Source: Streptococcus sp. 1643
Lineage (GTDB): Bacteria > Bacillota > Bacilli > Lactobacillales > Streptococcaceae
DNA: 64,000 nucleotides
Assembly (NCBI RefSeq): GCF_006228325.1
Contig: NZ_CP040231.1
Coordinates: 62,001-126,000, forward strand
Direction: 5' to 3'
Below the pieces are notes generated by a model. That model was given only the letters and a program-made list of their open reading frames with translations. It ran no database searches and had not been told where the DNA came from. Position numbers and translations under genes: made by a program. Below are positions 1-64,000 of this stretch, in pieces. Positions within the stretch are counted from its first letter, which is position 1. Every line of letters begins with the position of its first letter.

Positions 1-23
1 TTTGATAGAAAAAGAGGAACTCT

Positions 24-1190
24 ATGCTAAATTACACAAAAGAAGAATTACTTGAACTGGGTGCAGAAATCACGACTCGTGAGATCTACCAACAGCCTGA
101 TGTATGGAAAGAGGCTTTTGAAGCCTATCAAGCAAAACGAGAAGAAATTGCAGCATTCCTACAAGGAATCGCTGATAAGCATGACTATATCAAGGTCATC
201 TTGACGGGTGCTGGTACTTCTGCTTATGTGGGAGATACCTTGGTACCTTACTTTAAGGAAGTCTATGACGAACGCAAATGGAATTTCAATGCCATTGCGA
301 CAACTGATATTGTTGCCAATCCAGAAACTTATTTGAAAAAAGATGTGGCGACTGTCCTTGTATCCTTTGCTCGTAGTGGAAATTCGCCTGAAAGTGTGGC
401 GACGGTTGATTTGGCCAAAGCCTTGGTTGATGACCTCTATCAAGTGACGATTACTTGTGCAGCAGATGGTAAATTGGCTCTTCAAGCTCATGGCGATGAG
501 CGCAATCTTTTGCTCTTGCAACCAGCTGCTTCCAATGACGCTGGATTTGCCATGACTTCTAGCTTTACGTCCATGATGCTAACAGCTCTCTTGGTTTTTG
601 ATCCTACAGAATTTGCTGTGAAAGCTGAACGTTTTGAAGTTGTGACTAGCCTTGCCCGCAATGTTCTAGACAATGCAGCAGATGTCAAAGAGTTGGTTGA
701 CCTCGACTTTAACCGTGTTATCTACCTGGGTGCAGGTCCTTTCTTTGGACTTTCTCATGAAGCTCAGCTCAAGATTTTGGAATTAACAGCTGGTCAAGTG
801 GCGACCATGTATGAAAGCCCAGTCGGCTTCCGTCACGGTCCAAAATCTCTTATCAACGAAGATACAGTTGTTTTGGTATTTGGTACAACGACAGACTACA
901 CTCGCAAGTACGACTTGGACTTGGTTCGTGAAGTGGCTGGTGATCACATCGCCCGTCGTGTTGTGCTCTTGAGTGATCAAGCCTTTGGTCTTGAAAATGT
1001 CAAAGAAGTAGCACTTGGTTGTGGCGGTGTCTTGAACGATATTTACCGTGTCTTCCCTTACATCGTTTATGCCCAACTCTTTGCCCTATTGACTTCACTC
1101 AAGGTAGAAAATAAACCAGATACACCATCTCCTACAGGTACCGTAAACCGTGTGGTACAAGGTGTGATCATTCATGAATATCAAAAATAA
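24..1190 (+). CDS. agaS: AgaS-family SIS-domain sugar-phosphate isomerase/deaminase
   Basis: 388 aa cytosolic protein with two SIS (sugar isomerase) domains. The first carries a phosphosugar-binding [12 protein letters not shown] loop and an [10 protein letters not shown] serine loop (residues ~58-130); the second contains [14 protein letters not shown] and [12 protein letters not shown] (~240-285). The family acts on amino-sugar phosphates, typically converting galactosamine-6-phosphate to tagatose-6-phosphate. The following gene is a tagatose-1,6-bisphosphate aldolase, which fits this use. The ATG is preceded by GAGGAAC. It is the first complete gene in the window and probably the distal part of an operon that starts upstream. 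The exact substrate is inferred from context. Confidence 0.9.
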
Positions 1191-1200
1191 GGAAGTATCT

Positions 1201-2196
1201 ATGAGTAAATTACAATTAAGTCCTAATAAAGTAGCTTGCTTGCAAAAACTCTCTGACGAGAACGGCATTATCTCAGCTCTTGCCTTTGACCAACGTGGTG
1301 CTTTGAAACGCCTCATGGCTCAATACCAAACAGAAGAGCCAACAGTAGCTCAAATGGAAGAACTCAAAGTCTTGGTAGCAGATGAATTGACAAAATACGC
1401 ATCCTCTATGCTTCTTGACCCTGAGTATGGTCTCCCAGCTACAAAAGCGCTTGATGCCAATGCTGGTCTTCTTCTTGCTTATGAGAAAACTGGCTACGAC
1501 ACAACAAGCACCAAACGCTTGCCTGACTGCTTGGATGTTTGGTCTGCAAAACGCATTAAAGAACAAGGTGCAGATGCAGTCAAATTCTTGCTTTACTACG
1601 ATGTAGACAGCTCTGACGAACTCAACCAACAAAAACAAGCCTACATCGAACGCATCGGTTCTGAGTGTGTGGCGGAAGACATTCCATTCTTCCTTGAAAT
1701 CTTGGCTTACGATGAAAAAATCGCTGATGCAGGTTCTGCAGAATACGCAAAAGTGAAACCACACAAGGTTATCGGTGCCATGAAGGTCTTCTCAGACCCA
1801 CGCTTTAACATTGATGTTTTGAAAGTGGAAGTTCCAGTCAATGTGAAATACGTTGAAGGCTTTGGTGATGGAGAAGTCGTGCATACACGCGAAGAAGCAG
1901 CAGCCTTCTTCAAAGCACAAGACGAAGCAACAAATCTTCCATACATCTACTTGAGTGCGGGTGTATCAGCTAAACTCTTCCAAGAAACGCTTGTCTTTGC
2001 CCACGAATCAGGCGCAAACTTCAACGGTGTTCTTTGCGGCCGTGCAACATGGGCTGGATCAGTTGAAGCTTACATCAAAGATGGTGAAGCAGCAGCTCGC
2101 GAATGGCTTCGCACAACTGGTTTTGAGAACATTGACGAACTCAACAAGGTTCTTCAAACAACAGCGACTTCATGGACTGAACGTGTAGAAGCATAA
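1201..2196 (+). CDS. lacD: Tagatose 1,6-bisphosphate aldolase
   Basis: 331 aa class I aldolase of the LacD family, splitting tagatose-1,6-bisphosphate into glyceraldehyde-3-phosphate and dihydroxyacetone phosphate. Visible family segments are [14 protein letters not shown] near the N-terminus, [20 protein letters not shown] and the lysine-bearing [16 protein letters not shown] strand that forms the Schiff base. The start at 1201 is chosen because GGAAG lies 6 bases upstream; an earlier in-frame ATG at 1174 would overlap agaS and has no ribosome-binding site. The gene follows agaS by 10 bases and is surely cotranscribed, forming an amino-sugar/galactose breakdown unit with it. Confidence 0.93.
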
Positions 2197-2209
2197 AAAC
2201 AAGAATAGA

Positions 2210-2310
2210 AGAATCCCTTTTTGTTAAGAAGCTACTTAAGGTTTTCTGACAAAGGATTCTGAAAATAGAAACTACAACCATAGATGGTAAATACACTCTC
2301 TATGGTTTGT
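2210..2310 (+). terminator. Two intergenic hairpins between lacD and galM
   Basis: AGAATCC at 2210-2216 pairs with GGATTCT at 2254-2260. AACCATAGA at 2276-2284 pairs with TCTATGGTT at 2299-2307, followed by a short T-rich run. They may attenuate transcription into galM rather than end it fully. Visible as inverted repeats only. Confidence 0.4.
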
Positions 2311-2343
2311 TTACTTAAGAGAAATGGATCAAAGGAGAGAAGA

Positions 2344-3381
2344 ATGAAAGCATACACAGAGCGTGTATTTGGAAATCATGAGGGTAAGGATGTCTTGGCC
2401 TATCGCTTTGAGACGGACAGTGGCTACCAACTAGAAATTATGACCTATGGTGCGACCATCTTACGCTATGTCACACCCGACAAGGCTGGAAATTTTGCTA
2501 ATGTTATCCTAGGATTTGATGATTTTGATAGCTATGTAGGCAATAGTCCCAAGCATGGAGCAAGTGTAGGTCCTGTAGCGGGCCGTATTGCAGGTGCGAC
2601 ATTTGAGCTCAATGGCCAGACCTATAATCTTGAAGTCAACAATGCCAGCAACTGTAACCACAGTGGTTCAACAGGTTGGGATTCAAGCTTGTTTGAATTA
2701 ACTGAGGTGAGCGACCATGGTTTGACCCTCTACACAGAGCGTACAGACGGGACAGGAGGATTTCCTGGTAATCTCAAGATATGGATCAGCTATCATTTGG
2801 AAGAAACTGGTGCCTACGAAGTCAGCTATAAGGTGACGACAGATCAGGATACGCTGGTCAATCCAACTAATCACAGCTACTTCAATTTGTCTGGTGATTT
2901 CACGCAGACAGTTGACCGTCATGTCTTCCAGCTAAATACGGAGGGCATTTACCCAATCGCTCCGGACGGTGTTCCGGCTAAGACTCCAGATGCTACTCGT
3001 GATGTGGTTAAACACATCTATAATGGTGCTTTGTTGAAGGACATCTTTGCAGAGGACGATGAGCAAATCCAGTTGGTATCTGGTTTGGATCACCCATTTG
3101 CTCTTCCTGCAGGTCATGACAATGCTGGTTTCCTTTATGACCAAAACTCAGGTCGTTTCCTGCTGTTCAAGACAGAGGCCCCTTGCTTTGTGGTCTACAC
3201 AGCAAACTTTGTGGATGAGAGTGTCATCATTGGAGGCCAGCCAATGGTGCAACACAATGGGATTGCCCTTGAAGCGCAAGCTTTACCAGATGCCATTCAC
3301 AGTGACCTCAAAGACCAAGTCATTCTCAAAGCAGGGGAAACTTTCACCAGCAAAACTCGCTACGAGCTTGTTGTAAAATAA
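2344..3381 (+). CDS. galM: Aldose 1-epimerase (galactose mutarotase)
   Basis: 345 aa GalM-type beta-sandwich enzyme that interconverts alpha and beta anomers of galactose or glucose. Recognisable elements are GPVAGRIAGATF, the HSGSTGWDSSLF segment, the catalytic histidine region NPTNHSYFNLSGD and the C-terminal catalytic glutamate in GIALEAQALPDAIH. The ATG at 2344 is chosen because AAAGGAGAG lies directly upstream; an in-frame ATG at 2284 falls inside the intergenic hairpin region and lacks a ribosome-binding site. The gene closes the agaS-lacD-galM sugar cluster and ends in a strong terminator. Confidence 0.93.
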   Translation: MKAYTERVFGNHEGKDVLAYRFETDSGYQLEIMTYGATILRYVTPDKAGNFANVILGFDDFDSYVGNSPKHGASVGPVAGRIAGATFELNGQTYNLEVNNASNCNHSGSTGWDSSLFELTEVSDHGLTLYTERTDGTGGFPGNLKIWISYHLEETGAYEVSYKVTTDQDTLVNPTNHSYFNLSGDFTQTVDRHVFQLNTEGIYPIAPDGVPAKTPDATRDVVKHIYNGALLKDIFAEDDEQIQLVSGLDHPFALPAGHDNAGFLYDQNSGRFLLFKTEAPCFVVYTANFVDESVIIGGQPMVQHNGIALEAQALPDAIHSDLKDQVILKAGETFTSKTRYELVVK

Positions 3382-3385
3382 AAAG

Positions 3386-3408
3386 AAGAGCTGGTTTCCA
3401 GCTCTTTT
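3386..3408 (+). terminator. Intrinsic terminator after galM
   Basis: AAGAGCTGG, a TTT loop and CCAGCTCTT form a perfect 9-bp stem followed by TT. It starts 4 bases after the galM stop. Confidence 0.85.
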
Positions 3409-3420
3409 GAGTTGTCTTCG

Positions 3421-3448
3421 TTGACATTTTATCTCAATAGTGTATAAT
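3421..3448 (+). promoter_or_regulatory. Promoter of the VOC-fold gene
   Basis: Consensus TTGACA at 3421-3426 and TATAAT at 3443-3448, separated by 16 bp. Confidence 0.85.
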
Positions 3449-3491
3449 TGATGTAATTGATAAAGTTACAACAAACAAAAGGAGACACCCT

Positions 3492-4346
3492 ATGACTTAT
3501 GCATACCAAAGCCATATTTACCTAGCGGAGGCTGTTTTAAATGTCAAGGATTTGACGAGTCAAACGGCTTTTTATCACCAGATTATTGGCTTGGAGATTT
3601 TATCTCAAACAGAGACAGAAGCGATTTTGGGACTTGGTCGAAAAGCCTTGGTTCACTTGATTCAGGCAGAAAAGGCTGGCGAAGTAAGGGAGCATTATGG
3701 GCTCTACCATCTGGCGATTTTGTTGCCAACACGAAAAGCCTTGGCAGATGTCTTGAAACACCTAAGTGATTTGCGGATTCCTCTGGTAGGGGGTGCAGAT
3801 CATGGATACAGTGAGGCTATTTATCTAGAGGATTTGGAAGGAAATGGCATTGAACTCTACCGTGATAAGCCAGTGTCTTCATGGGATATTCGAGAAGATG
3901 GTCGCATTATCGGTGTGACCGAAGCCCTTGCGGCACAGGACATCTATGAGTTAGGAGAAAAGGTGGATCCCTTTATCCTAGCTGAAGGGACGAGAATGGG
4001 GCATATCCATCTATCGGTGAAGGATAGTCGTTCGACGAGCCAGTTTTATCAAAAGGTCTTAGGACTAGAGGATAAATTTAGCATTCCTAGTGCTAGTTGG
4101 ATAGCGGCTGGTCAGTACCATCACCACCTGGCTGTCAACGAATGGGCTGGAAAAGGGCTAGCTCCGCGTGAGCAAGGCTTGCCAGGCTTGGCCTACTACG
4201 TCCTTGAGGTCGAAAGCAAGGAAGAACTCTTGGACATCGTTAAGCAAGCACAAGAGCTAGAAGCTCCGATCAAATGGCTAAATTCGAGTGAGTTGGATCT
4301 TGTAGACCAAGATGGGATTGTGACTCGCATTCGCTTGGCACGATGA
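3492..4346 (+). CDS. VOC-fold (glyoxalase/bleomycin resistance/extradiol dioxygenase) protein, CatE-like
   Basis: 284 aa protein built from two vicinal-oxygen-chelate modules (about residues 8-125 and 168-280). Motifs include LYHLAILLPTRKAL, YLEDLEGNGIELYRD, GHIHLSVKDSRSTSQFYQ and YHHHLAVNEW, which carry the His and Glu residues that bind the metal in this superfamily. The two-module size and spacing match CatE/catechol-2,3-dioxygenase-like proteins common in Firmicutes; the substrate is unknown. It is monocistronic, between its own promoter and a terminator. GGAGA precedes the ATG. Confidence 0.8.
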   Translation: MTYAYQSHIYLAEAVLNVKDLTSQTAFYHQIIGLEILSQTETEAILGLGRKALVHLIQAEKAGEVREHYGLYHLAILLPTRKALADVLKHLSDLRIPLVGGADHGYSEAIYLEDLEGNGIELYRDKPVSSWDIREDGRIIGVTEALAAQDIYELGEKVDPFILAEGTRMGHIHLSVKDSRSTSQFYQKVLGLEDKFSIPSASWIAAGQYHHHLAVNEWAGKGLAPREQGLPGLAYYVLEVESKEELLDIVKQAQELEAPIKWLNSSELDLVDQDGIVTRIRLAR

Positions 4347-4383
4347 AACGAGGAAAACACATTATTTATTTTAGAGACATAGG

Positions 4384-4439
4384 AAAAGGCGGATAAGCTC
4401 GCATTCTGTTTTTATAATGCGGACTTGTCCGCTTTTTTA
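4384..4439 (+). terminator. Intrinsic terminator after the VOC-fold gene
   Basis: A long imperfect stem pairs AAAAGGCGGATAAG...CGCATT with AATGCGGACTTGTCCGC, followed by TTTTTT. The loop is about 10 bases. Confidence 0.75.
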
Positions 4440-4512
4440 TGAAATGACGAAAGCTTTCTTGGCTCTGGCAAAGGTATTGGTCGGGGATATTTTCCCCTTT
4501 TCTGGGGGTTCA

Positions 4513-4521
4513 TGCTATAAT
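4513..4521 (+). promoter_or_regulatory. Extended -10 promoter upstream of the envelope island
   Basis: TGCTATAAT at 4513-4521 is a consensus extended -10. Transcription would start near 4528, just ahead of the structured element at 4536-4610, so that element would be the 5' leader of the next gene. Confidence 0.65.
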
Positions 4522-4535
4522 ACTAATAAACTTTT

Positions 4536-4610
4536 CTTTCTCTAGGAAGGCAAATGCCCAAAATCAGCTAGAATGCTGGCAATCGTTGTCACGATGCTTT
4601 TAAGAGAAAG
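4536..4610 (+). ncRNA. Cloverleaf-like structured leader (uncharacterised)
   Basis: CTTTCTCT (4536-4543) pairs perfectly with AGAGAAAG (4603-4610), closing a ~75-nt domain that holds three further hairpins: GGC-AAAT-GCC (4549-4558), CAGC-TAGAAT-GCTG (4565-4578) and ATCGT-TGTC-ACGAT (4582-4595). This makes a four-way junction. It does not match a tRNA (no TTC-type T-loop, no normal anticodon arm) or a riboswitch class I recognise. The gap from 4347 to 4658 otherwise holds only the terminator and promoter listed separately. Confidence 0.5.
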
Positions 4611-4658
4611 TAGAACTTTGTTTGAACATCCGTATTGAGTTTAGGAAATGGTAATAAG

Positions 4659-5231
4659 ATGGACACAAGTGTAAAAAATTTAATCAGTATGGGCCCTCTG
4701 GAGGACTATTTTATCTATTATGATCTGAAGAATCAAGTATTCTACGGTGTAAAACAAGGCATGAATTATTCAGCCATTGCAGCCCCTATTGCAATCTATT
4801 CCTTGCAACGGCTGTCAAAGTTGCTCAACCAAACCTTTGGAGATGTCTCCTCCCCTTTCAATCTGATTTTCTTTATCTTGATGTCTCTGTTTTTGGTTTT
4901 CGGGACCATTTTCCTTGCCAAATCTACCCGACGCAACATGAAGACAGATAGATTTAGAAAAGTTCGACTGACAAAAGCCAATATCAAAACACTTAGGAGA
5001 AAATCTAGATGGACCGTCCTAGTTGAGATTTTTTGTTTCCTTATGATACTATTTTCCATCTATCGCTATTTTACCTACTCCGATTTTCAATTTTTGATTA
5101 TTTATATGTTAGGGATATTTTCCCTTGTTTATATGGTCTATGAATTTCAGATGAAAAAGCGCAAACGACTGTTCAAAGAGCTGATGGAGGCATTACAGGA
5201 CGATAGCCGAGGAAAAGAGGGAGAAATGTAA
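4659..5231 (+). CDS. Hypothetical membrane protein, first gene of the envelope island
   Basis: 190 aa protein I do not recognise. A soluble N-terminal ~35 residues (YFIYYDLKNQVFYGVKQG) is followed by hydrophobic segments around residues 68-90, 122-142 and 143-163, with a basic stretch (KSTRRNMKTDRFRKVRL) between the first and second, and a charged C-terminus. The ATG at 4659 is preferred over a TTG at 4635 because AGGA lies upstream, though the spacing is long. It ends 1 base before the next gene, so the two are translationally close. The N-terminal tyrosine-rich segment loosely resembles that of its downstream neighbour. Confidence 0.6.
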   Translation: MDTSVKNLISMGPLEDYFIYYDLKNQVFYGVKQGMNYSAIAAPIAIYSLQRLSKLLNQTFGDVSSPFNLIFFILMSLFLVFGTIFLAKSTRRNMKTDRFRKVRLTKANIKTLRRKSRWTVLVEIFCFLMILFSIYRYFTYSDFQFLIIYMLGIFSLVYMVYEFQMKKRKRLFKELMEALQDDSRGKEGEM

Positions 5232-5232
5232 G

Positions 5233-5898
5233 ATGAGAAAAATCATTTATATAGGCCAAGGAAACCAGCAATCCGTCTACTATAACACAAGGACGAGAGA
5301 GGCTTTAGCGACAGAATCTAGTACCTCGTCAGAAACCGACGGTGCTATCAGTTCAAAGAAATCCAAGTGGCCTTGGGTTGTCTTCTTTGCTTTCTTGCTA
5401 GTTGCTATCATCAGTATTTGGATTCTTTCCTTGATAGCGCCCTTTAGATTGAGTGAGTGGATGATGCCTATCCATCTAGCCGCTATCCTTTTCGTTTTTA
5501 TCGGAAGTGTTTATGGATTTGAAAAACTGTTCTACAGTGGGGCTAAGTCGCTTGTCCCAGCAAGTGAAGAGCAGTTTAAAGAAGCAGTTGAAAGTAGTAA
5601 ATTTTGGAAAAAATCTCCGGATAAGGAACCAACAGTCGATAAAATCATCTTGTATCTATTTGTTATCCTCGTTCTTCTATTTGTTTTTGTTATTGTTGTG
5701 TTCTTTGCCATACCTGGGACCTTCATTCCCTACTATGAACATGAATGGTTTGAGCCGTCCATGTTCATGGTACCAATCGGAGCAACAATCGTCCCAATTA
5801 GCGTGGTTCTTCTACTATTTCAAAACAATCCAATCCGCTGGCTCTTAGCCGTACGAAAATACAAGCAGGGGAAAGTATTATTTGGGGAAGAGAAGTAA
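5233..5898 (+). CDS. Hypothetical four-helix membrane protein
   Basis: 221 aa, family not recognised. A short N-terminal segment (MRKIIYIGQGNQQSVYYNTR) and a Ser/Thr-rich patch are followed by two hydrophobic helices (about 46-68 and 76-98), a soluble loop (100-135), and two more helices (about 138-160 and 176-195). The C-terminus is basic (RKYKQGKVLFGEEK). Its ATG comes 1 base after the previous stop, indicating cotranscription with the gene at 4659. Function unknown. Confidence 0.6.
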   Translation: MRKIIYIGQGNQQSVYYNTRTREALATESSTSSETDGAISSKKSKWPWVVFFAFLLVAIISIWILSLIAPFRLSEWMMPIHLAAILFVFIGSVYGFEKLFYSGAKSLVPASEEQFKEAVESSKFWKKSPDKEPTVDKIILYLFVILVLLFVFVIVVFFAIPGTFIPYYEHEWFEPSMFMVPIGATIVPISVVLLLFQNNPIRWLLAVRKYKQGKVLFGEEK

Positions 5899-5910
5899 GA
5901 AGAGGATAAG

Positions 5911-5988
5911 ATGAAAGAAAAGTATGTTGAGTTTTTAAATATGGCAGTTGTGGATACTAGTCCTATAAAGCGTTTTGATATTATATAA
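5911..5988 (+). pseudogene. 25-codon ORF, probably a truncated gene relic
   Basis: ATG at 5911 is preceded by AGAGGATAAG and opens 25 codons (MKEKYVEFLNMAVVDTSPIK...) ending in TAA at 5988. Its ribosome-binding site is as good as those of its neighbours, but the product is too short for a folded protein. It sits 12 bases after one island gene and 20 bases before the next, suggesting the 5' stub of a gene lost by deletion. A real small peptide cannot be excluded. Confidence 0.35.
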
Positions 5989-6008
5989 ATCACTGATGAG
6001 GGAAGATA

Positions 6009-7061
6009 ATGAAAAAAATAATGAAATCAAAATTAGTTCAAGTCATACTTCTTGCACTCACTGTCATAGGGTTTTACTTTGCTTATCAGGCATATCGTAG
6101 GCATGAACTTACTCAGTTTGTTATGTGGAGTCCAAGGGCAAAAATTGCAAGTTATGAATTTATGGATGATAACAAGGCAGTAGCGATTGATTGGGATCGT
6201 GAGTCAGAATTAAAGGAAGCAGAAGAAGCTAAAAAATATGATAATAGGATAAAAGTTGAGTTAAGTACAGCGACCAATGGTGAACGTTTTATTGTTCGCC
6301 AGAGTTACAAATTAAAATCAGCCACGTATAAGTATTGGATCCTTGAAGAAGATGCGGTTCCATATTTGAAAAGTAATATTCCAGAGCAGGGAGAGTACTG
6401 GTTGTTAGACGTCTATGATACGAAAGATGGGACAATCAAACAAAAAACGTATGATGTATTTCAGATGGTGAGGGAATATAATAAGGATTATATTCCAAGA
6501 AGGTTTCGTGGGTATAAGTTTTACTTGTATACGGAACAAGGAAAAACTTACTTACCAATTAGTATGGATACTGGCCAACAGCCAGAATCGAAAACTGAAA
6601 ATGGGCTTATTGATATAGAGGAAGGAAAGATAATAGCAGCTATTCCATCTGATAAAACTTCCAAAGAGCTTTACAATAAAGAAGAGACTACAGAACATAA
6701 AGATAACTTCGAAGATATACTTAATCAACATGATAGACTTTCAAATCAAAATTTCACCTTAGTTTTATCTGATTTTTTTCTAAATAAGTCTGTATCAAAT
6801 GGTCAATTTAGTTCTTTAGCAGATAAATATCCTAAAGTGTTTTCAATCTTAAAATCCGGCCCGTCTTCTAGATTATATTTCCTTGGAAAAGAAGACGTCC
6901 GCTTTAAAATCTCTCTCTTAAAGCTAGTTCTTCCAGAAGGTACCAATATTTTCAAGGATATCACTATTCCAGCAGCTAGTTCAAAAGATGGCCAGGAACA
7001 TTTGGTTCAAAGCGAAGAAGAGTTCTTACAATATTATAAATCCAGTACGGAGGAAGAATAA
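6009..7061 (+). CDS. Hypothetical membrane-anchored extracellular protein
   Basis: 350 aa, not recognised. The N-terminus has basic residues followed by one hydrophobic helix (about residues 10-27, VQVILLALTVIGFYFAYQAY) and no signal-peptidase or lipobox motif, so it is probably a type II anchored protein with a large polar domain outside the cell. That domain is rich in Lys, Glu and Tyr and has no obvious catalytic motif; a low-complexity charged stretch lies near residues 220-240. AT-rich codon use contrasts with the sugar genes upstream. GAGGGA lies 6-11 bases before the ATG. Part of the island operon. Confidence 0.6.
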   Translation: MKKIMKSKLVQVILLALTVIGFYFAYQAYRRHELTQFVMWSPRAKIASYEFMDDNKAVAIDWDRESELKEAEEAKKYDNRIKVELSTATNGERFIVRQSYKLKSATYKYWILEEDAVPYLKSNIPEQGEYWLLDVYDTKDGTIKQKTYDVFQMVREYNKDYIPRRFRGYKFYLYTEQGKTYLPISMDTGQQPESKTENGLIDIEEGKIIAAIPSDKTSKELYNKEETTEHKDNFEDILNQHDRLSNQNFTLVLSDFFLNKSVSNGQFSSLADKYPKVFSILKSGPSSRLYFLGKEDVRFKISLLKLVLPEGTNIFKDITIPAASSKDGQEHLVQSEEEFLQYYKSSTEEE

Positions 7062-7135
7062 TGGGACAAAAGCATTTGTCTTATATTCCAATAGATATTG
7101 ATATTTGACATTGAATTTTAAATAGGGAGGAAAAA

Positions 7136-7657
7136 ATGAAGAAGTTAGTTGTCGTCATCCTGTTATTGCTTCTTGGAGCTTGCTCTAATGGAAAGGAAGC
7201 AGGGGGAACAGAGAAAAGTACACGTGAGATAGTTGTAAACAAAGAGAAAGAATTGAAATTTGTAGTAGCACCACAATATGAAGGCCAAACGTCAGATTTA
7301 ATTGAACTTGGTAAAAAATTGACCAAAGAACATCCAGAAATTGGAAGTAAGGGAAGTATGGCTATCTACTTTACAGGAGCAGTTTCAGATAGTAGGGCAG
7401 CACTAATGCTCGTCAATAAAACTGACGTAGATATCAAAAAAGATTTGGAGTTTTCACTGAGCTGGTCCTATGATGGCAAGGCCATTTTTGATAATCAAAA
7501 GATCAGCTATACTATCAAGGATAGTGGTGAGCTACCTTCTTACACAACCACGTTAATTTTGTTACCACTTAATTCAGAACAATTGGAGCTTGTTGACTCG
7601 ATGTCAGATCCATCTAAGATGACACTTTCAATGTCCGATGTGAAGAGCGTAGAATAA
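7136..7657 (+). CDS. Hypothetical lipoprotein
   Basis: 173 aa with a clear lipoprotein signal: MKK, a leucine/valine-rich core and a LGACS lipobox with the modified cysteine at about residue 16. The mature part is polar with no repeats and no family I recognise. It would be anchored to the outer face of the membrane, in keeping with its membrane-protein neighbours. AGGGAGG precedes the ATG. It ends 14 bases before the next gene, so it is likely in the same operon. Confidence 0.65.
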   Translation: MKKLVVVILLLLLGACSNGKEAGGTEKSTREIVVNKEKELKFVVAPQYEGQTSDLIELGKKLTKEHPEIGSKGSMAIYFTGAVSDSRAALMLVNKTDVDIKKDLEFSLSWSYDGKAIFDNQKISYTIKDSGELPSYTTTLILLPLNSEQLELVDSMSDPSKMTLSMSDVKSVE

Positions 7658-7671
7658 GATAGGAGTTGAAT

Positions 7672-8214
7672 ATGACAACAGAAACCATTTTATTTTTATT
7701 TGCTACCATCGTCATTCTTTTATCCTTGATCTTTTTATCTGGTACATATCTCTACCTTTATTTTCGGGATAAAAAGATGGTACGTCTTGCCAAATCGTCT
7801 GTTAAGGGAACGGTTGTGGGCTATAGTAATTTTCAGACTGGGAATCCTCCGATTGTTGAATATACGGTTGACGGAACTACTTATAGCAAACCATTACGGT
7901 ATTTTATAATCAGAACGGTTTCGCTTCCATGGGGGCCTATAAGTACATCTGATAACTTTACAAGAGAGGATATGTTGGCAAATTCACTAACCTTTTATCG
8001 TAATTCTTTTATATCGTTTAATAACTTAATGCGAACGCATTTCCCAGTCTATTCGAAGATGACGGTATGGTATGATCCTGAAAAACCAAAAAGGGCTTAT
8101 GTGGAACGATACTGTGGAATCAACAAACTTTATAAATTATTAGGCGTCGGTAGTGCTATATTGTTAATTATGGTCTACGCCGTTGTAGTGCTTGCTTATT
8201 TGTTAAAGAGGTGA
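7672..8214 (+). CDS. DUF3592-like membrane protein, paralog A
   Basis: 180 aa with one N-terminal helix (about residues 7-29) and one C-terminal helix (about 155-177) around a soluble domain carrying VKGTVVGYSNF, PPIVEYTVDG and MTVWYDPEKPKRAYVER. This layout resembles DUF3592-type proteins, where a beta-rich domain between two helices ends in a YDP-like motif. The ATG at 7672 (AGGAG upstream) is preferred over a TTG at 7666. A second copy of the same length lies at 8969-9511; by eye the two are somewhat over half identical. Function unknown. Confidence 0.65.
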   Translation: MTTETILFLFATIVILLSLIFLSGTYLYLYFRDKKMVRLAKSSVKGTVVGYSNFQTGNPPIVEYTVDGTTYSKPLRYFIIRTVSLPWGPISTSDNFTREDMLANSLTFYRNSFISFNNLMRTHFPVYSKMTVWYDPEKPKRAYVERYCGINKLYKLLGVGSAILLIMVYAVVVLAYLLKR

Positions 8215-8227
8215 GGTAATTCACATA

Positions 8228-8890
8228 ATGTCACAAGAGAGATATTTGCAGATTAAAAAAGAGCATCAAATTCGTAAGTTTGTGGGGCGTTTCCTCTTCA
8301 TTCTTCTCGCTATACTCGATGTTCTACTGGTATCAAGTCATTCCAATTATGTCCCACTTGTAACGGTGGCTATGGTAACGATTGTGCCCTTTAATCATTT
8401 TCTACTTGGTCCTCTTAGGAGACAGAAAAAAGCCATAGAAAAAGAGCATCCAGAATGGAAAATACTCAGTACAACGGGAGTAAAGGTTCCTTCGCCTGAA
8501 GCCAATAAAAGAACCTTGGCTGGTATTGGGATCTTGATGGCCTTGCTGTTGTCTTTTGGGCTATTCTATAAACCTGTGAAACAGCCGAATGACCAAGTAA
8601 ACAAGCCTTCTAAGGTTGATTCTAAAACGTCTGAAACGTCCAAGCCTTCTGAGTCTGAGTCGTCCAGCTCTTCTAAGACCAAAGAATCCAGTTCCTCAGA
8701 GTCGAAATCCTCGTCTTCGACTGAACAAAGTTCTAAAACCGAAAGTTCAGGAACAAAACCGTCAAAAAGCGAGTCCAACAGCCCTTATTACCAGATTCCA
8801 GGACTTACTGACGAACAGGTGAGAGATATCATATCAAAATCTGTGAAAGATTTGAGAGAAAAACAGTCAAAAGAAAAATCCGAAGAGTAG
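8228..8890 (+). CDS. Membrane protein with Ser-rich linker
   Basis: 220 aa, not recognised. Two hydrophobic stretches lie near residues 18-60 and a third at about 97-111. They are followed by a ~65-residue low-complexity segment of Ser, Lys, Glu and Thr (about 120-185), then a short predicted-helical tail (LTDEQVRDIISKSVKDLREK). The Ser-rich part resembles spacers that carry a domain through the cell wall. It lies between the two DUF3592-like paralogs and begins 13 bases after the first, so it is likely cotranscribed. Confidence 0.6.
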   Translation: MSQERYLQIKKEHQIRKFVGRFLFILLAILDVLLVSSHSNYVPLVTVAMVTIVPFNHFLLGPLRRQKKAIEKEHPEWKILSTTGVKVPSPEANKRTLAGIGILMALLLSFGLFYKPVKQPNDQVNKPSKVDSKTSETSKPSESESSSSSKTKESSSSESKSSSSTEQSSKTESSGTKPSKSESNSPYYQIPGLTDEQVRDIISKSVKDLREKQSKEKSEE

Positions 8891-8968
8891 ACTCGAGGGA
8901 TTCGATGTCGTTTCTGAACGAGTTCCTTCTTTGAGATTTTACTCTATGGAATAACAGGAGGAGTTCAT

Positions 8969-9511
8969 ATGAATAAAGAAGTGATTGGTTTGATAGTTGG
9001 GACCATCGTCATCTTCCTATCTTTTGTATTTGTGTGTGGGACCTTTCTTTTCCTCTATCTTCGGGATCAGATGTTGGTCCGCCTTGCCAAGTCATCCGTA
9101 CAGGGAACGGTTATCGGCTATAGCCGTTTTCGTGAGGGGTATCCACCTATCGTCGAATACACGGTGGATGGGATTGCTTATAAGAAAACCTTGCAGTATT
9201 TTATGTTCAAAACGGTCACGACTCCGTGGGGTCCTACTAAAGTTTCAAATGATTATACAAGAGAAGATATGCTAGCGTCTTCGATCACTCGCTACAGCAA
9301 CTCCTTTGTTTCCTTCAAACGATTGATGCAGACCCATTTCCCCCTTCATTCGGAGCTGACGGTCTGGTATGATCCAGACAAGCCGACCAGGGCCTATGTC
9401 GAACGTTACAGCGGCATGGACAAGTTTTACAAGTGGTTTGGTATCGGATTTGGGCTGGCTCTAGTCCTGGTCTATGGGATAGTGATCCTAGCCTTTTTGT
9501 CCAAGATATAA
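8969..9511 (+). CDS. DUF3592-like membrane protein, paralog B
   Basis: 180 aa, the same length and architecture as the protein at 7672-8214, sharing VRLAKSSV, PPIVEYTVDG, TREDMLA, THFP and VWYDP. Two membrane helices flank a soluble domain. Codon use is visibly richer in G and C than in paralog A, so the copies have had different histories or one arrived separately. CAGGAGGAG lies before the ATG. It ends the envelope island; about 200 bases of noncoding sequence follow before the cstR promoter. Function unknown. Confidence 0.65.
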   Translation: MNKEVIGLIVGTIVIFLSFVFVCGTFLFLYLRDQMLVRLAKSSVQGTVIGYSRFREGYPPIVEYTVDGIAYKKTLQYFMFKTVTTPWGPTKVSNDYTREDMLASSITRYSNSFVSFKRLMQTHFPLHSELTVWYDPDKPTRAYVERYSGMDKFYKWFGIGFGLALVLVYGIVILAFLSKI

Positions 9512-9661
9512 GGCATAAAAGTCAGTTGGTTAATAGGAAACTTTACTTCCCATCGAGTTTCAAGGAGGACAGAGTCTCTTTTCCATTTTCTTGCTCACCA
9601 ATCTTTTCTTTCTGATACAGAGAAAAGGTTGCCTCCCACAAATACAGACAGGAAGTGAATT

Positions 9662-9690
9662 TTGACAAAGCCCCTTATTCGAGATATAAT
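9662..9690 (+). promoter_or_regulatory. Promoter of the CstR-type repressor gene
   Basis: TTGACA at 9662-9667, 17-bp spacer, TATAAT at 9685-9690. No perfect copy of the operator seen at 11135-11155 is visible here. Confidence 0.85.
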
Positions 9691-9717
9691 GAAGAAAAAG
9701 TGACCAAGGATAAATCA

Positions 9718-9975
9718 ATGACAAACTTAAAGTATATAACACGCCTGAAGCGTTCAGAGGGTCAGTTGCGTGGGATTCAAAAGATGATTGAAGAAGATCG
9801 CGACTGCGCAGATATTGTTACGCAGTTGACAGCAGTGAAATCTAGCGTTGAGCGCGTGATTGAGATGATAATTACTGAAAATCTCACAGGCTGTATCAAC
9901 CAACCACTAGACGACCCCGAGGCTCAAAAGGAACGCCTAGAAAAGGCCATCCGATACCTGATTAAACGGAAATAA
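9718..9975 (+). CDS. cstR: CstR-like persulfide-sensing transcriptional repressor (CsoR/DUF156 family)
   Basis: 85 aa all-helical repressor. Cys30 (DRDCADIV) and Cys59 (NLTGCI) are present, but the metal-ligand histidine of copper-sensing CsoR is replaced by Asn55. This two-cysteine, no-histidine pattern is that of CstR, which reacts with persulfides and polysulfides. The start at 9718 is chosen because it lies downstream of the promoter at 9662-9690 and has AAGGA upstream; an in-frame start at 9655 lies outside the transcript. Two rhodanese genes on the other strand support a role in sulfide/persulfide response. The ligand assignment is inferred from the residues. Confidence 0.85.
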   Translation: MTNLKYITRLKRSEGQLRGIQKMIEEDRDCADIVTQLTAVKSSVERVIEMIITENLTGCINQPLDDPEAQKERLEKAIRYLIKRK

Positions 9976-10072
9976 ACTAATTTGCTATTGATAAACAATG
10001 CAGACAAAGGTATTTAAGTCTATTTCGATAAAGAAATCATGTCGGACAAACGGATGAGTTCCCCCAATACCA

Positions 10073-10162
10073 ATGAGCAACCTCTTTTTAGATACCATCA
10101 ATGTGTTTCGTTTTTTAGAAGCGGCGGGCTACGAGCCCTATATCAGTGGGTTGCAGAAATGA
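10073..10162 (+). pseudogene. Short 29-codon reading frame, probable gene remnant
   Basis: ATG at 10073 opens a 29-codon frame ending in TGA at 10162, containing FRFLEAAGYEPYISGLQK. No ribosome-binding site is evident and the frame runs into a terminator. It looks like the end of a deleted gene. The rest of 9976-10161 shows no gene. Confidence 0.25.
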
Positions 10163-10194
10163 AAAAACCGATTAAGGAACTTAATCGGTTTTTT
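10162..10194. terminator. Bidirectional intrinsic terminator between cstR and the rhodanese operon
   Basis: A perfect 15-bp stem (AAAAAACCGATTAAG with CTTAATCGGTTTTTT) around a GAA loop, with A-runs and T-runs on the two sides, so it can stop transcripts from either strand. Confidence 0.85.
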
Positions 10195-10196
10195 GC

Positions 10197-10493
10197 TTAT
10201 TTTACTTGACCGGGCCAAGCATTCATACCACCTTCTACATTGATAACGGTGATGCCTTGGGCGCTTAGAAATTCACAAGCAGATGCGGAACGGACTCCAC
10301 CTTGACAGATGACATGATATTCCTGGTCAGGTTTGAGTTCTTTGTAACCTTGCTCCAAGGTACTTAAAGGCAGATTTTTGGCACCTGGTGCATGTCCTGC
10401 TTGGAATTCGTGCTCTTCACGTACATCGATAAGGTTTAGATTTTCATTTAGGTATTTTTCATAAAAATCAGCCATGCTGATACTCGTTTCCAT
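10197..10493 (-). CDS. Single-domain rhodanese-like protein
   Basis: 98 aa rhodanese domain. Asp-Val-Arg near residue 23 (LIDVREEHEF) and the active-site loop CQGGVRS with Cys63 are intact, so it should carry a persulfide for sulfur transfer. The start at 10493 is chosen because AAGGAG lies ahead of it; upstream in-frame codons belong to the broken gene at 10510-10815. It is the last gene of a minus-strand unit driven from the CstR-type operator at 11135-11155, and stops just before the bidirectional terminator. Confidence 0.85.
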   Translation of the reverse strand: METSISMADFYEKYLNENLNLIDVREEHEFQAGHAPGAKNLPLSTLEQGYKELKPDQEYHVICQGGVRSASACEFLSAQGITVINVEGGMNAWPGQVK

Positions 10494-10509
10494 ATTTGAC
10501 TCCTTCTGG

Positions 10510-10815
10510 ATTAGACATTTTATATTGTGAATAAGCGCCATCAAGGTTTTGGATGGCAATTCCTGCCGCTGGAGGATACGCTCTGTGATCTAGCTGCGCA
10601 AAACGCTGATGTAGGCGTCTGGTTCATCCAAGTTCTCCCATAGTTTGTTTAGGGGGATATGAATGGTATCGACCTTGGGTCGCCCCCTGAAATTCGCCAC
10701 TTGTCCGTATATCTAGGGATTTTTACCCTTAGTCAGATCGTCTTCGAGCGGACACCATTGGATATGGTCGCTCAGACCTTCGATAAGGTTCAAGGCTGCG
10801 TAGCCCATTTTATGC
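10510..10815 (-). pseudogene. Remnant of a CoA-disulfide reductase C-terminal region with rhodanese domain
   Basis: Reading the minus strand in one frame gives MGYAALNLIEGLSDHIQW, then VDTIHIPLNKLWENLDE, then ITERILQRQE, interrupted by at least two in-frame stops and missing the active-site Cys loop. These pieces match, in order, the end of a CoA-disulfide reductase (LNLIEG...QW) and a fused rhodanese domain (IHIPLN...ERIL). It lies between two intact rhodaneses in the same direction. In other Firmicutes, CstR-controlled operons include a CoA-persulfide reductase, so this is probably the lost third gene of the set. Confidence 0.6.
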
Positions 10816-10817
10816 TT

Positions 10818-11123
10818 CTAGATGACTTTACCTGTCCAAGCGCTCATACCGCCTCGGACATTGATGACATCGTAGCCTTTTTTCTTTAGCTTCTTCGCAG
10901 CTAGTTTGCTTCGCACACCAGAATGACAAATGACATAGAGTATTTCTTTTGTCGCTGGTGCATAAGATCCGATTTCGGATAGAGGGACATTCTTGGCATT
11001 TTTGATATGACCTCTACGGAATTCCATAGGCGTCCGAACATCTAGTAGCTGAATCGGTTCTCTGAGTTTAGCTTCTAACTCGCTGGTAGAAATACTGTCA
11101 ATTTTTGTAAATAAGTGAAACAT
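10818..11123 (-). CDS. Single-domain rhodanese-like protein, first gene of the CstR-type operon
   Basis: 101 aa rhodanese domain with LLDVRTPMEFRRGH near residues 27-39 and the active loop CHSGVRS with Cys66. The start at 11123 has GGAGGTG upstream; a longer frame reaching 11186 would run through the operator and promoter and is rejected. The promoter at 11154-11182 and the palindromic operator at 11135-11155 sit just ahead. It shares the fold with the protein at 10197-10493 but differs in the active-site loop, so the two may use different acceptors. Confidence 0.86.
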   Translation of the reverse strand: MFHLFTKIDSISTSELEAKLREPIQLLDVRTPMEFRRGHIKNAKNVPLSEIGSYAPATKEILYVICHSGVRSKLAAKKLKKKGYDVINVRGGMSAWTGKVI

Positions 11124-11134
11124 AGGCACCTCCG

Positions 11135-11155
11135 ATATACCCTTATGGGGTATAT
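11135..11155 (-). promoter_or_regulatory. CstR/CsoR-type operator
   Basis: Perfect inverted repeat: arms ATATACCC (11135-11142) and GGGTATAT (11148-11155) around 5 bases. A/T-flanked CCC/GGG palindromes of this kind are the known targets of CsoR/CstR repressors. It overlaps the edge of the -10 box and the start of transcription of the rhodanese operon. Confidence 0.8.
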
Positions 11156-11182
11156 TAAACCATGAAGTCAAGCTTTTGTCAA
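11154..11182 (-). promoter_or_regulatory. Promoter of the rhodanese operon
   Basis: On the minus strand TTGACA (11177-11182) and TTTAAT (11154-11159) are 17 bp apart. The operator begins at the -10 box. Confidence 0.8.
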
Positions 11183-11240
11183 GCAAGTTGTTTTGACTTG
11201 GGATGGGATTGGTTTTGAGAGTTTAGAAAGCAGGCTATTC

Positions 11241-11269
11241 TTGACCTTTCAAAGGCTTTTTGATATGAT
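11241..11269 (+). promoter_or_regulatory. Promoter of the acetyltransferase gene
   Basis: TTGACC (11241-11246), 17-bp spacer, TATGAT (11264-11269). Confidence 0.75.
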
Positions 11270-11297
11270 GGGTCCAAAGTAAGTGTGAGGTGATAAG

Positions 11298-11861
11298 ATG
11301 GCTAGCGAATACCAGAAAATGATAGCAGGGGGGCCCTATCATCCGTTTGATCCCGAGTTGCGGACCTTGGCTCAGACAGCACGTCAGAAGCAGGCGGATT
11401 TCAACCAGGAGTTAGATCCCTTGAAAGGGGCGGAGATTATCAAAAGTTGGTTTGGTTCAACTGGGCAAAATCTCTATGTCAATCCACGCCTGGTGGTCGA
11501 TTATGGAGTTAATATCCATCTAGGGGAAAATTTTTATTCTAATTGGAACTTGACTATGCTGGATGTTTGTCCGATTCGCATTGGGAACAACGCTATGCTT
11601 GGCCCCAACTGTCAGTTTTTAACCCCACTCCATCCACTGGATCCACATGAACGCAATTCAGGGGTCGAATATGGCAAGCCCATCACCATTGGAGATAATT
11701 TCTGGGCTGGAGGTGGCGTCATTGTCCTTCCTGGAGTGACACTGGGCAATAACGTCGTTGCTGGAGCAGGAGCCGTGATCACCAAGTCCTTTGGAGACAA
11801 TGTTGTCCTAGGTGGGAATCCTGCGCGTGTTATCAAGGAAATCCCAATAAAAGAAAACTAA
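11298..11861 (+). CDS. maa: Maltose/galactoside O-acetyltransferase family protein
   Basis: 187 aa left-handed beta-helix enzyme of the LacA/Maa/NodL group, which transfers acetyl from acetyl-CoA to a sugar hydroxyl. An N-terminal maltose-acetyltransferase motif (MIAGGPYHPFDPEL) precedes hexapeptide repeats (IRIGNNAMLGPNC, ITIGDNFWAGGGVIVLPGVTLGNNVVAGAGAV). The catalytic histidine lies in LTPLHPLDPHERN. It is monocistronic between its own promoter and a terminator. GTGAGGTGA precedes the ATG. The acceptor sugar is unknown. Confidence 0.88.
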   Translation: MASEYQKMIAGGPYHPFDPELRTLAQTARQKQADFNQELDPLKGAEIIKSWFGSTGQNLYVNPRLVVDYGVNIHLGENFYSNWNLTMLDVCPIRIGNNAMLGPNCQFLTPLHPLDPHERNSGVEYGKPITIGDNFWAGGGVIVLPGVTLGNNVVAGAGAVITKSFGDNVVLGGNPARVIKEIPIKEN

Positions 11862-11886
11862 AAAGAACAGCTTGGGCTGTTCTTTT
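11861..11886 (+). terminator. Intrinsic terminator after the acetyltransferase
   Basis: AAAAGAACAGC and GCTGTTCTTTT form a perfect 11-bp stem with a 4-base loop and a T tail, right at the stop codon. Confidence 0.88.
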
Positions 11887-12046
11887 TATAATCTTTATCT
11901 TAGTCTTATAGATTTTTCTTTTTTGGCTTTTTGAGTTAGAGTGACATCGCACTTGGGGATGTTGCTTTTAAAGACTATTAAATGCATTTTAGTACTCCCA
12001 AATTGTTTCTAGTAGCCCTTTCAAAAGAATACTAAGCGAAACTGAA

Positions 12047-12116
12047 TTTAAGGAAACTTTCAGAAAAGTTTTAGTTTTGTTTCAGGAATCTTCTGTAGAC
12101 TGTCTAGCTATATCAT
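12047..12116 (+). promoter_or_regulatory. Four hexamer direct repeats at 11-bp spacing plus -10 box
   Basis: TTTAAG (12047), TTTCAG (12058), TTTTAG (12069) and TTTCAG (12080) recur exactly every 11 bp, one helical turn, directly upstream of where a -35 would lie; TATCAT (12111-12116) is the likely -10. OmpR-family response regulators bind such direct repeats; the first hexamer equals the half-site of the CiaR box, the others deviate from it. Confidence 0.6.
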
Positions 12117-12136
12117 ACGAAGGAGAGGAAAAAGGT

Positions 12137-13372
12137 ATGAAATCAAAAAAATGGACCCTACTCGTAACGAGTTTAACGGCAATGATGCTGATGGCAGCAT
12201 GTGCCCAGTCAACAACTACATCCAATACCAATGCAACGACAAATAGTGCCACAACAACTGCAACAAAGACAAACCAATCATCCTATTTTACAGATAAGGA
12301 CAATGATACCTCTTATGACGAAAGCACAGCTTCTAAAATTGAGCTATCTGGCTCATCTGCAAACGTCTCTGGAGATGGGGTGACAGTCTCTGAATCAACA
12401 GTGACCATCACAAAATCTGGAACCTATGTGATTTCAGGTCAGTCTGATGGGGTGCAGATCAAGGTCGAGGCAGATAAGTCGGCAGATGTTCACCTAGTCC
12501 TAAAAGGTGCGACCATGACCAATACCAATGCAGCAATTTCTGCGACATCAGCTGACCATGTCTACTTGACTCTAGCAGAGGGAACCACCAACAGTCTCTC
12601 TGACTCAAGCTCTAACAGCGACGAAAAAGCAGACGCAGCTCTCTTTTCTAAGGTGGATTTGACCATCAACGGGAAAGGAACTCTCAATGTAGATGGCAAG
12701 AAGAACAATGGTATCAAGGCCAACGACACCCTCCACATCACGGGTGGAACCTATAACATCACAGCAGTTGGCGATGCCTTTAATGTCAATGATGAACTCA
12801 ACATCACTGGTACGACCATGACTATCGATGCCAAGGAAGATGGCGTAAAGGTGGACAATGACGAGGATACTTCAGTCGGAACCATGTACCTATCCAACAA
12901 CAACATCACCGTCACAGCAGGAGATGATGGCATCCACGCTTCTGGAGACCTGGTTATCGATAGTGGTACCTACACCGTCAAGAATTCGACAGAAGGACTT
13001 GAAGGTAAGTCAATCACTATCAACGGTGGGGACATTAGCATCTATTCGACAGATGATGGAGTCAATGCAGCTAATAAAAACGCCCAACAGAGTGAAATCT
13101 TCTTCACCATGAACGGTGGGAACCTGACAGTAGAAGTCGGTCAAGGAGACACAGACCCAATCGACTCAAACGGCAATATCACAGTTACAGGCGGAACCAT
13201 TAAAATGACTGGTCAAACAGGTTTTGACTTTGATGGAACTGCGACCTACACAGGTGGAGATATCTATCTCAACGGCGAAAAACAAACGGAAATCGTCAAC
13301 TCTATGCCTAGAGGCGGAGGACCAAATGGAGGCCCTCAAGGCGGCGGTCCAGCCCCTGGCGGACAAGGATAA
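12137..13372 (+). CDS. Carbohydrate-binding-domain lipoprotein (Cthe_2159/DUF4353-like)
   Basis: 411 aa lipoprotein with a signal of about 22 residues and a MAACAQ lipobox. A Thr/Ser/Asn-rich linker follows, then a long repetitive beta-helix domain whose turns repeat phrases such as LTINGKGTLNVDG, LHITGGTYNITA, MTIDAKEDGVKVDN and LVIDSGTYTVKN. Asp/Asn-Gly turns of this kind bind calcium and polysaccharide in related proteins. The C-terminus is Gly/Pro-rich. The start at 12137 follows AAGGAGAGG; an upstream in-frame ATG at 12077 lies inside the hexamer-repeat promoter. Probably a surface sugar-binding protein; ligand unknown. Confidence 0.82.
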   Translation: MKSKKWTLLVTSLTAMMLMAACAQSTTTSNTNATTNSATTTATKTNQSSYFTDKDNDTSYDESTASKIELSGSSANVSGDGVTVSESTVTITKSGTYVISGQSDGVQIKVEADKSADVHLVLKGATMTNTNAAISATSADHVYLTLAEGTTNSLSDSSSNSDEKADAALFSKVDLTINGKGTLNVDGKKNNGIKANDTLHITGGTYNITAVGDAFNVNDELNITGTTMTIDAKEDGVKVDNDEDTSVGTMYLSNNNITVTAGDDGIHASGDLVIDSGTYTVKNSTEGLEGKSITINGGDISIYSTDDGVNAANKNAQQSEIFFTMNGGNLTVEVGQGDTDPIDSNGNITVTGGTIKMTGQTGFDFDGTATYTGGDIYLNGEKQTEIVNSMPRGGGPNGGPQGGGPAPGGQG

Positions 13373-13380
13373 AAAAGAAT

Positions 13381-13409
13381 CTCCTTTCTCGAAAGAGAAG
13401 GGAGAGTTT
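13381..13409 (+). terminator. Intrinsic terminator after the lipoprotein gene
   Basis: CTCCTTTCTC, GAAA loop, GAGAAGGGAG, then a T run. Confidence 0.85.
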
Positions 13410-13433
13410 TTGTGTTTGAGAGATGGATTGTAG

Positions 13434-13583
13434 CTAAAACAACTCCCAATTAGGTCTTGAAAATTTCTTAGTCTGTTTCATATAAAAATGAGTAAAATGA
13501 ATTTCCATCGCCAAGGTCATTAGAGTTGCGATAGCAATGACGATGGTAGGATTGGCTGAGAAAAGCAGAGGAAGAATAGGCCT
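13434..13583 (-). pseudogene. C-terminal fragment of a membrane protein
   Basis: The minus strand reads an uninterrupted ~48-codon frame ending in TAG: ILPLLFSANPTIVIAIATL, then MEIHFTHFYMKQTK and FSRPNWELF. Upstream it runs into a stop with no start codon. One hydrophobic helix is visible. It looks like the surviving tail of a deleted membrane-protein gene whose family I cannot name. The remaining noncoding sequence from 13584 to 13720 shows nothing else. Confidence 0.35.
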
Positions 13584-13720
13584 TTAAAAAGTGGACAGGA
13601 AAGACCATTTCAGAGTATCGAGAAGAGATTTAGAAACAGCTCTAAAAGCAATAGCTATCCATTATAAGCATCAGATAATAATATCTGGTGCTTTATTTTT
13701 AAAAAAATTCAGATTTTTTC

Positions 13721-13782
13721 TTGACAAGTGAGTGATTACTCACTACAATAGGCTTATATTTAGCAAGTGAGTAATCACTCAC
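13721..13782 (+). promoter_or_regulatory. ABC-exporter promoter with twin TetR-type operators
   Basis: TTGACA (13721-13726) and TACAAT (13744-13749) are 17 bp apart. GTGAGTGATTACTCAC (13728-13743) fills nearly the whole spacer. Its exact reverse complement GTGAGTAATCACTCAC lies at 13767-13782, just downstream of the start of transcription. Both are near-perfect palindromes, as expected for the TetR regulator encoded at 15637-16260. Confidence 0.85.
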
Positions 13783-13796
13783 CAAGGAGGAAGTAA

Positions 13797-14513
13797 ATGA
13801 AAACATTACTACATTTACAAGATTTAGTAAAATCTTTTGACCATCAAATAGTTCTGAATCATGTCAGCTTTGAATTGCAGCCAGGAGAAATTATAGGCTT
13901 AATTGGTCCGTCTGGTGCTGGTAAATCAACTATGATTAAGACTACGTTAGGAATGGAAAAGGCTGATGGAGGCGTAGCTTTAGTGTTAAATCACACTATG
14001 CCCAATCGCTATATTTTAGGAGATATTGGCTATATGGCCCAATCAGATGCTTTATACGAGACCTTGTCAGGCCAAGAAAATCTGGAATTTTTTGGTCAGC
14101 TAAAGGGGCTTTCTAAAAAAGACCTGAAGGCGGAAATTGCTTATATAGCTCAAGTAGTAGATCTGACAGACTACTTAAACAAGGCGGTATCTGGTTATTC
14201 TGGAGGAATGAAACGGCGTTTGTCACTGGCTATCGCGCTTTTAGGAAATCCTCAACTCTTGATTTTGGACGAACCGACAGTTGGAATCGACCCTTCTCTT
14301 CGAAAGAAAATCTGGAAAGAATTATTCGCGCTTAGAGACAAAGGGGTTGGGATATTAGTTACTACCCATGTTATGGATGAAGCAGAGTTGACGGATAAGG
14401 TCAGCTTATTATTAGGCGGAAAAATCATTGCTTTTGATACACCGCAACACTTAAAAGAAAGTTATCAAGCTTCAAGTATTGAAGAAGTATTTTTAAAAGC
14501 AGAAGGTGAGTAA
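13797..14513 (+). CDS. ABC transporter ATP-binding protein (ABC-2 type exporter)
   Basis: 238 aa ATPase. Walker A is GPSGAGKS (about residues 37-44), Q-loop MAQSD, signature SGYSGGMKRR, Walker B LLILDEPT followed by VGIDPSLRKK, and switch histidine TTHVMDE. It is the DrrA-like single-domain type that pairs with an ABC-2 permease. AAGGAGG lies before the ATG. The stop is 1 base ahead of the permease start, so both are coupled. Expression should be controlled by the TetR protein encoded two genes downstream. The substrate is unknown; drugs or peptides are usual. Confidence 0.9.
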   Translation: MKTLLHLQDLVKSFDHQIVLNHVSFELQPGEIIGLIGPSGAGKSTMIKTTLGMEKADGGVALVLNHTMPNRYILGDIGYMAQSDALYETLSGQENLEFFGQLKGLSKKDLKAEIAYIAQVVDLTDYLNKAVSGYSGGMKRRLSLAIALLGNPQLLILDEPTVGIDPSLRKKIWKELFALRDKGVGILVTTHVMDEAELTDKVSLLLGGKIIAFDTPQHLKESYQASSIEEVFLKAEGE

Positions 14514-14514
14514 A

Positions 14515-15597
14515 ATGAGAACAATAGCGATTGCAAAAAAAGTCATCAAAGAATTACTTCGTGACAAACGAACTCTAGCCCTGATGTTTATAGCACCTGT
14601 TTTTATCATGTGGTTGATGAACCTCATGTTTTCAGCTAGTACAACCGTGAATGTCAAGTTAGCGACACAAGATCTACCAACTGGTTTGGTAACGAAAATG
14701 GATGAGCTTGATCATGTGGACATCGAGACTTATCAAGACTTAGATCAGGCCAAAGAAGCGCTAGCAAATGAAAAAGTCGATGCTGTGATTTCTTATAAAA
14801 ACGGTGAGTATCAGGTCGACTACGCAAACACAGACGCCTCCAAAACATCTATGATACGACAAGTGTTACGAACGAGTATCGCCAGTGAAGGCACCGATCA
14901 GTTAGTATCTCGTGTTAAACAAGCTCTTCCACAATTGGGCTCGGACGCAAAAACACCAGAAATCAAGGAGTCTTACCAGTATGGAGATGAAAATACAAGC
15001 TTCTTTACCAGTATGATTCCGGTTTTGATAGGTTTTGTAGTTTTCTTCTTTGTCTTTTTGATTTCAGGTATGGCGCTTTTGAAAGAGCGCACCAGTGGAA
15101 CACTAGAACGTTTGTTAGCAACACCAGTGAAACGATCTGAAATCGTCTATGGCTATATGTTGTCTTACGGTATTATTGCGATTTTTCAAACGGCAGTTGT
15201 CGTTTTAGCAGCAATTTGGCTACTAGATGTAGAAGTTGTAGGAAGTATTTTAAATGTTATAATAGTTAATGTGGTACTGGCTCTTGTAGCACTAGCTTTT
15301 GGAATTTTCTTGTCTACTCTAGCAAAATCAGAATTCCAAATGATGCAATTTATTCCTCTCGTGATTATGCCCCAACTTTTTTTCTCAGGAATTATTCCAT
15401 TGTCATCCATGGGAGAATGGGCTCTAACTGTGGGGAAATTTTTGCCATTAACCTATTCTGGTGATGCAATAAGCCAGATTATTCTTTACGGGCACAATCT
15501 TGGTGATATTTTGTCAAATCTTGGTGTTTTAATGGTTTTCTTGATCATTTTAACAATTCTTAATATTGTTGGATTGCGTCGTTATCGTAAAGTTTAG
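14515..15597 (+). CDS. ABC-2 type transporter permease
   Basis: 360 aa membrane protein with an N-terminal helix (about residues 20-40), an extracellular domain (40-165) and five further helices (about 170-360), including the ABC-2 signature region ERTSGTLERLLATPVKRSEIVYG. This is the standard layout of DrrB/YhgE-like exporters. The ATG at 14515 is preferred (AAGGTGAG upstream) over a GTG at 14506 that would overlap the ATPase gene. Together with the ATPase it forms a full exporter. Confidence 0.88.
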   Translation: MRTIAIAKKVIKELLRDKRTLALMFIAPVFIMWLMNLMFSASTTVNVKLATQDLPTGLVTKMDELDHVDIETYQDLDQAKEALANEKVDAVISYKNGEYQVDYANTDASKTSMIRQVLRTSIASEGTDQLVSRVKQALPQLGSDAKTPEIKESYQYGDENTSFFTSMIPVLIGFVVFFFVFLISGMALLKERTSGTLERLLATPVKRSEIVYGYMLSYGIIAIFQTAVVVLAAIWLLDVEVVGSILNVIIVNVVLALVALAFGIFLSTLAKSEFQMMQFIPLVIMPQLFFSGIIPLSSMGEWALTVGKFLPLTYSGDAISQIILYGHNLGDILSNLGVLMVFLIILTILNIVGLRRYRKV

Positions 15598-15636
15598 AAA
15601 TCAACATAAATAATGCTAAAAAGGTGTGAAGATTAG

Positions 15637-16260
15637 ATGGATAAGACTGTTTTTGAATCGTTTGAAGATTACTTAGAAGAAGCGAATTACCCTCAAGGAA
15701 AGAAAAAAATCATGCAGGCAGCAGTGGATCTCATATCAACCAGGAGTTACCATGGGACCTCAACTCTTCACATAGCTGAGCGTGCTGGACTAAGCCAGGC
15801 AACTTTGTTTAAGTATTTTAAGACGAAGGATGATTTACTGACGGCTATTTTACATCCTGTAGTCCCAGGCATTTTCGGTAGTTTTTTGGAGGAACTCTTA
15901 GCTTTTGAAACGACAGAAGAGAGGGTTCGTTATCTCGTCCATGATCGTATGAGCTATCTCAAAAAAAATCGTGCTTTGATGAAAATCATTCTGCAGGAGA
16001 GTTTTTCAAATAAGAAACTAAAAAATGAACAGATTTTTATCTGGAGTGCTATTCAAGATAAACTTCGAGTGCTTCATAAGGAATTGCTAGCAGATCCACG
16101 TGTAAATCCAGAGTTAACGATTCCTCAAATGGTTCGTATTTGTGTTGGTCCATTGTTGGCTTACTTCGCTCAGCTTTATATCGTTAGTGACAACGGAGAA
16201 ATAAAGGAAGAAGACCTAGACTTATTAGAAAAACAGATTTTAGGTGGTTTGTGGAAATAG
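15637..16260 (+). CDS. TetR-family repressor of the ABC exporter
   Basis: 207 aa. The N-terminal helix-turn-helix is visible at residues 20-65 (KIMQAAVDLISTRSYHGTST ... AGLSQATLFKYFKTKDDLL), followed by an all-helical ligand domain. The last gene of the exporter operon, 39 bases after the permease. The paired palindromes at 13728-13743 and 13767-13782 are the likely binding sites, giving autoregulation relieved by an exported ligand. The ligand is unknown. Confidence 0.88.
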   Translation: MDKTVFESFEDYLEEANYPQGKKKIMQAAVDLISTRSYHGTSTLHIAERAGLSQATLFKYFKTKDDLLTAILHPVVPGIFGSFLEELLAFETTEERVRYLVHDRMSYLKKNRALMKIILQESFSNKKLKNEQIFIWSAIQDKLRVLHKELLADPRVNPELTIPQMVRICVGPLLAYFAQLYIVSDNGEIKEEDLDLLEKQILGGLWK

Positions 16261-16491
16261 AGTAGGCCTAGACAAAATGGAGGCTAGATTCTATTGGTTT
16301 GGCTTCTTGTACAAGATAATATAAAAGGGTATACATTACCTGATGCAGATTTGTGCTTTTTTATTATTGAATTTGGTATTTTGGTGATAGTCCTCAATCA
16401 CTTTGCCAAAACAGAAACCGACCTCTCCAGCAGTGCAACGATTTCTTAAATGTATGGAAGAAGAGTTTTCTGGCTTGCTAAAGTCAACTCC

Positions 16492-16519
16492 TTGACACTC
16501 CGTCAGCTTTTGATACAAT
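16492..16519 (+). promoter_or_regulatory. Promoter of the nucleoside phosphorylase
   Basis: TTGACA (16492-16497), 16-bp spacer, TACAAT (16514-16519). The region 16261-16491 shows no convincing gene. Confidence 0.8.
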
Positions 16520-16544
16520 AGTACAAAATTAGAGGAGGTGGGTT

Positions 16545-17310
16545 ATGATTCAGAAACATGCGATTCCCATTTTGGAGTTTGATGACAATCCCCAGGCGGT
16601 CCTTATGCCAACACATGAGGGATTGGACTTAAAGTTGCCAAAGAAGTGCATCTATGCGTTTTTGGAGGAAGAGATTGACCGCTACGCTAAGGAAGTAGGG
16701 GCGGACTGTGTTGGTGAGTTCGTTTCGGCCACCAAGACGTATCCAGTCTACGTCCTCAACTACAAGGGCGAGGAGATCTGTCTGGCCCAGGCGCCCGTAG
16801 GCTCAGCCCCAGCGGCCCAGTTTATGGATTGGTTGATTGGTTATGGTGTGGAGCAAATCATTTCCACTGGTACCTGTGGCGTCCTAGCCGATATAGAGGA
16901 GAATGCCTTTCTCATCCCTGTTCGCGCTTTGCGAGATGAGGGGACCAGCTACCATTATGTAGCGCCTTCTCGTTATATGGAGATGCAGATTGAGGCTGTC
17001 TCTGCCATTGAGCAAGTCTTGGAACAAAGAGGCATTCCTTATGAGGAAGTTATGACCTGGACGACAGATGGTTTTTACCGAGAGACAGCTGAAAAGGTTG
17101 CCTATCGCAAGGAAGAAAGGCTGTGCTGTTGTGGAGATGGAGTGCTCTGCTCTTGCAGCAGTAGCTCAGCTACGTGGAGTTGTCTGGGGAGAACTGCTCT
17201 TTACCGCAGATTCCTTGACGGATCTAGATAACTACGACAGTCGTGACTGGGGTTCAGAAGCTTTTGATAAGGCGCTTGAACTCTGTCTTGCTATTGTGCA
17301 TCACATGTGA
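16545..17310 (+). pseudogene. Nucleoside phosphorylase (Udp/Pnp family), frameshifted
   Basis: The N-terminal ~190 codons read normally: the phosphate-binding APVGSAPAAQ segment, ISTGTCGVLAD, and EVMTWTTDGFYRETAEK. The frame then breaks at GAAGAAAGG (17113-17120). Removing one A from the run at 17116-17118 restores GCAVVEMECSALAAVAQLRG, the family's nucleoside-binding EME motif, and an intact C-terminus ending at 17310. The full-length product would be about 255 aa, normal for uridine-phosphorylase-like enzymes that split nucleosides with phosphate. GAGGAGGTGGG precedes the ATG. Either a recent inactivation or a sequencing error. Confidence 0.85.
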
Positions 17311-17328
17311 GTGCTCTTACTGTTTTTA

Positions 17329-17337
17329 TGGTACAAT
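17329..17337 (+). promoter_or_regulatory. Extended -10 promoter of trkH
   Basis: TGGTACAAT is an extended -10 with TACAAT at 17332-17337. Only 6 bases separate it from the trkH ATG, so transcription should start at or next to the initiation codon. Confidence 0.65.
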
Positions 17338-17343
17338 GTAGCT

Positions 17344-18723
17344 ATGTTATTCAAATCTTTTTTGGAAAAAATCAAGACGACTCTGGTTCGATTATCACCA
17401 GCCCGTCGTATCTTTTTAAGTTTTGCCCTAGTTATCTTCTTGGGTTCGCTCCTTTTAAGTCTTCCCTTTGTGCAAGCAGCAACGTCACAAGCGACCTACT
17501 TTGATCATCTCTTTACAACGGTGTCCATGGTATGTGTGACAGGGCTCTTCACCCTGCCAGTGGCCTCTACTTATAATATATGGGGCCAGTTGATCTGTAT
17601 GCTCTTGATCCAGATTGGCGGTTTGGGGCTTATGACCTTTATCGGAATCTTTTATATCCAAGGCAAGCAAAAGCTCAGTCTTCGTGGCCGTGAGACCATT
17701 CAAGAAAGTTTTGGTTATGGAGAAACCCAGTCTCTAAAGGATTTCATCCGCTCGATCTTTCTGACGACTTTTTTGGTGGAAGGGATTGGTGCCTTTCTCC
17801 TGAGTTTCCGCTTCATTCCTGAATTTGGCTGGGGACGAGGGGTGTTAACCTCTATCTTTTTGGCTGTTTCAGCCTTCTGTAATGCTGGATTTGATAATTT
17901 TGGAAGTACGAGTTTGCTAGCTTTTCAAACGGACCCCTTGATCAATCTAGTGATTGCAGGTTTGATTATCACTGGTGGCCTAGGATTTATGGTCTGGTTT
18001 GACCTAGCAACCCAGTTTGGGAAAAAGAAAAAACGCCGCCTGCGTTTCCATACCAAGTTGGTTCTCTTTTTAACGGCGGGAATTCTGCTCTTTGGAACCG
18101 TATCGACTTTGTTCATCGAGTGGAACAATCCTGGGACGATTGGAAATCTCAGCGCTCCAGAGAAATTGCTGGTTAGTTTCTTCCAGACCGTCAGTATGAG
18201 AACGGCAGGCTTTGCTTCCATTGACTACACCCAGGCTCGACCGGTGACCTTGTTCATCTATATCCTACAGATGTTTCTGGGAGGGGCACCTGGGGGGACA
18301 GCAGGGGGGCTCAAGATTACGACCTTCTTTGTCTTGTTGGTCTTCGCTCGTAGCGAACTATTGGGCTTGCCTCATGCCAATGTGGCTCGGAGGACCATTG
18401 AACCCCGAACCGTGCAAAAATCTTTCAGTGTCTTTATTATCTTCTTGCTGACCTTCTTGCTGGGCTTGATCCTGCTAGGGATAACAGCAGAGGGGAATCC
18501 GCGTTTTATTTACCTCATGTTTGAGACCATTTCAGCCCTTGCGACAGTTGGGGTGACGGCAAATTTAACACCAGAGCTAGGCAAGATAGCCCTCAGCATC
18601 GTTATGTTGTTGATGTTTATTGGCCGTATTGGTCCCTTGACATTACTGGTCAGTGTAGCGGAATACCAGCCAGACAAGAAAGATACGATTCACTATATGA
18701 AAGCAGATATCACTATCGGATAA
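17344..18723 (+). CDS. trkH: Potassium uptake channel subunit TrkH/KtrB
   Basis: 459 aa membrane protein of the Trk/Ktr superfamily with four M1-P-M2 repeats; pore-loop glycine motifs are seen in SMVCVTGLFTLP, AFCNAGFDNFG, MRTAGFASID and ISALATVGVTAN. It takes up potassium with the regulatory subunit encoded 13 bases downstream. The ATG at 17344 is preferred to a GTG at 17311, which lies upstream of the -10. There is no ribosome-binding site before 17344, consistent with a leaderless transcript. In S. pneumoniae the orthologous pair responds to cyclic di-AMP. Confidence 0.9.
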   Translation: MLFKSFLEKIKTTLVRLSPARRIFLSFALVIFLGSLLLSLPFVQAATSQATYFDHLFTTVSMVCVTGLFTLPVASTYNIWGQLICMLLIQIGGLGLMTFIGIFYIQGKQKLSLRGRETIQESFGYGETQSLKDFIRSIFLTTFLVEGIGAFLLSFRFIPEFGWGRGVLTSIFLAVSAFCNAGFDNFGSTSLLAFQTDPLINLVIAGLIITGGLGFMVWFDLATQFGKKKKRRLRFHTKLVLFLTAGILLFGTVSTLFIEWNNPGTIGNLSAPEKLLVSFFQTVSMRTAGFASIDYTQARPVTLFIYILQMFLGGAPGGTAGGLKITTFFVLLVFARSELLGLPHANVARRTIEPRTVQKSFSVFIIFLLTFLLGLILLGITAEGNPRFIYLMFETISALATVGVTANLTPELGKIALSIVMLLMFIGRIGPLTLLVSVAEYQPDKKDTIHYMKADITIG

Positions 18724-18736
18724 GAAAGGAAGAACG

Positions 18737-19402
18737 ATGTCAGATCGGACAATTGGAATTTTAGGCTTGGGAATTTTTGGGAGCAGTGTTTTGGCTGCCC
18801 TAGCCAAGCATAACATGAATATCATCGCTATTGATGACCACGAGGAACGCATTAATCAATTTGAACCTGTGCTGGCGCGTGGAGTAGTTGGAGATATCAC
18901 GGATGAAGAACTCCTTCTATCAGCAGGGATTGACACCTGTGATACCGTAGTTGTCGCAACGGGTGAAAATCTGGAGTCCAGTGTTCTCGCGGTTATGCAC
19001 TGCAAGAGTCTAGGAGTGCCGACTGTTATTGCCAAGGTCAAAAGTCATACAGCTAAAAAGGTTCTAGAAAAAATTGGCGCAGACGCAGTCATCTCACCAG
19101 AGTTTGAAATGGGGCGCTCATTGGCGCAGACTATTCTCTTTCATAACAGCGTAGACGTCTTTCAGCTGGACAAGAATGTATCGATTGTCGAGATGAAAAT
19201 CCCCCAATCATGGGTAGGTAAAAGCCTCAGTCAGTTGGATTTGCGTGGGCGATACAACCTCAACGTACTTGGTTTTCGTGCCTACGAAAATGCTCCTCTG
19301 GATGTCCAATTCGGACCCAATGACCTTTTGCAGGCAGATGCCTACATCATGGCCGTCATTAATAACCAACATCTGGACACCCTAGCTGAACTGAGTGAGT
19401 AG
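18737..19402 (+). CDS. cabP: Potassium channel regulatory subunit, RCK domain (CabP/TrkA/KtrA)
   Basis: 221 aa cytosolic protein with an N-terminal Rossmann RCK_N domain (GILGLGIFGSSVLAALAKHN nucleotide-binding loop, conserved Asp in IIAIDDHEE) and a C-terminal RCK_C domain (about residues 140-221) that binds cyclic di-AMP in the pneumococcal protein CabP. It gates the TrkH partner, shutting potassium uptake when cyclic di-AMP is high. AAAGGAAGAA precedes the ATG. It forms an operon with trkH. Confidence 0.9.
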   Translation: MSDRTIGILGLGIFGSSVLAALAKHNMNIIAIDDHEERINQFEPVLARGVVGDITDEELLLSAGIDTCDTVVVATGENLESSVLAVMHCKSLGVPTVIAKVKSHTAKKVLEKIGADAVISPEFEMGRSLAQTILFHNSVDVFQLDKNVSIVEMKIPQSWVGKSLSQLDLRGRYNLNVLGFRAYENAPLDVQFGPNDLLQADAYIMAVINNQHLDTLAELSE

Positions 19403-19454
19403 GAGAGGAAGGGTACTCTCTATCCCAATAATTAACGAGTCAATATAAGTATTT

Positions 19455-19520
19455 TATAAGAGGGATTTAAGAAAAATTTTAACTTTTTCTTAATCCTTTT
19501 TAATTTTAGGAGATTATACT
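19455..19520 (+). promoter_or_regulatory. pavB promoter with 11-bp phased hexamers
   Basis: TATAAG (19455), TTTAAG (19466), TTTTAA (19477), TCTTAA (19488) and TTTAAT (19499) recur at 11-bp spacing ahead of TATACT (19515-19520). Such arrays suit an OmpR-type response regulator. RR08, encoded directly downstream of pavB and known to control pavB in S. pneumoniae, is the natural candidate. The match is loose and the region is AT-rich, so chance contributes. Confidence 0.5.
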
Positions 19521-19558
19521 AGAGTCATCAAAAAAAAGAAAACTCTAAGGAGAATCCT

Positions 19559-22093
19559 ATGAAATTCAATCCAAATCAGAGATATACTCGTTGGTCAATT
19601 CGCCGTCTCAGTGTCGGTGTTGCTTCAGTTGTTGTGGCTAGCGGCTTCTTTGTCCTAGTCGGTCAACCAAGTTCTGCACGTGCTGATGTCGTCAATCCGA
19701 CTCCTGCCCAAGTCGTGCCAGACGCTACTTCGGTGAGTGAAAAGAGCGACTTACCAGCAGAGGTTCTCAAAAAAGCAGTCGATGTAGCTCTTCCTTCAGA
19801 ACAAGCAGACTCAGCACCTAAAGCAAGTTTAGATGCGACCAGCTCTTCAGAGAAAGCGGACGCAACTGCTAAAGACCCGGTAGTAGCACCAAAAGAAGAA
19901 ATGCAAGCACAACCTGACTCTAAGAAAGAAACAGAAGATGTAGTTAAACCTGAGGAAAGTCCTGCGTCTACAGTTTCTGGACAAGACCGTGAAGCCAGTG
20001 AAGCGCAACCAGCGACTACTCCAGCCGAAGTACAAAAAGGTGTGGCTGACAACACCAAAGATACAGTAGATGTCCCAGCTTCTTATTTGGATAGAGCTAA
20101 TTTCCCAGGTCCATTTACAGCTGGTGTCAATCAAGTCATTCCATACGAATTCTTCGCTGGTGACGGCATGTTGACTCGCCTGATCTTGAAAGCCTCTGAT
20201 AAGGCTCCATGGTCAGACAACGGAACAGCTAAAAATCCCGCTCTCCCACCGGTAGAGAAATTGGGCAAAGGCCTTTACTTCTACGAAGTGGATTTAGCAG
20301 GCACCCAAGGAAAATCAGATAAAGAGTTTCTTGACCTCTTAAAACAAAATGGTACACAAAGCTATAAGGCAACCATCAAAGTGTACGGTGCAAAAGACGG
20401 CAAACCTGACCTAACTAATCTGGTAGCGACTAAAGATTTGGATGTTAACTTGAATGGTTTGACCACCCCGGCTGAAGTACAAAAAGGTGTGGCTGACAAC
20501 ACCAAAGACACAGTAGATGTCCCAGCTAGCTACCTTGACAAAGCCAATTTTCCAGGACCATTTACAGCTGGTGTCAACCAAGTTATTCCATACGAATTCT
20601 TCGCTGGAGATGGCATGTTGACTCGTCTTATCTTGAAAGCATCCGACAAGACTCCATGGTCAGACAACGGAACAGCTAAAAATCCCGCTCTCCCACCGGT
20701 AGAGAAATTGGGCAAAGGCCTTTACTTCTACGAAGTGGATTTAGCAGGCACCCAAGGAAAATCAGATAAAGAGTTTCTTGACCTCTTAAAACAAAATGGT
20801 ACACAAAGCTATAAGGCAACCATCAAAGTGTACGGTGCAAAAGACGGCAAGCCTGACTTAACTAATCTGGTAGCAACTAAAGATTTGACTGTTAATTTGA
20901 ATGGTTTGACCACTCCAGCTGAAGTGCAAAAAGGCGTGGCTGACAACACCAAAGATACAGTAGATGTTCCGGCTAGCTACCTTGACAAAGCCAATTTCCC
21001 AGGTCCATTTACAGCTGGTGTCAATCAAGTCATTCCATACGAATTCTTCGCTGGTGACGGCATGTTGACTCGCCTGATCTTGAAAGCCTCTGATAAGGCT
21101 CCATGGTCAGACAACGGAACAGCTAAAAATCCCGCTCTCCCACCGGTAGAGAAATTGGGCAAAGGCCTTTACTTCTACGAAGTGGATTTAGCAGGCACCC
21201 AAGGAAAATCAGATAAAGAGTTTCTTGACCTCTTAAAACAAAATGGTACACAAAGCTATAAGGCAACCATCAAAGTGTACGGTGCAAAAGACGGCAAGCC
21301 TGACTTAACTAATCTGGTAGCAACTAAAGATTTGACTGTTAATTTGAATGGTTTGACTACACCAAATCAGGTCAAAGAGTCTGTTGTTAACAATGTCAAA
21401 GACATGATTGATGTTCCAGCTAGCTACCTTGAAAAAGCAAATGTTCCGGGTCCATTCTTGGCCGGTGTCAACCAAGTTATTCCATACGAAGCTTTTGGTG
21501 GAGATGGTATGTTGACTCGCCTCTTGTTAAAAGCTTCAGACAAAGCCCCATGGTCAGACAACGGAACAGCTAAAAATCCTGCTCTATTGCCACTTGAAGG
21601 CTTGGCTAAAGGCCAATATTTCTACGAAGTGGATTTGAATGGCAATACTGTTGGCAAAGAAGGACAAGCCCTTCTAGATCAACTTCGAGCTAACGGAACA
21701 CATACATACCTAGCTACTGTTAAAGTCTATGGCTCTAAAGATGGCAAACCTGATTTGACCAATCTGATTGCTACTCGTCAAGTAACGATTCGACTTCGTG
21801 GAAAAGAAATGGCGACAATACCATCTCAACAAGGTCAGATGAATACGAAGCCTTCTGAAACAGGCTCTACAGGTACGACTGAGGGTATGATGGGTACAAA
21901 TCACCATATGTCAGATATGAAGGTCGATCAACCAGCTTCTAGCCAAATGGCTAATATGATGAAAAAAGATGATAAAGCGATGCTACCAAATACTGGGGAA
22001 GCTCAAACAGCTACAGCTGGCCTTGGTATCTTTGGTCTAGCCTTGGCAGGTCTTGTTGGACTTTTGGGTTTGACAAGCAAACGAGAAGATTAA
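19559..22093 (+). CDS. pavB: PavB-like SSURE-repeat cell-wall adhesin
   Basis: 844 aa surface protein. It has a YSIRK-G/S-type signal (WSIRRLSVGVASVVVASGFF), a charged Ala/Ser/Glu-rich stalk (about residues 43-150), four SSURE repeats of 149 residues, a Met/His-rich spacer, and an LPNTGEA sortase signal followed by a helix and TSKRED. SSURE domains in pneumococcal PavB bind fibronectin and plasminogen. Repeats 1-3 are almost identical; the fourth is diverged (GNTVGKEGQALLDQL). AAGGAGAAT lies before the ATG. The rr08/hk08 pair follows. Repeat number varies among strains, so assembly of this region deserves care. Confidence 0.92.
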   Translation: MKFNPNQRYTRWSIRRLSVGVASVVVASGFFVLVGQPSSARADVVNPTPAQVVPDATSVSEKSDLPAEVLKKAVDVALPSEQADSAPKASLDATSSSEKADATAKDPVVAPKEEMQAQPDSKKETEDVVKPEESPASTVSGQDREASEAQPATTPAEVQKGVADNTKDTVDVPASYLDRANFPGPFTAGVNQVIPYEFFAGDGMLTRLILKASDKAPWSDNGTAKNPALPPVEKLGKGLYFYEVDLAGTQGKSDKEFLDLLKQNGTQSYKATIKVYGAKDGKPDLTNLVATKDLDVNLNGLTTPAEVQKGVADNTKDTVDVPASYLDKANFPGPFTAGVNQVIPYEFFAGDGMLTRLILKASDKTPWSDNGTAKNPALPPVEKLGKGLYFYEVDLAGTQGKSDKEFLDLLKQNGTQSYKATIKVYGAKDGKPDLTNLVATKDLTVNLNGLTTPAEVQKGVADNTKDTVDVPASYLDKANFPGPFTAGVNQVIPYEFFAGDGMLTRLILKASDKAPWSDNGTAKNPALPPVEKLGKGLYFYEVDLAGTQGKSDKEFLDLLKQNGTQSYKATIKVYGAKDGKPDLTNLVATKDLTVNLNGLTTPNQVKESVVNNVKDMIDVPASYLEKANVPGPFLAGVNQVIPYEAFGGDGMLTRLLLKASDKAPWSDNGTAKNPALLPLEGLAKGQYFYEVDLNGNTVGKEGQALLDQLRANGTHTYLATVKVYGSKDGKPDLTNLIATRQVTIRLRGKEMATIPSQQGQMNTKPSETGSTGTTEGMMGTNHHMSDMKVDQPASSQMANMMKKDDKAMLPNTGEAQTATAGLGIFGLALAGLVGLLGLTSKRED
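20015..21805 (+). repeat. Four tandem SSURE-coding repeats of 447 bp
   Basis: Units start at 20015, 20462, 20909 and 21356, exactly 447 bp apart. The second halves of units 1-3 are essentially identical; in the first half units 1 and 3 match each other while unit 2 differs at many silent sites. This mosaic indicates exchange between units. Unit 4 is clearly divergent. Confidence 0.92.
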
Positions 22094-22123
22094 GATTCAA
22101 ATCACTTAAACATTAGAGAAAAT

Positions 22124-22151
22124 AGTGTTATACTAAAGCAAGTATAACACT
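22124..22151. terminator. Perfect inverted repeat between pavB and rr08
   Basis: AGTGTTATACT (22124-22134) and AGTATAACACT (22141-22151) form an 11-bp perfect stem with a 6-base loop. It lacks a strong T tail and includes TATACT, so it may be a weak terminator or an operator over a promoter for rr08. Confidence 0.5.
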
Positions 22152-22173
22152 GTTCTTATCGAAGGAGTGTCAG

Positions 22174-22872
22174 ATGAAAAAGACAATTTTGCTGGTTGAT
22201 GATGAGATAGATATTCTAGATATTCAAAACCGCTATCTTATACAGGCAGGTTACGATGTTTTGGTCGCCCATGATGGTAAGGAGGGATTAGAGCTTTTCA
22301 GAAAAAAATCTATCGATCTTATTATCACAGATATCATGATGCCCAATATGGACGGTTATGATTTTATCAGTGAAGTTCAGTATATCGCTCCGGATCAACC
22401 CTTCCTCTTTACAACTGCTAAGACAAGCGAACAGGATAAGATTTATGGATTAAGTTTGGGGGCAGATGATTTTATAGTCAAACCCTTTAGCCCACGCGAA
22501 TTGGTTTTAAGAGTGAATAATATCTTGCGTCGCCTTAGCCGTGGAAGAGAGACAGAACAGATTGAGTTTGGTGACTTAGTGATCAACCATGTGACTCATG
22601 AGGTTCGCATTGGGGAGCAACCTTTGGAATTGACAGTAAAATCCTTTGAACTTCTATGGATATTAGCCAGCAATCCCGAGAGAGTCTTTTCAAAGACGGA
22701 ACTTTACGAGAAGGTATGGCAAGAGGACTATGTGGATGATACCAATACACTCAATGTTCATATCCATGCTTTGAGGCAAGAGTTGACCAAGTATACGAAT
22801 TCAAATGCTCCCGCTATCAAAACTGTCTGGGGTTTGGGCTATAAGATGGAAAGGCCAAGAGGTAGAAAATGA
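22174..22872 (+). CDS. rr08: TCS08-type response regulator (OmpR family)
   Basis: 232 aa. Receiver domain (residues 1-120) with acidic pocket VDDE, phospho-acceptor Asp53 (IITDIMMPNMD), conserved Thr and Lys (FLFTTAK, FIVKPFSP). A winged-helix trans_reg_C domain follows (about 135-230) ending in TVWGLGYKMERP. GAAGGAG precedes the ATG. The stop overlaps the kinase start (ATGA). The position between pavB and rpsD matches TCS08 of S. pneumoniae, which controls adhesion genes including pavB. Confidence 0.92.
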   Translation: MKKTILLVDDEIDILDIQNRYLIQAGYDVLVAHDGKEGLELFRKKSIDLIITDIMMPNMDGYDFISEVQYIAPDQPFLFTTAKTSEQDKIYGLSLGADDFIVKPFSPRELVLRVNNILRRLSRGRETEQIEFGDLVINHVTHEVRIGEQPLELTVKSFELLWILASNPERVFSKTELYEKVWQEDYVDDTNTLNVHIHALRQELTKYTNSNAPAIKTVWGLGYKMERPRGRK

Positions 22873-23903
22873 AATTAAAAAACTATATTTTAGTGGGGTA
22901 TCTAGTGTCGACTCTACTAACGATTTTGGTCGTTTTCTGGGCAGTCCAACGAATGTTGATTGAGAAAAGTGAAGTTTACTTTCTAGTTGGAATGACCTTG
23001 ATTGCTAGTTTCATTGGCGCTGCAGTGAGCATCTTTCTTTTGTCGCCAGTGTTCTCTTCTCTGAAACATTTGAAAAAACAAGCTCAGGATATAGCAAGCA
23101 AGGATTTCAGCACAGAAATTGAAACCAAGGGCCCATTAGAATTTCAAGAACTGGGCCAGGCTTTTAATGACATGTCCCACAATTTGCAGGCCACCTTTCA
23201 ATCACTTGATGAGAGCGAGCAAGAAAAGAGAATGATGATTGCGCAGCTCTCTCACGATATTAAAACTCCCATTACCTCCATTCAGGTTACTGTGGAGGGA
23301 ATTCTAGATGGAGTGATCAAGGAAGAGGAGCGGCTCCACTACTTAGCCACGATTGGTCGGCAAACTGAGCGTCTAAACAAGCTAGTGGAGGAATTGGATG
23401 TTTTGACTCTTAATACACAACCTCAAGAAACTACTGATGAGGAAGTCGAAGAGGTCTTTTTAGATCAGCTGTTGATTGAGTCAATGAGTGAATTTCAACT
23501 CCAGATTGAACAAGAGGAGCGAGACGTTTACATTCAAGTGTCACCTGAGTTGGCGAAAATCAAGAGCCATTCTGACAAACTTTCTCGCATTTTGGTTAAT
23601 TTGTTAAACAATGCCTTTAAATATTCAGAACCAGGAACCAGAATCGAGGTTCTTGCCCAATTAACAGAACAAGAGCTGACAATCAGTGTGAAAGACGAGG
23701 GTCAGGGGATCCTTCCTGAAGATTTGGAAAAGATCTTTAAACGACTTTATCGTGTAGAAACTTCGCGCAATATGAAGACGGGTGGGCATGGCTTAGGTCT
23801 TGCGATCGCACGAGAACTAGCCCATCAGCTTGGTGGCGAAATCACAGCAGAAAGTCAATATGGCTTAGGAAGCAAGTTTACATTCAGCCTTAATTTGAAA
23901 TAA
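22869..23903 (+). CDS. hk08: TCS08-type sensor histidine kinase
   Basis: 344 aa kinase with two N-terminal helices (about residues 7-27 and 36-60) separated by only a few residues, so it has almost no external sensor and may be an intramembrane-sensing type. HAMP follows (60-115), then HisKA with phospho-accepting His129 (QLSHDIKTPITS), and the ATPase domain with N box (RILVNLLNNAFKYS), G1 (VKDEGQGI) and G2 (GGHGLGLAI). It is translationally coupled to rr08 by a 4-base overlap. Confidence 0.92.
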   Translation: MKLKNYILVGYLVSTLLTILVVFWAVQRMLIEKSEVYFLVGMTLIASFIGAAVSIFLLSPVFSSLKHLKKQAQDIASKDFSTEIETKGPLEFQELGQAFNDMSHNLQATFQSLDESEQEKRMMIAQLSHDIKTPITSIQVTVEGILDGVIKEEERLHYLATIGRQTERLNKLVEELDVLTLNTQPQETTDEEVEEVFLDQLLIESMSEFQLQIEQEERDVYIQVSPELAKIKSHSDKLSRILVNLLNNAFKYSEPGTRIEVLAQLTEQELTISVKDEGQGILPEDLEKIFKRLYRVETSRNMKTGGHGLGLAIARELAHQLGGEITAESQYGLGSKFTFSLNLK

Positions 23904-23917
23904 AGCCGTAAAATCCC

Positions 23918-23946
23918 TTTACAAATCTAGCTTTTCATGGTACAAT
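23918..23946 (+). promoter_or_regulatory. rpsD promoter
   Basis: TTTACA (23918-23923), 17-bp spacer, TACAAT (23941-23946) with TGG before it (extended -10). The transcript would carry a ~150-base leader. Confidence 0.75.
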
Positions 23947-23952
23947 AGCCTT

Positions 23953-24090
23953 TGTGTGAAATAGCAGCAGGAAAGCATGAAGCTCGTCAACAGGTGTCTT
24001 ATGACAAGTAACCTTGGCTGTTTAGGCGAAGGGCATCTGCACGAATCAGGGCTTTCTAAGTGACTATTTCCACCGAAATATTATTTATAT
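23953..24090 (+). ncRNA. Structured leader of rpsD, likely S4 autoregulatory element
   Basis: Nested pairings can be traced: AAATAG with CTATTT closes the domain, GAAAGC pairs with GCTTTC inside it, AACAG with CTGTT, AGGT with ACCT, and a TGTC-TTAT-GACA hairpin at the tip. S4 represses its own mRNA through a structured leader in Bacillus, so an analogous control is likely. Assignment rests on position and folding by eye. Confidence 0.6.
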
Positions 24091-24105
24091 CAGGAGGACA
24101 TACAA

Positions 24106-24717
24106 ATGTCACGTTATACAGGACCATCTTGGAAACAAGCTCGTCGCCTTGGCCTTTCACTTACAGGTACAGGTAAAGAATTGGCACGTCGTAACTACGT
24201 ACCAGGACAACACGGACCAAACAACCGTTCTAAATTGTCAGAATACGGTTTGCAATTGGCTGAAAAACAAAAACTTCGCTTCACTTACGGTGTAGGTGAA
24301 AAACAATTCCGTAACTTGTTCGTACAAGCTACAAAAATCAAAGGCGGAATCCTAGGTTTCAACTTCATGCTTCTTTTGGAACGTCGTTTGGATAACGTTG
24401 TTTACCGTCTTGGCCTTGCGACTACTCGTCGTCAAGCTCGTCAATTCGTAAACCACGGTCACATCCTTGTTGACGGAAAACGCGTTGATATCCCATCATA
24501 CCGCGTAACTCCAGGTCAAGTGATCTCAGTTCGTGAAAAATCATTGAAAGTTCCAGCAATCCTTGAAGCAGTAGAAGCTACTCTTGGACGTCCAGCATTC
24601 GTATCATTCGACGCTGAAAAATTGGAAGGTTCATTGACTCGCTTGCCAGAACGCGACGAAATCAACCCAGAAATCAACGAAGCACTTGTCGTTGAATTCT
24701 ACAACAAAATGCTTTAA
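24106..24717 (+). CDS. rpsD: 30S ribosomal protein S4
   Basis: 203 aa, primary 16S rRNA-binding protein that starts assembly of the 30S body. N-terminal [16 protein letters not shown] and the S4 RNA-binding domain ([38 protein letters not shown], about residues 90-150) are typical. Codon use is strongly biased, as in other highly expressed genes. CAGGAGGA precedes the ATG. Monocistronic with its own leader and terminator. Confidence 0.98.
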
Positions 24718-24737
24718 TTTTAAGAAATATCTTACAG

Positions 24738-24764
24738 AAAGCCTACAACAGTGGGCTTTTTGCT
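24738..24764 (+). terminator. rpsD terminator
   Basis: AAAGCCTAC, AACA loop, GTGGGCTTT, T run. Confidence 0.85.
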
Positions 24765-24811
24765 TTTTCTTAAAAAACTATAGAACACTTCTTAACTGTG
24801 AAGGGGGATAA

Positions 24812-24846
24812 AAAATTCCCTGCAAATTGAAATTGCAAGGAACTTT
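24812..24846 (-). terminator. Terminator of the HXXEE gene (minus strand)
   Basis: TTCCCTGCAA and TTGCAAGGAA pair with one mismatch around a 7-base loop; a T run follows on the minus strand. Confidence 0.75.
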
Positions 24847-24848
24847 TG

Positions 24849-25367
24849 TTAATGGTAATGGATGAGCCAGGCGGAATACTTTTTCCCGAGCCAGAGAGCA
24901 AAGAGGAGATTGATGACGACGATGCCTGAACCGACCAGTGAAAATAGGAAAAATTCGCTAGTCGAAACCTGCCACAAATGCACGATGTCTGTAATCAAAT
25001 AAGCACTGACAGGAAAACAAAGGATAGAAGTGATGAGAGCAGGGATATACTTACGGAGAAGAATTGATTGTCCAATATGGAGCAAGAGATGGAGTGCAAA
25101 GGCCACAAATCCTCCTAACCAAACTAATTCGAGCGCTCTAGATTGAGTAAAATACGCTAATAAGGTGATGGATAGGACAAGAATAAACTCCTCAAAAACA
25201 GCAAGGGCAAATCCCTCTGTTGTAATTCCTTTGTGAATCTTGAGAATAGCAGGAGCCTTTTGAGCCAGCAAGGTTTCGTTGAGATGAATCCAAGGGACAA
25301 GACCGATAATTTCTTCCATGTCGTGAAAGATAAAGAGTAGAGGGAACATCCAAAGATAAAATGCCAT
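24849..25367 (-). CDS. HXXEE-domain membrane protein
   Basis: 172 aa integral membrane protein with about five helices. The N-terminal helix carries HDMEE (residues ~15-19), the motif that names the HXXEE family, whose biochemical role is not established; the His and Glu residues suggest metal binding in the membrane. GGAGAG lies before the start. It lies downstream of rpmG on the same strand but behind the rpmG terminator, so it is probably a separate unit. Confidence 0.75.
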   Translation of the reverse strand: MAFYLWMFPLLFIFHDMEEIIGLVPWIHLNETLLAQKAPAILKIHKGITTEGFALAVFEEFILVLSITLLAYFTQSRALELVWLGGFVAFALHLLLHIGQSILLRKYIPALITSILCFPVSAYLITDIVHLWQVSTSEFFLFSLVGSGIVVINLLFALWLGKKYSAWLIHYH

Positions 25368-25410
25368 AAATCTCTCCTGAAAAATTATAGATCGCTAACC
25401 AATAAAGCAA

Positions 25411-25432
25411 AAAACGCCCAGTAAGGCGTTTT
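25411..25432 (-). terminator. rpmF-rpmG terminator
   Basis: AAAACGCC and GGCGTTTT stem with a 6-base loop; T-rich on the minus strand. Confidence 0.85.
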
Positions 25433-25441
25433 GAGTAATGC

Positions 25442-25591
25442 TTACTTAACCTCGGTGAACACAACGTGTTTGCGAAGTTTTGGTGAGTATTTCTTCAATT
25501 GAAGACGGTCTGGAGTGTTACGTTTGTTTTTAGAAGTAAGGTACAAGCGTTCACCAGATTCTTTGTGTTCAAGTGTAATATTTACGCGCAT
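25442..25591 (-). CDS. rpmG: 50S ribosomal protein L33
   Basis: 49 aa: [20 protein letters not shown], then [20 protein letters not shown] and KHVVFTEVK. This is the zinc-free form of L33: the four zinc-binding cysteines are absent, as is common for one of the L33 paralogs in streptococci. GGGAGAT precedes the start. It lies 15 bases after rpmF and shares its operon. Confidence 0.95.
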
Positions 25592-25606
25592 GGTATCTCC
25601 CTTCTA

Positions 25607-25789
25607 TTATTCAGCTGATGCAGCTTTAGCGATTTTACGTCCTTTGTAGTATCCTTTAAGTGATACGCGGTGAGAACGTGAGTAATCTCCAGTAGTTTCG
25701 TCAAAGTTTACAGATGGAGCTGTTACTTTGTAGTGTGTACGACGTTTGTTTTTCTTCGCTTTTGAAGTGCGACGTGCAGGTACTGCCAT
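25607..25789 (-). CDS. rpmF: 50S ribosomal protein L32
   Basis: 60 aa: [20 protein letters not shown] at the N-terminus, the normal L32 signature, then a basic C-terminus. The zinc cysteines found in other L32 proteins are absent (zinc-independent form). AAAGGAG precedes the start. First gene of the rpmF-rpmG pair. Confidence 0.97.
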
Positions 25790-25973
25790 TTTGATTTCTC
25801 CTTTAGGTATTTAAATTCGATTCAATCTAGTGATTTTCATCAACCATACTAGGATAACACATTTTTTTTGTAAAGTAAAGTTACTTGACAAAAAAAGATG
25901 AAAAAATTAGAAGTTATTAATCGAAATTTTCTGAAAATTCAAGAATTTTCTTCTGTTCATTGCCTTTAAAATG

Positions 25974-25982
25974 TGCTATAAT
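25974..25982 (+). promoter_or_regulatory. ilvD extended -10 promoter
   Basis: TGCTATAAT with TATAAT at 25977-25982. No attenuator or T-box structure is visible in the short leader. Confidence 0.65.
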
Positions 25983-26009
25983 AGTAAAAACTGAAATGGG
26001 AGGGATAAG

Positions 26010-27713
26010 ATGACTGAATTAGATAAACGTCACCGCAGTAGCATTTATGACAGCATGGTTAAATCACCAAACCGTGCCATGCTTCGTGCGACTGGTATGA
26101 CAGATAAGGACTTTGAAACACCGATTGTGGGAGTGATTTCGACTTGGGCGGAAAATACACCATGTAATATTCACTTGCATGATTTTGGGAAATTGGCGAA
26201 AGAAGGTGTTAAATCGGCAGGTGCTTGGCCTGTTCAGTTTGGTACTATTACCGTAGCGGACGGGATTGCCATGGGAACGCCTGGTATGCGCTTCTCTTTG
26301 ACATCTCGTGATATCATCGCGGACTCCATCGAGGCGGCGATGGGTGGTCACAATGTGGATGCCTTTGTTGCTATCGGTGGCTGTGATAAGAACATGCCTG
26401 GTTCTATGATTGCCATTGCTAATATGGATATTCCAGCTATTTTCGCTTATGGTGGAACCATTGCACCCGGAAATCTTGATGGCAAAGACATTGACTTGGT
26501 TTCGGTATTTGAAGGAATCGGAAAATGGAACCACGGTGATATGACAGCTGAGGACGTGAAACGTCTCGAATGTAATGCCTGCCCTGGCCCTGGTGGCTGT
26601 GGCGGTATGTATACTGCTAATACCATGGCGACTGCTATCGAAGTTCTCGGTATGAGTTTGCCAGGATCTTCATCTCACCCAGCTGAATCAGCTGACAAGA
26701 AAGAAGATATCGAAGCAGCAGGACGAGCTGTAGTTAAAATGCTTGAACTTGGTCTCAAACCATCAGATATCTTGACTCGTGAAGCCTTTGAAGATGCCAT
26801 CACTGTAACGATGGCTCTTGGTGGTTCTACAAATGCCACTCTTCACTTGCTTGCCATTGCCCATGCGGCTAATGTTGACTTGTCACTTGAGGACTTCAAT
26901 ACGATCCAAGAACGTGTGCCTCACTTGGCCGACTTGAAACCATCTGGTCAGTATGTCTTCCAAGACCTCTACGAAGTCGGTGGTGTGCCTGCTGTTATGA
27001 AATATCTCTTGGCAAATGGTTTCCTTCATGGCGACCGCATTACATGTACTGGTAAGACAGTCGCTGAAAACTTGGCTGACTTTGCAGACCTTACACCAGG
27101 TCAAAAAGTCATCATGCCATTGGAAAATCCAAAACGTGCGGACGGTCCACTTATCATCTTGAACGGGAACCTTGCCCCTGATGGCGCGGTTGCTAAAGTA
27201 TCAGGTGTTAAAGTTCGTCGTCACGTTGGACCGGCTAAGGTCTTTGACTCAGAAGAAGATGCTATTCAGGCTGTCTTGACAGATGAAATCGTTGATGGCG
27301 ATGTAGTCGTTGTCCGTTTCGTTGGACCTAAGGGTGGTCCTGGTATGCCTGAGATGCTGTCACTTTCATCCATGATCGTTGGTAAAGGTCAAGGAGACAA
27401 GGTTGCCCTCTTGACGGATGGCCGTTTCTCAGGTGGTACTTATGGTCTGGTTGTCGGACATATTGCTCCTGAAGCTCAGGATGGTGGACCAATTGCCTAC
27501 CTCCGTACAGGTGATATCGTTACGGTTGACCAAGATACCAAAGAAATTTCCATGGCCGTATCCGAAGAAGAACTTGAAAAACGCAAGGCAGAAACAACCT
27601 TGCCACCACTTTATAGCCGTGGTGTACTCGGTAAATATGCCCATATCGTATCATCTGCTTCACGTGGAGCCGTGACAGACTTCTGGAATATGGACAAGTC
27701 AGGTAAAAAATAA
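26010..27713 (+). CDS. ilvD: Dihydroxy-acid dehydratase
   Basis: 567 aa iron-sulfur enzyme of branched-chain amino acid synthesis, dehydrating dihydroxy-isovalerate and dihydroxy-methylvalerate to the 2-keto acids. Cluster cysteines lie in [10 protein letters not shown] and [19 protein letters not shown]; the C-terminal swivel domain carries [21 protein letters not shown]. Normal length. GGGAGGG precedes the ATG. Monocistronic; a BOX element sits directly after its stop. Confidence 0.97.
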
Positions 27714-27717
27714 ACTC

Positions 27718-27821
27718 ATACTCTTCGAAAATCTCTTCAAACCACGTCAACGTCGCCTTGCCGTACTCAAGTACAGCCTGCGGCTAGTTTCCTAGTTTGC
27801 TCTTTGATTTTCATTGAGTAT
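27718..27821 (+). repeat. BOX element, boxA-boxC (no boxB)
   Basis: Starts ATACTCTTCGAAAATCTC, contains CGTCGCCTTGCCGTA of boxA, and ends with CTCTTTGATTTTCATTGAGT of boxC. BOX elements are small mobile-like repeats characteristic of S. pneumoniae and close relatives. This copy is about 104 bp and lacks the boxB module. Confidence 0.9.
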
Positions 27822-27825
27822 CAAA

Positions 27826-27855
27826 AAGCAAGCCATCTTCGGCTTGCTTCTTTTT
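27826..27855 (+). terminator. Terminator after ilvD/BOX
   Basis: AAGCAAGCC, 6-base loop, GGCTTGCTT, then CTTTTT. Confidence 0.85.
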
Positions 27856-27878
27856 ATCTTCAAAAGTGATTTGCCTCA

Positions 27879-28220
27879 TTAACGAGGTGGCAGTCCAAGG
27901 GCAATGCGTCCGTAGCGACTGATTCGTGTGATCTTCCAGGCAGGCGACCAGGTAACTTCAACCTTAACATCTTCGATACCCTCGATTTGTTTCAGACCTG
28001 CGACGATTTCGATAGGCAAGCTTTCGGCACAATCGCAGGCAGTATCAGTGAAAGTCATGACAATCTTGCAGAGACCTGTTTCATCCAGATTGATTTCATA
28101 AATCAGCCCTAGATTATACACATCCAATTCCACATCTGTATCAAAAACCTTCTCTAGTTTTTCGATAATTTGGTCTTGCAAGGCCAAAGCACGGTCATTA
28201 ATTTTGATATCCTCTCTCAT
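27879..28220 (-). CDS. SufT/PaaD-like metal-sulfur cluster assembly factor (DUF59/MIP18)
   Basis: 113 aa small protein of the MIP18 family. It carries DVYNLGLIYEINLDE, the MTFTDTACDCAESLP segment with two cysteines, and VEVTWSPAWKITRIS. Homologs help mature iron-sulfur proteins. Its position next to ilvD, an iron-sulfur enzyme, is suggestive, though it lies on the opposite strand. A weak GAGGGAC precedes the start. Monocistronic. Confidence 0.85.
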   Translation of the reverse strand: MREDIKINDRALALQDQIIEKLEKVFDTDVELDVYNLGLIYEINLDETGLCKIVMTFTDTACDCAESLPIEIVAGLKQIEGIEDVKVEVTWSPAWKITRISRYGRIALGLPPR

Positions 28221-28343
28221 TACAGTCCCTCCACCTGATAAATATCCTCTATTTTCTCATAATTCTGACAATTTGGCAAGTTTTTGATGAATTTTCTGAA
28301 AAATATGATAAAATGAAGAAAATACGGAATCAAGGGGAAGTCT

Positions 28344-29195
28344 ATGGAGCAGATTGGAAAAGTCTTTAGACAATTACGAGAGTCAAGAAATATCTCGCTG
28401 AGACAAGCAACTGGGGGACAATTTTCTCCGTCTATGTTGTCCCGATTTGAAACAGGTCAGAGTGAGCTTTCGGTGGAAAAGTTTCTATTTGCCCTAGAAA
28501 ATATATCTGCTAGTGTAGAGGAAATCCTCTTTCTGGCGAGAGGTTTTCAGTATGATACAGATTCGGAGTTGAGAAAAGAAATCACAGATGTTTTGGATTT
28601 AAAGAATATAGCACCTCTTGAGGACTTATATCGCAAGGAGTATCAAAAGCATGCCCATTCTCAAAACAAACAGAAACATATTCTAAATGCCATCATTATC
28701 AAGTCTTATATGAAGAGTATGGATGAAATGGTTGAGTTAACGGCAGAGGAAGGGAAAGTCCTTCATGACTACTTGTTTTCTACTGAGATTTGGGGAATCT
28801 ATGAACTCAATTTGTTCTCAGTCAGTTCTTCGTTCTTGTCTGTTTCTCTTTTTACTAGATATGTACGAGAAATGGTCCGCAAATCCGATTTTCTAATGGA
28901 AATGTCTAGTAATCGAAACCTTTTTCATACTATGCTATTGAATGGTTTTTTAGCCAGCATTGAGTGTGAAGAATTTACCAATGCCTCTTATTTTAAACGT
29001 GTCATCAAAGAGCATTTCTACAAGGAAAATGAGACCTATTTCCGAATTGTCTATTTGTGGGCTGAAGGTCTTCTTGATAGCAAGCAAGGTAGAGTCAAGG
29101 AAGGTCAGAAAAAGATGGAAGATGCTGTCCATATTTTTGAGATGCTTGGTTGTAACAAATCTGCTGAATACTACAGAAATACAACCGATTGTTGA
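28344..29195 (+). CDS. Rgg/GadR/MutR-family transcriptional regulator
   Basis: 283 aa. N-terminal XRE-type helix-turn-helix (residues ~5-62: IGKVFRQLRESRNISLRQAT, SPSMLSRFETGQSELS) followed by an all-helical TPR-like domain that in Rgg proteins binds short peptide pheromones. No SHP-like small hydrophobic peptide gene is visible in the flanking gaps, so this may be a stand-alone Rgg or respond to a distant peptide. AAGGGGAAG precedes the ATG. The adjacent MFS transporter is a plausible target. Confidence 0.88.
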   Translation: MEQIGKVFRQLRESRNISLRQATGGQFSPSMLSRFETGQSELSVEKFLFALENISASVEEILFLARGFQYDTDSELRKEITDVLDLKNIAPLEDLYRKEYQKHAHSQNKQKHILNAIIIKSYMKSMDEMVELTAEEGKVLHDYLFSTEIWGIYELNLFSVSSSFLSVSLFTRYVREMVRKSDFLMEMSSNRNLFHTMLLNGFLASIECEEFTNASYFKRVIKEHFYKENETYFRIVYLWAEGLLDSKQGRVKEGQKKMEDAVHIFEMLGCNKSAEYYRNTTDC

Positions 29196-29232
29196 ATATC
29201 TGCAAACTAAGAAAAAAATTTGAAAATTTAAG

Positions 29233-29284
29233 CGATAGAACTTTTGACTACTCTCAGATCGTTACAAAAGTTCTATCGTTTCTT
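29233..29284 (+). terminator. Terminator after the Rgg gene
   Basis: CGATAGAACTTTTG and CAAAAGTTCTATCG form a perfect 14-bp stem around an 18-base loop, followed by TTTCTTT. Confidence 0.75.
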
Positions 29285-29392
29285 TGCTCATTTTGTGTGT
29301 TGCATATATTCAAAAGTTTTCCCTTTCAATCTCTAAGTGCTATACTATAGTCATATTTCATATAGGGATTATAACAAGAAGGGAGATTACCT

Positions 29393-30640
29393 ATGAAACT
29401 ATTGTTTAGAAATCAAGCTTATCGACTCTTGACTTTGTCGCGCTTCTTCAATGCCTTTGGTGCTTCGATTTTTAACCTGGTATTTATCGTTTATGCATCG
29501 ACCTTGCCACAAGCCTCTTTTGCTGTTGCTATGGCGAATATTGTCATGATTCTTCCGACTCTCTTTACAGTTTTTGTAGGGATTCGGGCAGATTACACAA
29601 GGGACAAGGTCAAATGGATGGTCTATAGCGGTTTGTTTCAGGCAGTTTTATTTTTTCTGGCAGCCCTGGTTGTTCAGCAAGCTAGTCTCTTTGCCTTTTC
29701 TAGCCTGTGTTTGATCAATGTCATCAGTGATGTGATCAGTGATTTTGCTGGTGGTTTGCGAATGCCTCTCGTTAAGGAAAAAGTAGCTGAAGAGGATCTG
29801 ATGGAAGCTTATTCTTTTTCCCAGTTTATCACATATATTTCAGCTATTGGTGGTCAAGCTTTTGGAGTTTGGCTCTTAGGTCTATCGGTCAACAATTTTT
29901 CCCTTGTTGCGGGAATCAATGCCTGCTTTTTCCTAGTATCAGCCTTTATTCTCTTTTTAGGAAAAACCAAATTGAGTCTGTCAATGTCATCTGCTGATGG
30001 TGAAACCCTAAAAAATGAGAAGCTTTCTATCAAAGACCAGTTCCTAACAATTTACCGAAATTTACGTCTCGTTTTTCTTAAAGGTGGACAGAAAAACTTT
30101 GGTTTCATGATCTTTGCTGTCTTGCTTATTAATGCCTTAGGTGGGGCTTTAGGAAGCATCTATAACATCTTCTTTTTGAGCCATTCTCTCTTGAATTTTT
30201 CTTACACAGAGGCACTATTTATCAATCAATTCTGTGTTTTAGTAGCAATCATCATCAGTAGCCTTACGGGCAATGATTATTTTGGGAAGCAGTCTTTGCC
30301 TAGATTGATGATGTGGGCGACCGTAGGACTCAGTCTAATTGGTCTAGCTAATGTATTCAATCAAGTCGTACTTGGTTTACTATTTCTCTATTCAACTCTG
30401 TATGTGTCTGGTAAAGTTCAACCAAAGATTAGTGCCATGCTCATGAAAAATCTAGCTCCAGATGTTCTAGCTCGTACCAGTAATTTTTTAGGTTTATTGT
30501 TTACCTTATCCATACCTGTGGGAACAGCTTGTTTTTCACTTATAGCTGTATGGAATATACAGTTGACTTGGATGCTATTTGTTGGTCTTTCCTTGCTAGC
30601 TATTCTTTTGACAGTTATTAATCTCAAAAATGATATTTGA
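29393..30640 (+). CDS. MFS transporter
   Basis: 415 aa with about 12 hydrophobic helices; the loop after helix 2 carries GIRADYTRDK, a degenerate form of the MFS motif A. Resembles drug or macrolide-type exporters of Firmicutes but the substrate cannot be told. GAAGGGAG precedes the ATG. It follows the Rgg regulator in the same direction with its own leader region. Confidence 0.82.
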   Translation: MKLLFRNQAYRLLTLSRFFNAFGASIFNLVFIVYASTLPQASFAVAMANIVMILPTLFTVFVGIRADYTRDKVKWMVYSGLFQAVLFFLAALVVQQASLFAFSSLCLINVISDVISDFAGGLRMPLVKEKVAEEDLMEAYSFSQFITYISAIGGQAFGVWLLGLSVNNFSLVAGINACFFLVSAFILFLGKTKLSLSMSSADGETLKNEKLSIKDQFLTIYRNLRLVFLKGGQKNFGFMIFAVLLINALGGALGSIYNIFFLSHSLLNFSYTEALFINQFCVLVAIIISSLTGNDYFGKQSLPRLMMWATVGLSLIGLANVFNQVVLGLLFLYSTLYVSGKVQPKISAMLMKNLAPDVLARTSNFLGLLFTLSIPVGTACFSLIAVWNIQLTWMLFVGLSLLAILLTVINLKNDI

Positions 30641-30717
30641 ATCCTAATTTTATTCATACTGTTTTAATCCCTCTATTTATGGTAAAATAAGACTATTAAG
30701 TTTAAAGAGGATTCCCT

Positions 30718-31998
30718 ATGAAATTACAAAAACCAAAAGGAACGCAGGATATTTTACCTGCTGAGTCTGCCAAGTGGCAGTACGTTGAAGGCTTTGCCCG
30801 TGAAATTTTCAAGCGCTATAACTATGCGGAAGTGCGTACGCCTATTTTTGAGCATTACGAGGTCATCAGCCGTTCTGTCGGGGACACAACTGATATCGTA
30901 ACCAAGGAAATGTACGACTTTTACGATAAGGGAGACCGCCATATCACTCTTCGTCCAGAAGGAACTGCGCCCGTTGTCCGTTCTTATGTGGAAAATAAAC
31001 TCTTCGCCCCAGAAGTGCAAAAGCCAAGTAAGTTCTATTACATGGGCCCTATGTTCCGTTATGAGCGTCCACAAGCAGGTCGTTTGCGCCAGTTCTACCA
31101 GATTGGTGTCGAGTGCTTTGGCTCTAGTAATCCAGCTACCGATGTGGAAACCATCGCTATGGCGGCTCATTTCTTGAAAGAAATCGGCATCCAAGGTGTC
31201 AAATTGCACCTCAATACGCTTGGAAATCCTGAGAGCCGTGCAGCTTACCGTCAAGCCTTGATTGACTATTTGACACCGCTCAAGGAGACCTTGTCGAAGG
31301 ATAGCCAACGTCGTTTGGAGGAAAATCCTCTCCGTGTCTTGGACTCTAAGGAAAAAGAAGACAAGGTGGCAGTAGAGAATGCGCCGTCTATCTTGGACTT
31401 CCTTGATGAAGAAAGCCAAGCTCATTTTGATGCTGTCCGTCAGATGTTAGAAAATCTGGGTGTAGACTATATCATCGATACCAATATGGTGCGCGGTCTG
31501 GACTACTATAACCACACCATTTTCGAGTTTATCACTGAGATTGAGGGCAATGATTTGACAGTCTGTGCGGGTGGTCGTTACGATGGTTTGGTTGCTTACT
31601 TTGGTGGTCCTGAAACTGCTGGGTTTGGTTTTGGACTTGGTGTAGAGCGCCTGCTTCTCATCCTTGAAAAGCAAGGTGTGGCTCTCCCTATCGAAAACGC
31701 CCTAGATGTCTATATCGCAGTCTTGGGTGAAGAAGCAAATGTTAAGGCCTTGGAATTGGTACAAGTCCTTCGCCAACAAGGATTCAAAGCAGAACGTGAC
31801 TACCTCAACCGTAAACTCAAAGCACAGTTCAAGTCAGCCGATGTCTTTGCTGCTAAGACCCTCATCACTCTCGGAGAGAGCGAAGTCGAAAGCGGACAAG
31901 TGACAGTTAAGAACAACCAAACTCGAGAAGAAGTTCAAGTGTCACTTGAGACCATCAGCCAAAACTTCTCAGAAATCTTTGAAAAACTAGGATTTTAA
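30718..31998 (+). CDS. hisS: Histidyl-tRNA synthetase
   Basis: 426 aa class II synthetase. N-terminal [13 protein letters not shown], motif 2 region [21 protein letters not shown], histidine-specific loops [15 protein letters not shown] and AGGRYDGLV, motif 3 [13 protein letters not shown], and a C-terminal anticodon-binding domain (about residues 330-426). Normal length. AAGAGGA precedes the ATG. Monocistronic. Confidence 0.97.
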
Positions 31999-32011
31999 TA
32001 GTAGAAAAACT

Positions 32012-32037
32012 GGTCAGGAACCATTCCTGACCTTTTT
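32012..32037 (+). terminator. hisS terminator
   Basis: GGTCAGGAA, CCA loop, TTCCTGACC, TTTTT. Confidence 0.9.
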
Positions 32038-32065
32038 CTTTTGCAAAATGACAAAAATCTTAAAC

Positions 32066-32110
32066 TTTTTGACAAATATGATTGTCAAAAATAAAAAGAT
32101 ATGTTACAAT
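32066..32110 (+). promoter_or_regulatory. Promoter and palindromic operator of the XRE-membrane operon
   Basis: TTTTTGACAA (32066-32075) and TTGTCAAAAA (32082-32091) form a perfect 10-bp inverted repeat with a 6-base centre. TTGTCA in the right arm is the -35, and TACAAT (32105-32110) lies 17 bp on. The small XRE protein encoded next is the likely ligand, giving autorepression. Confidence 0.75.
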
Positions 32111-32144
32111 GAAATCAAGATAAAGAACAAAGGAGAAAAAAGGC

Positions 32145-32348
32145 ATGCTAAAAAATCGTCTAAAAGAGCTTCGGGCTCGCGATGGTCTGAATCAAACTGA
32201 GCTGGCCAAACTAGCTGGCGTGTCCAGGCAGACCATCAGTTTGCTAGAACGGGATGAGTACACGCCATCCATCGTCATTGCTTTAAAGATTGCTCAGATC
32301 TTTCATGAGCCGGTCGAGTCGGTCTTTCGCTTAGAGGAGGATGAGTGA
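32145..32348 (+). CDS. Small XRE/Cro-type helix-turn-helix regulator
   Basis: 67 aa, essentially a bare helix-turn-helix domain: RLKELRARDGLNQTELAKLA, VSRQTISLLERDEYTPSIVI, and FHEPVESVFRLEEDE. Proteins of this YgzD/YvaO-like type usually control the membrane-protein genes beside them. AAAGGAG precedes the ATG. Its stop overlaps the next start (TGATG). Confidence 0.88.
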   Translation: MLKNRLKELRARDGLNQTELAKLAGVSRQTISLLERDEYTPSIVIALKIAQIFHEPVESVFRLEEDE

Positions 32349-32551
32349 TGAACAAGTATAAAGTGATTTATTACGTTAGTATTCTTGTATTTATTGCAAA
32401 TATCTTTGCTATGATTGGAAGCCTATTTGGTTGGTTTACAATTGTTGAAAGTAAATACCTCTTCTGGATTAACATAGTTTTACTATTAGTCTTTAGATGG
32501 GTAGAGAGAAAGATAAAGTTTAAAGAGATTGTAAAAGGAGAAAAGTTATGA
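32348..32551 (+). CDS. Small two-helix membrane protein
   Basis: 67 aa with hydrophobic segments at about residues 7-29 and 37-50, followed by a basic tail (RWVERKIKFKEIVKGEKL). Family not recognised. The ATG at 32348 overlaps the XRE stop; a GTG one codon earlier is less likely. It overlaps the next gene by 4 bases, so the three genes are tightly coupled. Confidence 0.7.
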   Translation: MNKYKVIYYVSILVFIANIFAMIGSLFGWFTIVESKYLFWINIVLLLVFRWVERKIKFKEIVKGEKL

Positions 32552-32898
32552 AAGAGTTTTCAGCGGGTTTTCAAGTCGATACTGAACACAAAGCACTTGC
32601 AGGTGTTTGTGCAGGTTTAGGAAATTATTTTAACATTCAAGCCAATATCGTTCGTTTGGTGACAGTTTTGTTGTTTCTCTCTTCTACAGAGATTGGTATT
32701 TTAACAGTTACAGCCTATGCTTATCTAGCAGGTTGGCTTGGCAATGAACCCTTGGGGGATGGAGCAAAAAAAGCTAGAAACCAAGCTATTCTCTTACTTG
32801 CTGTTTGTTTGATTTTGGTGTCACTTGGAACAGAAGGCTTGACAGCTATTTTTGAATCAGGTAAAGCCTTTGGTCAATGGTTGGTTGGATTAGTTTAG
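32548..32898 (+). CDS. PspC-domain membrane protein
   Basis: 116 aa. PspC domain at residues ~12-65 (HKALAGVCAGLGNYFNIQ, VRLVTVLLFL) with two hydrophobic helices, then another helix (about 77-98). PspC proteins sense or respond to membrane stress. AAAGGAGAAAAG precedes the ATG. Third gene of the XRE operon. Confidence 0.85.
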   Translation: MKEFSAGFQVDTEHKALAGVCAGLGNYFNIQANIVRLVTVLLFLSSTEIGILTVTAYAYLAGWLGNEPLGDGAKKARNQAILLLAVCLILVSLGTEGLTAIFESGKAFGQWLVGLV

Positions 32899-32911
32899 AA
32901 AGAGGATGAAT

Positions 32912-33646
32912 ATGAAAAAGAAACGTGGATTGTTATTTTTAATGGCTTTGATCTTGGGAGGCTTCTTGGGCATGTTTGCAGGGATGTTTAAGGCCTATAC
33001 CGAAAACTATGGAACCATTTTAGATGTCAAAATCGTGATTCCATGGATATCATCTATTTGTTTACTGTTAGGTTTCATTAGTATGTTTTTGACTTTCGAT
33101 TTCTTAAAGAAAAGCAGAAAATTTCACTCCTTGTATCAAGAGGAAATGGATGATGATCTGAATGAAACCTATTATGTACAAATGTATCGTAATCTCGAGT
33201 TTGGAACTATTGCTTTTAATAGTGCAGGCGTAGCGATTTTTTTGGCTCTTTTCATCTCAGGTAGTGAAGTAATTGTACTAAATATCAGCTATATAACCTT
33301 ATCTCTTTCTTTTTTGGCATTAGTGATGATTTTCAGTGCTCAAAAATATCTCTATAAGACCATTGCGATCGTTCGTCAGTTTGATTTGGAATTCTTCTCT
33401 ACACCAAAAGATGTCTTGGACTATATAAACTCCTACGATGAAGGGGAGCGCAAGGCTAATTTAGAACAGAGTTTTCGAATTTTATTCCAATTAAACCAGT
33501 ATGTCCTGCCAACTCTCTATTTTCTAATCGTTCTCTTTTCCTTACTGACAGGAGAGATTCAGTTACTAGCCTTCTTGCTTGTAGGAGCGATCCATATTTA
33601 TATCAATGTGATGCAATTACCTATGGTAAAACGTTATTTCAAATAG
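32912..33646 (+). CDS. DUF3169-family membrane protein
   Basis: 244 aa with six or so helices in three pairs and an intervening acidic loop (LYQEEMDDDLNETYYVQMYR). This matches DUF3169 proteins, which occur beside XRE regulators in streptococci and whose function is unknown. The second ATG (32912) is chosen because AGAGG lies at the right distance; the ATG at 32906 overlaps that site. Confidence 0.72.
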   Translation: MKKKRGLLFLMALILGGFLGMFAGMFKAYTENYGTILDVKIVIPWISSICLLLGFISMFLTFDFLKKSRKFHSLYQEEMDDDLNETYYVQMYRNLEFGTIAFNSAGVAIFLALFISGSEVIVLNISYITLSLSFLALVMIFSAQKYLYKTIAIVRQFDLEFFSTPKDVLDYINSYDEGERKANLEQSFRILFQLNQYVLPTLYFLIVLFSLLTGEIQLLAFLLVGAIHIYINVMQLPMVKRYFK

Positions 33647-33655
33647 GAGTCTTTT

Positions 33656-34297
33656 ATGAAATTACTTAAAAATCTTGGCTGGTTTCTTCTAGCTGTTCTA
33701 TCCTTTTTCTTTGGCTATGGTTTGGTTCAGAGTACGGCGCTGTCAGCTCTTGGACTAGGGGCTTCGATCTTTGGAGTCTTGCCACTCTATATCGTCCTGT
33801 CAGGGGCCTATGTTTATGGAGTTTACAGATGGTATCAGACAGAAAAGGTTAGCATCCAGACGACGATTTTTAATCGTTATATTTGGTTGCCTACTCTGGT
33901 TTTGCTAGTGGCGATTACAGCCCAGTTCTTTTTGCCAGAAGATCCGTCAGTCAATCAACAAATCGTATCTCAACTGACAGTGGCTCAGCCTGTATTTGGT
34001 TTCTTTATGGTAGTGGTCTTTGCTCCTCTGACGGAAGAACTCATCTTTAGAGGGATGTTAGCGCGCTATCTCTTTCCTAAGCAGAACAACGGCAAACAGA
34101 CAGCTCTGTTTCTCCTCGTATCGAGTGTGCTTTTTGCCTTGATTCATTTTCCAGGGACTTTGCAACAGTTTTTAGTTTATGCCAGTCTGGGATTGAGTTT
34201 GGGTCTAGCTTATGTGAACCGAAAAGGTCTTCTTTACAGCATTTCTCTCCACGCTTTGAATAATTTAATCGGCTTTTTGATGATACTCATGCTATAA
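33656..34297 (+). CDS. CPBP-family intramembrane metalloprotease (CAAX/Abi-like)
   Basis: 213 aa with six to seven helices. The Abi/CPBP motifs are present: EELIFRGMLARYLF (Glu-Glu and Arg of motif 1, near residue 128), FALIHFPG (His of motif 2) and SLHALNN near the C-terminus. Homologs are linked to bacteriocin self-immunity and prenyl-protein-type proteolysis. AGGAG precedes the ATG. Part of the XRE-controlled membrane operon. Confidence 0.85.
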   Translation: MKLLKNLGWFLLAVLSFFFGYGLVQSTALSALGLGASIFGVLPLYIVLSGAYVYGVYRWYQTEKVSIQTTIFNRYIWLPTLVLLVAITAQFFLPEDPSVNQQIVSQLTVAQPVFGFFMVVVFAPLTEELIFRGMLARYLFPKQNNGKQTALFLLVSSVLFALIHFPGTLQQFLVYASLGLSLGLAYVNRKGLLYSISLHALNNLIGFLMILML

Positions 34298-34314
34298 TAG
34301 AGTCAGGAGGTCAC

Positions 34315-34533
34315 ATGAAACGAGTAATTTTATTAGCAGTGATACAGGCGGTCGTTCTCTTCTTTATCATCGGGGCACTTGCCTATGCCTTTAAAGGCGA
34401 CTTCTTTTACAACTATCTAGCGGTTGTCTTTGCGCCTATTGCAGGTGTCTTGCGTTTTGCGACAGCTTATGCGACGGAGATTGTTCTACCTAAAAAGGCA
34501 GCTGAGATTGCTGAAAAGCGTAAAAAAGGTTAA
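34315..34533 (+). CDS. Small hypothetical membrane protein
   Basis: 72 aa with two hydrophobic segments (about residues 4-24 and 35-50) and a basic C-terminus (KKAAEIAEKRKKG). Family not recognised. GGAGGT precedes the ATG, and TATAAT just inside the end of the previous gene might add an internal promoter. Last gene before a strong terminator. Confidence 0.65.
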   Translation: MKRVILLAVIQAVVLFFIIGALAYAFKGDFFYNYLAVVFAPIAGVLRFATAYATEIVLPKKAAEIAEKRKKG

Positions 34534-34548
34534 GAATCATAATCAGAG

Positions 34549-34578
34549 AATCCGATGACGTTTTCATCGGATTTTTTG
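34549..34578 (+). terminator. Terminator of the XRE-membrane operon
   Basis: AATCCGATGA, CGTTT loop, TCATCGGATT, TTTT. Confidence 0.9.
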
Positions 34579-34684
34579 TCTGTTCGTTTTGATTTCTAAA
34601 GACAATCAAACTTTTCTGCTGATTTTCATGAAGAGCCTGCGCTTTTATGGTAAAATAGTAACAGAATAAAAGAGGAGAGAAAAC

Positions 34685-36448
34685 ATGAAACGTAGTATGT
34701 ATGCTGGTCGTGTTCGTGAGGAGCACATCGGACAAGAAATTACTTTGAAAGGATGGGTTGGCCGTCGTCGTGACTTGGGTGGTTTAATCTTTATCGACCT
34801 TCGTGACCGTGAAGGAATCATGCAGTTGGTTATCAACCCTGAAAAAGTATCTGCAGAGGTTATGGCAACAGCTGAAAGCCTTCGTAGCGAATTTGTCATT
34901 GAGCTGACTGGTCAAGTCGCTGCGCGTGAACAGGCAAATGATAAATTGCCTACTGGTGCGGTTGAGTTGAATGTGACAGCTTTGACTGTGCTTAATACAG
35001 CTAAAACAACACCTTTTGAGATTAAAGATGGGATTGAGGCCAATGACGATACACGTTTGCGTTACCGTTACCTTGACCTTCGTCGTCCAGAAATGCTAGA
35101 AAACCTTAAGCTTCGTGCTAAGGTGACCCACTCTATCCGTAACTACTTGGATGAGTTGGAGTTTATCGATGTGGAGACGCCATTCCTTTCTAAATCAACG
35201 CCAGAAGGGGCGCGTGACTATTTGGTGCCATCTCGTGTCAATAAAGGGCATTTCTACGCTCTTCCTCAGAGCCCACAAATCACCAAACAGCTCTTGATGA
35301 ATGCTGGCTTCGACCGCTATTACCAAATCGTCAAATGTTTCCGTGATGAAGACTTGCGTGGAGACCGTCAGCCTGAGTTTACCCAGGTCGACTTGGAAAC
35401 GTCATTCCTTAGTGAGCAAGAAATCCAAGATATTACAGAAGGATTGATTGCGCGCGTGATGAAGGAAACAAAAGGCATCGAAGTAACTCTTCCATTTCCT
35501 CGTATGAAGTATGATGACGCGATGGCTCTTTACGGTTCTGACAAACCTGATACTCGTTTTGATATGTTGCTTCAGGACTTGACAGAAGTGGTTAGAGGTG
35601 TTGATTTCAAAGTCTTTTCAGAAGCACCTGCCGTTAAAGCCATTGTAGTCAAAGGAGCTGCAGACAACTACTCACGTAAAGACATTGACAAGATGACTGA
35701 AGTAGCCAAACAATATGGTGCCAAAGGTCTTGCTTGGGTCAAAGTGGTTGATGGAGAATTAAATGGACCAGTTGCCAAGTTCTTAACTGGTATCCAAGCA
35801 GAATTGACTGCAGCACTTGGTCTTGAAGATAAGGATTTGGTTCTATTTGTGGCGGATACGCTTGAAGTGGCCAATGCAACACTAGGCGCCCTTCGTGGCC
35901 GTATCGCCAAAGAGCTTGGCTTGATTGATAACGATAAATTCAACTTCCTTTGGGTAGTTGACTGGCCAATGTTTGAATGGTCTGAAGAAGAAGGTCGCTA
36001 CATGAGCGCCCACCATCCGTTCACTCTTCCACAGGAAGAAACAGCTCACGAATTAGAAGGTGATTTGGCTAAGGTTCGTGCCATTGCTTATGATATCGTC
36101 TTGAACGGTTATGAGCTTGGTGGTGGTAGCCTTCGTATCAACCAAAAAGACCTTCAAGAACGCATGTTCAAGGCTCTTGGTTTCTCAGCTGAAGAAGCCA
36201 ATGACCAGTTTGGTTTCCTTCTTGAAGCCATGGACTATGGTTTCCCACCACACGGTGGTTTGGCTATCGGTCTTGACCGTTTTGTGATGCTCTTAGCAGG
36301 AGAAGAAAATATCCGTGAAGTCATTGCCTTTCCTAAGAATAACAAGGCAACCGACCCAATGACACAAGCTCCTTCAACAGTCGCTTTCAAACAACTAGAG
36401 GAACTCAGCTTACAAGTAGAAGAAGATGAAACAAGCAAAACGAATTAA
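34685..36448 (+). CDS. aspS: Aspartyl-tRNA synthetase
   Basis: 587 aa bacterial-type class II synthetase: N-terminal OB fold (residues ~1-110), motif 2 ([20 protein letters not shown]), the GAD insertion domain (about 290-410) and motif 3 ([20 protein letters not shown]). Normal length. AAAGAGGAGAG precedes the ATG. The yitT gene starts within its last codons. Confidence 0.97.
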
Positions 36449-37367
36449 GCGGTGGCGCTATTATCTGCGCCGCTTTGCTTATCAGATAAAAATTTTACGT
36501 GTCTTACAAAGCATCTCTAAGGAAAAATATGATGAGAAGATATCAGCCTCTCTGGTTTATGGCTTTTTGTCAGCAGTAGCAGTCAATTTCTTTTTTCAAC
36601 CAGGACACGTTTACTCCAGTGGGGCGACGGGTCTGGCACAGATTATCTCTGCCTTGAGTAATCACTGGTTTGGTTTTTACATTCCGATATCGCTAACCTT
36701 TTATGCTATCAATTTTCCGTTGATGATTTTGGCTTGGTATCAGATTGGGCATAAGTTTACAATCTTTACCTTTATCACAGTATCCATGAGTTCCCTCTTT
36801 ATCCAGCTTGTGCCAGTTGTGACCTTGACAGAGGATCCCATTATCAATGCCCTTTTTGGGGGTGTTGTCATGGGCTTGGGGATTGGTTTTGCGCTCCGTA
36901 ACAATATTTCTAGCGGAGGTACAGATATCGTTAGTCTGACCATTCGAAAGAAAACAGGGAGAAATGTCGGTAGTATTTCTTTCTTAGTGAATGGGACGAT
37001 TATGCTGATAGCAGGTTTGACCTTTGGTTGGAAATACGCTCTCTACTCCATGATTACCATCTTTGTCTCCAGTCGTGTGACAGACGCGGTCTTTACCAAG
37101 CAAAAACGCATGCAGGCCATGATTGTGACCAATAATCCTGATAAAGTAATTGCAAAAATCCATAAAAAATTGCACCGCGGAGCAACTATGATCCACGATG
37201 CAGAAGGAACCTATAATCATGAGAGAAAAGCAGTCTTGATTACGGTTATCACACGAGCAGAGTTTAATGATTTTAAACACATCATGAAACAGGTTGATCC
37301 GACAGCCTTTGTCTCTGTATCCGAAAATGTCCACATCCTAGGACGATTCGTAGAAACAGACAATTAA
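36426..37367 (+). CDS. YitT family membrane protein (DUF161/DUF2179)
   Basis: 313 aa: five to six membrane helices (about residues 38-230), with GYP-like repeats such as [13 protein letters not shown] and [12 protein letters not shown], then a cytoplasmic DUF2179 domain (about 235-313). The start at 36426 overlaps aspS by 23 bases and has AGAAGAAG upstream, so it is likely cotranscribed with aspS. Function unknown; the family is widespread in Firmicutes. Confidence 0.85.
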
Positions 37368-37516
37368 TACTCTTCGAAAATCTCTTCAAACCACGTCAGC
37401 GTCGCCTTGGATTATTTATGTGACTGACTTCGTCAGTCTTATCTACAACCTCAAAGCAGTGCTTTGAGCAACCTGCGGCTAGCTTCCTAGTTTGCTCTTT
37501 GATTTTCATTGAGTAT
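37367..37516 (+). repeat. BOX element, boxA-boxB-boxC
   Basis: 150-bp BOX copy in plus orientation: ATACTCTTCGAAAATCTC at the start, a boxB with CTGACTTCGTCAGTC, ending TTTTCATTGAGTAT. It begins at the last base of yitT. Its final ~100 bp match the inverted copy at 39465-39617 almost exactly. Confidence 0.9.
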
Positions 37517-37526
37517 CATGACTAAA

Positions 37527-37555
37527 AAAACCAGCTCTGGAGCTGGTTTTTATTT
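37527..37555. terminator. Bidirectional terminator between yitT and malR
   Basis: AAAACCAGCT, CTGG loop, AGCTGGTTTT with A/T runs on both sides; serves convergent genes. Confidence 0.85.
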
Positions 37556-38536
37556 TTCGATGATTTTGTGGGCAATCAACTGACGGTAACAAATCTGTCT
37601 ATTATTTTTCGCGTCATTGATAATCTGTAAAATCGTTTCAAATGATGTTCGTCCAAGTTCCAGACTATTGATGTCAACATAGGCTACTAGGTCGAGTCGA
37701 GGATTGACAGAGTCAAAACTCAAGACAGGAACATTTAATTGGTGTTTACTGATGTAGTCACAAACCCCTTCTGCAAGGAGACTATCGGTTGTGATGATAG
37801 CGTCAATCTGTGGATCGTGATTGAACAGGAGTTCGCTGAATTGATACCCTTTTTCTTCTAGAAATTCGGTCGCAAAGTAGGTTAAGTTGGTATCAATCGG
37901 AAGTTGGTGTTGTTTGAGTGCGGACTCATAGCCAGTTAGACGATCTTGGGTTACGAAGAGTCGCTTTGTACCCCCGATAAAGGCAATTCGTTTGCATCCT
38001 TTTTTGATGAAATACTCTGTCGCATCAAAGCCCGCCTGTACATTGTCATTATCAACAAGAGGGATAAAGGGTGAAGTTGATTTTCCGAGAATGAGGAAAG
38101 GGAATTGCTCATCGGCTACTAGCTTGACCAGAGGGTCTTCTTCCTCGGCGTAGAGGAAAATCAAACCGTCAACACGTTTACCATAAACCATCTGAGAAAT
38201 CGCATTGAGACGTTCTTTCTCATCTTTCCCCGTTGCAATCTGAATAGCGTAGTGGTTTTCAGACGCGACTTGGGCGATCCCTCGTAGGACAGATGGAAAG
38301 AAAGGATTTTGGTAGAAGGCATCCGAGTCGTCAGGGAGCACCAAGCCGATAACTTGAGTATAGCTACTTACCAAGCTACGAGCATTGAGATTGGGATGGT
38401 AGTTGAGCTCTTTCATTGCCTTGCGAACTCGTTTTTTGGTTTCATCACTAATCGTTGATTTGTTTTGAATAACGCGGGTTACAGTTGAAGGTGAGACACC
38501 TGCAGCCTTGGCCACATCTTTAATCGTAACGGGCAT
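37550..38536 (-). CDS. malR: LacI-family maltodextrin repressor
   Basis: 328 aa. N-terminal LacI helix-turn-helix (TIKDVAKAAGVSPSTVTRVI, hinge ARSLVSSYTQVIG) and a periplasmic-binding-protein-like effector domain (about residues 60-328). It is expected to bind the ACGCAAACGTTTGCG-type palindromes in the malX-malM intergenic region and release them on maltose or maltotriose. A minus-strand AGGAG precedes the start. It follows malA by 9 bases. Confidence 0.93.
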   Translation of the reverse strand: MPVTIKDVAKAAGVSPSTVTRVIQNKSTISDETKKRVRKAMKELNYHPNLNARSLVSSYTQVIGLVLPDDSDAFYQNPFFPSVLRGIAQVASENHYAIQIATGKDEKERLNAISQMVYGKRVDGLIFLYAEEEDPLVKLVADEQFPFLILGKSTSPFIPLVDNDNVQAGFDATEYFIKKGCKRIAFIGGTKRLFVTQDRLTGYESALKQHQLPIDTNLTYFATEFLEEKGYQFSELLFNHDPQIDAIITTDSLLAEGVCDYISKHQLNVPVLSFDSVNPRLDLVAYVDINSLELGRTSFETILQIINDAKNNRQICYRQLIAHKIIEK

Positions 38537-38545
38537 AAAAATCTC

Positions 38546-39352
38546 CTATTTATGATAATCTGGATCGCGGTAATGTGTTTTATAAAAGATGGTGACCAGA
38601 TAAAGAACAAAAAGAATGTTTTGTACAGTGATAAGGGTTGTCATATTTTGGCCAAAAAGTCCCAAAATAAGCGTAATCAAAGTTGGTAATCCTAAACAGT
38701 TCAAGATAAAATGGTAGCACTCTTTAAAGCTCCTAAATGAAAAGAGGCGTGATTTTTTGGTGATATAAAGGAGGAGACTAGCTCCAAGAGAGACAATGAA
38801 GAAATTCAATCCAAAGAGGAAGCTAGCACCAAGAACGAGAAAGAGACTGATATAGACCCGATTTTGTTGGTACCAATCTTTAGAAATGGCTTGGGTTAGA
38901 TCTTCCTTACTCTGGAAACTCTCCGTTTGAATCGCGTGGTAGCGAATGCGAGTCAGTTCCTTACTTTCCTTGCTGATGACGAGTTCTTCCGTATCAAAAT
39001 GAAGTTGCAAGTCCTTTGGCAATTCCTTGCTTTGGCTCGGGCCAATCAAAAGAGAAGGCTGCTGATTCTTCGTACCTGAGTAGTTCAGCTTTCCATCAAC
39101 GATTTGTGCATTCTCTGACAAGTCCATGATGGCTTCATCTGTCAGTGGAGTGTAGACATTATCGATAAAGGTATCCAGTGGATACGTTTCCTGTGAGCTG
39201 TTTTGAATGGCGATCGGAACCATAGACAAACTGATGAGGAAAATGCTCGTAAAGAGAAGCTGAAACCAGTTGAGGCCGAAACGTTTTGATAGGGGTTTGC
39301 GAAATCCCCAGATACTAGAGAAATACGAGAATGGATATGGAAGCATAGGCAT
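38546..39352 (-). CDS. malA: Maltodextrin operon protein MalA (DUF1189)
   Basis: 268 aa membrane protein: one N-terminal helix (about residues 28-47), an extracellular domain (50-165) and four C-terminal helices (170-260). DUF1189 proteins accompany maltodextrin genes in streptococci; the role is unknown. The start MPMLPYPFS at 39352 is chosen (a second Met follows at 39346); longer frames run towards the BOX element and are unlikely. It overlaps no gene and precedes malR in the same unit. Confidence 0.8.
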
Positions 39353-39464
39353 CTTTCTAAAAGTGTTTTCTATATGAGTATTATTATATAGAGAAATGTG
39401 CTTTATTTCAAGTCTAGGAGATAAATTGCTTGCTTCAAGAATAGTTTTATAGTCACAAGCTCTA

Positions 39465-39617
39465 ATACTCAATGAAAATCAAAGAGCAAACTAGGAAGCT
39501 AGCCGCAGGTTGCTCAAAGCACTGCTTTGAGGTTGTAGATAAGACTGACGAAGTCAGTTACATATATCTACGGCAAGGCGAAGCTGACGTGGTTTGAATT
39601 TGATTTTCGAAGAGTAT
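39465..39617 (-). repeat. BOX element, boxA-boxB-boxC, inverted
   Basis: 153-bp BOX copy in minus orientation between malD and malA. The first ~100 bases on the plus strand are the reverse complement of the end of the copy at 37367-37516. The outer boxA end differs in a few bases (CAAATTCAAACC for CTCTTCAAACC). Confidence 0.9.
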
Positions 39618-39644
39618 AAAATGAAAAAGGGTGGCGGGGATAAA

Positions 39645-40487
39645 TTATCCCTTGTCGCCACCACTTGTAAGTCCTGAAACAAAGTTCTTTTGTAGGAAGA
39701 AGAAGAGAATACAGATTGGAAGGGCGATGAGGATAGCACCTGCTGAGAAGTAGGCAATCTTCAAGTTTTTCACATTGCTGACAAAGGTCTGTAGACCAAC
39801 GGCAACTGTAAAGTATTCTTTCTCACGAAGCAAGAAACTAGAGAGGATATAGTCTCCGAAAGGTCCCATGAAGGCCCAGAGCGCTTGTACTGCAACCATT
39901 GGGCGAACGAGTGGGAGAACAATTTGCCAGAAGCGACGGAAGTGTCCTGCACCATCTAGTTTTGCTGATTCATCAAGAGACATCGGTACTGTGTCGAAGT
40001 AGCCTTTCATCAACCAAGCATTCATCGGGATACCACCACCGACATATAGGAAGATGAGGAACCAGCTTTGGTTAAGGGCATTCAACATAAGGGCCATAAC
40101 GAAGAAGGCTGTCAAAGCGGCCATAGTTGGCACCATTTGGATAATCAAGAAGAAGACCAAACTTTGTTTACGAGCCAAGAAGTTGTAACGGCTGTAGGCA
40201 TAACCAGCAAGTACGATGATACTTGTTTGAACAGCCATTGTAATCAAGGCGATAATCAAGGTATTGAGATACCAAGTGCCGTACAAGGTTTCAGTGAAGA
40301 GCCCTTGGAAGTTGGCAAAGCTAAAGTCGACGTTAGCATCTAGTTTAAAAGCTACGACGTTACCAGTCTTGAAGGCTGACATAATAGTAATCAAAAGTGG
40401 ATAGATAATCACGATTGAAAGACCAATCAAGTAGAGGTAAGTGAGGGTTTGAGTCAGTCTACGTTTGAGTTTGATTGAGTTATTCAT
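39645..40487 (-). CDS. malD: Maltodextrin ABC transporter permease MalD (MalG-like)
   Basis: 280 aa with six helices and the EAA-loop ([23 protein letters not shown]) that contacts the ATPase. It pairs with MalC to import maltodextrins delivered by MalX; the ATPase is not in this operon and is probably the shared MsmK-type protein. The start at 40487 has GGAGG upstream. It starts 1 base after malC ends. Confidence 0.94.
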
Positions 40488-40488
40488 C

Positions 40489-41781
40489 TTAGACGTCCTC
40501 CATATCAAATGCGTGTAGTTTCTTGAATGCGATCATAGAGATAGAGATGACAATGATAGAGATGATCAAGGTAACAGCTGCCGCCATAGAGTATTGAGGA
40601 GATGTACCTGTTGTCAAGCGATAAATCCATGAGATCAAGATATCAGTTGAACCGGCTCCACCACCAACGCTACCAGGACCTCCGCCGTTGAAGAGGTACA
40701 TGATAGAGAAGTTGTTAAAGTTGAAGGTGTATTGGCTGATCAATGTTGGAGCTGCAACAGCCAAAATCATAGGGAAAGTGATGTTGCGGAATTTTTGCCA
40801 AGCATTGGCACCATCGATGTAAGCCGCTTCGTAGAGGTCGTTAGGGATTGACTGCAAGATACCCAAAGTCAAAACGTAGATGTATGGGAATCCTAGCCAA
40901 CCTTGCATCATAATCAAGGCAATCTTCGTCCAAGTTGGGTCTGTTTTCCAAGGGATAAGAGCACCATCAAGGAAAGGAAGAACCTTAGACAAAAGAGGCA
41001 AGACTTGCGTATTGATGGCACCAACACTATCGTTAAACATGTTTGAGAATGTCAAGATAGTGATGAAGGCTGGAACAGCCCAAGGAAGAAGGAAAATAAC
41101 ACCAAAGATACGTTTTCCTTTGATAAATGGTTGGTTAGCAATGATTGCTGTGAAGATACCAATCACAATCTGCAAAGTAGAAGCAGACAAGGCCCAGATG
41201 ATGGTCCAAGAAAGAACCGCACCGAAGGCTGAACGGAAGGTACTTAAGCTCCAGATGTTTGTAAAGTTAGTCAAACCAACCCAGTCCAACAATTTGTTTG
41301 GTGGCAAGTGTTGGAAGTCATAGTTGGTAAAGGCAATCATCAAGGTTACGATAACTGGGAAGATAATCGCAAATGTCATAGCGACGTAAGATGGGATGAT
41401 CAAGAGGTAAGGGAAACCATTCTCATAAATACCTTTGATCATATCTTTAAAAGTACGTGGGACAGGAATTCCATTGTTAATACGTTTTGCGATTGTATGT
41501 GCATCTTTAATATTTGAGAAATAAAAGAGCACATAAACGACTACAAAGATTAAATGGAAGGCACCACGAATCAGCATAAAGAGGGAATTATCACGACCTG
41601 GCTTGTCACCAAGAGTAATCAAATTGTGCAATTCAGGGGCTGCAAGTGCTAGGAAATAAAGAACAAATACGATAGTTACACCAAGGAAGATAAAACCTTT
41701 GGCCTTTTGTTTATTGTAAATCTGTCCTAACCCAGGAATCACTGAAAGCAAGGCTGCTTTGCTAGGTTGTTGGTTTTCCAT
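40489..41781 (-). CDS. malC: Maltodextrin ABC transporter permease MalC (MalF-like)
   Basis: 430 aa. An N-terminal extension with extra helices (about residues 15-110) precedes the six-helix permease core and its EAA loop ([23 protein letters not shown]). The start at 41781 is chosen because AAAGGAG lies ahead of it; an in-frame Met 5 codons upstream lacks one. Cotranscribed with malX through a leaky hairpin and with malD. Confidence 0.94.
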
Positions 41782-41866
41782 GAATACTCCTTTCATAGGA
41801 TACGAGATTGAAGTTTGTCTCCAATCACTAGATAGGCAACTGCAATCATTCGTAAATTTATAAAAT

Positions 41867-41897
41867 CAAAGGGGGATTTGTATTCTCCCCCCCCTTG
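41867..41897 (-). terminator. Partial terminator between malX and malC
   Basis: On the minus strand a G-run (CCCCCCCC on the plus strand) pairs with CCCCC (GGGGG on plus) and a T-rich tail follows. Probably stops part of the transcripts so that MalX is made in excess over the permease, as seen for binding-protein operons. Confidence 0.6.
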
Positions 41898-41909
41898 TAA
41901 CGAATTCAA

Positions 41910-43181
41910 TTATTCACCAAATTTTTGTTTGATTGTTTCTTTGATCAATGTTACAGCATCGTTAGCAGCTGTCTTAGCATCTTTTTTACCACTTACAGCG
42001 TCAAAGAGCATTGTTTTAGCTGGATCCCAAACAGCTGACATTTGAGAAATGTTTGGCATTGGTTGAGCGTTCTTGAACTGTTTGATAACAGCTGTTGTCA
42101 ACTCATCGTTTTTACCTTCAGCGTATGAACGAGCTTCAGTGTTAGCTGGGATTTCGTTAGTTGCATCGTAGAATGCTTTTTGTTGTTCAGTTGAAACAAG
42201 GAAGTCTACAAATTTTTGTGCAGCTTCAAGGTTCTTAGTGCTTGATGGGATGATCCAAGCTTTACCACCACCGAATGGTGTGTATTCTTTACCATTTGGA
42301 AGAGTTGGAATAGTAGCAACACCGTAGTTTACTTTAGCATCTTTGAATGCTTGAGCTTTCCAAGGACCGTCGATGATAGCAGCTGTTTTACCTTCTTGGA
42401 ATTGAGTTTGGATCAAGTTTGCAGCACCTTCAGTATCTTGCATCCCTTTAGGCCATTTTTCGTACCAAGATTTAGCGTAGTTGACACCAGTGATAGAACC
42501 GTCGTTTGCAAGACCGATGTCTTTAGCGTCTTTACCGTTTTGTCCGAATACGTAACCACCGTTACCAGCAAGAAGTCCGTATGCGTAGTAGAAGTTTGTC
42601 CAGTCAGCTAGGAATGCAGTAGTTTTGCCATCTTCACCAGCGAAAGCGTATTTGCTGTCTTTAGCAAGTTCTTCTAATTCAGCAAAAGTTTTTGGAGCTT
42701 CTTTTAGCAAGTCTTTGTTGTAGTACATAACAAGTGACTCAATAACGGCAGGAGCACCGTAAACTTTACCGTCAGCAGCTGTTACAAGAGATTTAGTCTT
42801 ATCATCTGTTTTAGCGCCGTCGCTCAAAGTAACTTCTGAAAGTTGTCCGTCAGTACCAAGGCTACCTACGCGGTCGTATGGTGCCATCATAACGTCAGCA
42901 GCTTGACCTGATTGGTTGTCAAGAGAAAGTTTGTCAAGTCCACCAAGTTGGTCACCTGATTTGATGTTAACTTTTGTACCTGATTCTTTTTCATAAGCTG
43001 CAGCAACTTTTTCAGCGTAGGCTTTGTATTGGTCTTCAACGTAGAAAGTGATTTCTTTTGCTTCAGATGAGCTAGCATCAGCTGCTTTATCAGCAGTTTT
43101 GCTTCCGCAAGCTACCAAAAGTAAGCTAGCAAGAGTAGCAGTTCCGAGCACAGCAGCGCTCTTCATGAATTTAGATGACAT
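41910..43181 (-). CDS. malX: Maltose/maltodextrin-binding lipoprotein
   Basis: 423 aa type I solute-binding protein. Lipoprotein signal with LLVACGSK (modified Cys at about residue 25), a Lys/Ala/Ser linker, then two lobes with LTFYVEDQYKAY-like and FGGGKAWIIPSSTKN segments. It captures maltodextrins outside the membrane and hands them to MalC/MalD. TAGGAGGAA precedes the start. First gene of the malX-malC-malD unit. Confidence 0.94.
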   Translation of the reverse strand: MSSKFMKSAAVLGTATLASLLLVACGSKTADKAADASSSEAKEITFYVEDQYKAYAEKVAAAYEKESGTKVNIKSGDQLGGLDKLSLDNQSGQAADVMMAPYDRVGSLGTDGQLSEVTLSDGAKTDDKTKSLVTAADGKVYGAPAVIESLVMYYNKDLLKEAPKTFAELEELAKDSKYAFAGEDGKTTAFLADWTNFYYAYGLLAGNGGYVFGQNGKDAKDIGLANDGSITGVNYAKSWYEKWPKGMQDTEGAANLIQTQFQEGKTAAIIDGPWKAQAFKDAKVNYGVATIPTLPNGKEYTPFGGGKAWIIPSSTKNLEAAQKFVDFLVSTEQQKAFYDATNEIPANTEARSYAEGKNDELTTAVIKQFKNAQPMPNISQMSAVWDPAKTMLFDAVSGKKDAKTAANDAVTLIKETIKQKFGE

Positions 43182-43220
43182 AGTGTATTCCTCCTAAAGA
43201 ATAACAGTATAATTTATTTA

Positions 43221-43279
43221 GAAAACGCAAACGTTTTCTTTTATGAGCCTAGTATAGCACAAATAGAAAACGGTTGCAA
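43221..43279 (-). promoter_or_regulatory. malX promoter with MalR-type operator
   Basis: On the minus strand TTGCAA (43274-43279) and TATACT (43251-43256) are 17 bp apart. GAAAACG-CAAA-CGTTTTC (43221-43238) is a perfect inverted repeat just downstream of the transcription start. A related half-site AAAACGGTTGCAA covers the -35. Confidence 0.8.
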
Positions 43280-43560
43280 GCTTTTTTAAAAAGTTTTTTA
43301 AAAAAATTTTAAGGTTTCAAACATTTGTTAAAGCCTTTATATAGGAAAGAACTTAAAATGTTTGTTTTTCTTGAATGGAAAATATATTAGGGAAACGATT
43401 GCGTAAATTTTGCTCGATTTTTCAGAAAATAGAGCAGATATTGGGAATAAATTATCTTAAATCAGAAAATCTTTAAAATTTTTTTCGCTTATTTCATAAA
43501 ATATCAGTGGGAACAAGTTTTGTTTGATTAAAATAATTCAAAAAAATTTTTTAAAAACGC

Positions 43561-43612
43561 TTGCATTTGTGTTCAAAATACGCTATACTTAACTTAACGC
43601 AAACGTTTGCGC
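43561..43612 (+). promoter_or_regulatory. malM promoter with MalR operator
   Basis: TTGCAT (43561-43566) and TATACT (43584-43589), 17-bp spacer. CGCAAACGTTTGCG (43598-43611), a perfect palindrome of the MalR type, covers the transcription start; a half-site TTGCGCAACG follows at 43618. Between this and the malX promoter (43280-43560) lies AT-rich sequence with no gene. Confidence 0.85.
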
Positions 43613-43655
43613 CTTGATTGCGCAACGTTTTATAACAAACACATGAGGTGCTATT

Positions 43656-45173
43656 ATGAAAAAACGTCAAAGTGGTGTGTTGATGCACATCTCTTCTCTA
43701 CCAGGAGCATACGGGATTGGATCATTTGGCCAAACTGCCTATGATTTCGTCGATTTCTTGGTTCGTACGAAGCAACGTTACTGGCAAATTCTCCCTCTTG
43801 GGACAACAAGCTATGGAGATTCTCCATACCAATCATTCTCGGCCTTTGCTGGAAATACGCATTTTATCGACCTTGATATCTTGGTAGAGCAAGGCTTGCT
43901 CGAAGCTAGTGACCTTGAAGGTGTTGACTTTGGTAGCGATGCATCTGAAGTTGATTATGCGAAGATTTATTATGCACGTCGTCCGCTTTTAGAAAAAGCA
44001 GTTAAACGTTTCTTGGAAGAGGGTGATGTCAAAGATTTTGAGAAGTTTGCTAAAGACAACCAATCATGGCTTGAACTCTTCGCAGAATATATGGCGATTA
44101 AAGAGCATTTTGACAATCTTGCTTGGACAGAATGGCCAGATGCAGACGCTCGTGCTCGTAAAACTTCAGCGCTTGAAAGCTACCGTGAGAAATTGGCAGA
44201 CAAGTTGGTTTACCACCGTGTGACTCAATACTTCTTCTTCCAACAATGGTTGAAATTGAAAGCTTACGCTAACGACAACCACATCGAAATCGTTGGGGAC
44301 ATGCCTATCTATGTAGCGGAAGATTCAAGCGACATGTGGGCAAATCCACATCTCTTCAAGACAGATGCCAATGGTAAAGCAACTTGCATCGCAGGATGCC
44401 CACCAGATGAGTTTTCTGCCACTGGTCAGCTTTGGGGGAACCCAATCTATGACTGGGAAGCAATGGACAAAGACGGTTACAAATGGTGGATTGAACGCTT
44501 GCGCGAAAGCTTCAAGATCTACGATATCGTTCGTATCGACCACTTCCGCGGTTTCGAATCTTACTGGGAAATTCCTGCTGGTTCCGATACAGCAGCACCT
44601 GGTAAATGGGTGAAAGGTCCAGGGTACAAACTCTTCGCAGCCGTTAAGGAAGAGCTTGGTGAGCTAAACATCATCGCAGAAGACCTTGGTTTCATGACAG
44701 ATGAAGTCATTGAGTTGCGTGAACGCACTGGCTTCCCAGGAATGAAGATTCTTCAATTCGCCTTCAACCCAGAAGATGAAAGTATCGATAGCCCACACTT
44801 GGCACCTGCCAACTCTGTTATGTACACAGGAACACACGATAACAATACAGTCCTTGGTTGGTACCGTAATGAGATCGACGATCCAACTCGTGAATATATG
44901 GCTCGTTACACGAACCGTAAAGAGTACGAAACAGTGCCACACGCAATGCTTCGCACAGTATTTTCATCCGTTAGCTTCATGGCTATTGCAACCATGCAAG
45001 ACTTGCTAGAACTAGATGAGTCAGCTCGTATGAACTTCCCATCTACTCTTGGTGGAAACTGGTCATGGCGTATGACAGCAGACCAACTCACACCAGCTGT
45101 TGAAGAAACTTTGCTTGACTTGACTACAATTTATCGCCGAATTAATGAAAATTTGGTAGAATTAAAGAAATAA
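43656..45173 (+). CDS. malM: 4-alpha-glucanotransferase (amylomaltase)
   Basis: 505 aa GH77 enzyme, disproportionating maltodextrins and releasing glucose. Visible family parts are GVLMHISSLPGAYGIGSFG, GDMPIYVAEDSSDMWANP (substrate loop), the catalytic nucleophile region VRIDHFRGFESYW, and the acid/base and transition-state residues in IIAEDLG and YTGTHDNNTVLGW. Normal length. GAGGTG precedes the ATG. It forms an operon with the phosphorylase and is divergent from malX. Confidence 0.96.
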   Translation: MKKRQSGVLMHISSLPGAYGIGSFGQTAYDFVDFLVRTKQRYWQILPLGTTSYGDSPYQSFSAFAGNTHFIDLDILVEQGLLEASDLEGVDFGSDASEVDYAKIYYARRPLLEKAVKRFLEEGDVKDFEKFAKDNQSWLELFAEYMAIKEHFDNLAWTEWPDADARARKTSALESYREKLADKLVYHRVTQYFFFQQWLKLKAYANDNHIEIVGDMPIYVAEDSSDMWANPHLFKTDANGKATCIAGCPPDEFSATGQLWGNPIYDWEAMDKDGYKWWIERLRESFKIYDIVRIDHFRGFESYWEIPAGSDTAAPGKWVKGPGYKLFAAVKEELGELNIIAEDLGFMTDEVIELRERTGFPGMKILQFAFNPEDESIDSPHLAPANSVMYTGTHDNNTVLGWYRNEIDDPTREYMARYTNRKEYETVPHAMLRTVFSSVSFMAIATMQDLLELDESARMNFPSTLGGNWSWRMTADQLTPAVEETLLDLTTIYRRINENLVELKK

Positions 45174-45197
45174 GACAATATCAGGAGACACATAAAC

Positions 45198-47456
45198 ATG
45201 TTACCATTAAACGAATTTGTACAAAAACGTTACAATAAAACCATTGCAGAATGTAGCAATGAAGAGCTTTACCTTGCTCTTCTTAACTACAGCAAGCTTG
45301 CTAGCAGCCAAAAACCAGTGAACACTGGTAAGAAGAAAGTTTACTATATCTCAGCTGAGTTCTTGATTGGTAAACTCTTGTCAAACAACTTGATTAACCT
45401 TGGTCTTTATGACGAAGTTAAAAAAGAACTTGCTGATGCAGGCAAAGAGTTGATCGAAATCGAAGAAGTAGAATTGGAACCATCACTTGGTAACGGTGGT
45501 TTGGGACGTTTGGCAGCCTGCTTTATCGACTCAATCGCTACACTTGGTTTGAATGGTGACGGTGTTGGTTTGAACTACCACTTTGGTCTTTTCCAACAAG
45601 TTCTTAAAAACAACCAACAAGAAACTATTCCTAATGCTTGGTTGACTGACCAAAACTGGTTGGTTCGTTCAAGCCGTAGCTACCAAGTGCCATTTGCACA
45701 CTTCACATTGACATCTACTCTTTATGATATCGATGTACCTGGTTACAAGACAGCTACTAAAAACCGCTTGCGTTTGTTTGACTTGGATTCAGTTGATTCT
45801 TCAATCATCCAAGATGGTATCAACTTTGACAAGACAGATATCGCTCGCAACTTGACTCTCTTCCTTTACCCAGACGATAGCGACAAGCAAGGTGAATTGC
45901 TCCGTATCTTCCAACAATACTTCATGGTTTCAAACGGTGCGCAATTGATCATTGACGAAGCGATCGAAAAAGGAAGCAACTTGCATGACCTTGCGGACTA
46001 CGCAGTTGTACAAATCAATGATACTCACCCATCAATGGTGATTCCTGAATTGATCCGTCTTTTGACTGCGCGTGGTATCGAACTTGATGAAGCAATCTCT
46101 ATCGTTCGTAGCATGACTGCCTACACTAACCACACAATCCTTGCTGAAGCCCTTGAAAAATGGCCTCTTGAATTCTTAGAAGAAGTGGTTCCTCACTTGG
46201 TACCAATCATCGAAGAATTGGACCGTCGTGTGAAGGCAGAATACAAAGACCCAGCTGTTCAAATCATCGATGAGAGCGGACGTGTTCACATGGCTCACAT
46301 GGATATCCACTACGGATACAGTGTAAACGGGGTTGCAGCTCTTCACACTGAAATCTTGAAGAACTCAGAGTTGAAAGCTTTCTACGACATCTACCCAGAA
46401 AAATTCAACAACAAAACAAACGGTATCACATTCCGTCGTTGGCTCATGCATGCTAACCCAAGCTTGTCTCACTACTTGGATGAGATTCTTGGACATGGTT
46501 GGCATCATGAAGCAGATGAGCTTGAAAAACTCTTGTCATACGAAGACAAGGCTGCTGTCAAAGAAAAATTGGAAAGCATCAAGGCTCACAACAAACGTAA
46601 ATTGGCTCGTCACTTGAAAGAGCACCAAGGTGTGGAAATCAATACAAACTCTATCTTTGATATCCAAATCAAACGTCTTCATGAGTACAAACGCCAACAA
46701 ATGAACGCTTTGTATGTTATCCACAAATACCTTGATATCAAGGCTGGTAACATCCCTGCTCGTCCAATCACAGTCTTCTTTGGTGGTAAAGCAGCACCTG
46801 CCTACACAATCGCTCAAGACATCATTCACTTGATCCTCTGCTTGTCAGAAGTGATTGCTAACGATCCAGCTGTAGCTCCACACTTGCAAGTCGTAATGGT
46901 TGAAAACTACAACGTTACTGCAGCAAGCTTCTTGATCCCAGCATGTGACATCTCAGAACAAATCTCACTTGCTTCTAAAGAAGCTTCAGGTACTGGTAAC
47001 ATGAAATTCATGTTGAACGGAGCCTTGACTCTTGGTACTATGGACGGAGCTAACGTGGAAATCGCTGAATTGGTTGGCGACGAAAATATCTACATCTTTG
47101 GTGAAGATTCAGAAACCGTTATCGACCTTTACGCAAAAGCAGCTTACAAATCAAGCGAATTCTATGCTCGTGAAGCTATCAAACCATTGGTTGACTTCAT
47201 CGTGAGCGATGCTGTTCTTGCAGTAGGTAAGAAAGAACGCTTGGAACGTCTTTACAACGAATTGATCAACAAAGACTGGTTCATGACTCTCCTTGACTTG
47301 GAAGACTACATCAAAGTCAAAGAGCAAATGCTTGCTGACTACGAAGACCGTGACGCATGGTTGGATAAAGTCATCGTTAACATTGCCAAAGCAGGATTCT
47401 TCTCATCTGACCGTACAATCGCTCAGTACAACGAAGATATCTGGCACTTGAACTAA
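45198..47456 (+). CDS. glgP: Maltodextrin/glycogen phosphorylase
   Basis: 752 aa GT35 enzyme that phosphorolyses alpha-1,4-glucans to glucose-1-phosphate, working with MalM. N-terminal [20 protein letters not shown] and [15 protein letters not shown]; pyridoxal-phosphate region [20 protein letters not shown] with the Schiff-base lysine. Shorter than mammalian enzymes because it lacks the regulatory N-terminus. Codon use shows strong bias, as expected for high expression. CAGGAGAC precedes the ATG; 24 bases after malM. Confidence 0.96.
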
Positions 47457-47464
47457 GATTAAAC

Positions 47465-47495
47465 AAAAACGCAGCTTTAATAGATGCGTTTTTTC
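47465..47495 (+). terminator. malM-glgP terminator
   Basis: AAAAACGCA and TGCGTTTTT stem around an 11-base loop. Confidence 0.85.
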
Positions 47496-47509
47496 ATATT
47501 TAAACTAAT

Positions 47510-48358
47510 TTACAGTGCTTTCCCAACCAAAATCTCTGCTTCGATGGTAATCTCAGTCAACTGACTCCAGTCAATATTGGTATGATCAACGTGAAAGAGT
47601 AAGGGTGTCATGGCAAGCAGGGCTTGGCGTTGCTCTGCTGTGATATGCTTTGTTAGGGAAGCTATTTGGCTAGATTGGATGCTGAAGTGTTCCTGGAAAT
47701 GTTCTTTGATATCTTGATTAGAATAGTCCTTCTTTGTCAGCTGGTCCTGCACCATTTGACGGATTTCTTTGAGGTGATTTTCAGTTGGGATGACCTTGAT
47801 TAAAATACCGTCTTTGGATAAAACGCGGCGAAATTCACCATAGTTGGCAGGGGAAAAGATATCAAGCAGGATATCCATGCTAGCGTCTTTTATAGGAAGG
47901 CGAGCTAGGTCACCGACAAACCAGTTGACCGCCCAGTTGGGTTCGCTCTTGGCAGCGATTTGAACGGAATCTTTTGAAATATCAAAGGCATAGAAGGTCT
48001 TGTCAGGATGACTTTCTTGGAGTTTACGAGAGTAGAAGCCTTCGCCACAACCGATATCCAAGATAGTTTTGGCAGTTTCTAGTCTTGCAAGCAGGTCTGA
48101 GATGGTTTCTAAGATAGTCTGATAAAAGCCAGCTTCTAGGATTTCTTGGCGGTTTTGAAAGTTTTCCTTGTCGTAGTTGGCAGATTGCTTGATTTGAGGA
48201 GCCAGATTGACATAGCCGAATTTTGCCAAGTCAAAAGAATGGCGATTGCTACACTTGAGACTGGTTTCTACCAAGGCCAGATTTTCTTGGCAGATAGGGC
48301 AGGCAAAGGAGCTAGCAGTAGCAAAGCGTTGGAGTTTTGGTTTGAGGTTTGTATTCAT
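47510..48358 (-). CDS. rlmA: 23S rRNA (guanine-N1) methyltransferase RlmA(II)
   Basis: 282 aa SAM-dependent enzyme. An N-terminal zinc finger (FACPICQENL ... LKCSNRHSFD, residues ~19-43) recognises rRNA; the Rossmann domain has TILDIGCGEGFYSRKL (motif I, ~96-111). The family methylates G745 or G748 of 23S rRNA; streptococci have the G748 form, which affects macrolide/ketolide binding. The start has no strong ribosome-binding site. Lies after tyrS behind its terminator. Confidence 0.88.
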   Translation of the reverse strand: MNTNLKPKLQRFATASSFACPICQENLALVETSLKCSNRHSFDLAKFGYVNLAPQIKQSANYDKENFQNRQEILEAGFYQTILETISDLLARLETAKTILDIGCGEGFYSRKLQESHPDKTFYAFDISKDSVQIAAKSEPNWAVNWFVGDLARLPIKDASMDILLDIFSPANYGEFRRVLSKDGILIKVIPTENHLKEIRQMVQDQLTKKDYSNQDIKEHFQEHFSIQSSQIASLTKHITAEQRQALLAMTPLLFHVDHTNIDWSQLTEITIEAEILVGKAL

Positions 48359-48372
48359 AGTTTTAGTCTAGC

Positions 48373-48414
48373 AAAAAAAGGACTGGATGGCAAATGCCTC
48401 CAGTCTGCTTTTTT
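48373..48414 (-). terminator. tyrS terminator
   Basis: On the minus strand GACTGGA and TCCAGTC flank an 11-base loop, then a T-run. It ends close to the rlmA start, so rlmA is either read through or has a promoter within it. Confidence 0.75.
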
Positions 48415-49669
48415 AGTATGTAAGAACAAAGTATTTCTTCTTTCCGCGGCGGATAACAGTGAGTTCATTTTCTAACTTATCTGCGTCACTCAAGACATAG
48501 TCAAGGTCTTGGATACGGTCGCCGTTGACGTAGATGGCTCCATTTTGGACATCTTCACGGGCTTGGCGTTTGGAATTCACCACACCAGATGACACGAGGA
48601 GTTCCACGATATTGTGATTTTCATCTGCTTGTACTTGGTAGTTTGGCACGCCACGGAGTCCTTGTTTGAGTTCTTTAACAGAAAGGTTTTTGATGTTTCC
48701 GGCAAAGAGTTGCTCTGTGATGTTAAGGGCTTCCTTGTAGGCTTCTTCGCCGTGAACAAGTGTTACGACTTCACGAGCCAAGACTTTCTGAGCCAAGCGT
48801 TCGTGTGGAGCCGCTTCAAATTGTTTACGGATGTCTTCAATCTCATCAAGTGACAAGAAGGTAAAGATCTTCAAGAAGCGAACAGCGTCTGCATCCATGA
48901 CGTTCATCCAGAATTGGTACATTTCGTATGGGGAAGTCTTTTCAGGATTGAGCCAGACTGCGTTTCCTTCTGATTTACCAAATTTCTTACCAGTTGCGTC
49001 TGTGATGAGTGGCACAGTGATAACGTGACCAGTCTTGTCAGCCTTACGACGAAGCAATTCGGTACCAGCTGTCATATTTCCCCACTGGTCAGAACCACCG
49101 ATTTGTAGCGTTACGTTGTGCTCTTGGTTAAGGACGTAGAAGTCATACCCTTGCATGATTTGGTAGGCAAACTCAGTATAAGAAATCCCTGTTTCGATCC
49201 GTTTTTTCACAGATTCCTTGCTCATCATGTAGTTGACAGTGAAGTATTTTCCGATATCACGGAGGAAATCAATGAAGCTGATGCTGCCAAACCAGTCGTA
49301 GTTGTTGACCATGACAGCTTTATTTTCACCATTTTCAAAGTCAAGAAAACGAGAAAGTTGTCCTTGGATAGACTTGACCCAGCCCTCTACTGTGTCTTTT
49401 GTTTGGAGACTACGCTCAGCATCTTTGAAGGACGGATCTCCGATGAGACCTGTAGCACCGCCAACGAGCGCATAAGGTTTGTGACCTGCTAGTTGCAAAC
49501 GACGACTTGTCAAGATTGCGACAAGGTGGCCTAGGTGAAGGCTGTCAGCAGTTGGATCGTAGCCAGTATAATAAGAAACTTGACCTTCTTCTAGGGCTTT
49601 GCGCAAAGCTTCTTCATCAGTCGTTTGAAAAATCAAACCACGCTCTTTTAGCTCATCAAAAATGTGCAT
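48413..49669 (-). CDS. tyrS: Tyrosyl-tRNA synthetase
   Basis: 418 aa class I synthetase. HIGH-type motif is [11 protein letters not shown] (residues ~40-50), KMSKS-type motif KFGKSEGN, tyrosine-binding [11 protein letters not shown], and a C-terminal S4 RNA-binding domain (about 350-418). The leader is too short for a T-box. GGAGAAAAG precedes the start. Monocistronic, divergent from pbp1b. Confidence 0.97.
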
Positions 49670-49781
49670 GTGTCTTTTCTCCTTTATAAAATATTGTTTC
49701 TACCTATTGTATCACAAACTTGATTAATAGCCTAGTGGAATAGGGAAGAAAGTGGCTATTTTATTGAAAGTTTCCCTTTTA

Positions 49782-49790
49782 TGGTATAAT
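49782..49790 (+). promoter_or_regulatory. pbp1b extended -10 promoter
   Basis: TGGTATAAT, TATAAT at 49785-49790, 19 bases before the ATG. Confidence 0.65.
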
Positions 49791-49809
49791 AGAGAAAGCG
49801 AGGACATTC

Positions 49810-52347
49810 ATGAAAGAAAGAATTAATGAATTAAAAACAAAAATGCTGCATTTTTTCCAGCAGCTAATGCAACGAATTGCAAAATGGAAGAAAAGACTAG
49901 CAGAAAAACTAGCTAATAAGAAAACCAGTAAAAAGGGGACCTCTTCTGACAACGTTAGAAAGGCAGGGTCTATTTTTGCTAAGGTTTTGAGTGGGTTTAA
50001 AATAGTTTTTAATACTCTCTTTATCTTAGGTTTTATCGGTGGACTGTTTGGCGCTGGTGTAGCTATGGGTTATGGAGTTGCTCTATTTGACAAGGCTCAG
50101 GTGCCTCAAGCAGAAGAGTTGGTCAAGCAAGTGAAGGATATTGCTTCCATCTCAGAAATCACTTATTCTGACGGCAGTACCATTGCCTCGATCGAGGGCG
50201 ATTTATTGCGCACTTCAGTCGCTTCAGATGCTATCTCAGATAACCTTAAGAAAGCTATTGTTGCGACAGAGGACGAGCATTTCAATGAGCACAAGGGAGT
50301 TGTGCCTAAGGCCGTTATTCGTGCGACCTTGGGAACCTTTGTCGGTCTAGGCTCATCTAGTGGTGGTTCGACCTTGACTCAGCAGGTCATCAAGCAGCAA
50401 GTGGTGGGGGATGCTCCAACTCTGGCTCGTAAGGCTAAAGAGATTATTGATGCTCTAGCTTTAGAACGGGCCATGGGTAAGGATGAGATTTTGACAACCT
50501 ACCTTAACATTGCTCCTTTTGGTCGCAATCATAAAGGTCAAAATATTGCAGGTGCCCAGCAGGCTGCAGAAGGAATCTTTGGGGTCAATGCTTCGGATTT
50601 AACGGTCCCTCAAGCAGCCTTTATCGCAGGATTGCCACAGAGTCCTATTAGTTATTCTCCTTATGAATCTGACGGCAGTATGAAGAGCGATGAGGATATG
50701 GCTTTGGGAATTAAGCGTGCCAAGGATGTCCTCTACAATATGTATCGGACAGGAGCTCTGAGTCAGGAAGATTACGACAAGTACAAGGATTATGACTTCA
50801 AGCAAGACTTTCTACCATCAGGTAGCGTCAGTGGTACTTCGCGCGACTATCTCTACTATGCAACCTTGGCAGAAGCTACTGACCGCATGTACGACTACCT
50901 CGTCCAACGAGATAATGTCTCTGCGCAAGAATTAAAGAATGAGTCCATTCAGAAATCCTATCGTGATTTAGCCACTAAGGAAATTGAAAATGGTGGATAT
51001 AAGATTACGACAACTATCAATAAAAATGTTCATGCTGCGATGCAAAATGCGGTTGCGACCTACGGCTATTTGCTAGATGATTCGACAGGCCAGCCTGAGG
51101 TGGGGAATGTCCTCATGGACAACCAAACGGGAGCTATCCTTGGATTTGTTGGTGGCCGTAATTATCAAGAAAATCAGAACAATCACGCTATCGATACCAA
51201 GCGTTCTCCAGCTTCAACTACAAAACCTATATTGGCCTATGGTATCGCTATTGACCAAGGTTTGATGGGAAGTGCAAGTATCTTGTCAAACTATCCTACC
51301 AACTTCTCAAATGGGAATCCCATCATGTATGTCAATAGTCCTGGTACGGGCATGATGACATTGGGAGAAGCCCTTAACTACTCATGGAATATCCCAGCCT
51401 ACTGGACGTATCGTACGCTTCGAGAGAAGGGTGTTGATGTCAAAGGCTATATGGAAAAAATGGGTTACGAAATCCCAGAATATGGTATTGAAAGTTTACC
51501 GATGGGTGGGGGGATTGACGTTACAGTTGCCCAGCATACCAACGGGTATCAAACTCTGGCCAACAATGGAGTTTACCATAAGAAACATATGATCGCTAAG
51601 ATCGAGTCAACGGATGGTCGAGTGGTCTATGAGCATAAGGATGAGCCTGTGCAGGTTTATTCAAAAGCGACAGCAACCATCATGCAAAGTCTGCTCCGTG
51701 ACGTCATTTCATCTCGGATTACTTCTAGCTTCCAGACCGACTTGACGACTATCAATCCATCCCTAGCTCGTGCTGACTGGATCGGAAAAACTGGTACGAC
51801 CAATGAAGATGAAAATATGTGGCTCATGCTTTCTACACCTCGCTTGACTTTGGGTGGCTGGTTAGGTCACGACGACAACCGACCACTAGCCAAAGGAGCA
51901 GGCCACTACCGTAATGCCAACTATATGGCCCACTTGGTCAATGCTATCCAACAAGCTGAACCTGGAATATGGGGGAATGAGCGTTTTAACCTGGATTCAA
52001 GTGTGACCAAGTCACAAGTTCTCCGATCTACAGGGCAAAAACCGGGCAAGGTTTCTATCAATGGAAAAGAAATAGAAGTTTCTGGATCAACAGTAACGAG
52101 CTACTGGGCGACTAAAGAAGGTGCCCCGGTGACCACCTATCGCTTTGCTATTGGAGGAAGCGATGCAGATTATCTGAACGCGTGGAAGAATATTCTAGGG
52201 AGCATTCCGGCAGTGACTCCTCCAAGCTCAAACAGTAGCTCAAGTTCAAGCAGTGGCTCAAGTTCAAGCAGTAGCTCTGGAAGTTCAAGTTCGAGTGGAA
52301 ATACTCAAAGTGGTTCTACAGGACGTTCACGTCTATTTAATCGTTAA
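49810..52347 (+). CDS. pbp1b: Bifunctional class A penicillin-binding protein PBP1b
   Basis: 845 aa. A basic cytoplasmic N-terminus (residues 1-65), one membrane helix (about 67-95), the GT51 glycosyltransferase domain ([24 protein letters not shown]; about 125-320) and a transpeptidase domain with SPASTTKP (active Ser), SWN and KTGTT. It polymerises and crosslinks peptidoglycan. The C-terminal tail is an almost pure Ser/Gly run. GAGGA precedes the ATG. Sites of beta-lactam resistance changes cannot be judged without a reference. Confidence 0.94.
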
Positions 52348-52355
52348 GAAAGAGT

Positions 52356-52396
52356 AGTAGCAAGGTTAGTAATTTCTCCTTGTTGCTACTTTTTTC
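52356..52396 (+). terminator. pbp1b terminator
   Basis: AGTAGCAAGG pairs with CCTTGTTGCTACT (small bulge), then TTTTTTC. It ends just before the promoter of the next gene. Confidence 0.8.
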
Positions 52397-52409
52397 TTTG
52401 TTGGTTTCG

Positions 52410-52418
52410 TGTTACAAT
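52410..52418 (+). promoter_or_regulatory. Extended -10 promoter of the EamA gene
   Basis: TGTTACAAT with TACAAT at 52413-52418, 6 bases before the ATG: the transcript should begin at the start codon. Confidence 0.6.
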
Positions 52419-52424
52419 AATAAT

Positions 52425-53336
52425 ATGAATCATTATCAGAAAAAGATTGTTAAGGGAACAGTATACTCGCTACTCTCAGGCCTAATCTGGGGGATTTGTG
52501 GGATTTTAGGAGAGTATTTTTTCACTCATTATCCAGTATCTTCTGGATGGATTACTTCTATGCGTTTACTAGTGGCGGGGAGTTTGGTTTTAGGTTTATC
52601 TGCTTTTCAGTTGCGTAGCCGCTTGTTGGATATCTGGCGTGATAAGAAAAATTATCTACCTTTTTTAGCCTATGCTATTCTAGGTATTTTTTCTGTGCAG
52701 TTTTTCTTTTATCTCTGTGTTGAGTATTCGAATGCGACGACGGCGACCATTTTGCAATTTATCAGCCCAGTTTTTATCCTGTTTTACAATCGAATCATTT
52801 ACCAGAAGAAGGCTTCTATTACAGCTGTGTTCTATGTTTTGATTGCCATGCTAGGTGTTTTTTTGATGGCTACAAAAGGGGATCTATCCCAGTTGTCCAT
52901 GACACCTTTGGCTCTAGTGACAGGTTTGCTCAGTGCAGTAGGGGTCATGTTTAATGTTATCCTTCCCCAGCGTTTTGCACGGCGCTACGGATTTGTTCCG
53001 ACTGTTGGTTGGGGGATGATTCTGGCAGGACTCTTTAGTAATTTCCTCTACCCTATTTATCAGATAAGTTTTCAAGTGGATCTGGTAAGTGTGTTGATTT
53101 GTCTGACGATTGCCGTGTTTGGTACTGCTTTTGCCTTCTTCCTATCTATGAAGGCCGTGTCCCTCGTTTCCCCGCTGGTTGTATCGGTGGTGAGTGCTAG
53201 CGAACCGCTTTCTTCAGCTTTATTAAGTGTTCTTTTTCTGGGATTGGTCATGGATGGTTTTTTGGCCTTGGCTATGGTGTTGATTATCGTTCCGATGATT
53301 TTCTTATCTGTAGAAGAAGCAAAACAAGCCAGGTAA
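52425..53336 (+). CDS. EamA/DMT-family transporter
   Basis: 303 aa with ten helices formed by two EamA repeats (about residues 8-145 and 155-300). Start: ATG at 52425 (MNHYQKKIVKG), since a longer in-frame version from 52380 would start within the pbp1b terminator, upstream of the -10. There is no ribosome-binding site, so initiation is probably leaderless. The family exports or imports small metabolites such as amino acids; the substrate is unknown. Confidence 0.85.
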   Translation: MNHYQKKIVKGTVYSLLSGLIWGICGILGEYFFTHYPVSSGWITSMRLLVAGSLVLGLSAFQLRSRLLDIWRDKKNYLPFLAYAILGIFSVQFFFYLCVEYSNATTATILQFISPVFILFYNRIIYQKKASITAVFYVLIAMLGVFLMATKGDLSQLSMTPLALVTGLLSAVGVMFNVILPQRFARRYGFVPTVGWGMILAGLFSNFLYPIYQISFQVDLVSVLICLTIAVFGTAFAFFLSMKAVSLVSPLVVSVVSASEPLSSALLSVLFLGLVMDGFLALAMVLIIVPMIFLSVEEAKQAR

Positions 53337-53356
53337 AGATGATTATTTGATAGTTG

Positions 53357-53380
53357 AGGCTTCAAATTTGAAGCCTTTTT
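53357..53380 (+). terminator. EamA gene terminator
   Basis: AGGCTTCAAATTTGAAGCCT, a self-complementary hairpin, then a T-run. Confidence 0.85.
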
Positions 53381-53420
53381 TGGTAGAATAGGTATCATTA
53401 TAACGAACCAGGAGGCACCT

Positions 53421-54119
53421 ATGACTGCTACAAAAATGAACGCTCAAGAAATTATCCAATTTATCGCCAATGCTGAAAAGAAAACCAGTGTCAAAGTAAC
53501 CTTTGAGGGGCAACTCGCATCTGCTGTGCCTAGCTCTGTTGTCAAACTAGGAAATGTTTTATTCGGAGACTGGAAGGACGTGGCTCCGCTTCTTGAAGGT
53601 TTAGTAGAAAATCAAGACTATGTTGTCGAGCAAGATGCTCGTAATTCTGCAGTTCCTTTGCTAGACAAACGTGCGATCAACGCTCGTATCGAGCCAGGTG
53701 CGATTATCCGTGACCAGGTGGAAATTGGTGACAATGCTGTTATCATGATGGGAGCAGTTATCAATATCGGTGCTGAAATTGGTGCAGGAACCATGATTGA
53801 CATGGGTGCCATCCTTGGTGGTCGCGCTATTGTTGGAAAAAACAGCCACGTTGGTGCAGGTGCAGTTTTGGCAGGTGTGATTGAGCCAGCTAGTGCTGAA
53901 CCAGTCCGTGTCGGAGATAATGTTCTTATCGGTGCTAATGCAGTGGTGATCGAAGGGGTCCAAATCGGCAGTGGTTCAGTTGTTGCAGCAGGAGCTATTG
54001 TTACCCAAGATGTTCCAGAAAACGTGGTAGTGGCAGGTGTTCCAGCTCGTATCATCAAAGAAATTGATGCCCAAACCCAACAAAAAACAGCGCTAGAGGA
54101 TGCGCTTCGTACCTTGTAA
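53421..54119 (+). CDS. dapH: Tetrahydrodipicolinate N-acetyltransferase
   Basis: 232 aa left-handed beta-helix acyltransferase of the acetylase branch of diaminopimelate/lysine synthesis. An N-terminal DapH domain (residues 1-90) precedes hexapeptide repeats ([55 protein letters not shown]). GGAGG precedes the ATG. The deacetylase gene that follows uses its later product, so the pair is a pathway unit feeding lysine and peptidoglycan. Confidence 0.95.
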
Positions 54120-54132
54120 TTGTAAAAGTAAA

Positions 54133-54163
54133 AAAGAGGCGGAACCCTTTTTCCAGCCTCTTT
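54133..54163 (+). terminator. Hairpin between dapH and the deacetylase gene
   Basis: AAAGAGGC-GGAA and TTCC-A-GCCTCTTT pair. It may act as an attenuating terminator inside the operon. Confidence 0.7.
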
Positions 54164-54186
54164 CTGCTATATAGGAGGACAGATAG

Positions 54187-55317
54187 ATGTTAGATTTGAT
54201 TCAGACTAGACGAGATTTACACCAGATTCCAGAGATTGGCTTGGAAGAGTTCAAGACTCAGGCTTATTTGCTGGATGTGATTGAGAAATTGACTGCGGGC
54301 AAGGATTTTGTTCAAATTCGTACTTGGCGGACAGGTATTCTGGTTTATTTGCAGGGAAGTCAGCCGGAACGAACCATTGGTTGGCGAACAGACATTGATG
54401 GCCTGCCTATCGTCGAACAAACCGGACTGCCTTTTGCCTCTCAGCACCAAGGTCGCATGCATGCCTGTGGACACGATTTTCATATGACTATTGCCTTGGG
54501 CTGTCTCGAACGCGCCCTGGAGGAACAACCCAAGAATAATTTGCTCTTCCTATTTCAGCCTGCTGAAGAAAATGAAGCTGGTGGGATGCTCATGTATGAG
54601 GATGGTGCTTTTGGAAATTGGTTGCCAGACCAATTTTATGGTCTCCATGTTCGTCCGGATCTGAAGGTCGGACAGATTGCGACCAACACTCATACACTCT
54701 TTGCAGGGACTTGTGAGGTGAAGGTTCGTTTCAAAGGAAAAGGAGGACACGCAGCTTTTCCGCATGAAGCCAATGACGCCTTGGTGGCTGCTAGTTACTT
54801 TGTAACCCAGGTGCAGTCAGTTGTCAGTCGCAATGTCAATCCCATCGAGGGAGCGGTGGTGACCTTTGGCCTTTTCCAAGCTGGAACAACCAACAATGTC
54901 ATTACAGACACAGCCTTTTTGCATGGAACCATTCGCGCCTTGACTCAGGACATGAGCCTCTTGGTACAAAAAAGAGTCAAGACAGTCGCAGAAGGGGTTG
55001 CAGCAGCCTTTGATATGGAAGTCGAAGTAGAACTCAAGCAAGGGGGCTACCTGCCTGTGGAGAACAATCCAGCCTTGGCGCGTGAACTGATGGACTTCTT
55101 TGAAGAGAAAGACGGAATCGAGTTGATTGATATCGAGCCTGCTATGACTGGTGAGGACTTTGGTTATCTCCTTTCGAAGGTAGATGGCGTTATGTTCTGG
55201 CTAGGTATCGATAGTCCCTACGCCCTTCATCACCCTCAGATGAGTCCTAAGGAAGAAGCCTTAGCCATTGGGGTAGATGCGGTCTCTAGTTTCTTGAAAA
55301 AGAAGGCAGCAGAGTAG
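54187..55317 (+). CDS. N-acetyldiaminopimelate deacetylase (M20D peptidase family)
   Basis: 376 aa di-metal amidohydrolase. Metal-binding motifs [10 protein letters not shown] and [10 protein letters not shown], the dimerisation domain (about residues 175-290, [18 protein letters not shown]) and the C-terminal [11 protein letters not shown] and ALHHPQM segments are complete. It removes acetate from N-acetyl-LL-diaminopimelate, the step after the aminotransferase in the DapH branch. AGGAGGAC precedes the ATG. Shares the operon with dapH and the two genes after it. Confidence 0.92.
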
Positions 55318-55328
55318 AGGAATTGTCT

Positions 55329-55868
55329 ATGAAAGCAGAACTACGCAAGAAAATTTTGCAAGAAATGAAGGCTGTTCCTCAAAAGCAAAAAATTGCTATG
55401 GATCAAGCCTTAACAGAACGATTTTTGAATCATCCTGTTTACCAAGAAGCCAAGGTCATCGCAACCTACCTCTCTTTTCCGCATGAGTTTCAAACGCAGG
55501 GACTGATTGAGCAGGCGCTGAAGGACGGCAAGAAGGTTTTGATACCCAAAACCTATCCCAAGGGGCGCATGGAGTTTGTGGTCTATCATCCGCAGCAGTT
55601 GGTAAAAACTTCCTTTGGTTTACTGGAACCGAAAGGAGACTTGGAAGTTGTGGATCCGTCTCAGATTGACTTAATCCATGTTCCGGGCTTGGCTTTTACA
55701 ACAGGGGGCTATCGGATCGGATATGGTGGAGGATACTACGATCGCTATCTGGAACATTTTGCTGGGCATACGATGAGTACAATCTACCCTTGTCAGGTTC
55801 AGGAGTTTAACTTGGAAAACCATGATATTCCCGTACAGGCGGTGCTAATCTATGAAGGAAATCTTTGA
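55329..55868 (+). CDS. 5-formyltetrahydrofolate cyclo-ligase
   Basis: 179 aa ATP-dependent enzyme converting 5-formyl- to 5,10-methenyltetrahydrofolate. ATP/substrate motifs are RKKILQEM, TYLSFPHEF, PKTYPKGRMEFV and the GGYRIGYGGGYYDRYL loop. The ATG at 55329 is preferred to a TTG at 55323 because AGGA lies 7 bases upstream. It overlaps the rhomboid gene by 17 bases. Confidence 0.92.
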   Translation: MKAELRKKILQEMKAVPQKQKIAMDQALTERFLNHPVYQEAKVIATYLSFPHEFQTQGLIEQALKDGKKVLIPKTYPKGRMEFVVYHPQQLVKTSFGLLEPKGDLEVVDPSQIDLIHVPGLAFTTGGYRIGYGGGYYDRYLEHFAGHTMSTIYPCQVQEFNLENHDIPVQAVLIYEGNL

Positions 55869-56532
55869 TAAACGTTATCCTGTGACTAGTTTCTTCCTCC
55901 TAGTGACAGCATTGGTATTTCTCTTGATGTTGGTTCTTACAGGTTTAAATTTTGAACGAGCAGATACCCTGCTTCAGTTTGGAGCCATGTATGGACCGAT
56001 CATTCGCCTATTCCCTGAGCAGATTTGGCGCCTTTTTTCAGCCATATTTGTGCATATCGGATGGGAGCATTTTATTGTCAATATGATTTCACTCTACTTT
56101 CTTGGACGACAGGTGGAGGAAATTTTCGGCTCTAAGCAGTTCTTCTTTCTCTATCTCTTATCAGGAATGATGGGCAATCTCTTTGTTTTTGCTTTCACAC
56201 CAAAAGTCCTAGCAGCAGGGGCCTCCACTTCCCTATACGGGCTATTTGCTGCGATTATCGTCTTGCGTTACGCAACTCGCAACCCCTATATTCAGCAGTT
56301 GGGGCAATCCTATCTGACACTTTTCGTGATAAATATTATCGGAAGTGTTCTGATTCCAGGAATCAGCCTATCTGGGCATATCGGTGGCGCAGTAGGAGGG
56401 GCCTTTCTAGCAGTCATCTTCCCAGTCAAATGGGAGAGAAGGATGTACAGTACCAGCCAGCGAATCGGAGCAACTGTACTTTATATCGCACTAGCCGTTT
56501 TCCTATGCTATAAGGGAATGAGCTATGTGTAG
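55852..56532 (+). CDS. Rhomboid family intramembrane serine protease
   Basis: 226 aa with six to seven helices. Catalytic Ser125 in GASTSLYG and His176 in SGHIGGA form the dyad; WEHFIVNMISL carries the conserved His/Asn of helix 2. Rhomboids cut membrane proteins within the bilayer; the substrate is unknown. GAAGG-like signals lie within the previous gene, which it overlaps by 17 bases, indicating coupling. A strong terminator follows. Confidence 0.9.
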   Translation: MKEIFDKRYPVTSFFLLVTALVFLLMLVLTGLNFERADTLLQFGAMYGPIIRLFPEQIWRLFSAIFVHIGWEHFIVNMISLYFLGRQVEEIFGSKQFFFLYLLSGMMGNLFVFAFTPKVLAAGASTSLYGLFAAIIVLRYATRNPYIQQLGQSYLTLFVINIIGSVLIPGISLSGHIGGAVGGAFLAVIFPVKWERRMYSTSQRIGATVLYIALAVFLCYKGMSYV

Positions 56533-56543
56533 GGGGGATAGTT

Positions 56544-56573
56544 AAAAAGCTACTCAAAAATGAGTAGCTTTTT
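56544..56573 (+). terminator. Terminator after the rhomboid gene
   Basis: AAAAAGCTACTCA, AAAA loop, TGAGTAGCTTTTT: a perfect 13-bp stem. Confidence 0.92.
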
Positions 56574-56577
56574 GTGT

Positions 56578-56613
56578 AGATTGGAACCATTCGAAACAAC
56601 ACAGCTCTATAAC
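56578..56613 (-). CRISPR. Single degenerate type II-A CRISPR repeat
   Basis: The minus strand matches the 36-nt repeat of S. thermophilus CRISPR3 (GTTTTAGAGCTG then TGTTGTTTCGAATGGTTCC, ending AAAAC) at 32 of 36 positions as I count it. Three of the four differences are at the 3' end of the repeat, the place where terminal repeats of arrays usually decay. No second repeat or spacer array is visible around it. Its core (56583-56605) is perfectly complementary to the tracrRNA anti-repeat at 57030-57052. Confidence 0.82.
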
Positions 56614-56689
56614 TAGGAAATATTGATACTATCAACTCCGCACATCCTACATAGACAGTTTACCTAATGTTTTTTAATATTCTCCAAAA

Positions 56690-56977
56690 CTATATCTTAT
56701 ACAAATTATTTAATCTTTCTAACTCTAATACATTCATGCATACTTCTACTCCAGTAACTACCCCCTTGCTATGAATAAATCCACAAGAAAACACAATCCT
56801 CTCCTTACTCAAAATATTTGACAATATTACTAATGCTTCTAAAACATAATCCTCTATGGCAATAAAACTATTGTTTTCATCTTTGAAAAACTTTATAAAT
56901 CCAATATCCTTACACCTATCACCAAAATAAAACCTAAGTGATTTTAAATAATAATCAAAAAACACATCAATCTCCAT
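56690..56977 (-). CDS. Small AT-rich gene of unknown function between the CRISPR repeat and tracrRNA
   Basis: 95 aa, not recognised: MEIDVFFDYYLKSLRFYFGD at the start, IAIEDYVLEALVILSNILSK in the middle, ending in a leucine-rich segment LNVLELERLNN-like. It has two cysteines-bearing segments (GDRCKD, FSCGFIH) and no membrane helix that is clear. The start at 56977 has AAGGGGGT directly upstream; a Met 5 codons earlier does not. It is divergent from the tracrRNA by about 45 bases, the position normally held by cas9. The base composition is far more AT-rich than the flanking housekeeping genes. It does not resemble Cas9, Cas1, Cas2 or Csn2. Confidence 0.6.
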   Translation of the reverse strand: MEIDVFFDYYLKSLRFYFGDRCKDIGFIKFFKDENNSFIAIEDYVLEALVILSNILSKERIVFSCGFIHSKGVVTGVEVCMNVLELERLNNLYKI

Positions 56978-57010
56978 AGAAACCCCCTTCATTTTTAAAA
57001 TATTCTGTTA

Positions 57011-57016
57011 TATCAT
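57011..57016 (+). promoter_or_regulatory. Possible -10 box of the orphan tracrRNA
   Basis: TATCAT would start transcription near 57023-57025, right at the anti-repeat. A weak TTCATT lies 17 bp upstream, overlapping the ribosome-binding region of the divergent small gene. Confidence 0.45.
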
Positions 57017-57024
57017 ACAAAAAA

Positions 57025-57141
57025 GTTTTGGAACCATTCGAAACAACACAGCAAGTTAAAATAAGGCTTTGTCCGTGCACAACTTGAAAAAGCGAGCACC
57101 GACTCGGTTGCTAATAAGTCATCTGCAAAGATGGCTTTTTT
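57025..57141 (+). ncRNA. Orphan type II-A tracrRNA
   Basis: Anti-repeat GTTTTGGAACCATTCG... (57025-57052), bulge AAG, lower stem TTAAAAT, nexus AAGGCTTTGTCCGT (57063-57076), hairpin 1 AACTTGAAAAAGC (57081-57093) and hairpin 2 AGCACCGACTCGGTTGCT (57095-57112) occur in the order and spacing of Cas9 tracrRNAs of the S. pyogenes/S. thermophilus CRISPR3 group. An extra hairpin (AAGTCATCT ... AGATGGCTT, 57117-57137) with a T-run ends it. The 23-nt upper anti-repeat is perfectly complementary to the isolated repeat at 56578-56613. No cas9, cas1, cas2 or csn2 lies within the window. Confidence 0.9.
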
Positions 57142-57157
57142 ATTGCAAACTTCAACA

Positions 57158-57193
57158 CAAAAACAAAGCCCTTCTTTAAGAGCCTTGTTTTTC
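57158..57193 (-). terminator. galU terminator
   Basis: AAAACAAAGCCC pairs with GAGCCTTGTTTT through some G-T pairs; T-run on the minus strand. Confidence 0.7.
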
Positions 57194-57195
57194 TT

Positions 57196-58095
57196 CTATT
57201 CCCCCTCAGCTAGCTCTTTCCCAAGTTGGATGAGATAGTCTTTCAAGTCGTCTTTGACTTGTGGATGTTTGAGAGCGTAGTCGATGGAGGTTTTCATAAA
57301 GCCAAACTTGTCTCCAACATCGTAACGAGCCCCCTTGAACTCACGAGCAAATACACGTTGTGTTTTATTGAGGGTGTCGATTGCATCTGTCAGCTGAATT
57401 TCATTTCCTGCACCTGGAGCTTGGTTTTCGAGGATTTGGAAAATTTCTGGTGTGAGAAGGTAACGTCCGATGATAGCAAGGTCGCTAGGAGCATCCTCTG
57501 GTGCAGGTTTTTCAACGAAGGTTTCAACACTGTAAAGACCGTCTTTTCCTTCGCCTTGCGGAGCAATAACCCCATAAGCAGATACTTCGTCATGAGGGAC
57601 TGGCATGACAGCGATAGTAGACGCGTGGGTACGCTCGTAGTCATCCATGAGTTGTTTGGTAAGTGGAACAGCCTTTTCGTCTGTGATATCCATCAAGTCA
57701 TCACCAAGCATAACGACAAAAGGTTCATTTCCAACGAAAGCTTTGGCTTGCAAGACAGCATCTCCGAGACCACGTGGATGTGTTTGACGGATAAAATGCA
57801 GGCGCATGCCGGTTGTCTCATCAACTAGCTTCAGAAGATCTGTTTTCCCTTTTTCTTTGAGGTTGTATTCCAATTCGAAGTTTGAATCGAAGTGGTCCTC
57901 GATAGAACGTTTTGACTTACCCGTAACAACCAAGATGTCTTCGATTCCAGACTTGAGGGCTTCTTCAACGATAAACTGGATAGTTGGCTTGTCTACGATT
58001 GGCAACATTTCCTTGGCCAAGGCCTTAGTTGCTGGGAGGAAACGAGTTCCCAATCCAGCGGCAGGGATGACTGCTTTTCTGACTTGTTGTTTCAT
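57196..58095 (-). CDS. galU: UTP-glucose-1-phosphate uridylyltransferase
   Basis: 299 aa nucleotidyltransferase making UDP-glucose, needed for capsule, teichoic acid and glycolipid synthesis. N-terminal [20 protein letters not shown] binds [27 protein letters not shown] and EKPAPED complete the family signature. Normal length. AAAGGAAC lies before the ATG. Cotranscribed with gpsA, 21 bases after it. Confidence 0.96.
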
Positions 58096-58116
58096 AATGT
58101 TCCTTTCTATAAAGGT

Positions 58117-59133
58117 CTATGACCATTCGTTTTCTGCTTTAAATTCATTGCTCATGATGTCAGTGATTGCTTCTTTGATGTTGACACCTTCATAGATAAC
58201 TCGGTAGATGGCCTGTGTGATTGGCATGTAGACACCCAATTCCTGAGCTAGCTCGTAAGCCGCTCGAGTTGTTGAGATTCCTTCGATAACCATGCCCATG
58301 TTTGCTTCGATGTCTGCGAGGGATTCTCCACGACCGAGAGCATCACCTGCCCTCCAGTTACGAGAGTGGACAGATGTCCCCGTTACGATCAAATCCCCAA
58401 CTCCAGAAAGCCCGCTATAAGTCAGAGGGTTAGCTCCAAGAGCGACCCCTAGACGGGTGATTTCAGCCAAGCCACGGGCAATGATAGCCGCCTTGGCATT
58501 GTCGCCAAATCCTAGACCATGTAATGCGCCTGCACCAACTGCGATGATGTTTTTGAGAGCACCAGCGGTTTCAACTCCGATAACATCCGTATTAGTATAG
58601 AGACGGAAGTAGTGATTGCTAAAGAGATTTTGGACGTACTGGGCAGTTTCGAGGTCTTTAGAGGCTGCAGTGATCAAGGTAATATCTCGCACAATAGTTT
58701 CCTCAGCGTGGCTAGGTCCTGAAACAACGACGACTTCACTACGGAGATCGACTGGAATTTCCTCTTCAAGAATAGTTGATAGACGTTTGTGGCTATCTGG
58801 TTCCAATCCTTTGGAGGCATGCATGATGACAACCTTGTGATCAAGCACCTTTGCTACTTGTTGGGCAACCAGTCTCGTTACTTTTGTTGGGACTACAAAT
58901 AAAACAGCATCCACATCCTTTAGTGTTTCTTCTAAGTCATGATAGGCTTTAATTTTTTCGTCGAGTAGGATATCTTTGAAGTAGCGTTTGTTTGTATGTT
59001 GGTTATTGATTTCATCAATTTGGTCAGAAATATTTCCCCAAATTCGAACCTCGTGTCCATTGTCGTTTAGGACCTGCGAAAGGGCAGTTCCCCAAGAACC
59101 AGGACCCAAGACAGCGATGGTTTGTTTCTTCAT
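58117..59133 (-). CDS. gpsA: Glycerol-3-phosphate dehydrogenase [NAD(P)+]
   Basis: 338 aa. The Rossmann loop [20 protein letters not shown] opens the NAD(P) domain; the C-terminal helical domain carries the catalytic lysine in [14 protein letters not shown] and the [20 protein letters not shown] segment. It supplies glycerol-3-phosphate for phospholipids. AAGGAGGAAAA precedes the start. First gene of gpsA-galU. Confidence 0.96.
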
Positions 59134-59236
59134 CTTTTCCTCCTTGTAAGAGTTCTTCCTTTCATTTTACCATAAAAAGCCTTTTCATGCATCACCTGTA
59201 GATGAAAGCGTACTAATTTATAATAAGGAGACTTCT

Positions 59237-59323
59237 TTGACAAGATGCCTCTTTTTTGCTAGAATAGCATCAATATGAACGAATGAGAAGGAGCTGACGC
59301 AGGATGTCGCTCCCTTTATCTAT
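59237..59323 (+). promoter_or_regulatory. patA promoter and leader hairpin (attenuator)
   Basis: TTGACA (59237-59242), 17-bp spacer, TAGAAT (59260-59265). In the leader GGAGC (59290-59294) pairs with GCTCC (59309-59313), extended by GAC/GTC, and is followed by a T-rich stretch, the layout of an intrinsic terminator upstream of the coding region. In S. pneumoniae, changes in the patA leader terminator raise patAB expression. Confidence 0.75.
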
Positions 59324-59339
59324 TTTATTAGGAGGAAAT

Positions 59340-61046
59340 ATGCTCATTAAAAAAATAAAAACCTATAAATGGCAGGCCTTGGCATCCCTAATGATGACAG
59401 GCTTGATGGTTGCGAGCTCGCTCTTGCAACCGCGCTATTTGCAAGAGGTGTTAGAGGCTTTGTTGGCCGGTCAACATGAGGCTATTTATAGTATTGGCGC
59501 TTGGTTGATAGGGGTAGCCCTAGTTGGTCTGGTTGCAGGTGGGGTCAATGTAACGCTTGCAGCCTATATTGCTCAAGGAGTGTCTTCGGACCTTCGGGAA
59601 GACGCTTTTCGCAAGATCCAGACTTTTTCTTATGCCAATATCGAGCAGTTTAATGCGGGTAATCTTGTCGTCCGTATGACCAATGATATCAACCAAATTC
59701 AGAATGTGGTGATGATGGCTTTTCAAATTCTTTTCCGTCTCCCTCTTCTCTTTATCGGTTCCTTTATCTTGGCGGTCCACACTCTTCCATCGCTTTGGTG
59801 GGTGATTGTCCTCATGGTGCTCCTAATCTTTGCACTAACAGCCATCATGATGGGGATGATGGGGCCACGATTTGCTAAGTTTCAAACCCTTCTTGAACGG
59901 ATCAATGCTATCGCCAAGGAAAATCTACGTGGTGTGCGCGTGGTCAAATCCTTTGTACAAGAAAAAGCACAATTTGACAAATTTACCGAGGTTTCAGATG
60001 AACTTCTCGGCCAAAATCTTTATATTGGTTATGCCTTCTCAGTTATAGAACCTGTTATGATGCTAGTCGGCTATGGGGCAGTCTTCCTCTCTATCTGGTT
60101 GGTGGCTGGTATGGCTCAGTCAGATCCATCTGTTGTGGGCTCGATTGCTTCCTTTGTCAACTATCTCAGCCAGATTATCTTTACCATTATCATGGTTGGA
60201 TTTTTAGGAAATTCTGTCAGCCGTGCCATGATTTCCTTGCGTCGTATCCGCGAGATTCTAGATACCGAGCCAGCAATGACCTTTAAAGATCTCCCGGATG
60301 AAGAGTTAGAAGGAAGTCTCTCTTTTGAAAATGTGACCTTCACCTATCCTAATGACGATGAGCCTATGCTGAAGAATGTAACCTTTGAAATTGCGCCTGG
60401 TCAGATGGTCGGTGTGGTTGGGGCTACTGGAGCAGGGAAGTCCACTCTAGCACAGTTAATTCCACGACTTTTTGATCCACAGGAGGGATCTATCAAGATT
60501 GGTGGCAAGGATATTCGAGACGTCAGCGAGGGAACCTTGCGTAAAACAGTTTCCATCGTCTTGCAACGTGCTATTCTCTTTAGCGGGACCATTGCAGATA
60601 ATCTTCGTCAAGGAAAAGGAAATGCCAGCGTGTCAGAAATGGAACGTGCAGCACGAATCGCCCAAGCCAGCGAATTTATCGGACGCATGGAAAACAAATT
60701 TGAGAGTCAGGTCGAAGAACGTGGCACCAACTTTTCTGGTGGACAAAAACAACGGATGTCGATTGCCCGTGGGATTGTCAGCGATCCCCGTATCCTGATT
60801 TTTGACGATTCGACTTCGGCCCTAGATGCCAAGTCAGAAAGACTCGTGCAGGAAGCTTTGAATAAAGATTTGAAAGGGACAACAACCATTATCATCGCTC
60901 AAAAGATCAGTTCAGTCGTCCATGCGGACAAGATTTTGGTCTTGGATCAAGGGCGTTTGATTGGAGAAGGACGGCATGCAGACTTGGTAGCTAACAATGC
61001 CGTCTACCGCGAAATCTACGAAACACAAAAGGGAAAGGAGGAATAA
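59340..61046 (+). CDS. patA: ABC multidrug exporter half PatA
   Basis: 568 aa half-transporter with six helices (about residues 15-320) and a nucleotide-binding domain: Walker A GATGAGKS, signature FSGGQKQRMSIA, Walker B ILIFDDST. In this half the Walker B is followed by Asp-Ser rather than catalytic Glu, marking it as the degenerate site of a heterodimer. With PatB it exports fluoroquinolones and dyes in S. pneumoniae. AGGAGGAAAT precedes the ATG at 59340; a frame from 59304 lacks one. Confidence 0.92.
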   Translation: MLIKKIKTYKWQALASLMMTGLMVASSLLQPRYLQEVLEALLAGQHEAIYSIGAWLIGVALVGLVAGGVNVTLAAYIAQGVSSDLREDAFRKIQTFSYANIEQFNAGNLVVRMTNDINQIQNVVMMAFQILFRLPLLFIGSFILAVHTLPSLWWVIVLMVLLIFALTAIMMGMMGPRFAKFQTLLERINAIAKENLRGVRVVKSFVQEKAQFDKFTEVSDELLGQNLYIGYAFSVIEPVMMLVGYGAVFLSIWLVAGMAQSDPSVVGSIASFVNYLSQIIFTIIMVGFLGNSVSRAMISLRRIREILDTEPAMTFKDLPDEELEGSLSFENVTFTYPNDDEPMLKNVTFEIAPGQMVGVVGATGAGKSTLAQLIPRLFDPQEGSIKIGGKDIRDVSEGTLRKTVSIVLQRAILFSGTIADNLRQGKGNASVSEMERAARIAQASEFIGRMENKFESQVEERGTNFSGGQKQRMSIARGIVSDPRILIFDDSTSALDAKSERLVQEALNKDLKGTTTIIIAQKISSVVHADKILVLDQGRLIGEGRHADLVANNAVYREIYETQKGKEE

Positions 61047-61047
61047 A

Positions 61048-62814
61048 ATGAAAACCGTTCGATTTTTCTGGAATTATTTTAAAGTTTACAAGCTCTCCTT
61101 TGTCATTGTGATTCTGATGGTTGCAGTTGCGACGATTGCCCAAGCCCTCTTTCCAGTTTTTTCAGGTCAAGCAGTGACGGAGCTCGCTAACCTAGTTCTG
61201 GCTTATCAAAATGGAACTTCCGACCTAGCCTGGCAGAGTTTGTCAACTCTGATGCTGAATTTAGCTCTGGTTGTCCTCGCCTTAGTGGTATCTAGTTTGA
61301 TTTACATGACCTTGATGACCCGTGTGATTGCTGAGTCAACAAATGAGATGCGTAAGGGTCTCTTTGGCAAACTTTCTCGTCTGACGGTTTCTTTCTTTGA
61401 CCGCCATCAGGATGGCGATATCCTTTCTCGCTTCACGAGTGACTTGGACAACATCCTTCAAGCCTTCAATGAAAGCCTAGTTCAGGTCATGAGCAATATT
61501 GCTCTTTACATCGGTTTGATTTTTGTCATGTTTTCAAGAAATGTGACGCTCGCCCTGATAACAGTAGCCAGTACTCCAGTAGCCTTTCTCATGTTGGTTT
61601 TCATCGTGAAAATGGCCCGCAAATACACTAATCTCCAGCAAAAAGAGGTAGGGAAACTCAACGCCTACATGGACGAAAGTATTTCAGGGCAGAAAGCTGT
61701 TATCGTACAAGGAATTCAAGACGACATCGTAGCAGGCTTTGTGGAGCAAAATGAGCGCGTGCGCAAGGCAACCTTTAAGGGGAGAATGTTCTCAGGCATC
61801 CTCTTTCCTGTTATGAATGGGATGAGCTTGGTCAATACGGCCATCGTCATTTTTGCAGGTTCGGCTGTCTTGCTGAACGATCCAAGTATCGAAACAACGA
61901 CAGCCCTAGGTTTGATTGTCATGTTTACTCAATTTTCTCAGCAGTACTACCAGCCGATTATCCAGGTGGCTGCGAGTTGGGGGAGCCTCCAGTTGGCCTT
62001 TACTGGGGCAGATCGTATCCAAGAAATGTTCGATGCAGAAGAAGAGATTCGTCCGCAAAATGCGCCTGCCTTTACGGAATTGCGAGAAGGCGTTGAAATC
62101 AGTCACATTGATTTCTCTTATGTGCCAGACAAGCCGATTTTAAAAGATGTTAGCATTTCAGCTCCTAAGGGGCAGATGATAGCAGTTGTCGGTCCGACTG
62201 GCTCAGGGAAAACGACCATCATGAACCTCATCAATCGTTTCTACGATGTGGATGCAGGCAGCATTTGCTTTGATGGCAAAGACATCCGTGACTACGACTT
62301 GGACAGCCTGCGGAGCAAGGTCGGGATTGTCTTGCAGGATTCGGTCTTGTTTAGTGGAACGATCCGAGACAATATCCGCTTTGGTGTGCCAGATGCCAGT
62401 CAGGAAATGGTCGAAGCAGCTGCCAAGGCAACTCATATTCATGATTATATCGAAAGCTTGCCTGATAAGTATGATACCCTTATTGATGATGAGCAAAATA
62501 TCTTCTCGACTGGGCAGAAACAATTGATTTCCATCGCTCGGACCTTGATGACAGATCCTCAAGTCCTAATCCTAGATGAAGCGACTTCCAATGTGGATAC
62601 CGTAACAGAAAGCAAAATCCAGCATGCTATGGAGGCAGTTGTAGCAGGACGAACCAGTTTTGTCATTGCCCATCGTCTCAAGACCATCCTCAATGCCGAT
62701 CAGATTATTGTCCTCAAAGATGGAGAGGTTATTGAACGTGGAAATCATCACGAGTTGCTCAAACTCGGCGGTTTCTACTCGGAACTATATCACAATCAAT
62801 TTGTCTTCGAATAA
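61048..62814 (+). CDS. patB: ABC multidrug exporter half PatB
   Basis: 588 aa half-transporter with six helices (about residues 15-315) and an ATPase domain: Walker A GPTGSGKT, Walker B VLILDEAT with the catalytic Glu. The signature region reads FSTGQKQLISIA, with Thr in place of the usual Ser-Gly-Gly start, as is typical when the two sites of a heterodimer differ. AAAGGAGGA precedes the ATG, 1 base after the patA stop, so both halves are cotranslated. Confidence 0.92.
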   Translation: MKTVRFFWNYFKVYKLSFVIVILMVAVATIAQALFPVFSGQAVTELANLVLAYQNGTSDLAWQSLSTLMLNLALVVLALVVSSLIYMTLMTRVIAESTNEMRKGLFGKLSRLTVSFFDRHQDGDILSRFTSDLDNILQAFNESLVQVMSNIALYIGLIFVMFSRNVTLALITVASTPVAFLMLVFIVKMARKYTNLQQKEVGKLNAYMDESISGQKAVIVQGIQDDIVAGFVEQNERVRKATFKGRMFSGILFPVMNGMSLVNTAIVIFAGSAVLLNDPSIETTTALGLIVMFTQFSQQYYQPIIQVAASWGSLQLAFTGADRIQEMFDAEEEIRPQNAPAFTELREGVEISHIDFSYVPDKPILKDVSISAPKGQMIAVVGPTGSGKTTIMNLINRFYDVDAGSICFDGKDIRDYDLDSLRSKVGIVLQDSVLFSGTIRDNIRFGVPDASQEMVEAAAKATHIHDYIESLPDKYDTLIDDEQNIFSTGQKQLISIARTLMTDPQVLILDEATSNVDTVTESKIQHAMEAVVAGRTSFVIAHRLKTILNADQIIVLKDGEVIERGNHHELLKLGGFYSELYHNQFVFE

Positions 62815-62819
62815 GAAAG

Positions 62820-62846
62820 AAGTTGTCCTCGTTGGGCAGCTTTTTC
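62820..62846 (+). terminator. patAB terminator
   Basis: AAGTTGTCC and GGGCAGCTT stem with a 5-base loop and a T-run. Confidence 0.75.
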
Positions 62847-62953
62847 TTGTCCATAAAAAATACTTATCACGGTCTTTAAAAAAACATATTAGACAGGAAA
62901 GGGGTGGAGTGATAAGATAAGACTGTCGCAAGAAAATCGAAAGGAGACACATC

Positions 62954-63643
62954 ATGGCTAGAACGGTTGTAGGAGTTGCTGCAAATCTATGTCCTGTAGA
63001 TGCAGAAGGGAAAAACATTCACTCATCTGTATCCTGTAAATTTGCAGAGAGCATTCGTCAAGTCGGTGGTCTCCCTTTAGTAATTCCTGTAGGGGATGAG
63101 TCCATTGTGCGCGATTATGTGGAAATGATTGACAAACTCATCTTGACAGGTGGGCAAAATGTCCATCCTCAGTTTTATGGAGAGAAAAAGACCATTGAGA
63201 GCGATGATTACAACCTTGTACGCGATGAGTTTGAACTAGCTCTCTTGAAAGAAGCGCTCCGTCAGAATAAACCAATTATGGCAATCTGTCGTGGGGTTCA
63301 GCTGGTCAATGTTGCTTTTGGCGGCACTCTCCACCAAGAAATTGAAGGTCACTGGCAAGGCTTGCCTTTTGGAACATCTCATTCTATTGAGACAGTAGAA
63401 GGAAGCGTGGTGGCTAAGTTGTTTGGCAAAGAAAGTCAGGTCAACTCAGTCCATCGTCAAAGTATCAAAGACCTGGCGCCTAATTTCCGTGTGACTGCTA
63501 TTGATCCAAGAGATCAGACCATCGAAGCGATTGAGTCTATTGATGAGCATCGCATTATCGGCTTGCAGTGGCACCCAGAGTTTCTGGTCAATGAAGAAGA
63601 CGGCAATTTAGAACTATTTGAGTATTTATTAAATGAATTGTAA
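62954..63643 (+). CDS. Class I glutamine amidotransferase-like (gamma-glutamyl-GABA hydrolase/PuuD family)
   Basis: 229 aa. Nucleophile Cys112 in MAICRGVQLVNVAFGG, and the catalytic His/Glu in LQWHPEF near the C-terminus; LTGGQNVHPQFYGE is typical of the peptidase C26 group. The family cleaves gamma-glutamyl amides; the substrate here is unknown. AAAGGAGAC precedes the ATG. Monocistronic, between patB and pgi. Confidence 0.88.
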   Translation: MARTVVGVAANLCPVDAEGKNIHSSVSCKFAESIRQVGGLPLVIPVGDESIVRDYVEMIDKLILTGGQNVHPQFYGEKKTIESDDYNLVRDEFELALLKEALRQNKPIMAICRGVQLVNVAFGGTLHQEIEGHWQGLPFGTSHSIETVEGSVVAKLFGKESQVNSVHRQSIKDLAPNFRVTAIDPRDQTIEAIESIDEHRIIGLQWHPEFLVNEEDGNLELFEYLLNEL

Positions 63644-63667
63644 CGGTTAGAATCTCTAGCCGTTTTT
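63642..63667 (+). terminator. Terminator after the amidotransferase gene
   Basis: AACGGTTAGA, ATC loop, TCTAGCCGTT, T-run; overlaps the stop codon. Confidence 0.85.
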
Positions 63668-63704
63668 ATTCGTCCTTTCAGATTTTTTATATTTTAGCAA
63701 ATTT

Positions 63705-63783
63705 ACGCAAACGTTTGAATTCTGATAAAAATTGGGCAAATTCAATAAAAAAGCTTGAAAAAATCGAAGGTAAGCGTTATGAT
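63705..63783 (+). promoter_or_regulatory. pgi promoter with carbon-control operators
   Basis: ACGCAAACGTTTGA (63705-63718) is nearly the same as the MalR operator at 43597-43612 and could be a MalR or CcpA site. TTGAAA (63755-63760) and TATGAT (63778-63783) are 17 bp apart; GGTAAGCGTTATGA across the -10 resembles a CcpA cre site with two mismatches. Confidence 0.65.
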
Positions 63784-63811
63784 AGAAAAGAAGAAATTTT
63801 GGAGGATTATC

Positions 63812-64000
63812 ATGTCACATATTAAATTTGATTATTCAAAAGTTTTAGACAAATTTGTTGCCCCACATGAAGTGGAATACATGCAAGCACAAGTAACAGC
63901 TGCAGACGAATTGATCCGTAAAGGAACTGGTGCTGGTAGCGACTTTTTGGGTTGGTTGGACCTTCCTGAAAATTATGACCGCGAAGAATTCGACCGCATC
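63812..64000 (+). CDS. pgi: Glucose-6-phosphate isomerase (partial, 5' end)
   Basis: The first 63 codons are present: [20 protein letters not shown], then [20 protein letters not shown] and [20 protein letters not shown]. This is the normal N-terminus of bacterial glucose-6-phosphate isomerase of glycolysis. GGAGGAT precedes the ATG. The gene runs off the end of the window. Confidence 0.93.

Follow-up and report, generated by a model that had tools for sequence, protein, structure and literature searches.

The presence of a Cas9-type tracrRNA and a single decayed CRISPR repeat in a streptococcal chromosome without cas genes raises the question of whether this RNA is still in use or is what a deleted CRISPR-Cas system left behind. 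The preliminary description of the 64,000-nt stretch of DNA analyzed here (the window) offered both answers: the scar of a deleted system whose RNA scaffold is kept, or a retained RNA which guides or decoys a Cas9 encoded elsewhere. The lost locus belongs to type II-A, and we take it to be of the S. thermophilus CRISPR3/S. pyogenes kind. Its region of the window contains the following features:

56578-56613, minus strand: terminal (leader-distal) CRISPR repeat of the lost type II-A array, with 4/36 differences from a consensus repeat entered by hand
56614-57024, minus strand: plasmid-derived segment of 411 nt, read here as a "giant spacer" from plasmid identity, an NGG PAM and an array copy in S. 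parasanguinis S32
56690-56977, minus strand: p95, a 95-aa ORF and plasmid gene
56983-56989, minus strand: probable ribosome-binding site of p95, AAGGGGG, read from the sequence and aligned
57011-57016, plus strand: -10-like TATCAT at the cassette end, an altered remnant of a plasmid promoter
57026-57118, plus strand: tracrRNA with a chimeric 5' end
57036-57052, plus strand: crossover tract, 17 nt common to the CRISPR repeat and the tracrRNA anti-repeat, located by comparison with intact loci
57116-57137, plus strand: terminator hairpin 3' of the tracrRNA

The covariance models supported the identity of the RNA. The Rfam tracrRNA model RF02348 matched 57026-57118 of the plus strand with 90.5 bits, against a gathering score of 70 (E 2e-13), while CRISPR-DR22 matched 57025-57060 with 53 bits against a gathering score of 50. 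As read from the sequence, the terminal repeat and the tracrRNA have GGAACCATTCGAAACAACACAGC (23 nt) in common. The sequence downstream of an intact tracrRNA in a relative (G233) is nearly the same as the terminator region of the window. The open frame of p95 spans 56690-56992 of the minus strand, and in all 30 copies compared, a set which left out four remote relatives, the ATG is codon 6, which gives a protein of 95 aa. The genome (G000) is a single contig of 1,898,954 bp, 99.98% complete. It contained no match to the Cas9 model TIGR01865 or to the Cas1 model TIGR03639, neither of which passed its own cut-off in any of 14 control genomes. Because of this, the search with the S. parasanguinis Cas9 protein, which matched 83 of 284 genomes and had no match in G000, is the stronger negative result. 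The repeat pattern had no exact match in G000, and a DNA search of this genome with 56533-57195 found one place, which was the query itself. Hence, the tracrRNA, the single decayed repeat on the minus strand, the 95-aa length of the small gene, and the lack of cas genes were all as preliminarily described, and the genome-wide search proposed there, for cas9 and for other repeats, returned none.

The same description had proposed comparing the interval between rhomboid and galU in related strains, and this comparison showed what the locus had been. Intact type II-A loci were found between these two genes in five genomes (G059, G029, G235, G233, and G181), in the orientation of the window, which agrees with the claim that its orientation is the normal one. 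The order in the intact loci is rhomboid, terminal repeat, array, csn2, cas2, cas1, cas9, tracrRNA, and galU, with the cas genes and the tracrRNA on opposite strands; csn2 of G235 is split into two ORFs. Two further genomes (G061 and G231) fit this arrangement as far as the fetched stretch extends, while G243 fits on the rhomboid side, with no galU within its fetched stretch. The terminal repeat adjoins rhomboid at the same place in the intact loci as in the window. The site resembles a type II-A locus in its repeat, anti-repeat, and tracrRNA fold, and in the order and orientation of the genes in intact relatives, while the window has no cas genes, leader, array, or tracrRNA promoter, and its only "spacer" is 411 nt long. 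The arrangement of repeat, 411-bp segment, and tracrRNA was found at this site in the window and in three other genomes (G202, G240, and G032). Two genomes (G078 and G034) have scars free of the cassette, in which the tracrRNA is joined straight to the rhomboid side, and the site of G007 is empty, with neither repeat nor tracrRNA. Other states of the site were also noted. In G066 (L127, 4450-8712, minus strand), the identity to the reference is 77-91% for Cas1, Cas2, and Csn2 and only 41% for Cas9, which is possibly a Cas9 swap inside one locus. In G039 (L130) and G045 (L131) a gene of ~300 aa stands between rhomboid and an orphan tracrRNA, replacing the cas genes.

The comparison with intact loci also located the junction. 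The intact tracrRNAs compared start with GTGTTGGAAC or a similar sequence, directly after promoter-like sequence. The tracrRNA of the window starts with GTTTTGGAACC, which is the version found in the repeat, and it is of the tracrRNA type past the shared tract; that is, the sequence is repeat-type to the left of 57036-57052 and tracrRNA-type to the right. Where intact loci have the native tracrRNA promoter, the window has the end of the 411-bp segment. Because the anti-repeat of the window is such a chimera, there must have been recombination between an array repeat and the anti-repeat, its direct repeat. The comparison shows that the partner was the repeat at the leader side of the giant spacer, and that the crossover deleted the remaining array, the leader, csn2, cas2, cas1, cas9, and the tracrRNA promoter, leaving the terminal repeat, the giant spacer, and a chimeric tracrRNA as its product. 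The proposal that the locus is the scar of a deleted system is thus well supported, both by the intact relatives at the same site and by the located crossover.

The 411-bp segment between the two remnants matches the S. pseudopneumoniae plasmid pDRPIS7493 with 90.6% identity, and this match begins and ends at the repeat and the anti-repeat. Hence, the 95-aa gene, which had been considered as what remains of the lost genes, is indeed present, but it is a plasmid gene in spacer position and not a cas leftover. A copy of the same cassette is found in a CRISPR array of S. parasanguinis S32 (L037 in genome G252), where cas9, cas1, cas2, and csn2 are all open. This array has 29 spacers of 30 nt, followed by the cassette (413 nt) in the last position before the decayed terminal repeat. 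The two repeats beside the cassette have two variants in common, which are absent from the other 29 repeats, as would be expected if a repeat was duplicated on insertion. The bases past the 3' end of the spacer in two plasmid records and one plasmid-like contig are TGGAG (L031), TGGCG (L039), and TGGCG (L041), which is an NGG PAM; since the three plasmid sequences are related and the background of NGG on that strand of L031 is 5.0%, this match is effectively one observation. Phage matches were inspected for two ordinary spacers of the same array, and both have NGG beside them: GGGAC in one, and TGGAG in the other, which matches its phage with one mismatch.

Copies of the cassette bounded on both sides were found in 18 genomes, either between two repeats or between a repeat and an anti-repeat, 399-416 nt apart and with the frame open. 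The tracrRNA anti-repeat forms one side in 7 of the 18, the window included; it is badly decayed in G197. In all 18 the edges of the cassette are the edges of the repeats, and in the lineage of the window the edge at the tracrRNA side lies within 3 nt of the repeat edge. These copies occur at more than one place, namely between rhomboid and galU (the window and three others) and beside a 322-aa ORF (L037 and L116). In three other genomes (L101/L109, L102/L110, and L104/L111) the terminal repeat is present on one side only, with plasmid-like or other sequence on the other side. The segment therefore has what is expected of an ordinary Cas1-Cas2 spacer, that is, repeat-type boundaries on both sides, a match to a mobile element with an NGG PAM at the 3' end, and the same orientation, but its length is 411-413 nt instead of the standard ~30 nt, and it holds a whole gene which is apparently under selection.

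From the edges and the PAM we infer that the giant spacer was acquired by Cas1-Cas2. The Cas1-Cas2 proteins of the type II-A system would have integrated a long plasmid fragment (413 nt) which ended at an NGG PAM, held a whole small gene with its ribosome site, and became the leader-distal spacer. One study describes the integration of unprocessed lengths in vitro by Cas1-Cas2 alone, and equal protection by spacers of 30-45 bp, because Cas9 protects only ~20 nt; most spacers acquired in vivo are 30-31 bp (PMC8034620). According to another study, longer pre-spacer mimics are less well integrated in vitro (PMC8390005). Taken together, the length tolerance in vitro and the ~20-nt protection by Cas9 suggest that a giant spacer could both immunize and carry a gene. 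Some plasmid-type copies (L032, L112-L114, and L119) are without the PAM-side end of the segment, which could represent escape.

The main competing explanation sees in the 411-bp segment a cassette, and no spacer, which came to lie between repeats by chance, through recombination or a small mobile element. The same gene is indeed found at repeat-free chromosomal sites (L112, L113, L114, L119, and L120), the one-sided cases occur, and the repeat-flanked copies are intermixed with plasmid copies in the trees. In trees of the ORF only, the 18 two-sided copies were not grouped (AU p 0.01), and plasmid and array copies were mixed, so that either the two exchanged sequence or capture took place more than once. 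Against a chance cassette stand the coincidence of its edges with the repeat edges in the 18 two-sided copies, the PAM on the correct side, and the other edges of the copies outside CRISPR, among which no fixed-end element was seen. For these reasons we consider this explanation unlikely, and prefer the reading of the segment as a spacer. A mobile element with fixed ends was ruled out by those differing edges. Two short spacers joined through plasmid recombination were also rejected, because they would require another PAM, and in the plasmid it is TTT that follows the leader-side 30 nt. In one of the one-sided loci (L110, terminal repeat on the left), the cassette and its right flank match a repeat-free copy (L112) over 1278 bp, so that copies at different sites seem to recombine.

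To see how exceptional spacers of such length are, the gaps between repeats were scanned in 53 loci, of which 49 had arrays with a usable repeat and 4 had none. In these 49 arrays, 1113 of the 1119 repeat-to-repeat gaps below 1.5 kb were 28-32 nt long. Three of the six longer gaps look real: the 413-nt gap of S. parasanguinis S32 and two others in Cas9-bearing genomes, which are 534 nt with a 102-aa ORF (L177, 5896-6429, minus strand) and 204 nt with a 40-aa ORF (L189, 4690-4893, minus strand). The odd gaps of L183 and L206 are runs of N, and the 608-nt gap of L192 is a gene, presumably ndk-like, between two arrays, with leader-like sequence before the second. All three giant spacers are the last gap of their array; as a guess, internal giants are lost by repeat-repeat recombination, while the decayed terminal repeat protects the last one. 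For the 534-nt spacer, plasmids, phages, viral contigs (searched with its ORF), and the 284 Streptococcus genomes gave no significant match outside its own genome; five other Streptococcus genomes had no more than fragments of 28-70 nt. The 204-nt spacer had no significant match in phages (best E 0.05).

Of 284 Streptococcus genomes, 30 have the gene carried by the giant spacer, p95, or a relative of it, with 33 places in total and no stops; it was also found in 11 named genome records, among them those of S. infantis and S. parasanguinis. Apart from the one- and two-sided copies these comprise plasmids, repeat-free copies with other edges, and four remote relatives (33-50% identity). A Cas9 of the reference type was matched in one of the 30 genomes (G252), and G194 has another Cas9. 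In the latter genome, a repeat-flanked p95 cassette has a Cas9 locus of a second kind as its direct neighbor (L115, 174-8160); the Cas9 of this locus has 1127 aa and is 25.5% identical to the reference, and a 347-aa ORF follows Cas2. The p95 protein matched no Pfam, NCBIfam, PHROG, or PADLOC family and was not found in phage or viral collections. In the comparison with solved structures the only chain listed had E 0.57, and the AlphaFold model (mean pLDDT 50.5, pTM 0.31) was judged too poor.

On plasmids p95 stands divergently beside a gene for a 152-aa protein, which looks secreted, as its start looks like a signal peptide. The matches of this protein were weak: Pfam Big_7 with E 0.037 (L031 copy), BNR_3 with E 0.074 (L032 copy), and phrog_4002 with E 0.0075. 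It was found, complete or as relics, in 7 of the 284 genomes, all 7 of which also carry p95 or one of its remote relatives. The divergent arrangement is also kept in G014, by a remote pair with 52% and 33% identity. This one-way dependence, in which the partner was not found without p95 in the 284 genomes and p95 is often without the partner, suggests an immunity- or antitoxin-like gene. Judged by co-occurrence, this is the likeliest role of p95, and one that we propose only tentatively.

The pattern of variation in the cassette was compared with that of its surroundings. Among the 18 two-sided copies there were 16 distinct indel runs, none of which was inside the ORF, which occupies 288 of the 418 columns. 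In the four scar genomes, that is, the window and the three others with the same arrangement, the variable sites amounted to 1.4% in the ORF, 1.3% in the left noncoding part of the cassette, and 6.4% in the short stretch upstream of the ORF, as compared with 4.3% in the tracrRNA, 5.6% in the next intergenic region, 5.6% in galU, and 10.3% in rhomboid. Since conservation in the left noncoding part equals that in the ORF, some of the low variation may be due to recent exchange. The dN/dS of the 18 two-sided copies was 0.575, which is no proof of constraint at the protein level, because the codon bootstrap spans 0.32-1.16. Overall, the data support, and do not prove, that p95 within the spacer would have been kept intact by selection, while the tracrRNA would now be a drifting relic.

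The upstream regions of tracrRNAs in other streptococci bear both on the activity of this RNA and on the generality of the deletion. A tracrRNA above the cut-off was found in 93 of 284 Streptococcus genomes, of which 28 had no Cas9 match. The survey took in 60 of the 93, namely all 28 orphans and 32 of the 65 Cas9-positive genomes, mostly those with the best tracrRNA scores and with loci already in hand; three orphans (G050, G033, and G183) without a core match were dropped, which left 25 Cas9-less loci. A -10 element (≤1 mismatch) stood just before the anti-repeat in all 32 Cas9-positive loci, none of which had a repeat within 600 nt upstream. Of the Cas9-less loci, 9 of 25 had a -10 element and 12 of 25 a repeat within 600 nt upstream; these counts are of genomes and not of independent events, "Cas9-less" depends on one query protein, and the window with its three scar-mates makes up four of the 12 and four of the nine.

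The tracrRNA of the window has no promoter of its own of the kind seen in Cas9-positive loci, as the cassette stands in its place. It could be supposed that the RNA is still expressed from the -10-like sequence at the cassette end, as a scaffold or decoy for a Cas9 arriving by transfer. Its full covariance score and the kept terminator would fit such use, as would TATCAT itself, which passes the -10 test at about the native distance from the tracrRNA, so that all four scar genomes are among the Cas9-less loci with a -10 element, and which could drive the tracrRNA weakly. The plasmid copy has TGATATAAT at this position, and the promoter scan called no -35/-10 pair there. As the native promoter is lost, no Cas9 was found in the genome, and the tracrRNA varies about as much as its neighbors, we consider continued expression for use as a scaffold or decoy highly unlikely, while some weak expression is possible. 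The suggestion that the scaffold is kept, or serves a Cas9 elsewhere, is thus not borne out, and of the two meanings which had been read into the preserved fold, use or recent loss, the data fit recent loss rather than use. The tracrRNA looks like a promoterless relic, which is ordinary once its neighbors are compared; the surprise is the plasmid gene stored as a giant spacer.

Deletion by recombination between repeat and anti-repeat seems to recur. In five other orphans (G071, G261, G173, G046, and G339) repeat-spacer units run directly into the tracrRNA, and because their spacers differ there was more than one deletion event; G187 has a repeat upstream, yet the start of its anti-repeat is of the native type. 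That the window reflects ordinary decay, in which unrelated deletions spared repeat and tracrRNA by chance, is scarcely credible, as the join between its repeat-type 5' end and the tracrRNA falls inside the shared tract of 17 nt and the repeat-spacer units of the other orphans have differing upstream sequences, even if the 13 of 25 Cas9-less loci without a repeat within 600 nt upstream indicate that other routes of loss probably exist.

A partial likeness to other degraded or solitary CRISPR elements was observed. In degraded systems of Mollicutes, cas genes were also lost while a CRISPR locus and a putative tracrRNA were kept (second locus, S. syrphidicola), but the accessible part of that report mentions neither a repeat and anti-repeat crossover nor a captured gene (PMC6882279). 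CreTA modules and RNA anti-CRISPRs also involve repeats that are not part of an ordinary array and stand next to small genes or by themselves in phages, but, as far as the accessible parts of these reports describe them, they act on a cellular Cas effector (PMC9458426, PMC10651486), while no Cas9 was found in the genome of the window. A Cas effector which could repress a toxin, as in CreTA, was thus not found here for Cas9, the effector type searched. A solitary repeat of the II-A type was noted in phage Javan263 of S. infantarius (L123, 5023-5071), between a repressor gene and the next ORF, a placement as described for RNA anti-CRISPR candidates. Separately, four unannotated "Listeria phage" contigs (OR846895, OR848241, OR848714, and OR847561) had between 7 and 32 places each which matched the array query, with identities of 66-71%; the contigs may themselves hold CRISPR arrays or other repeats. 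In the literature searched, a weak negative with most subscription journals and preprints outside its scope, we recognized no account of a gene-carrying giant spacer or of an orphan tracrRNA arising by recombination between repeat and anti-repeat.

These data suggest that a type II-A locus was probably reduced by recombination, and that a captured gene-sized spacer, in which p95 was apparently selected, outlived the system. On a wider reading, for which we see the case as evenly balanced, Cas1-Cas2 would occasionally integrate gene-sized spacers and thus capture genes; one such event would have brought a useful plasmid gene, which was selected, outlived its system, and now lies in the CRISPR remnants of several species, at more than one site of the chromosome, while recombination between repeat and anti-repeat would be a general route of self-deletion of type II-A loci. 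If this is true, spacers are more than 30-nt address tags: a functional gene can be part of an immune memory, which makes CRISPR adaptation a potential means of acquiring genes. The tracrRNA anti-repeat would then be a built-in recombination site for the one-step loss of type II-A systems, and such loss would account, in a concrete and countable way, for some of the patchiness of Cas9 among streptococci, where 28 of 93 genomes with a tracrRNA are without a Cas9 match.
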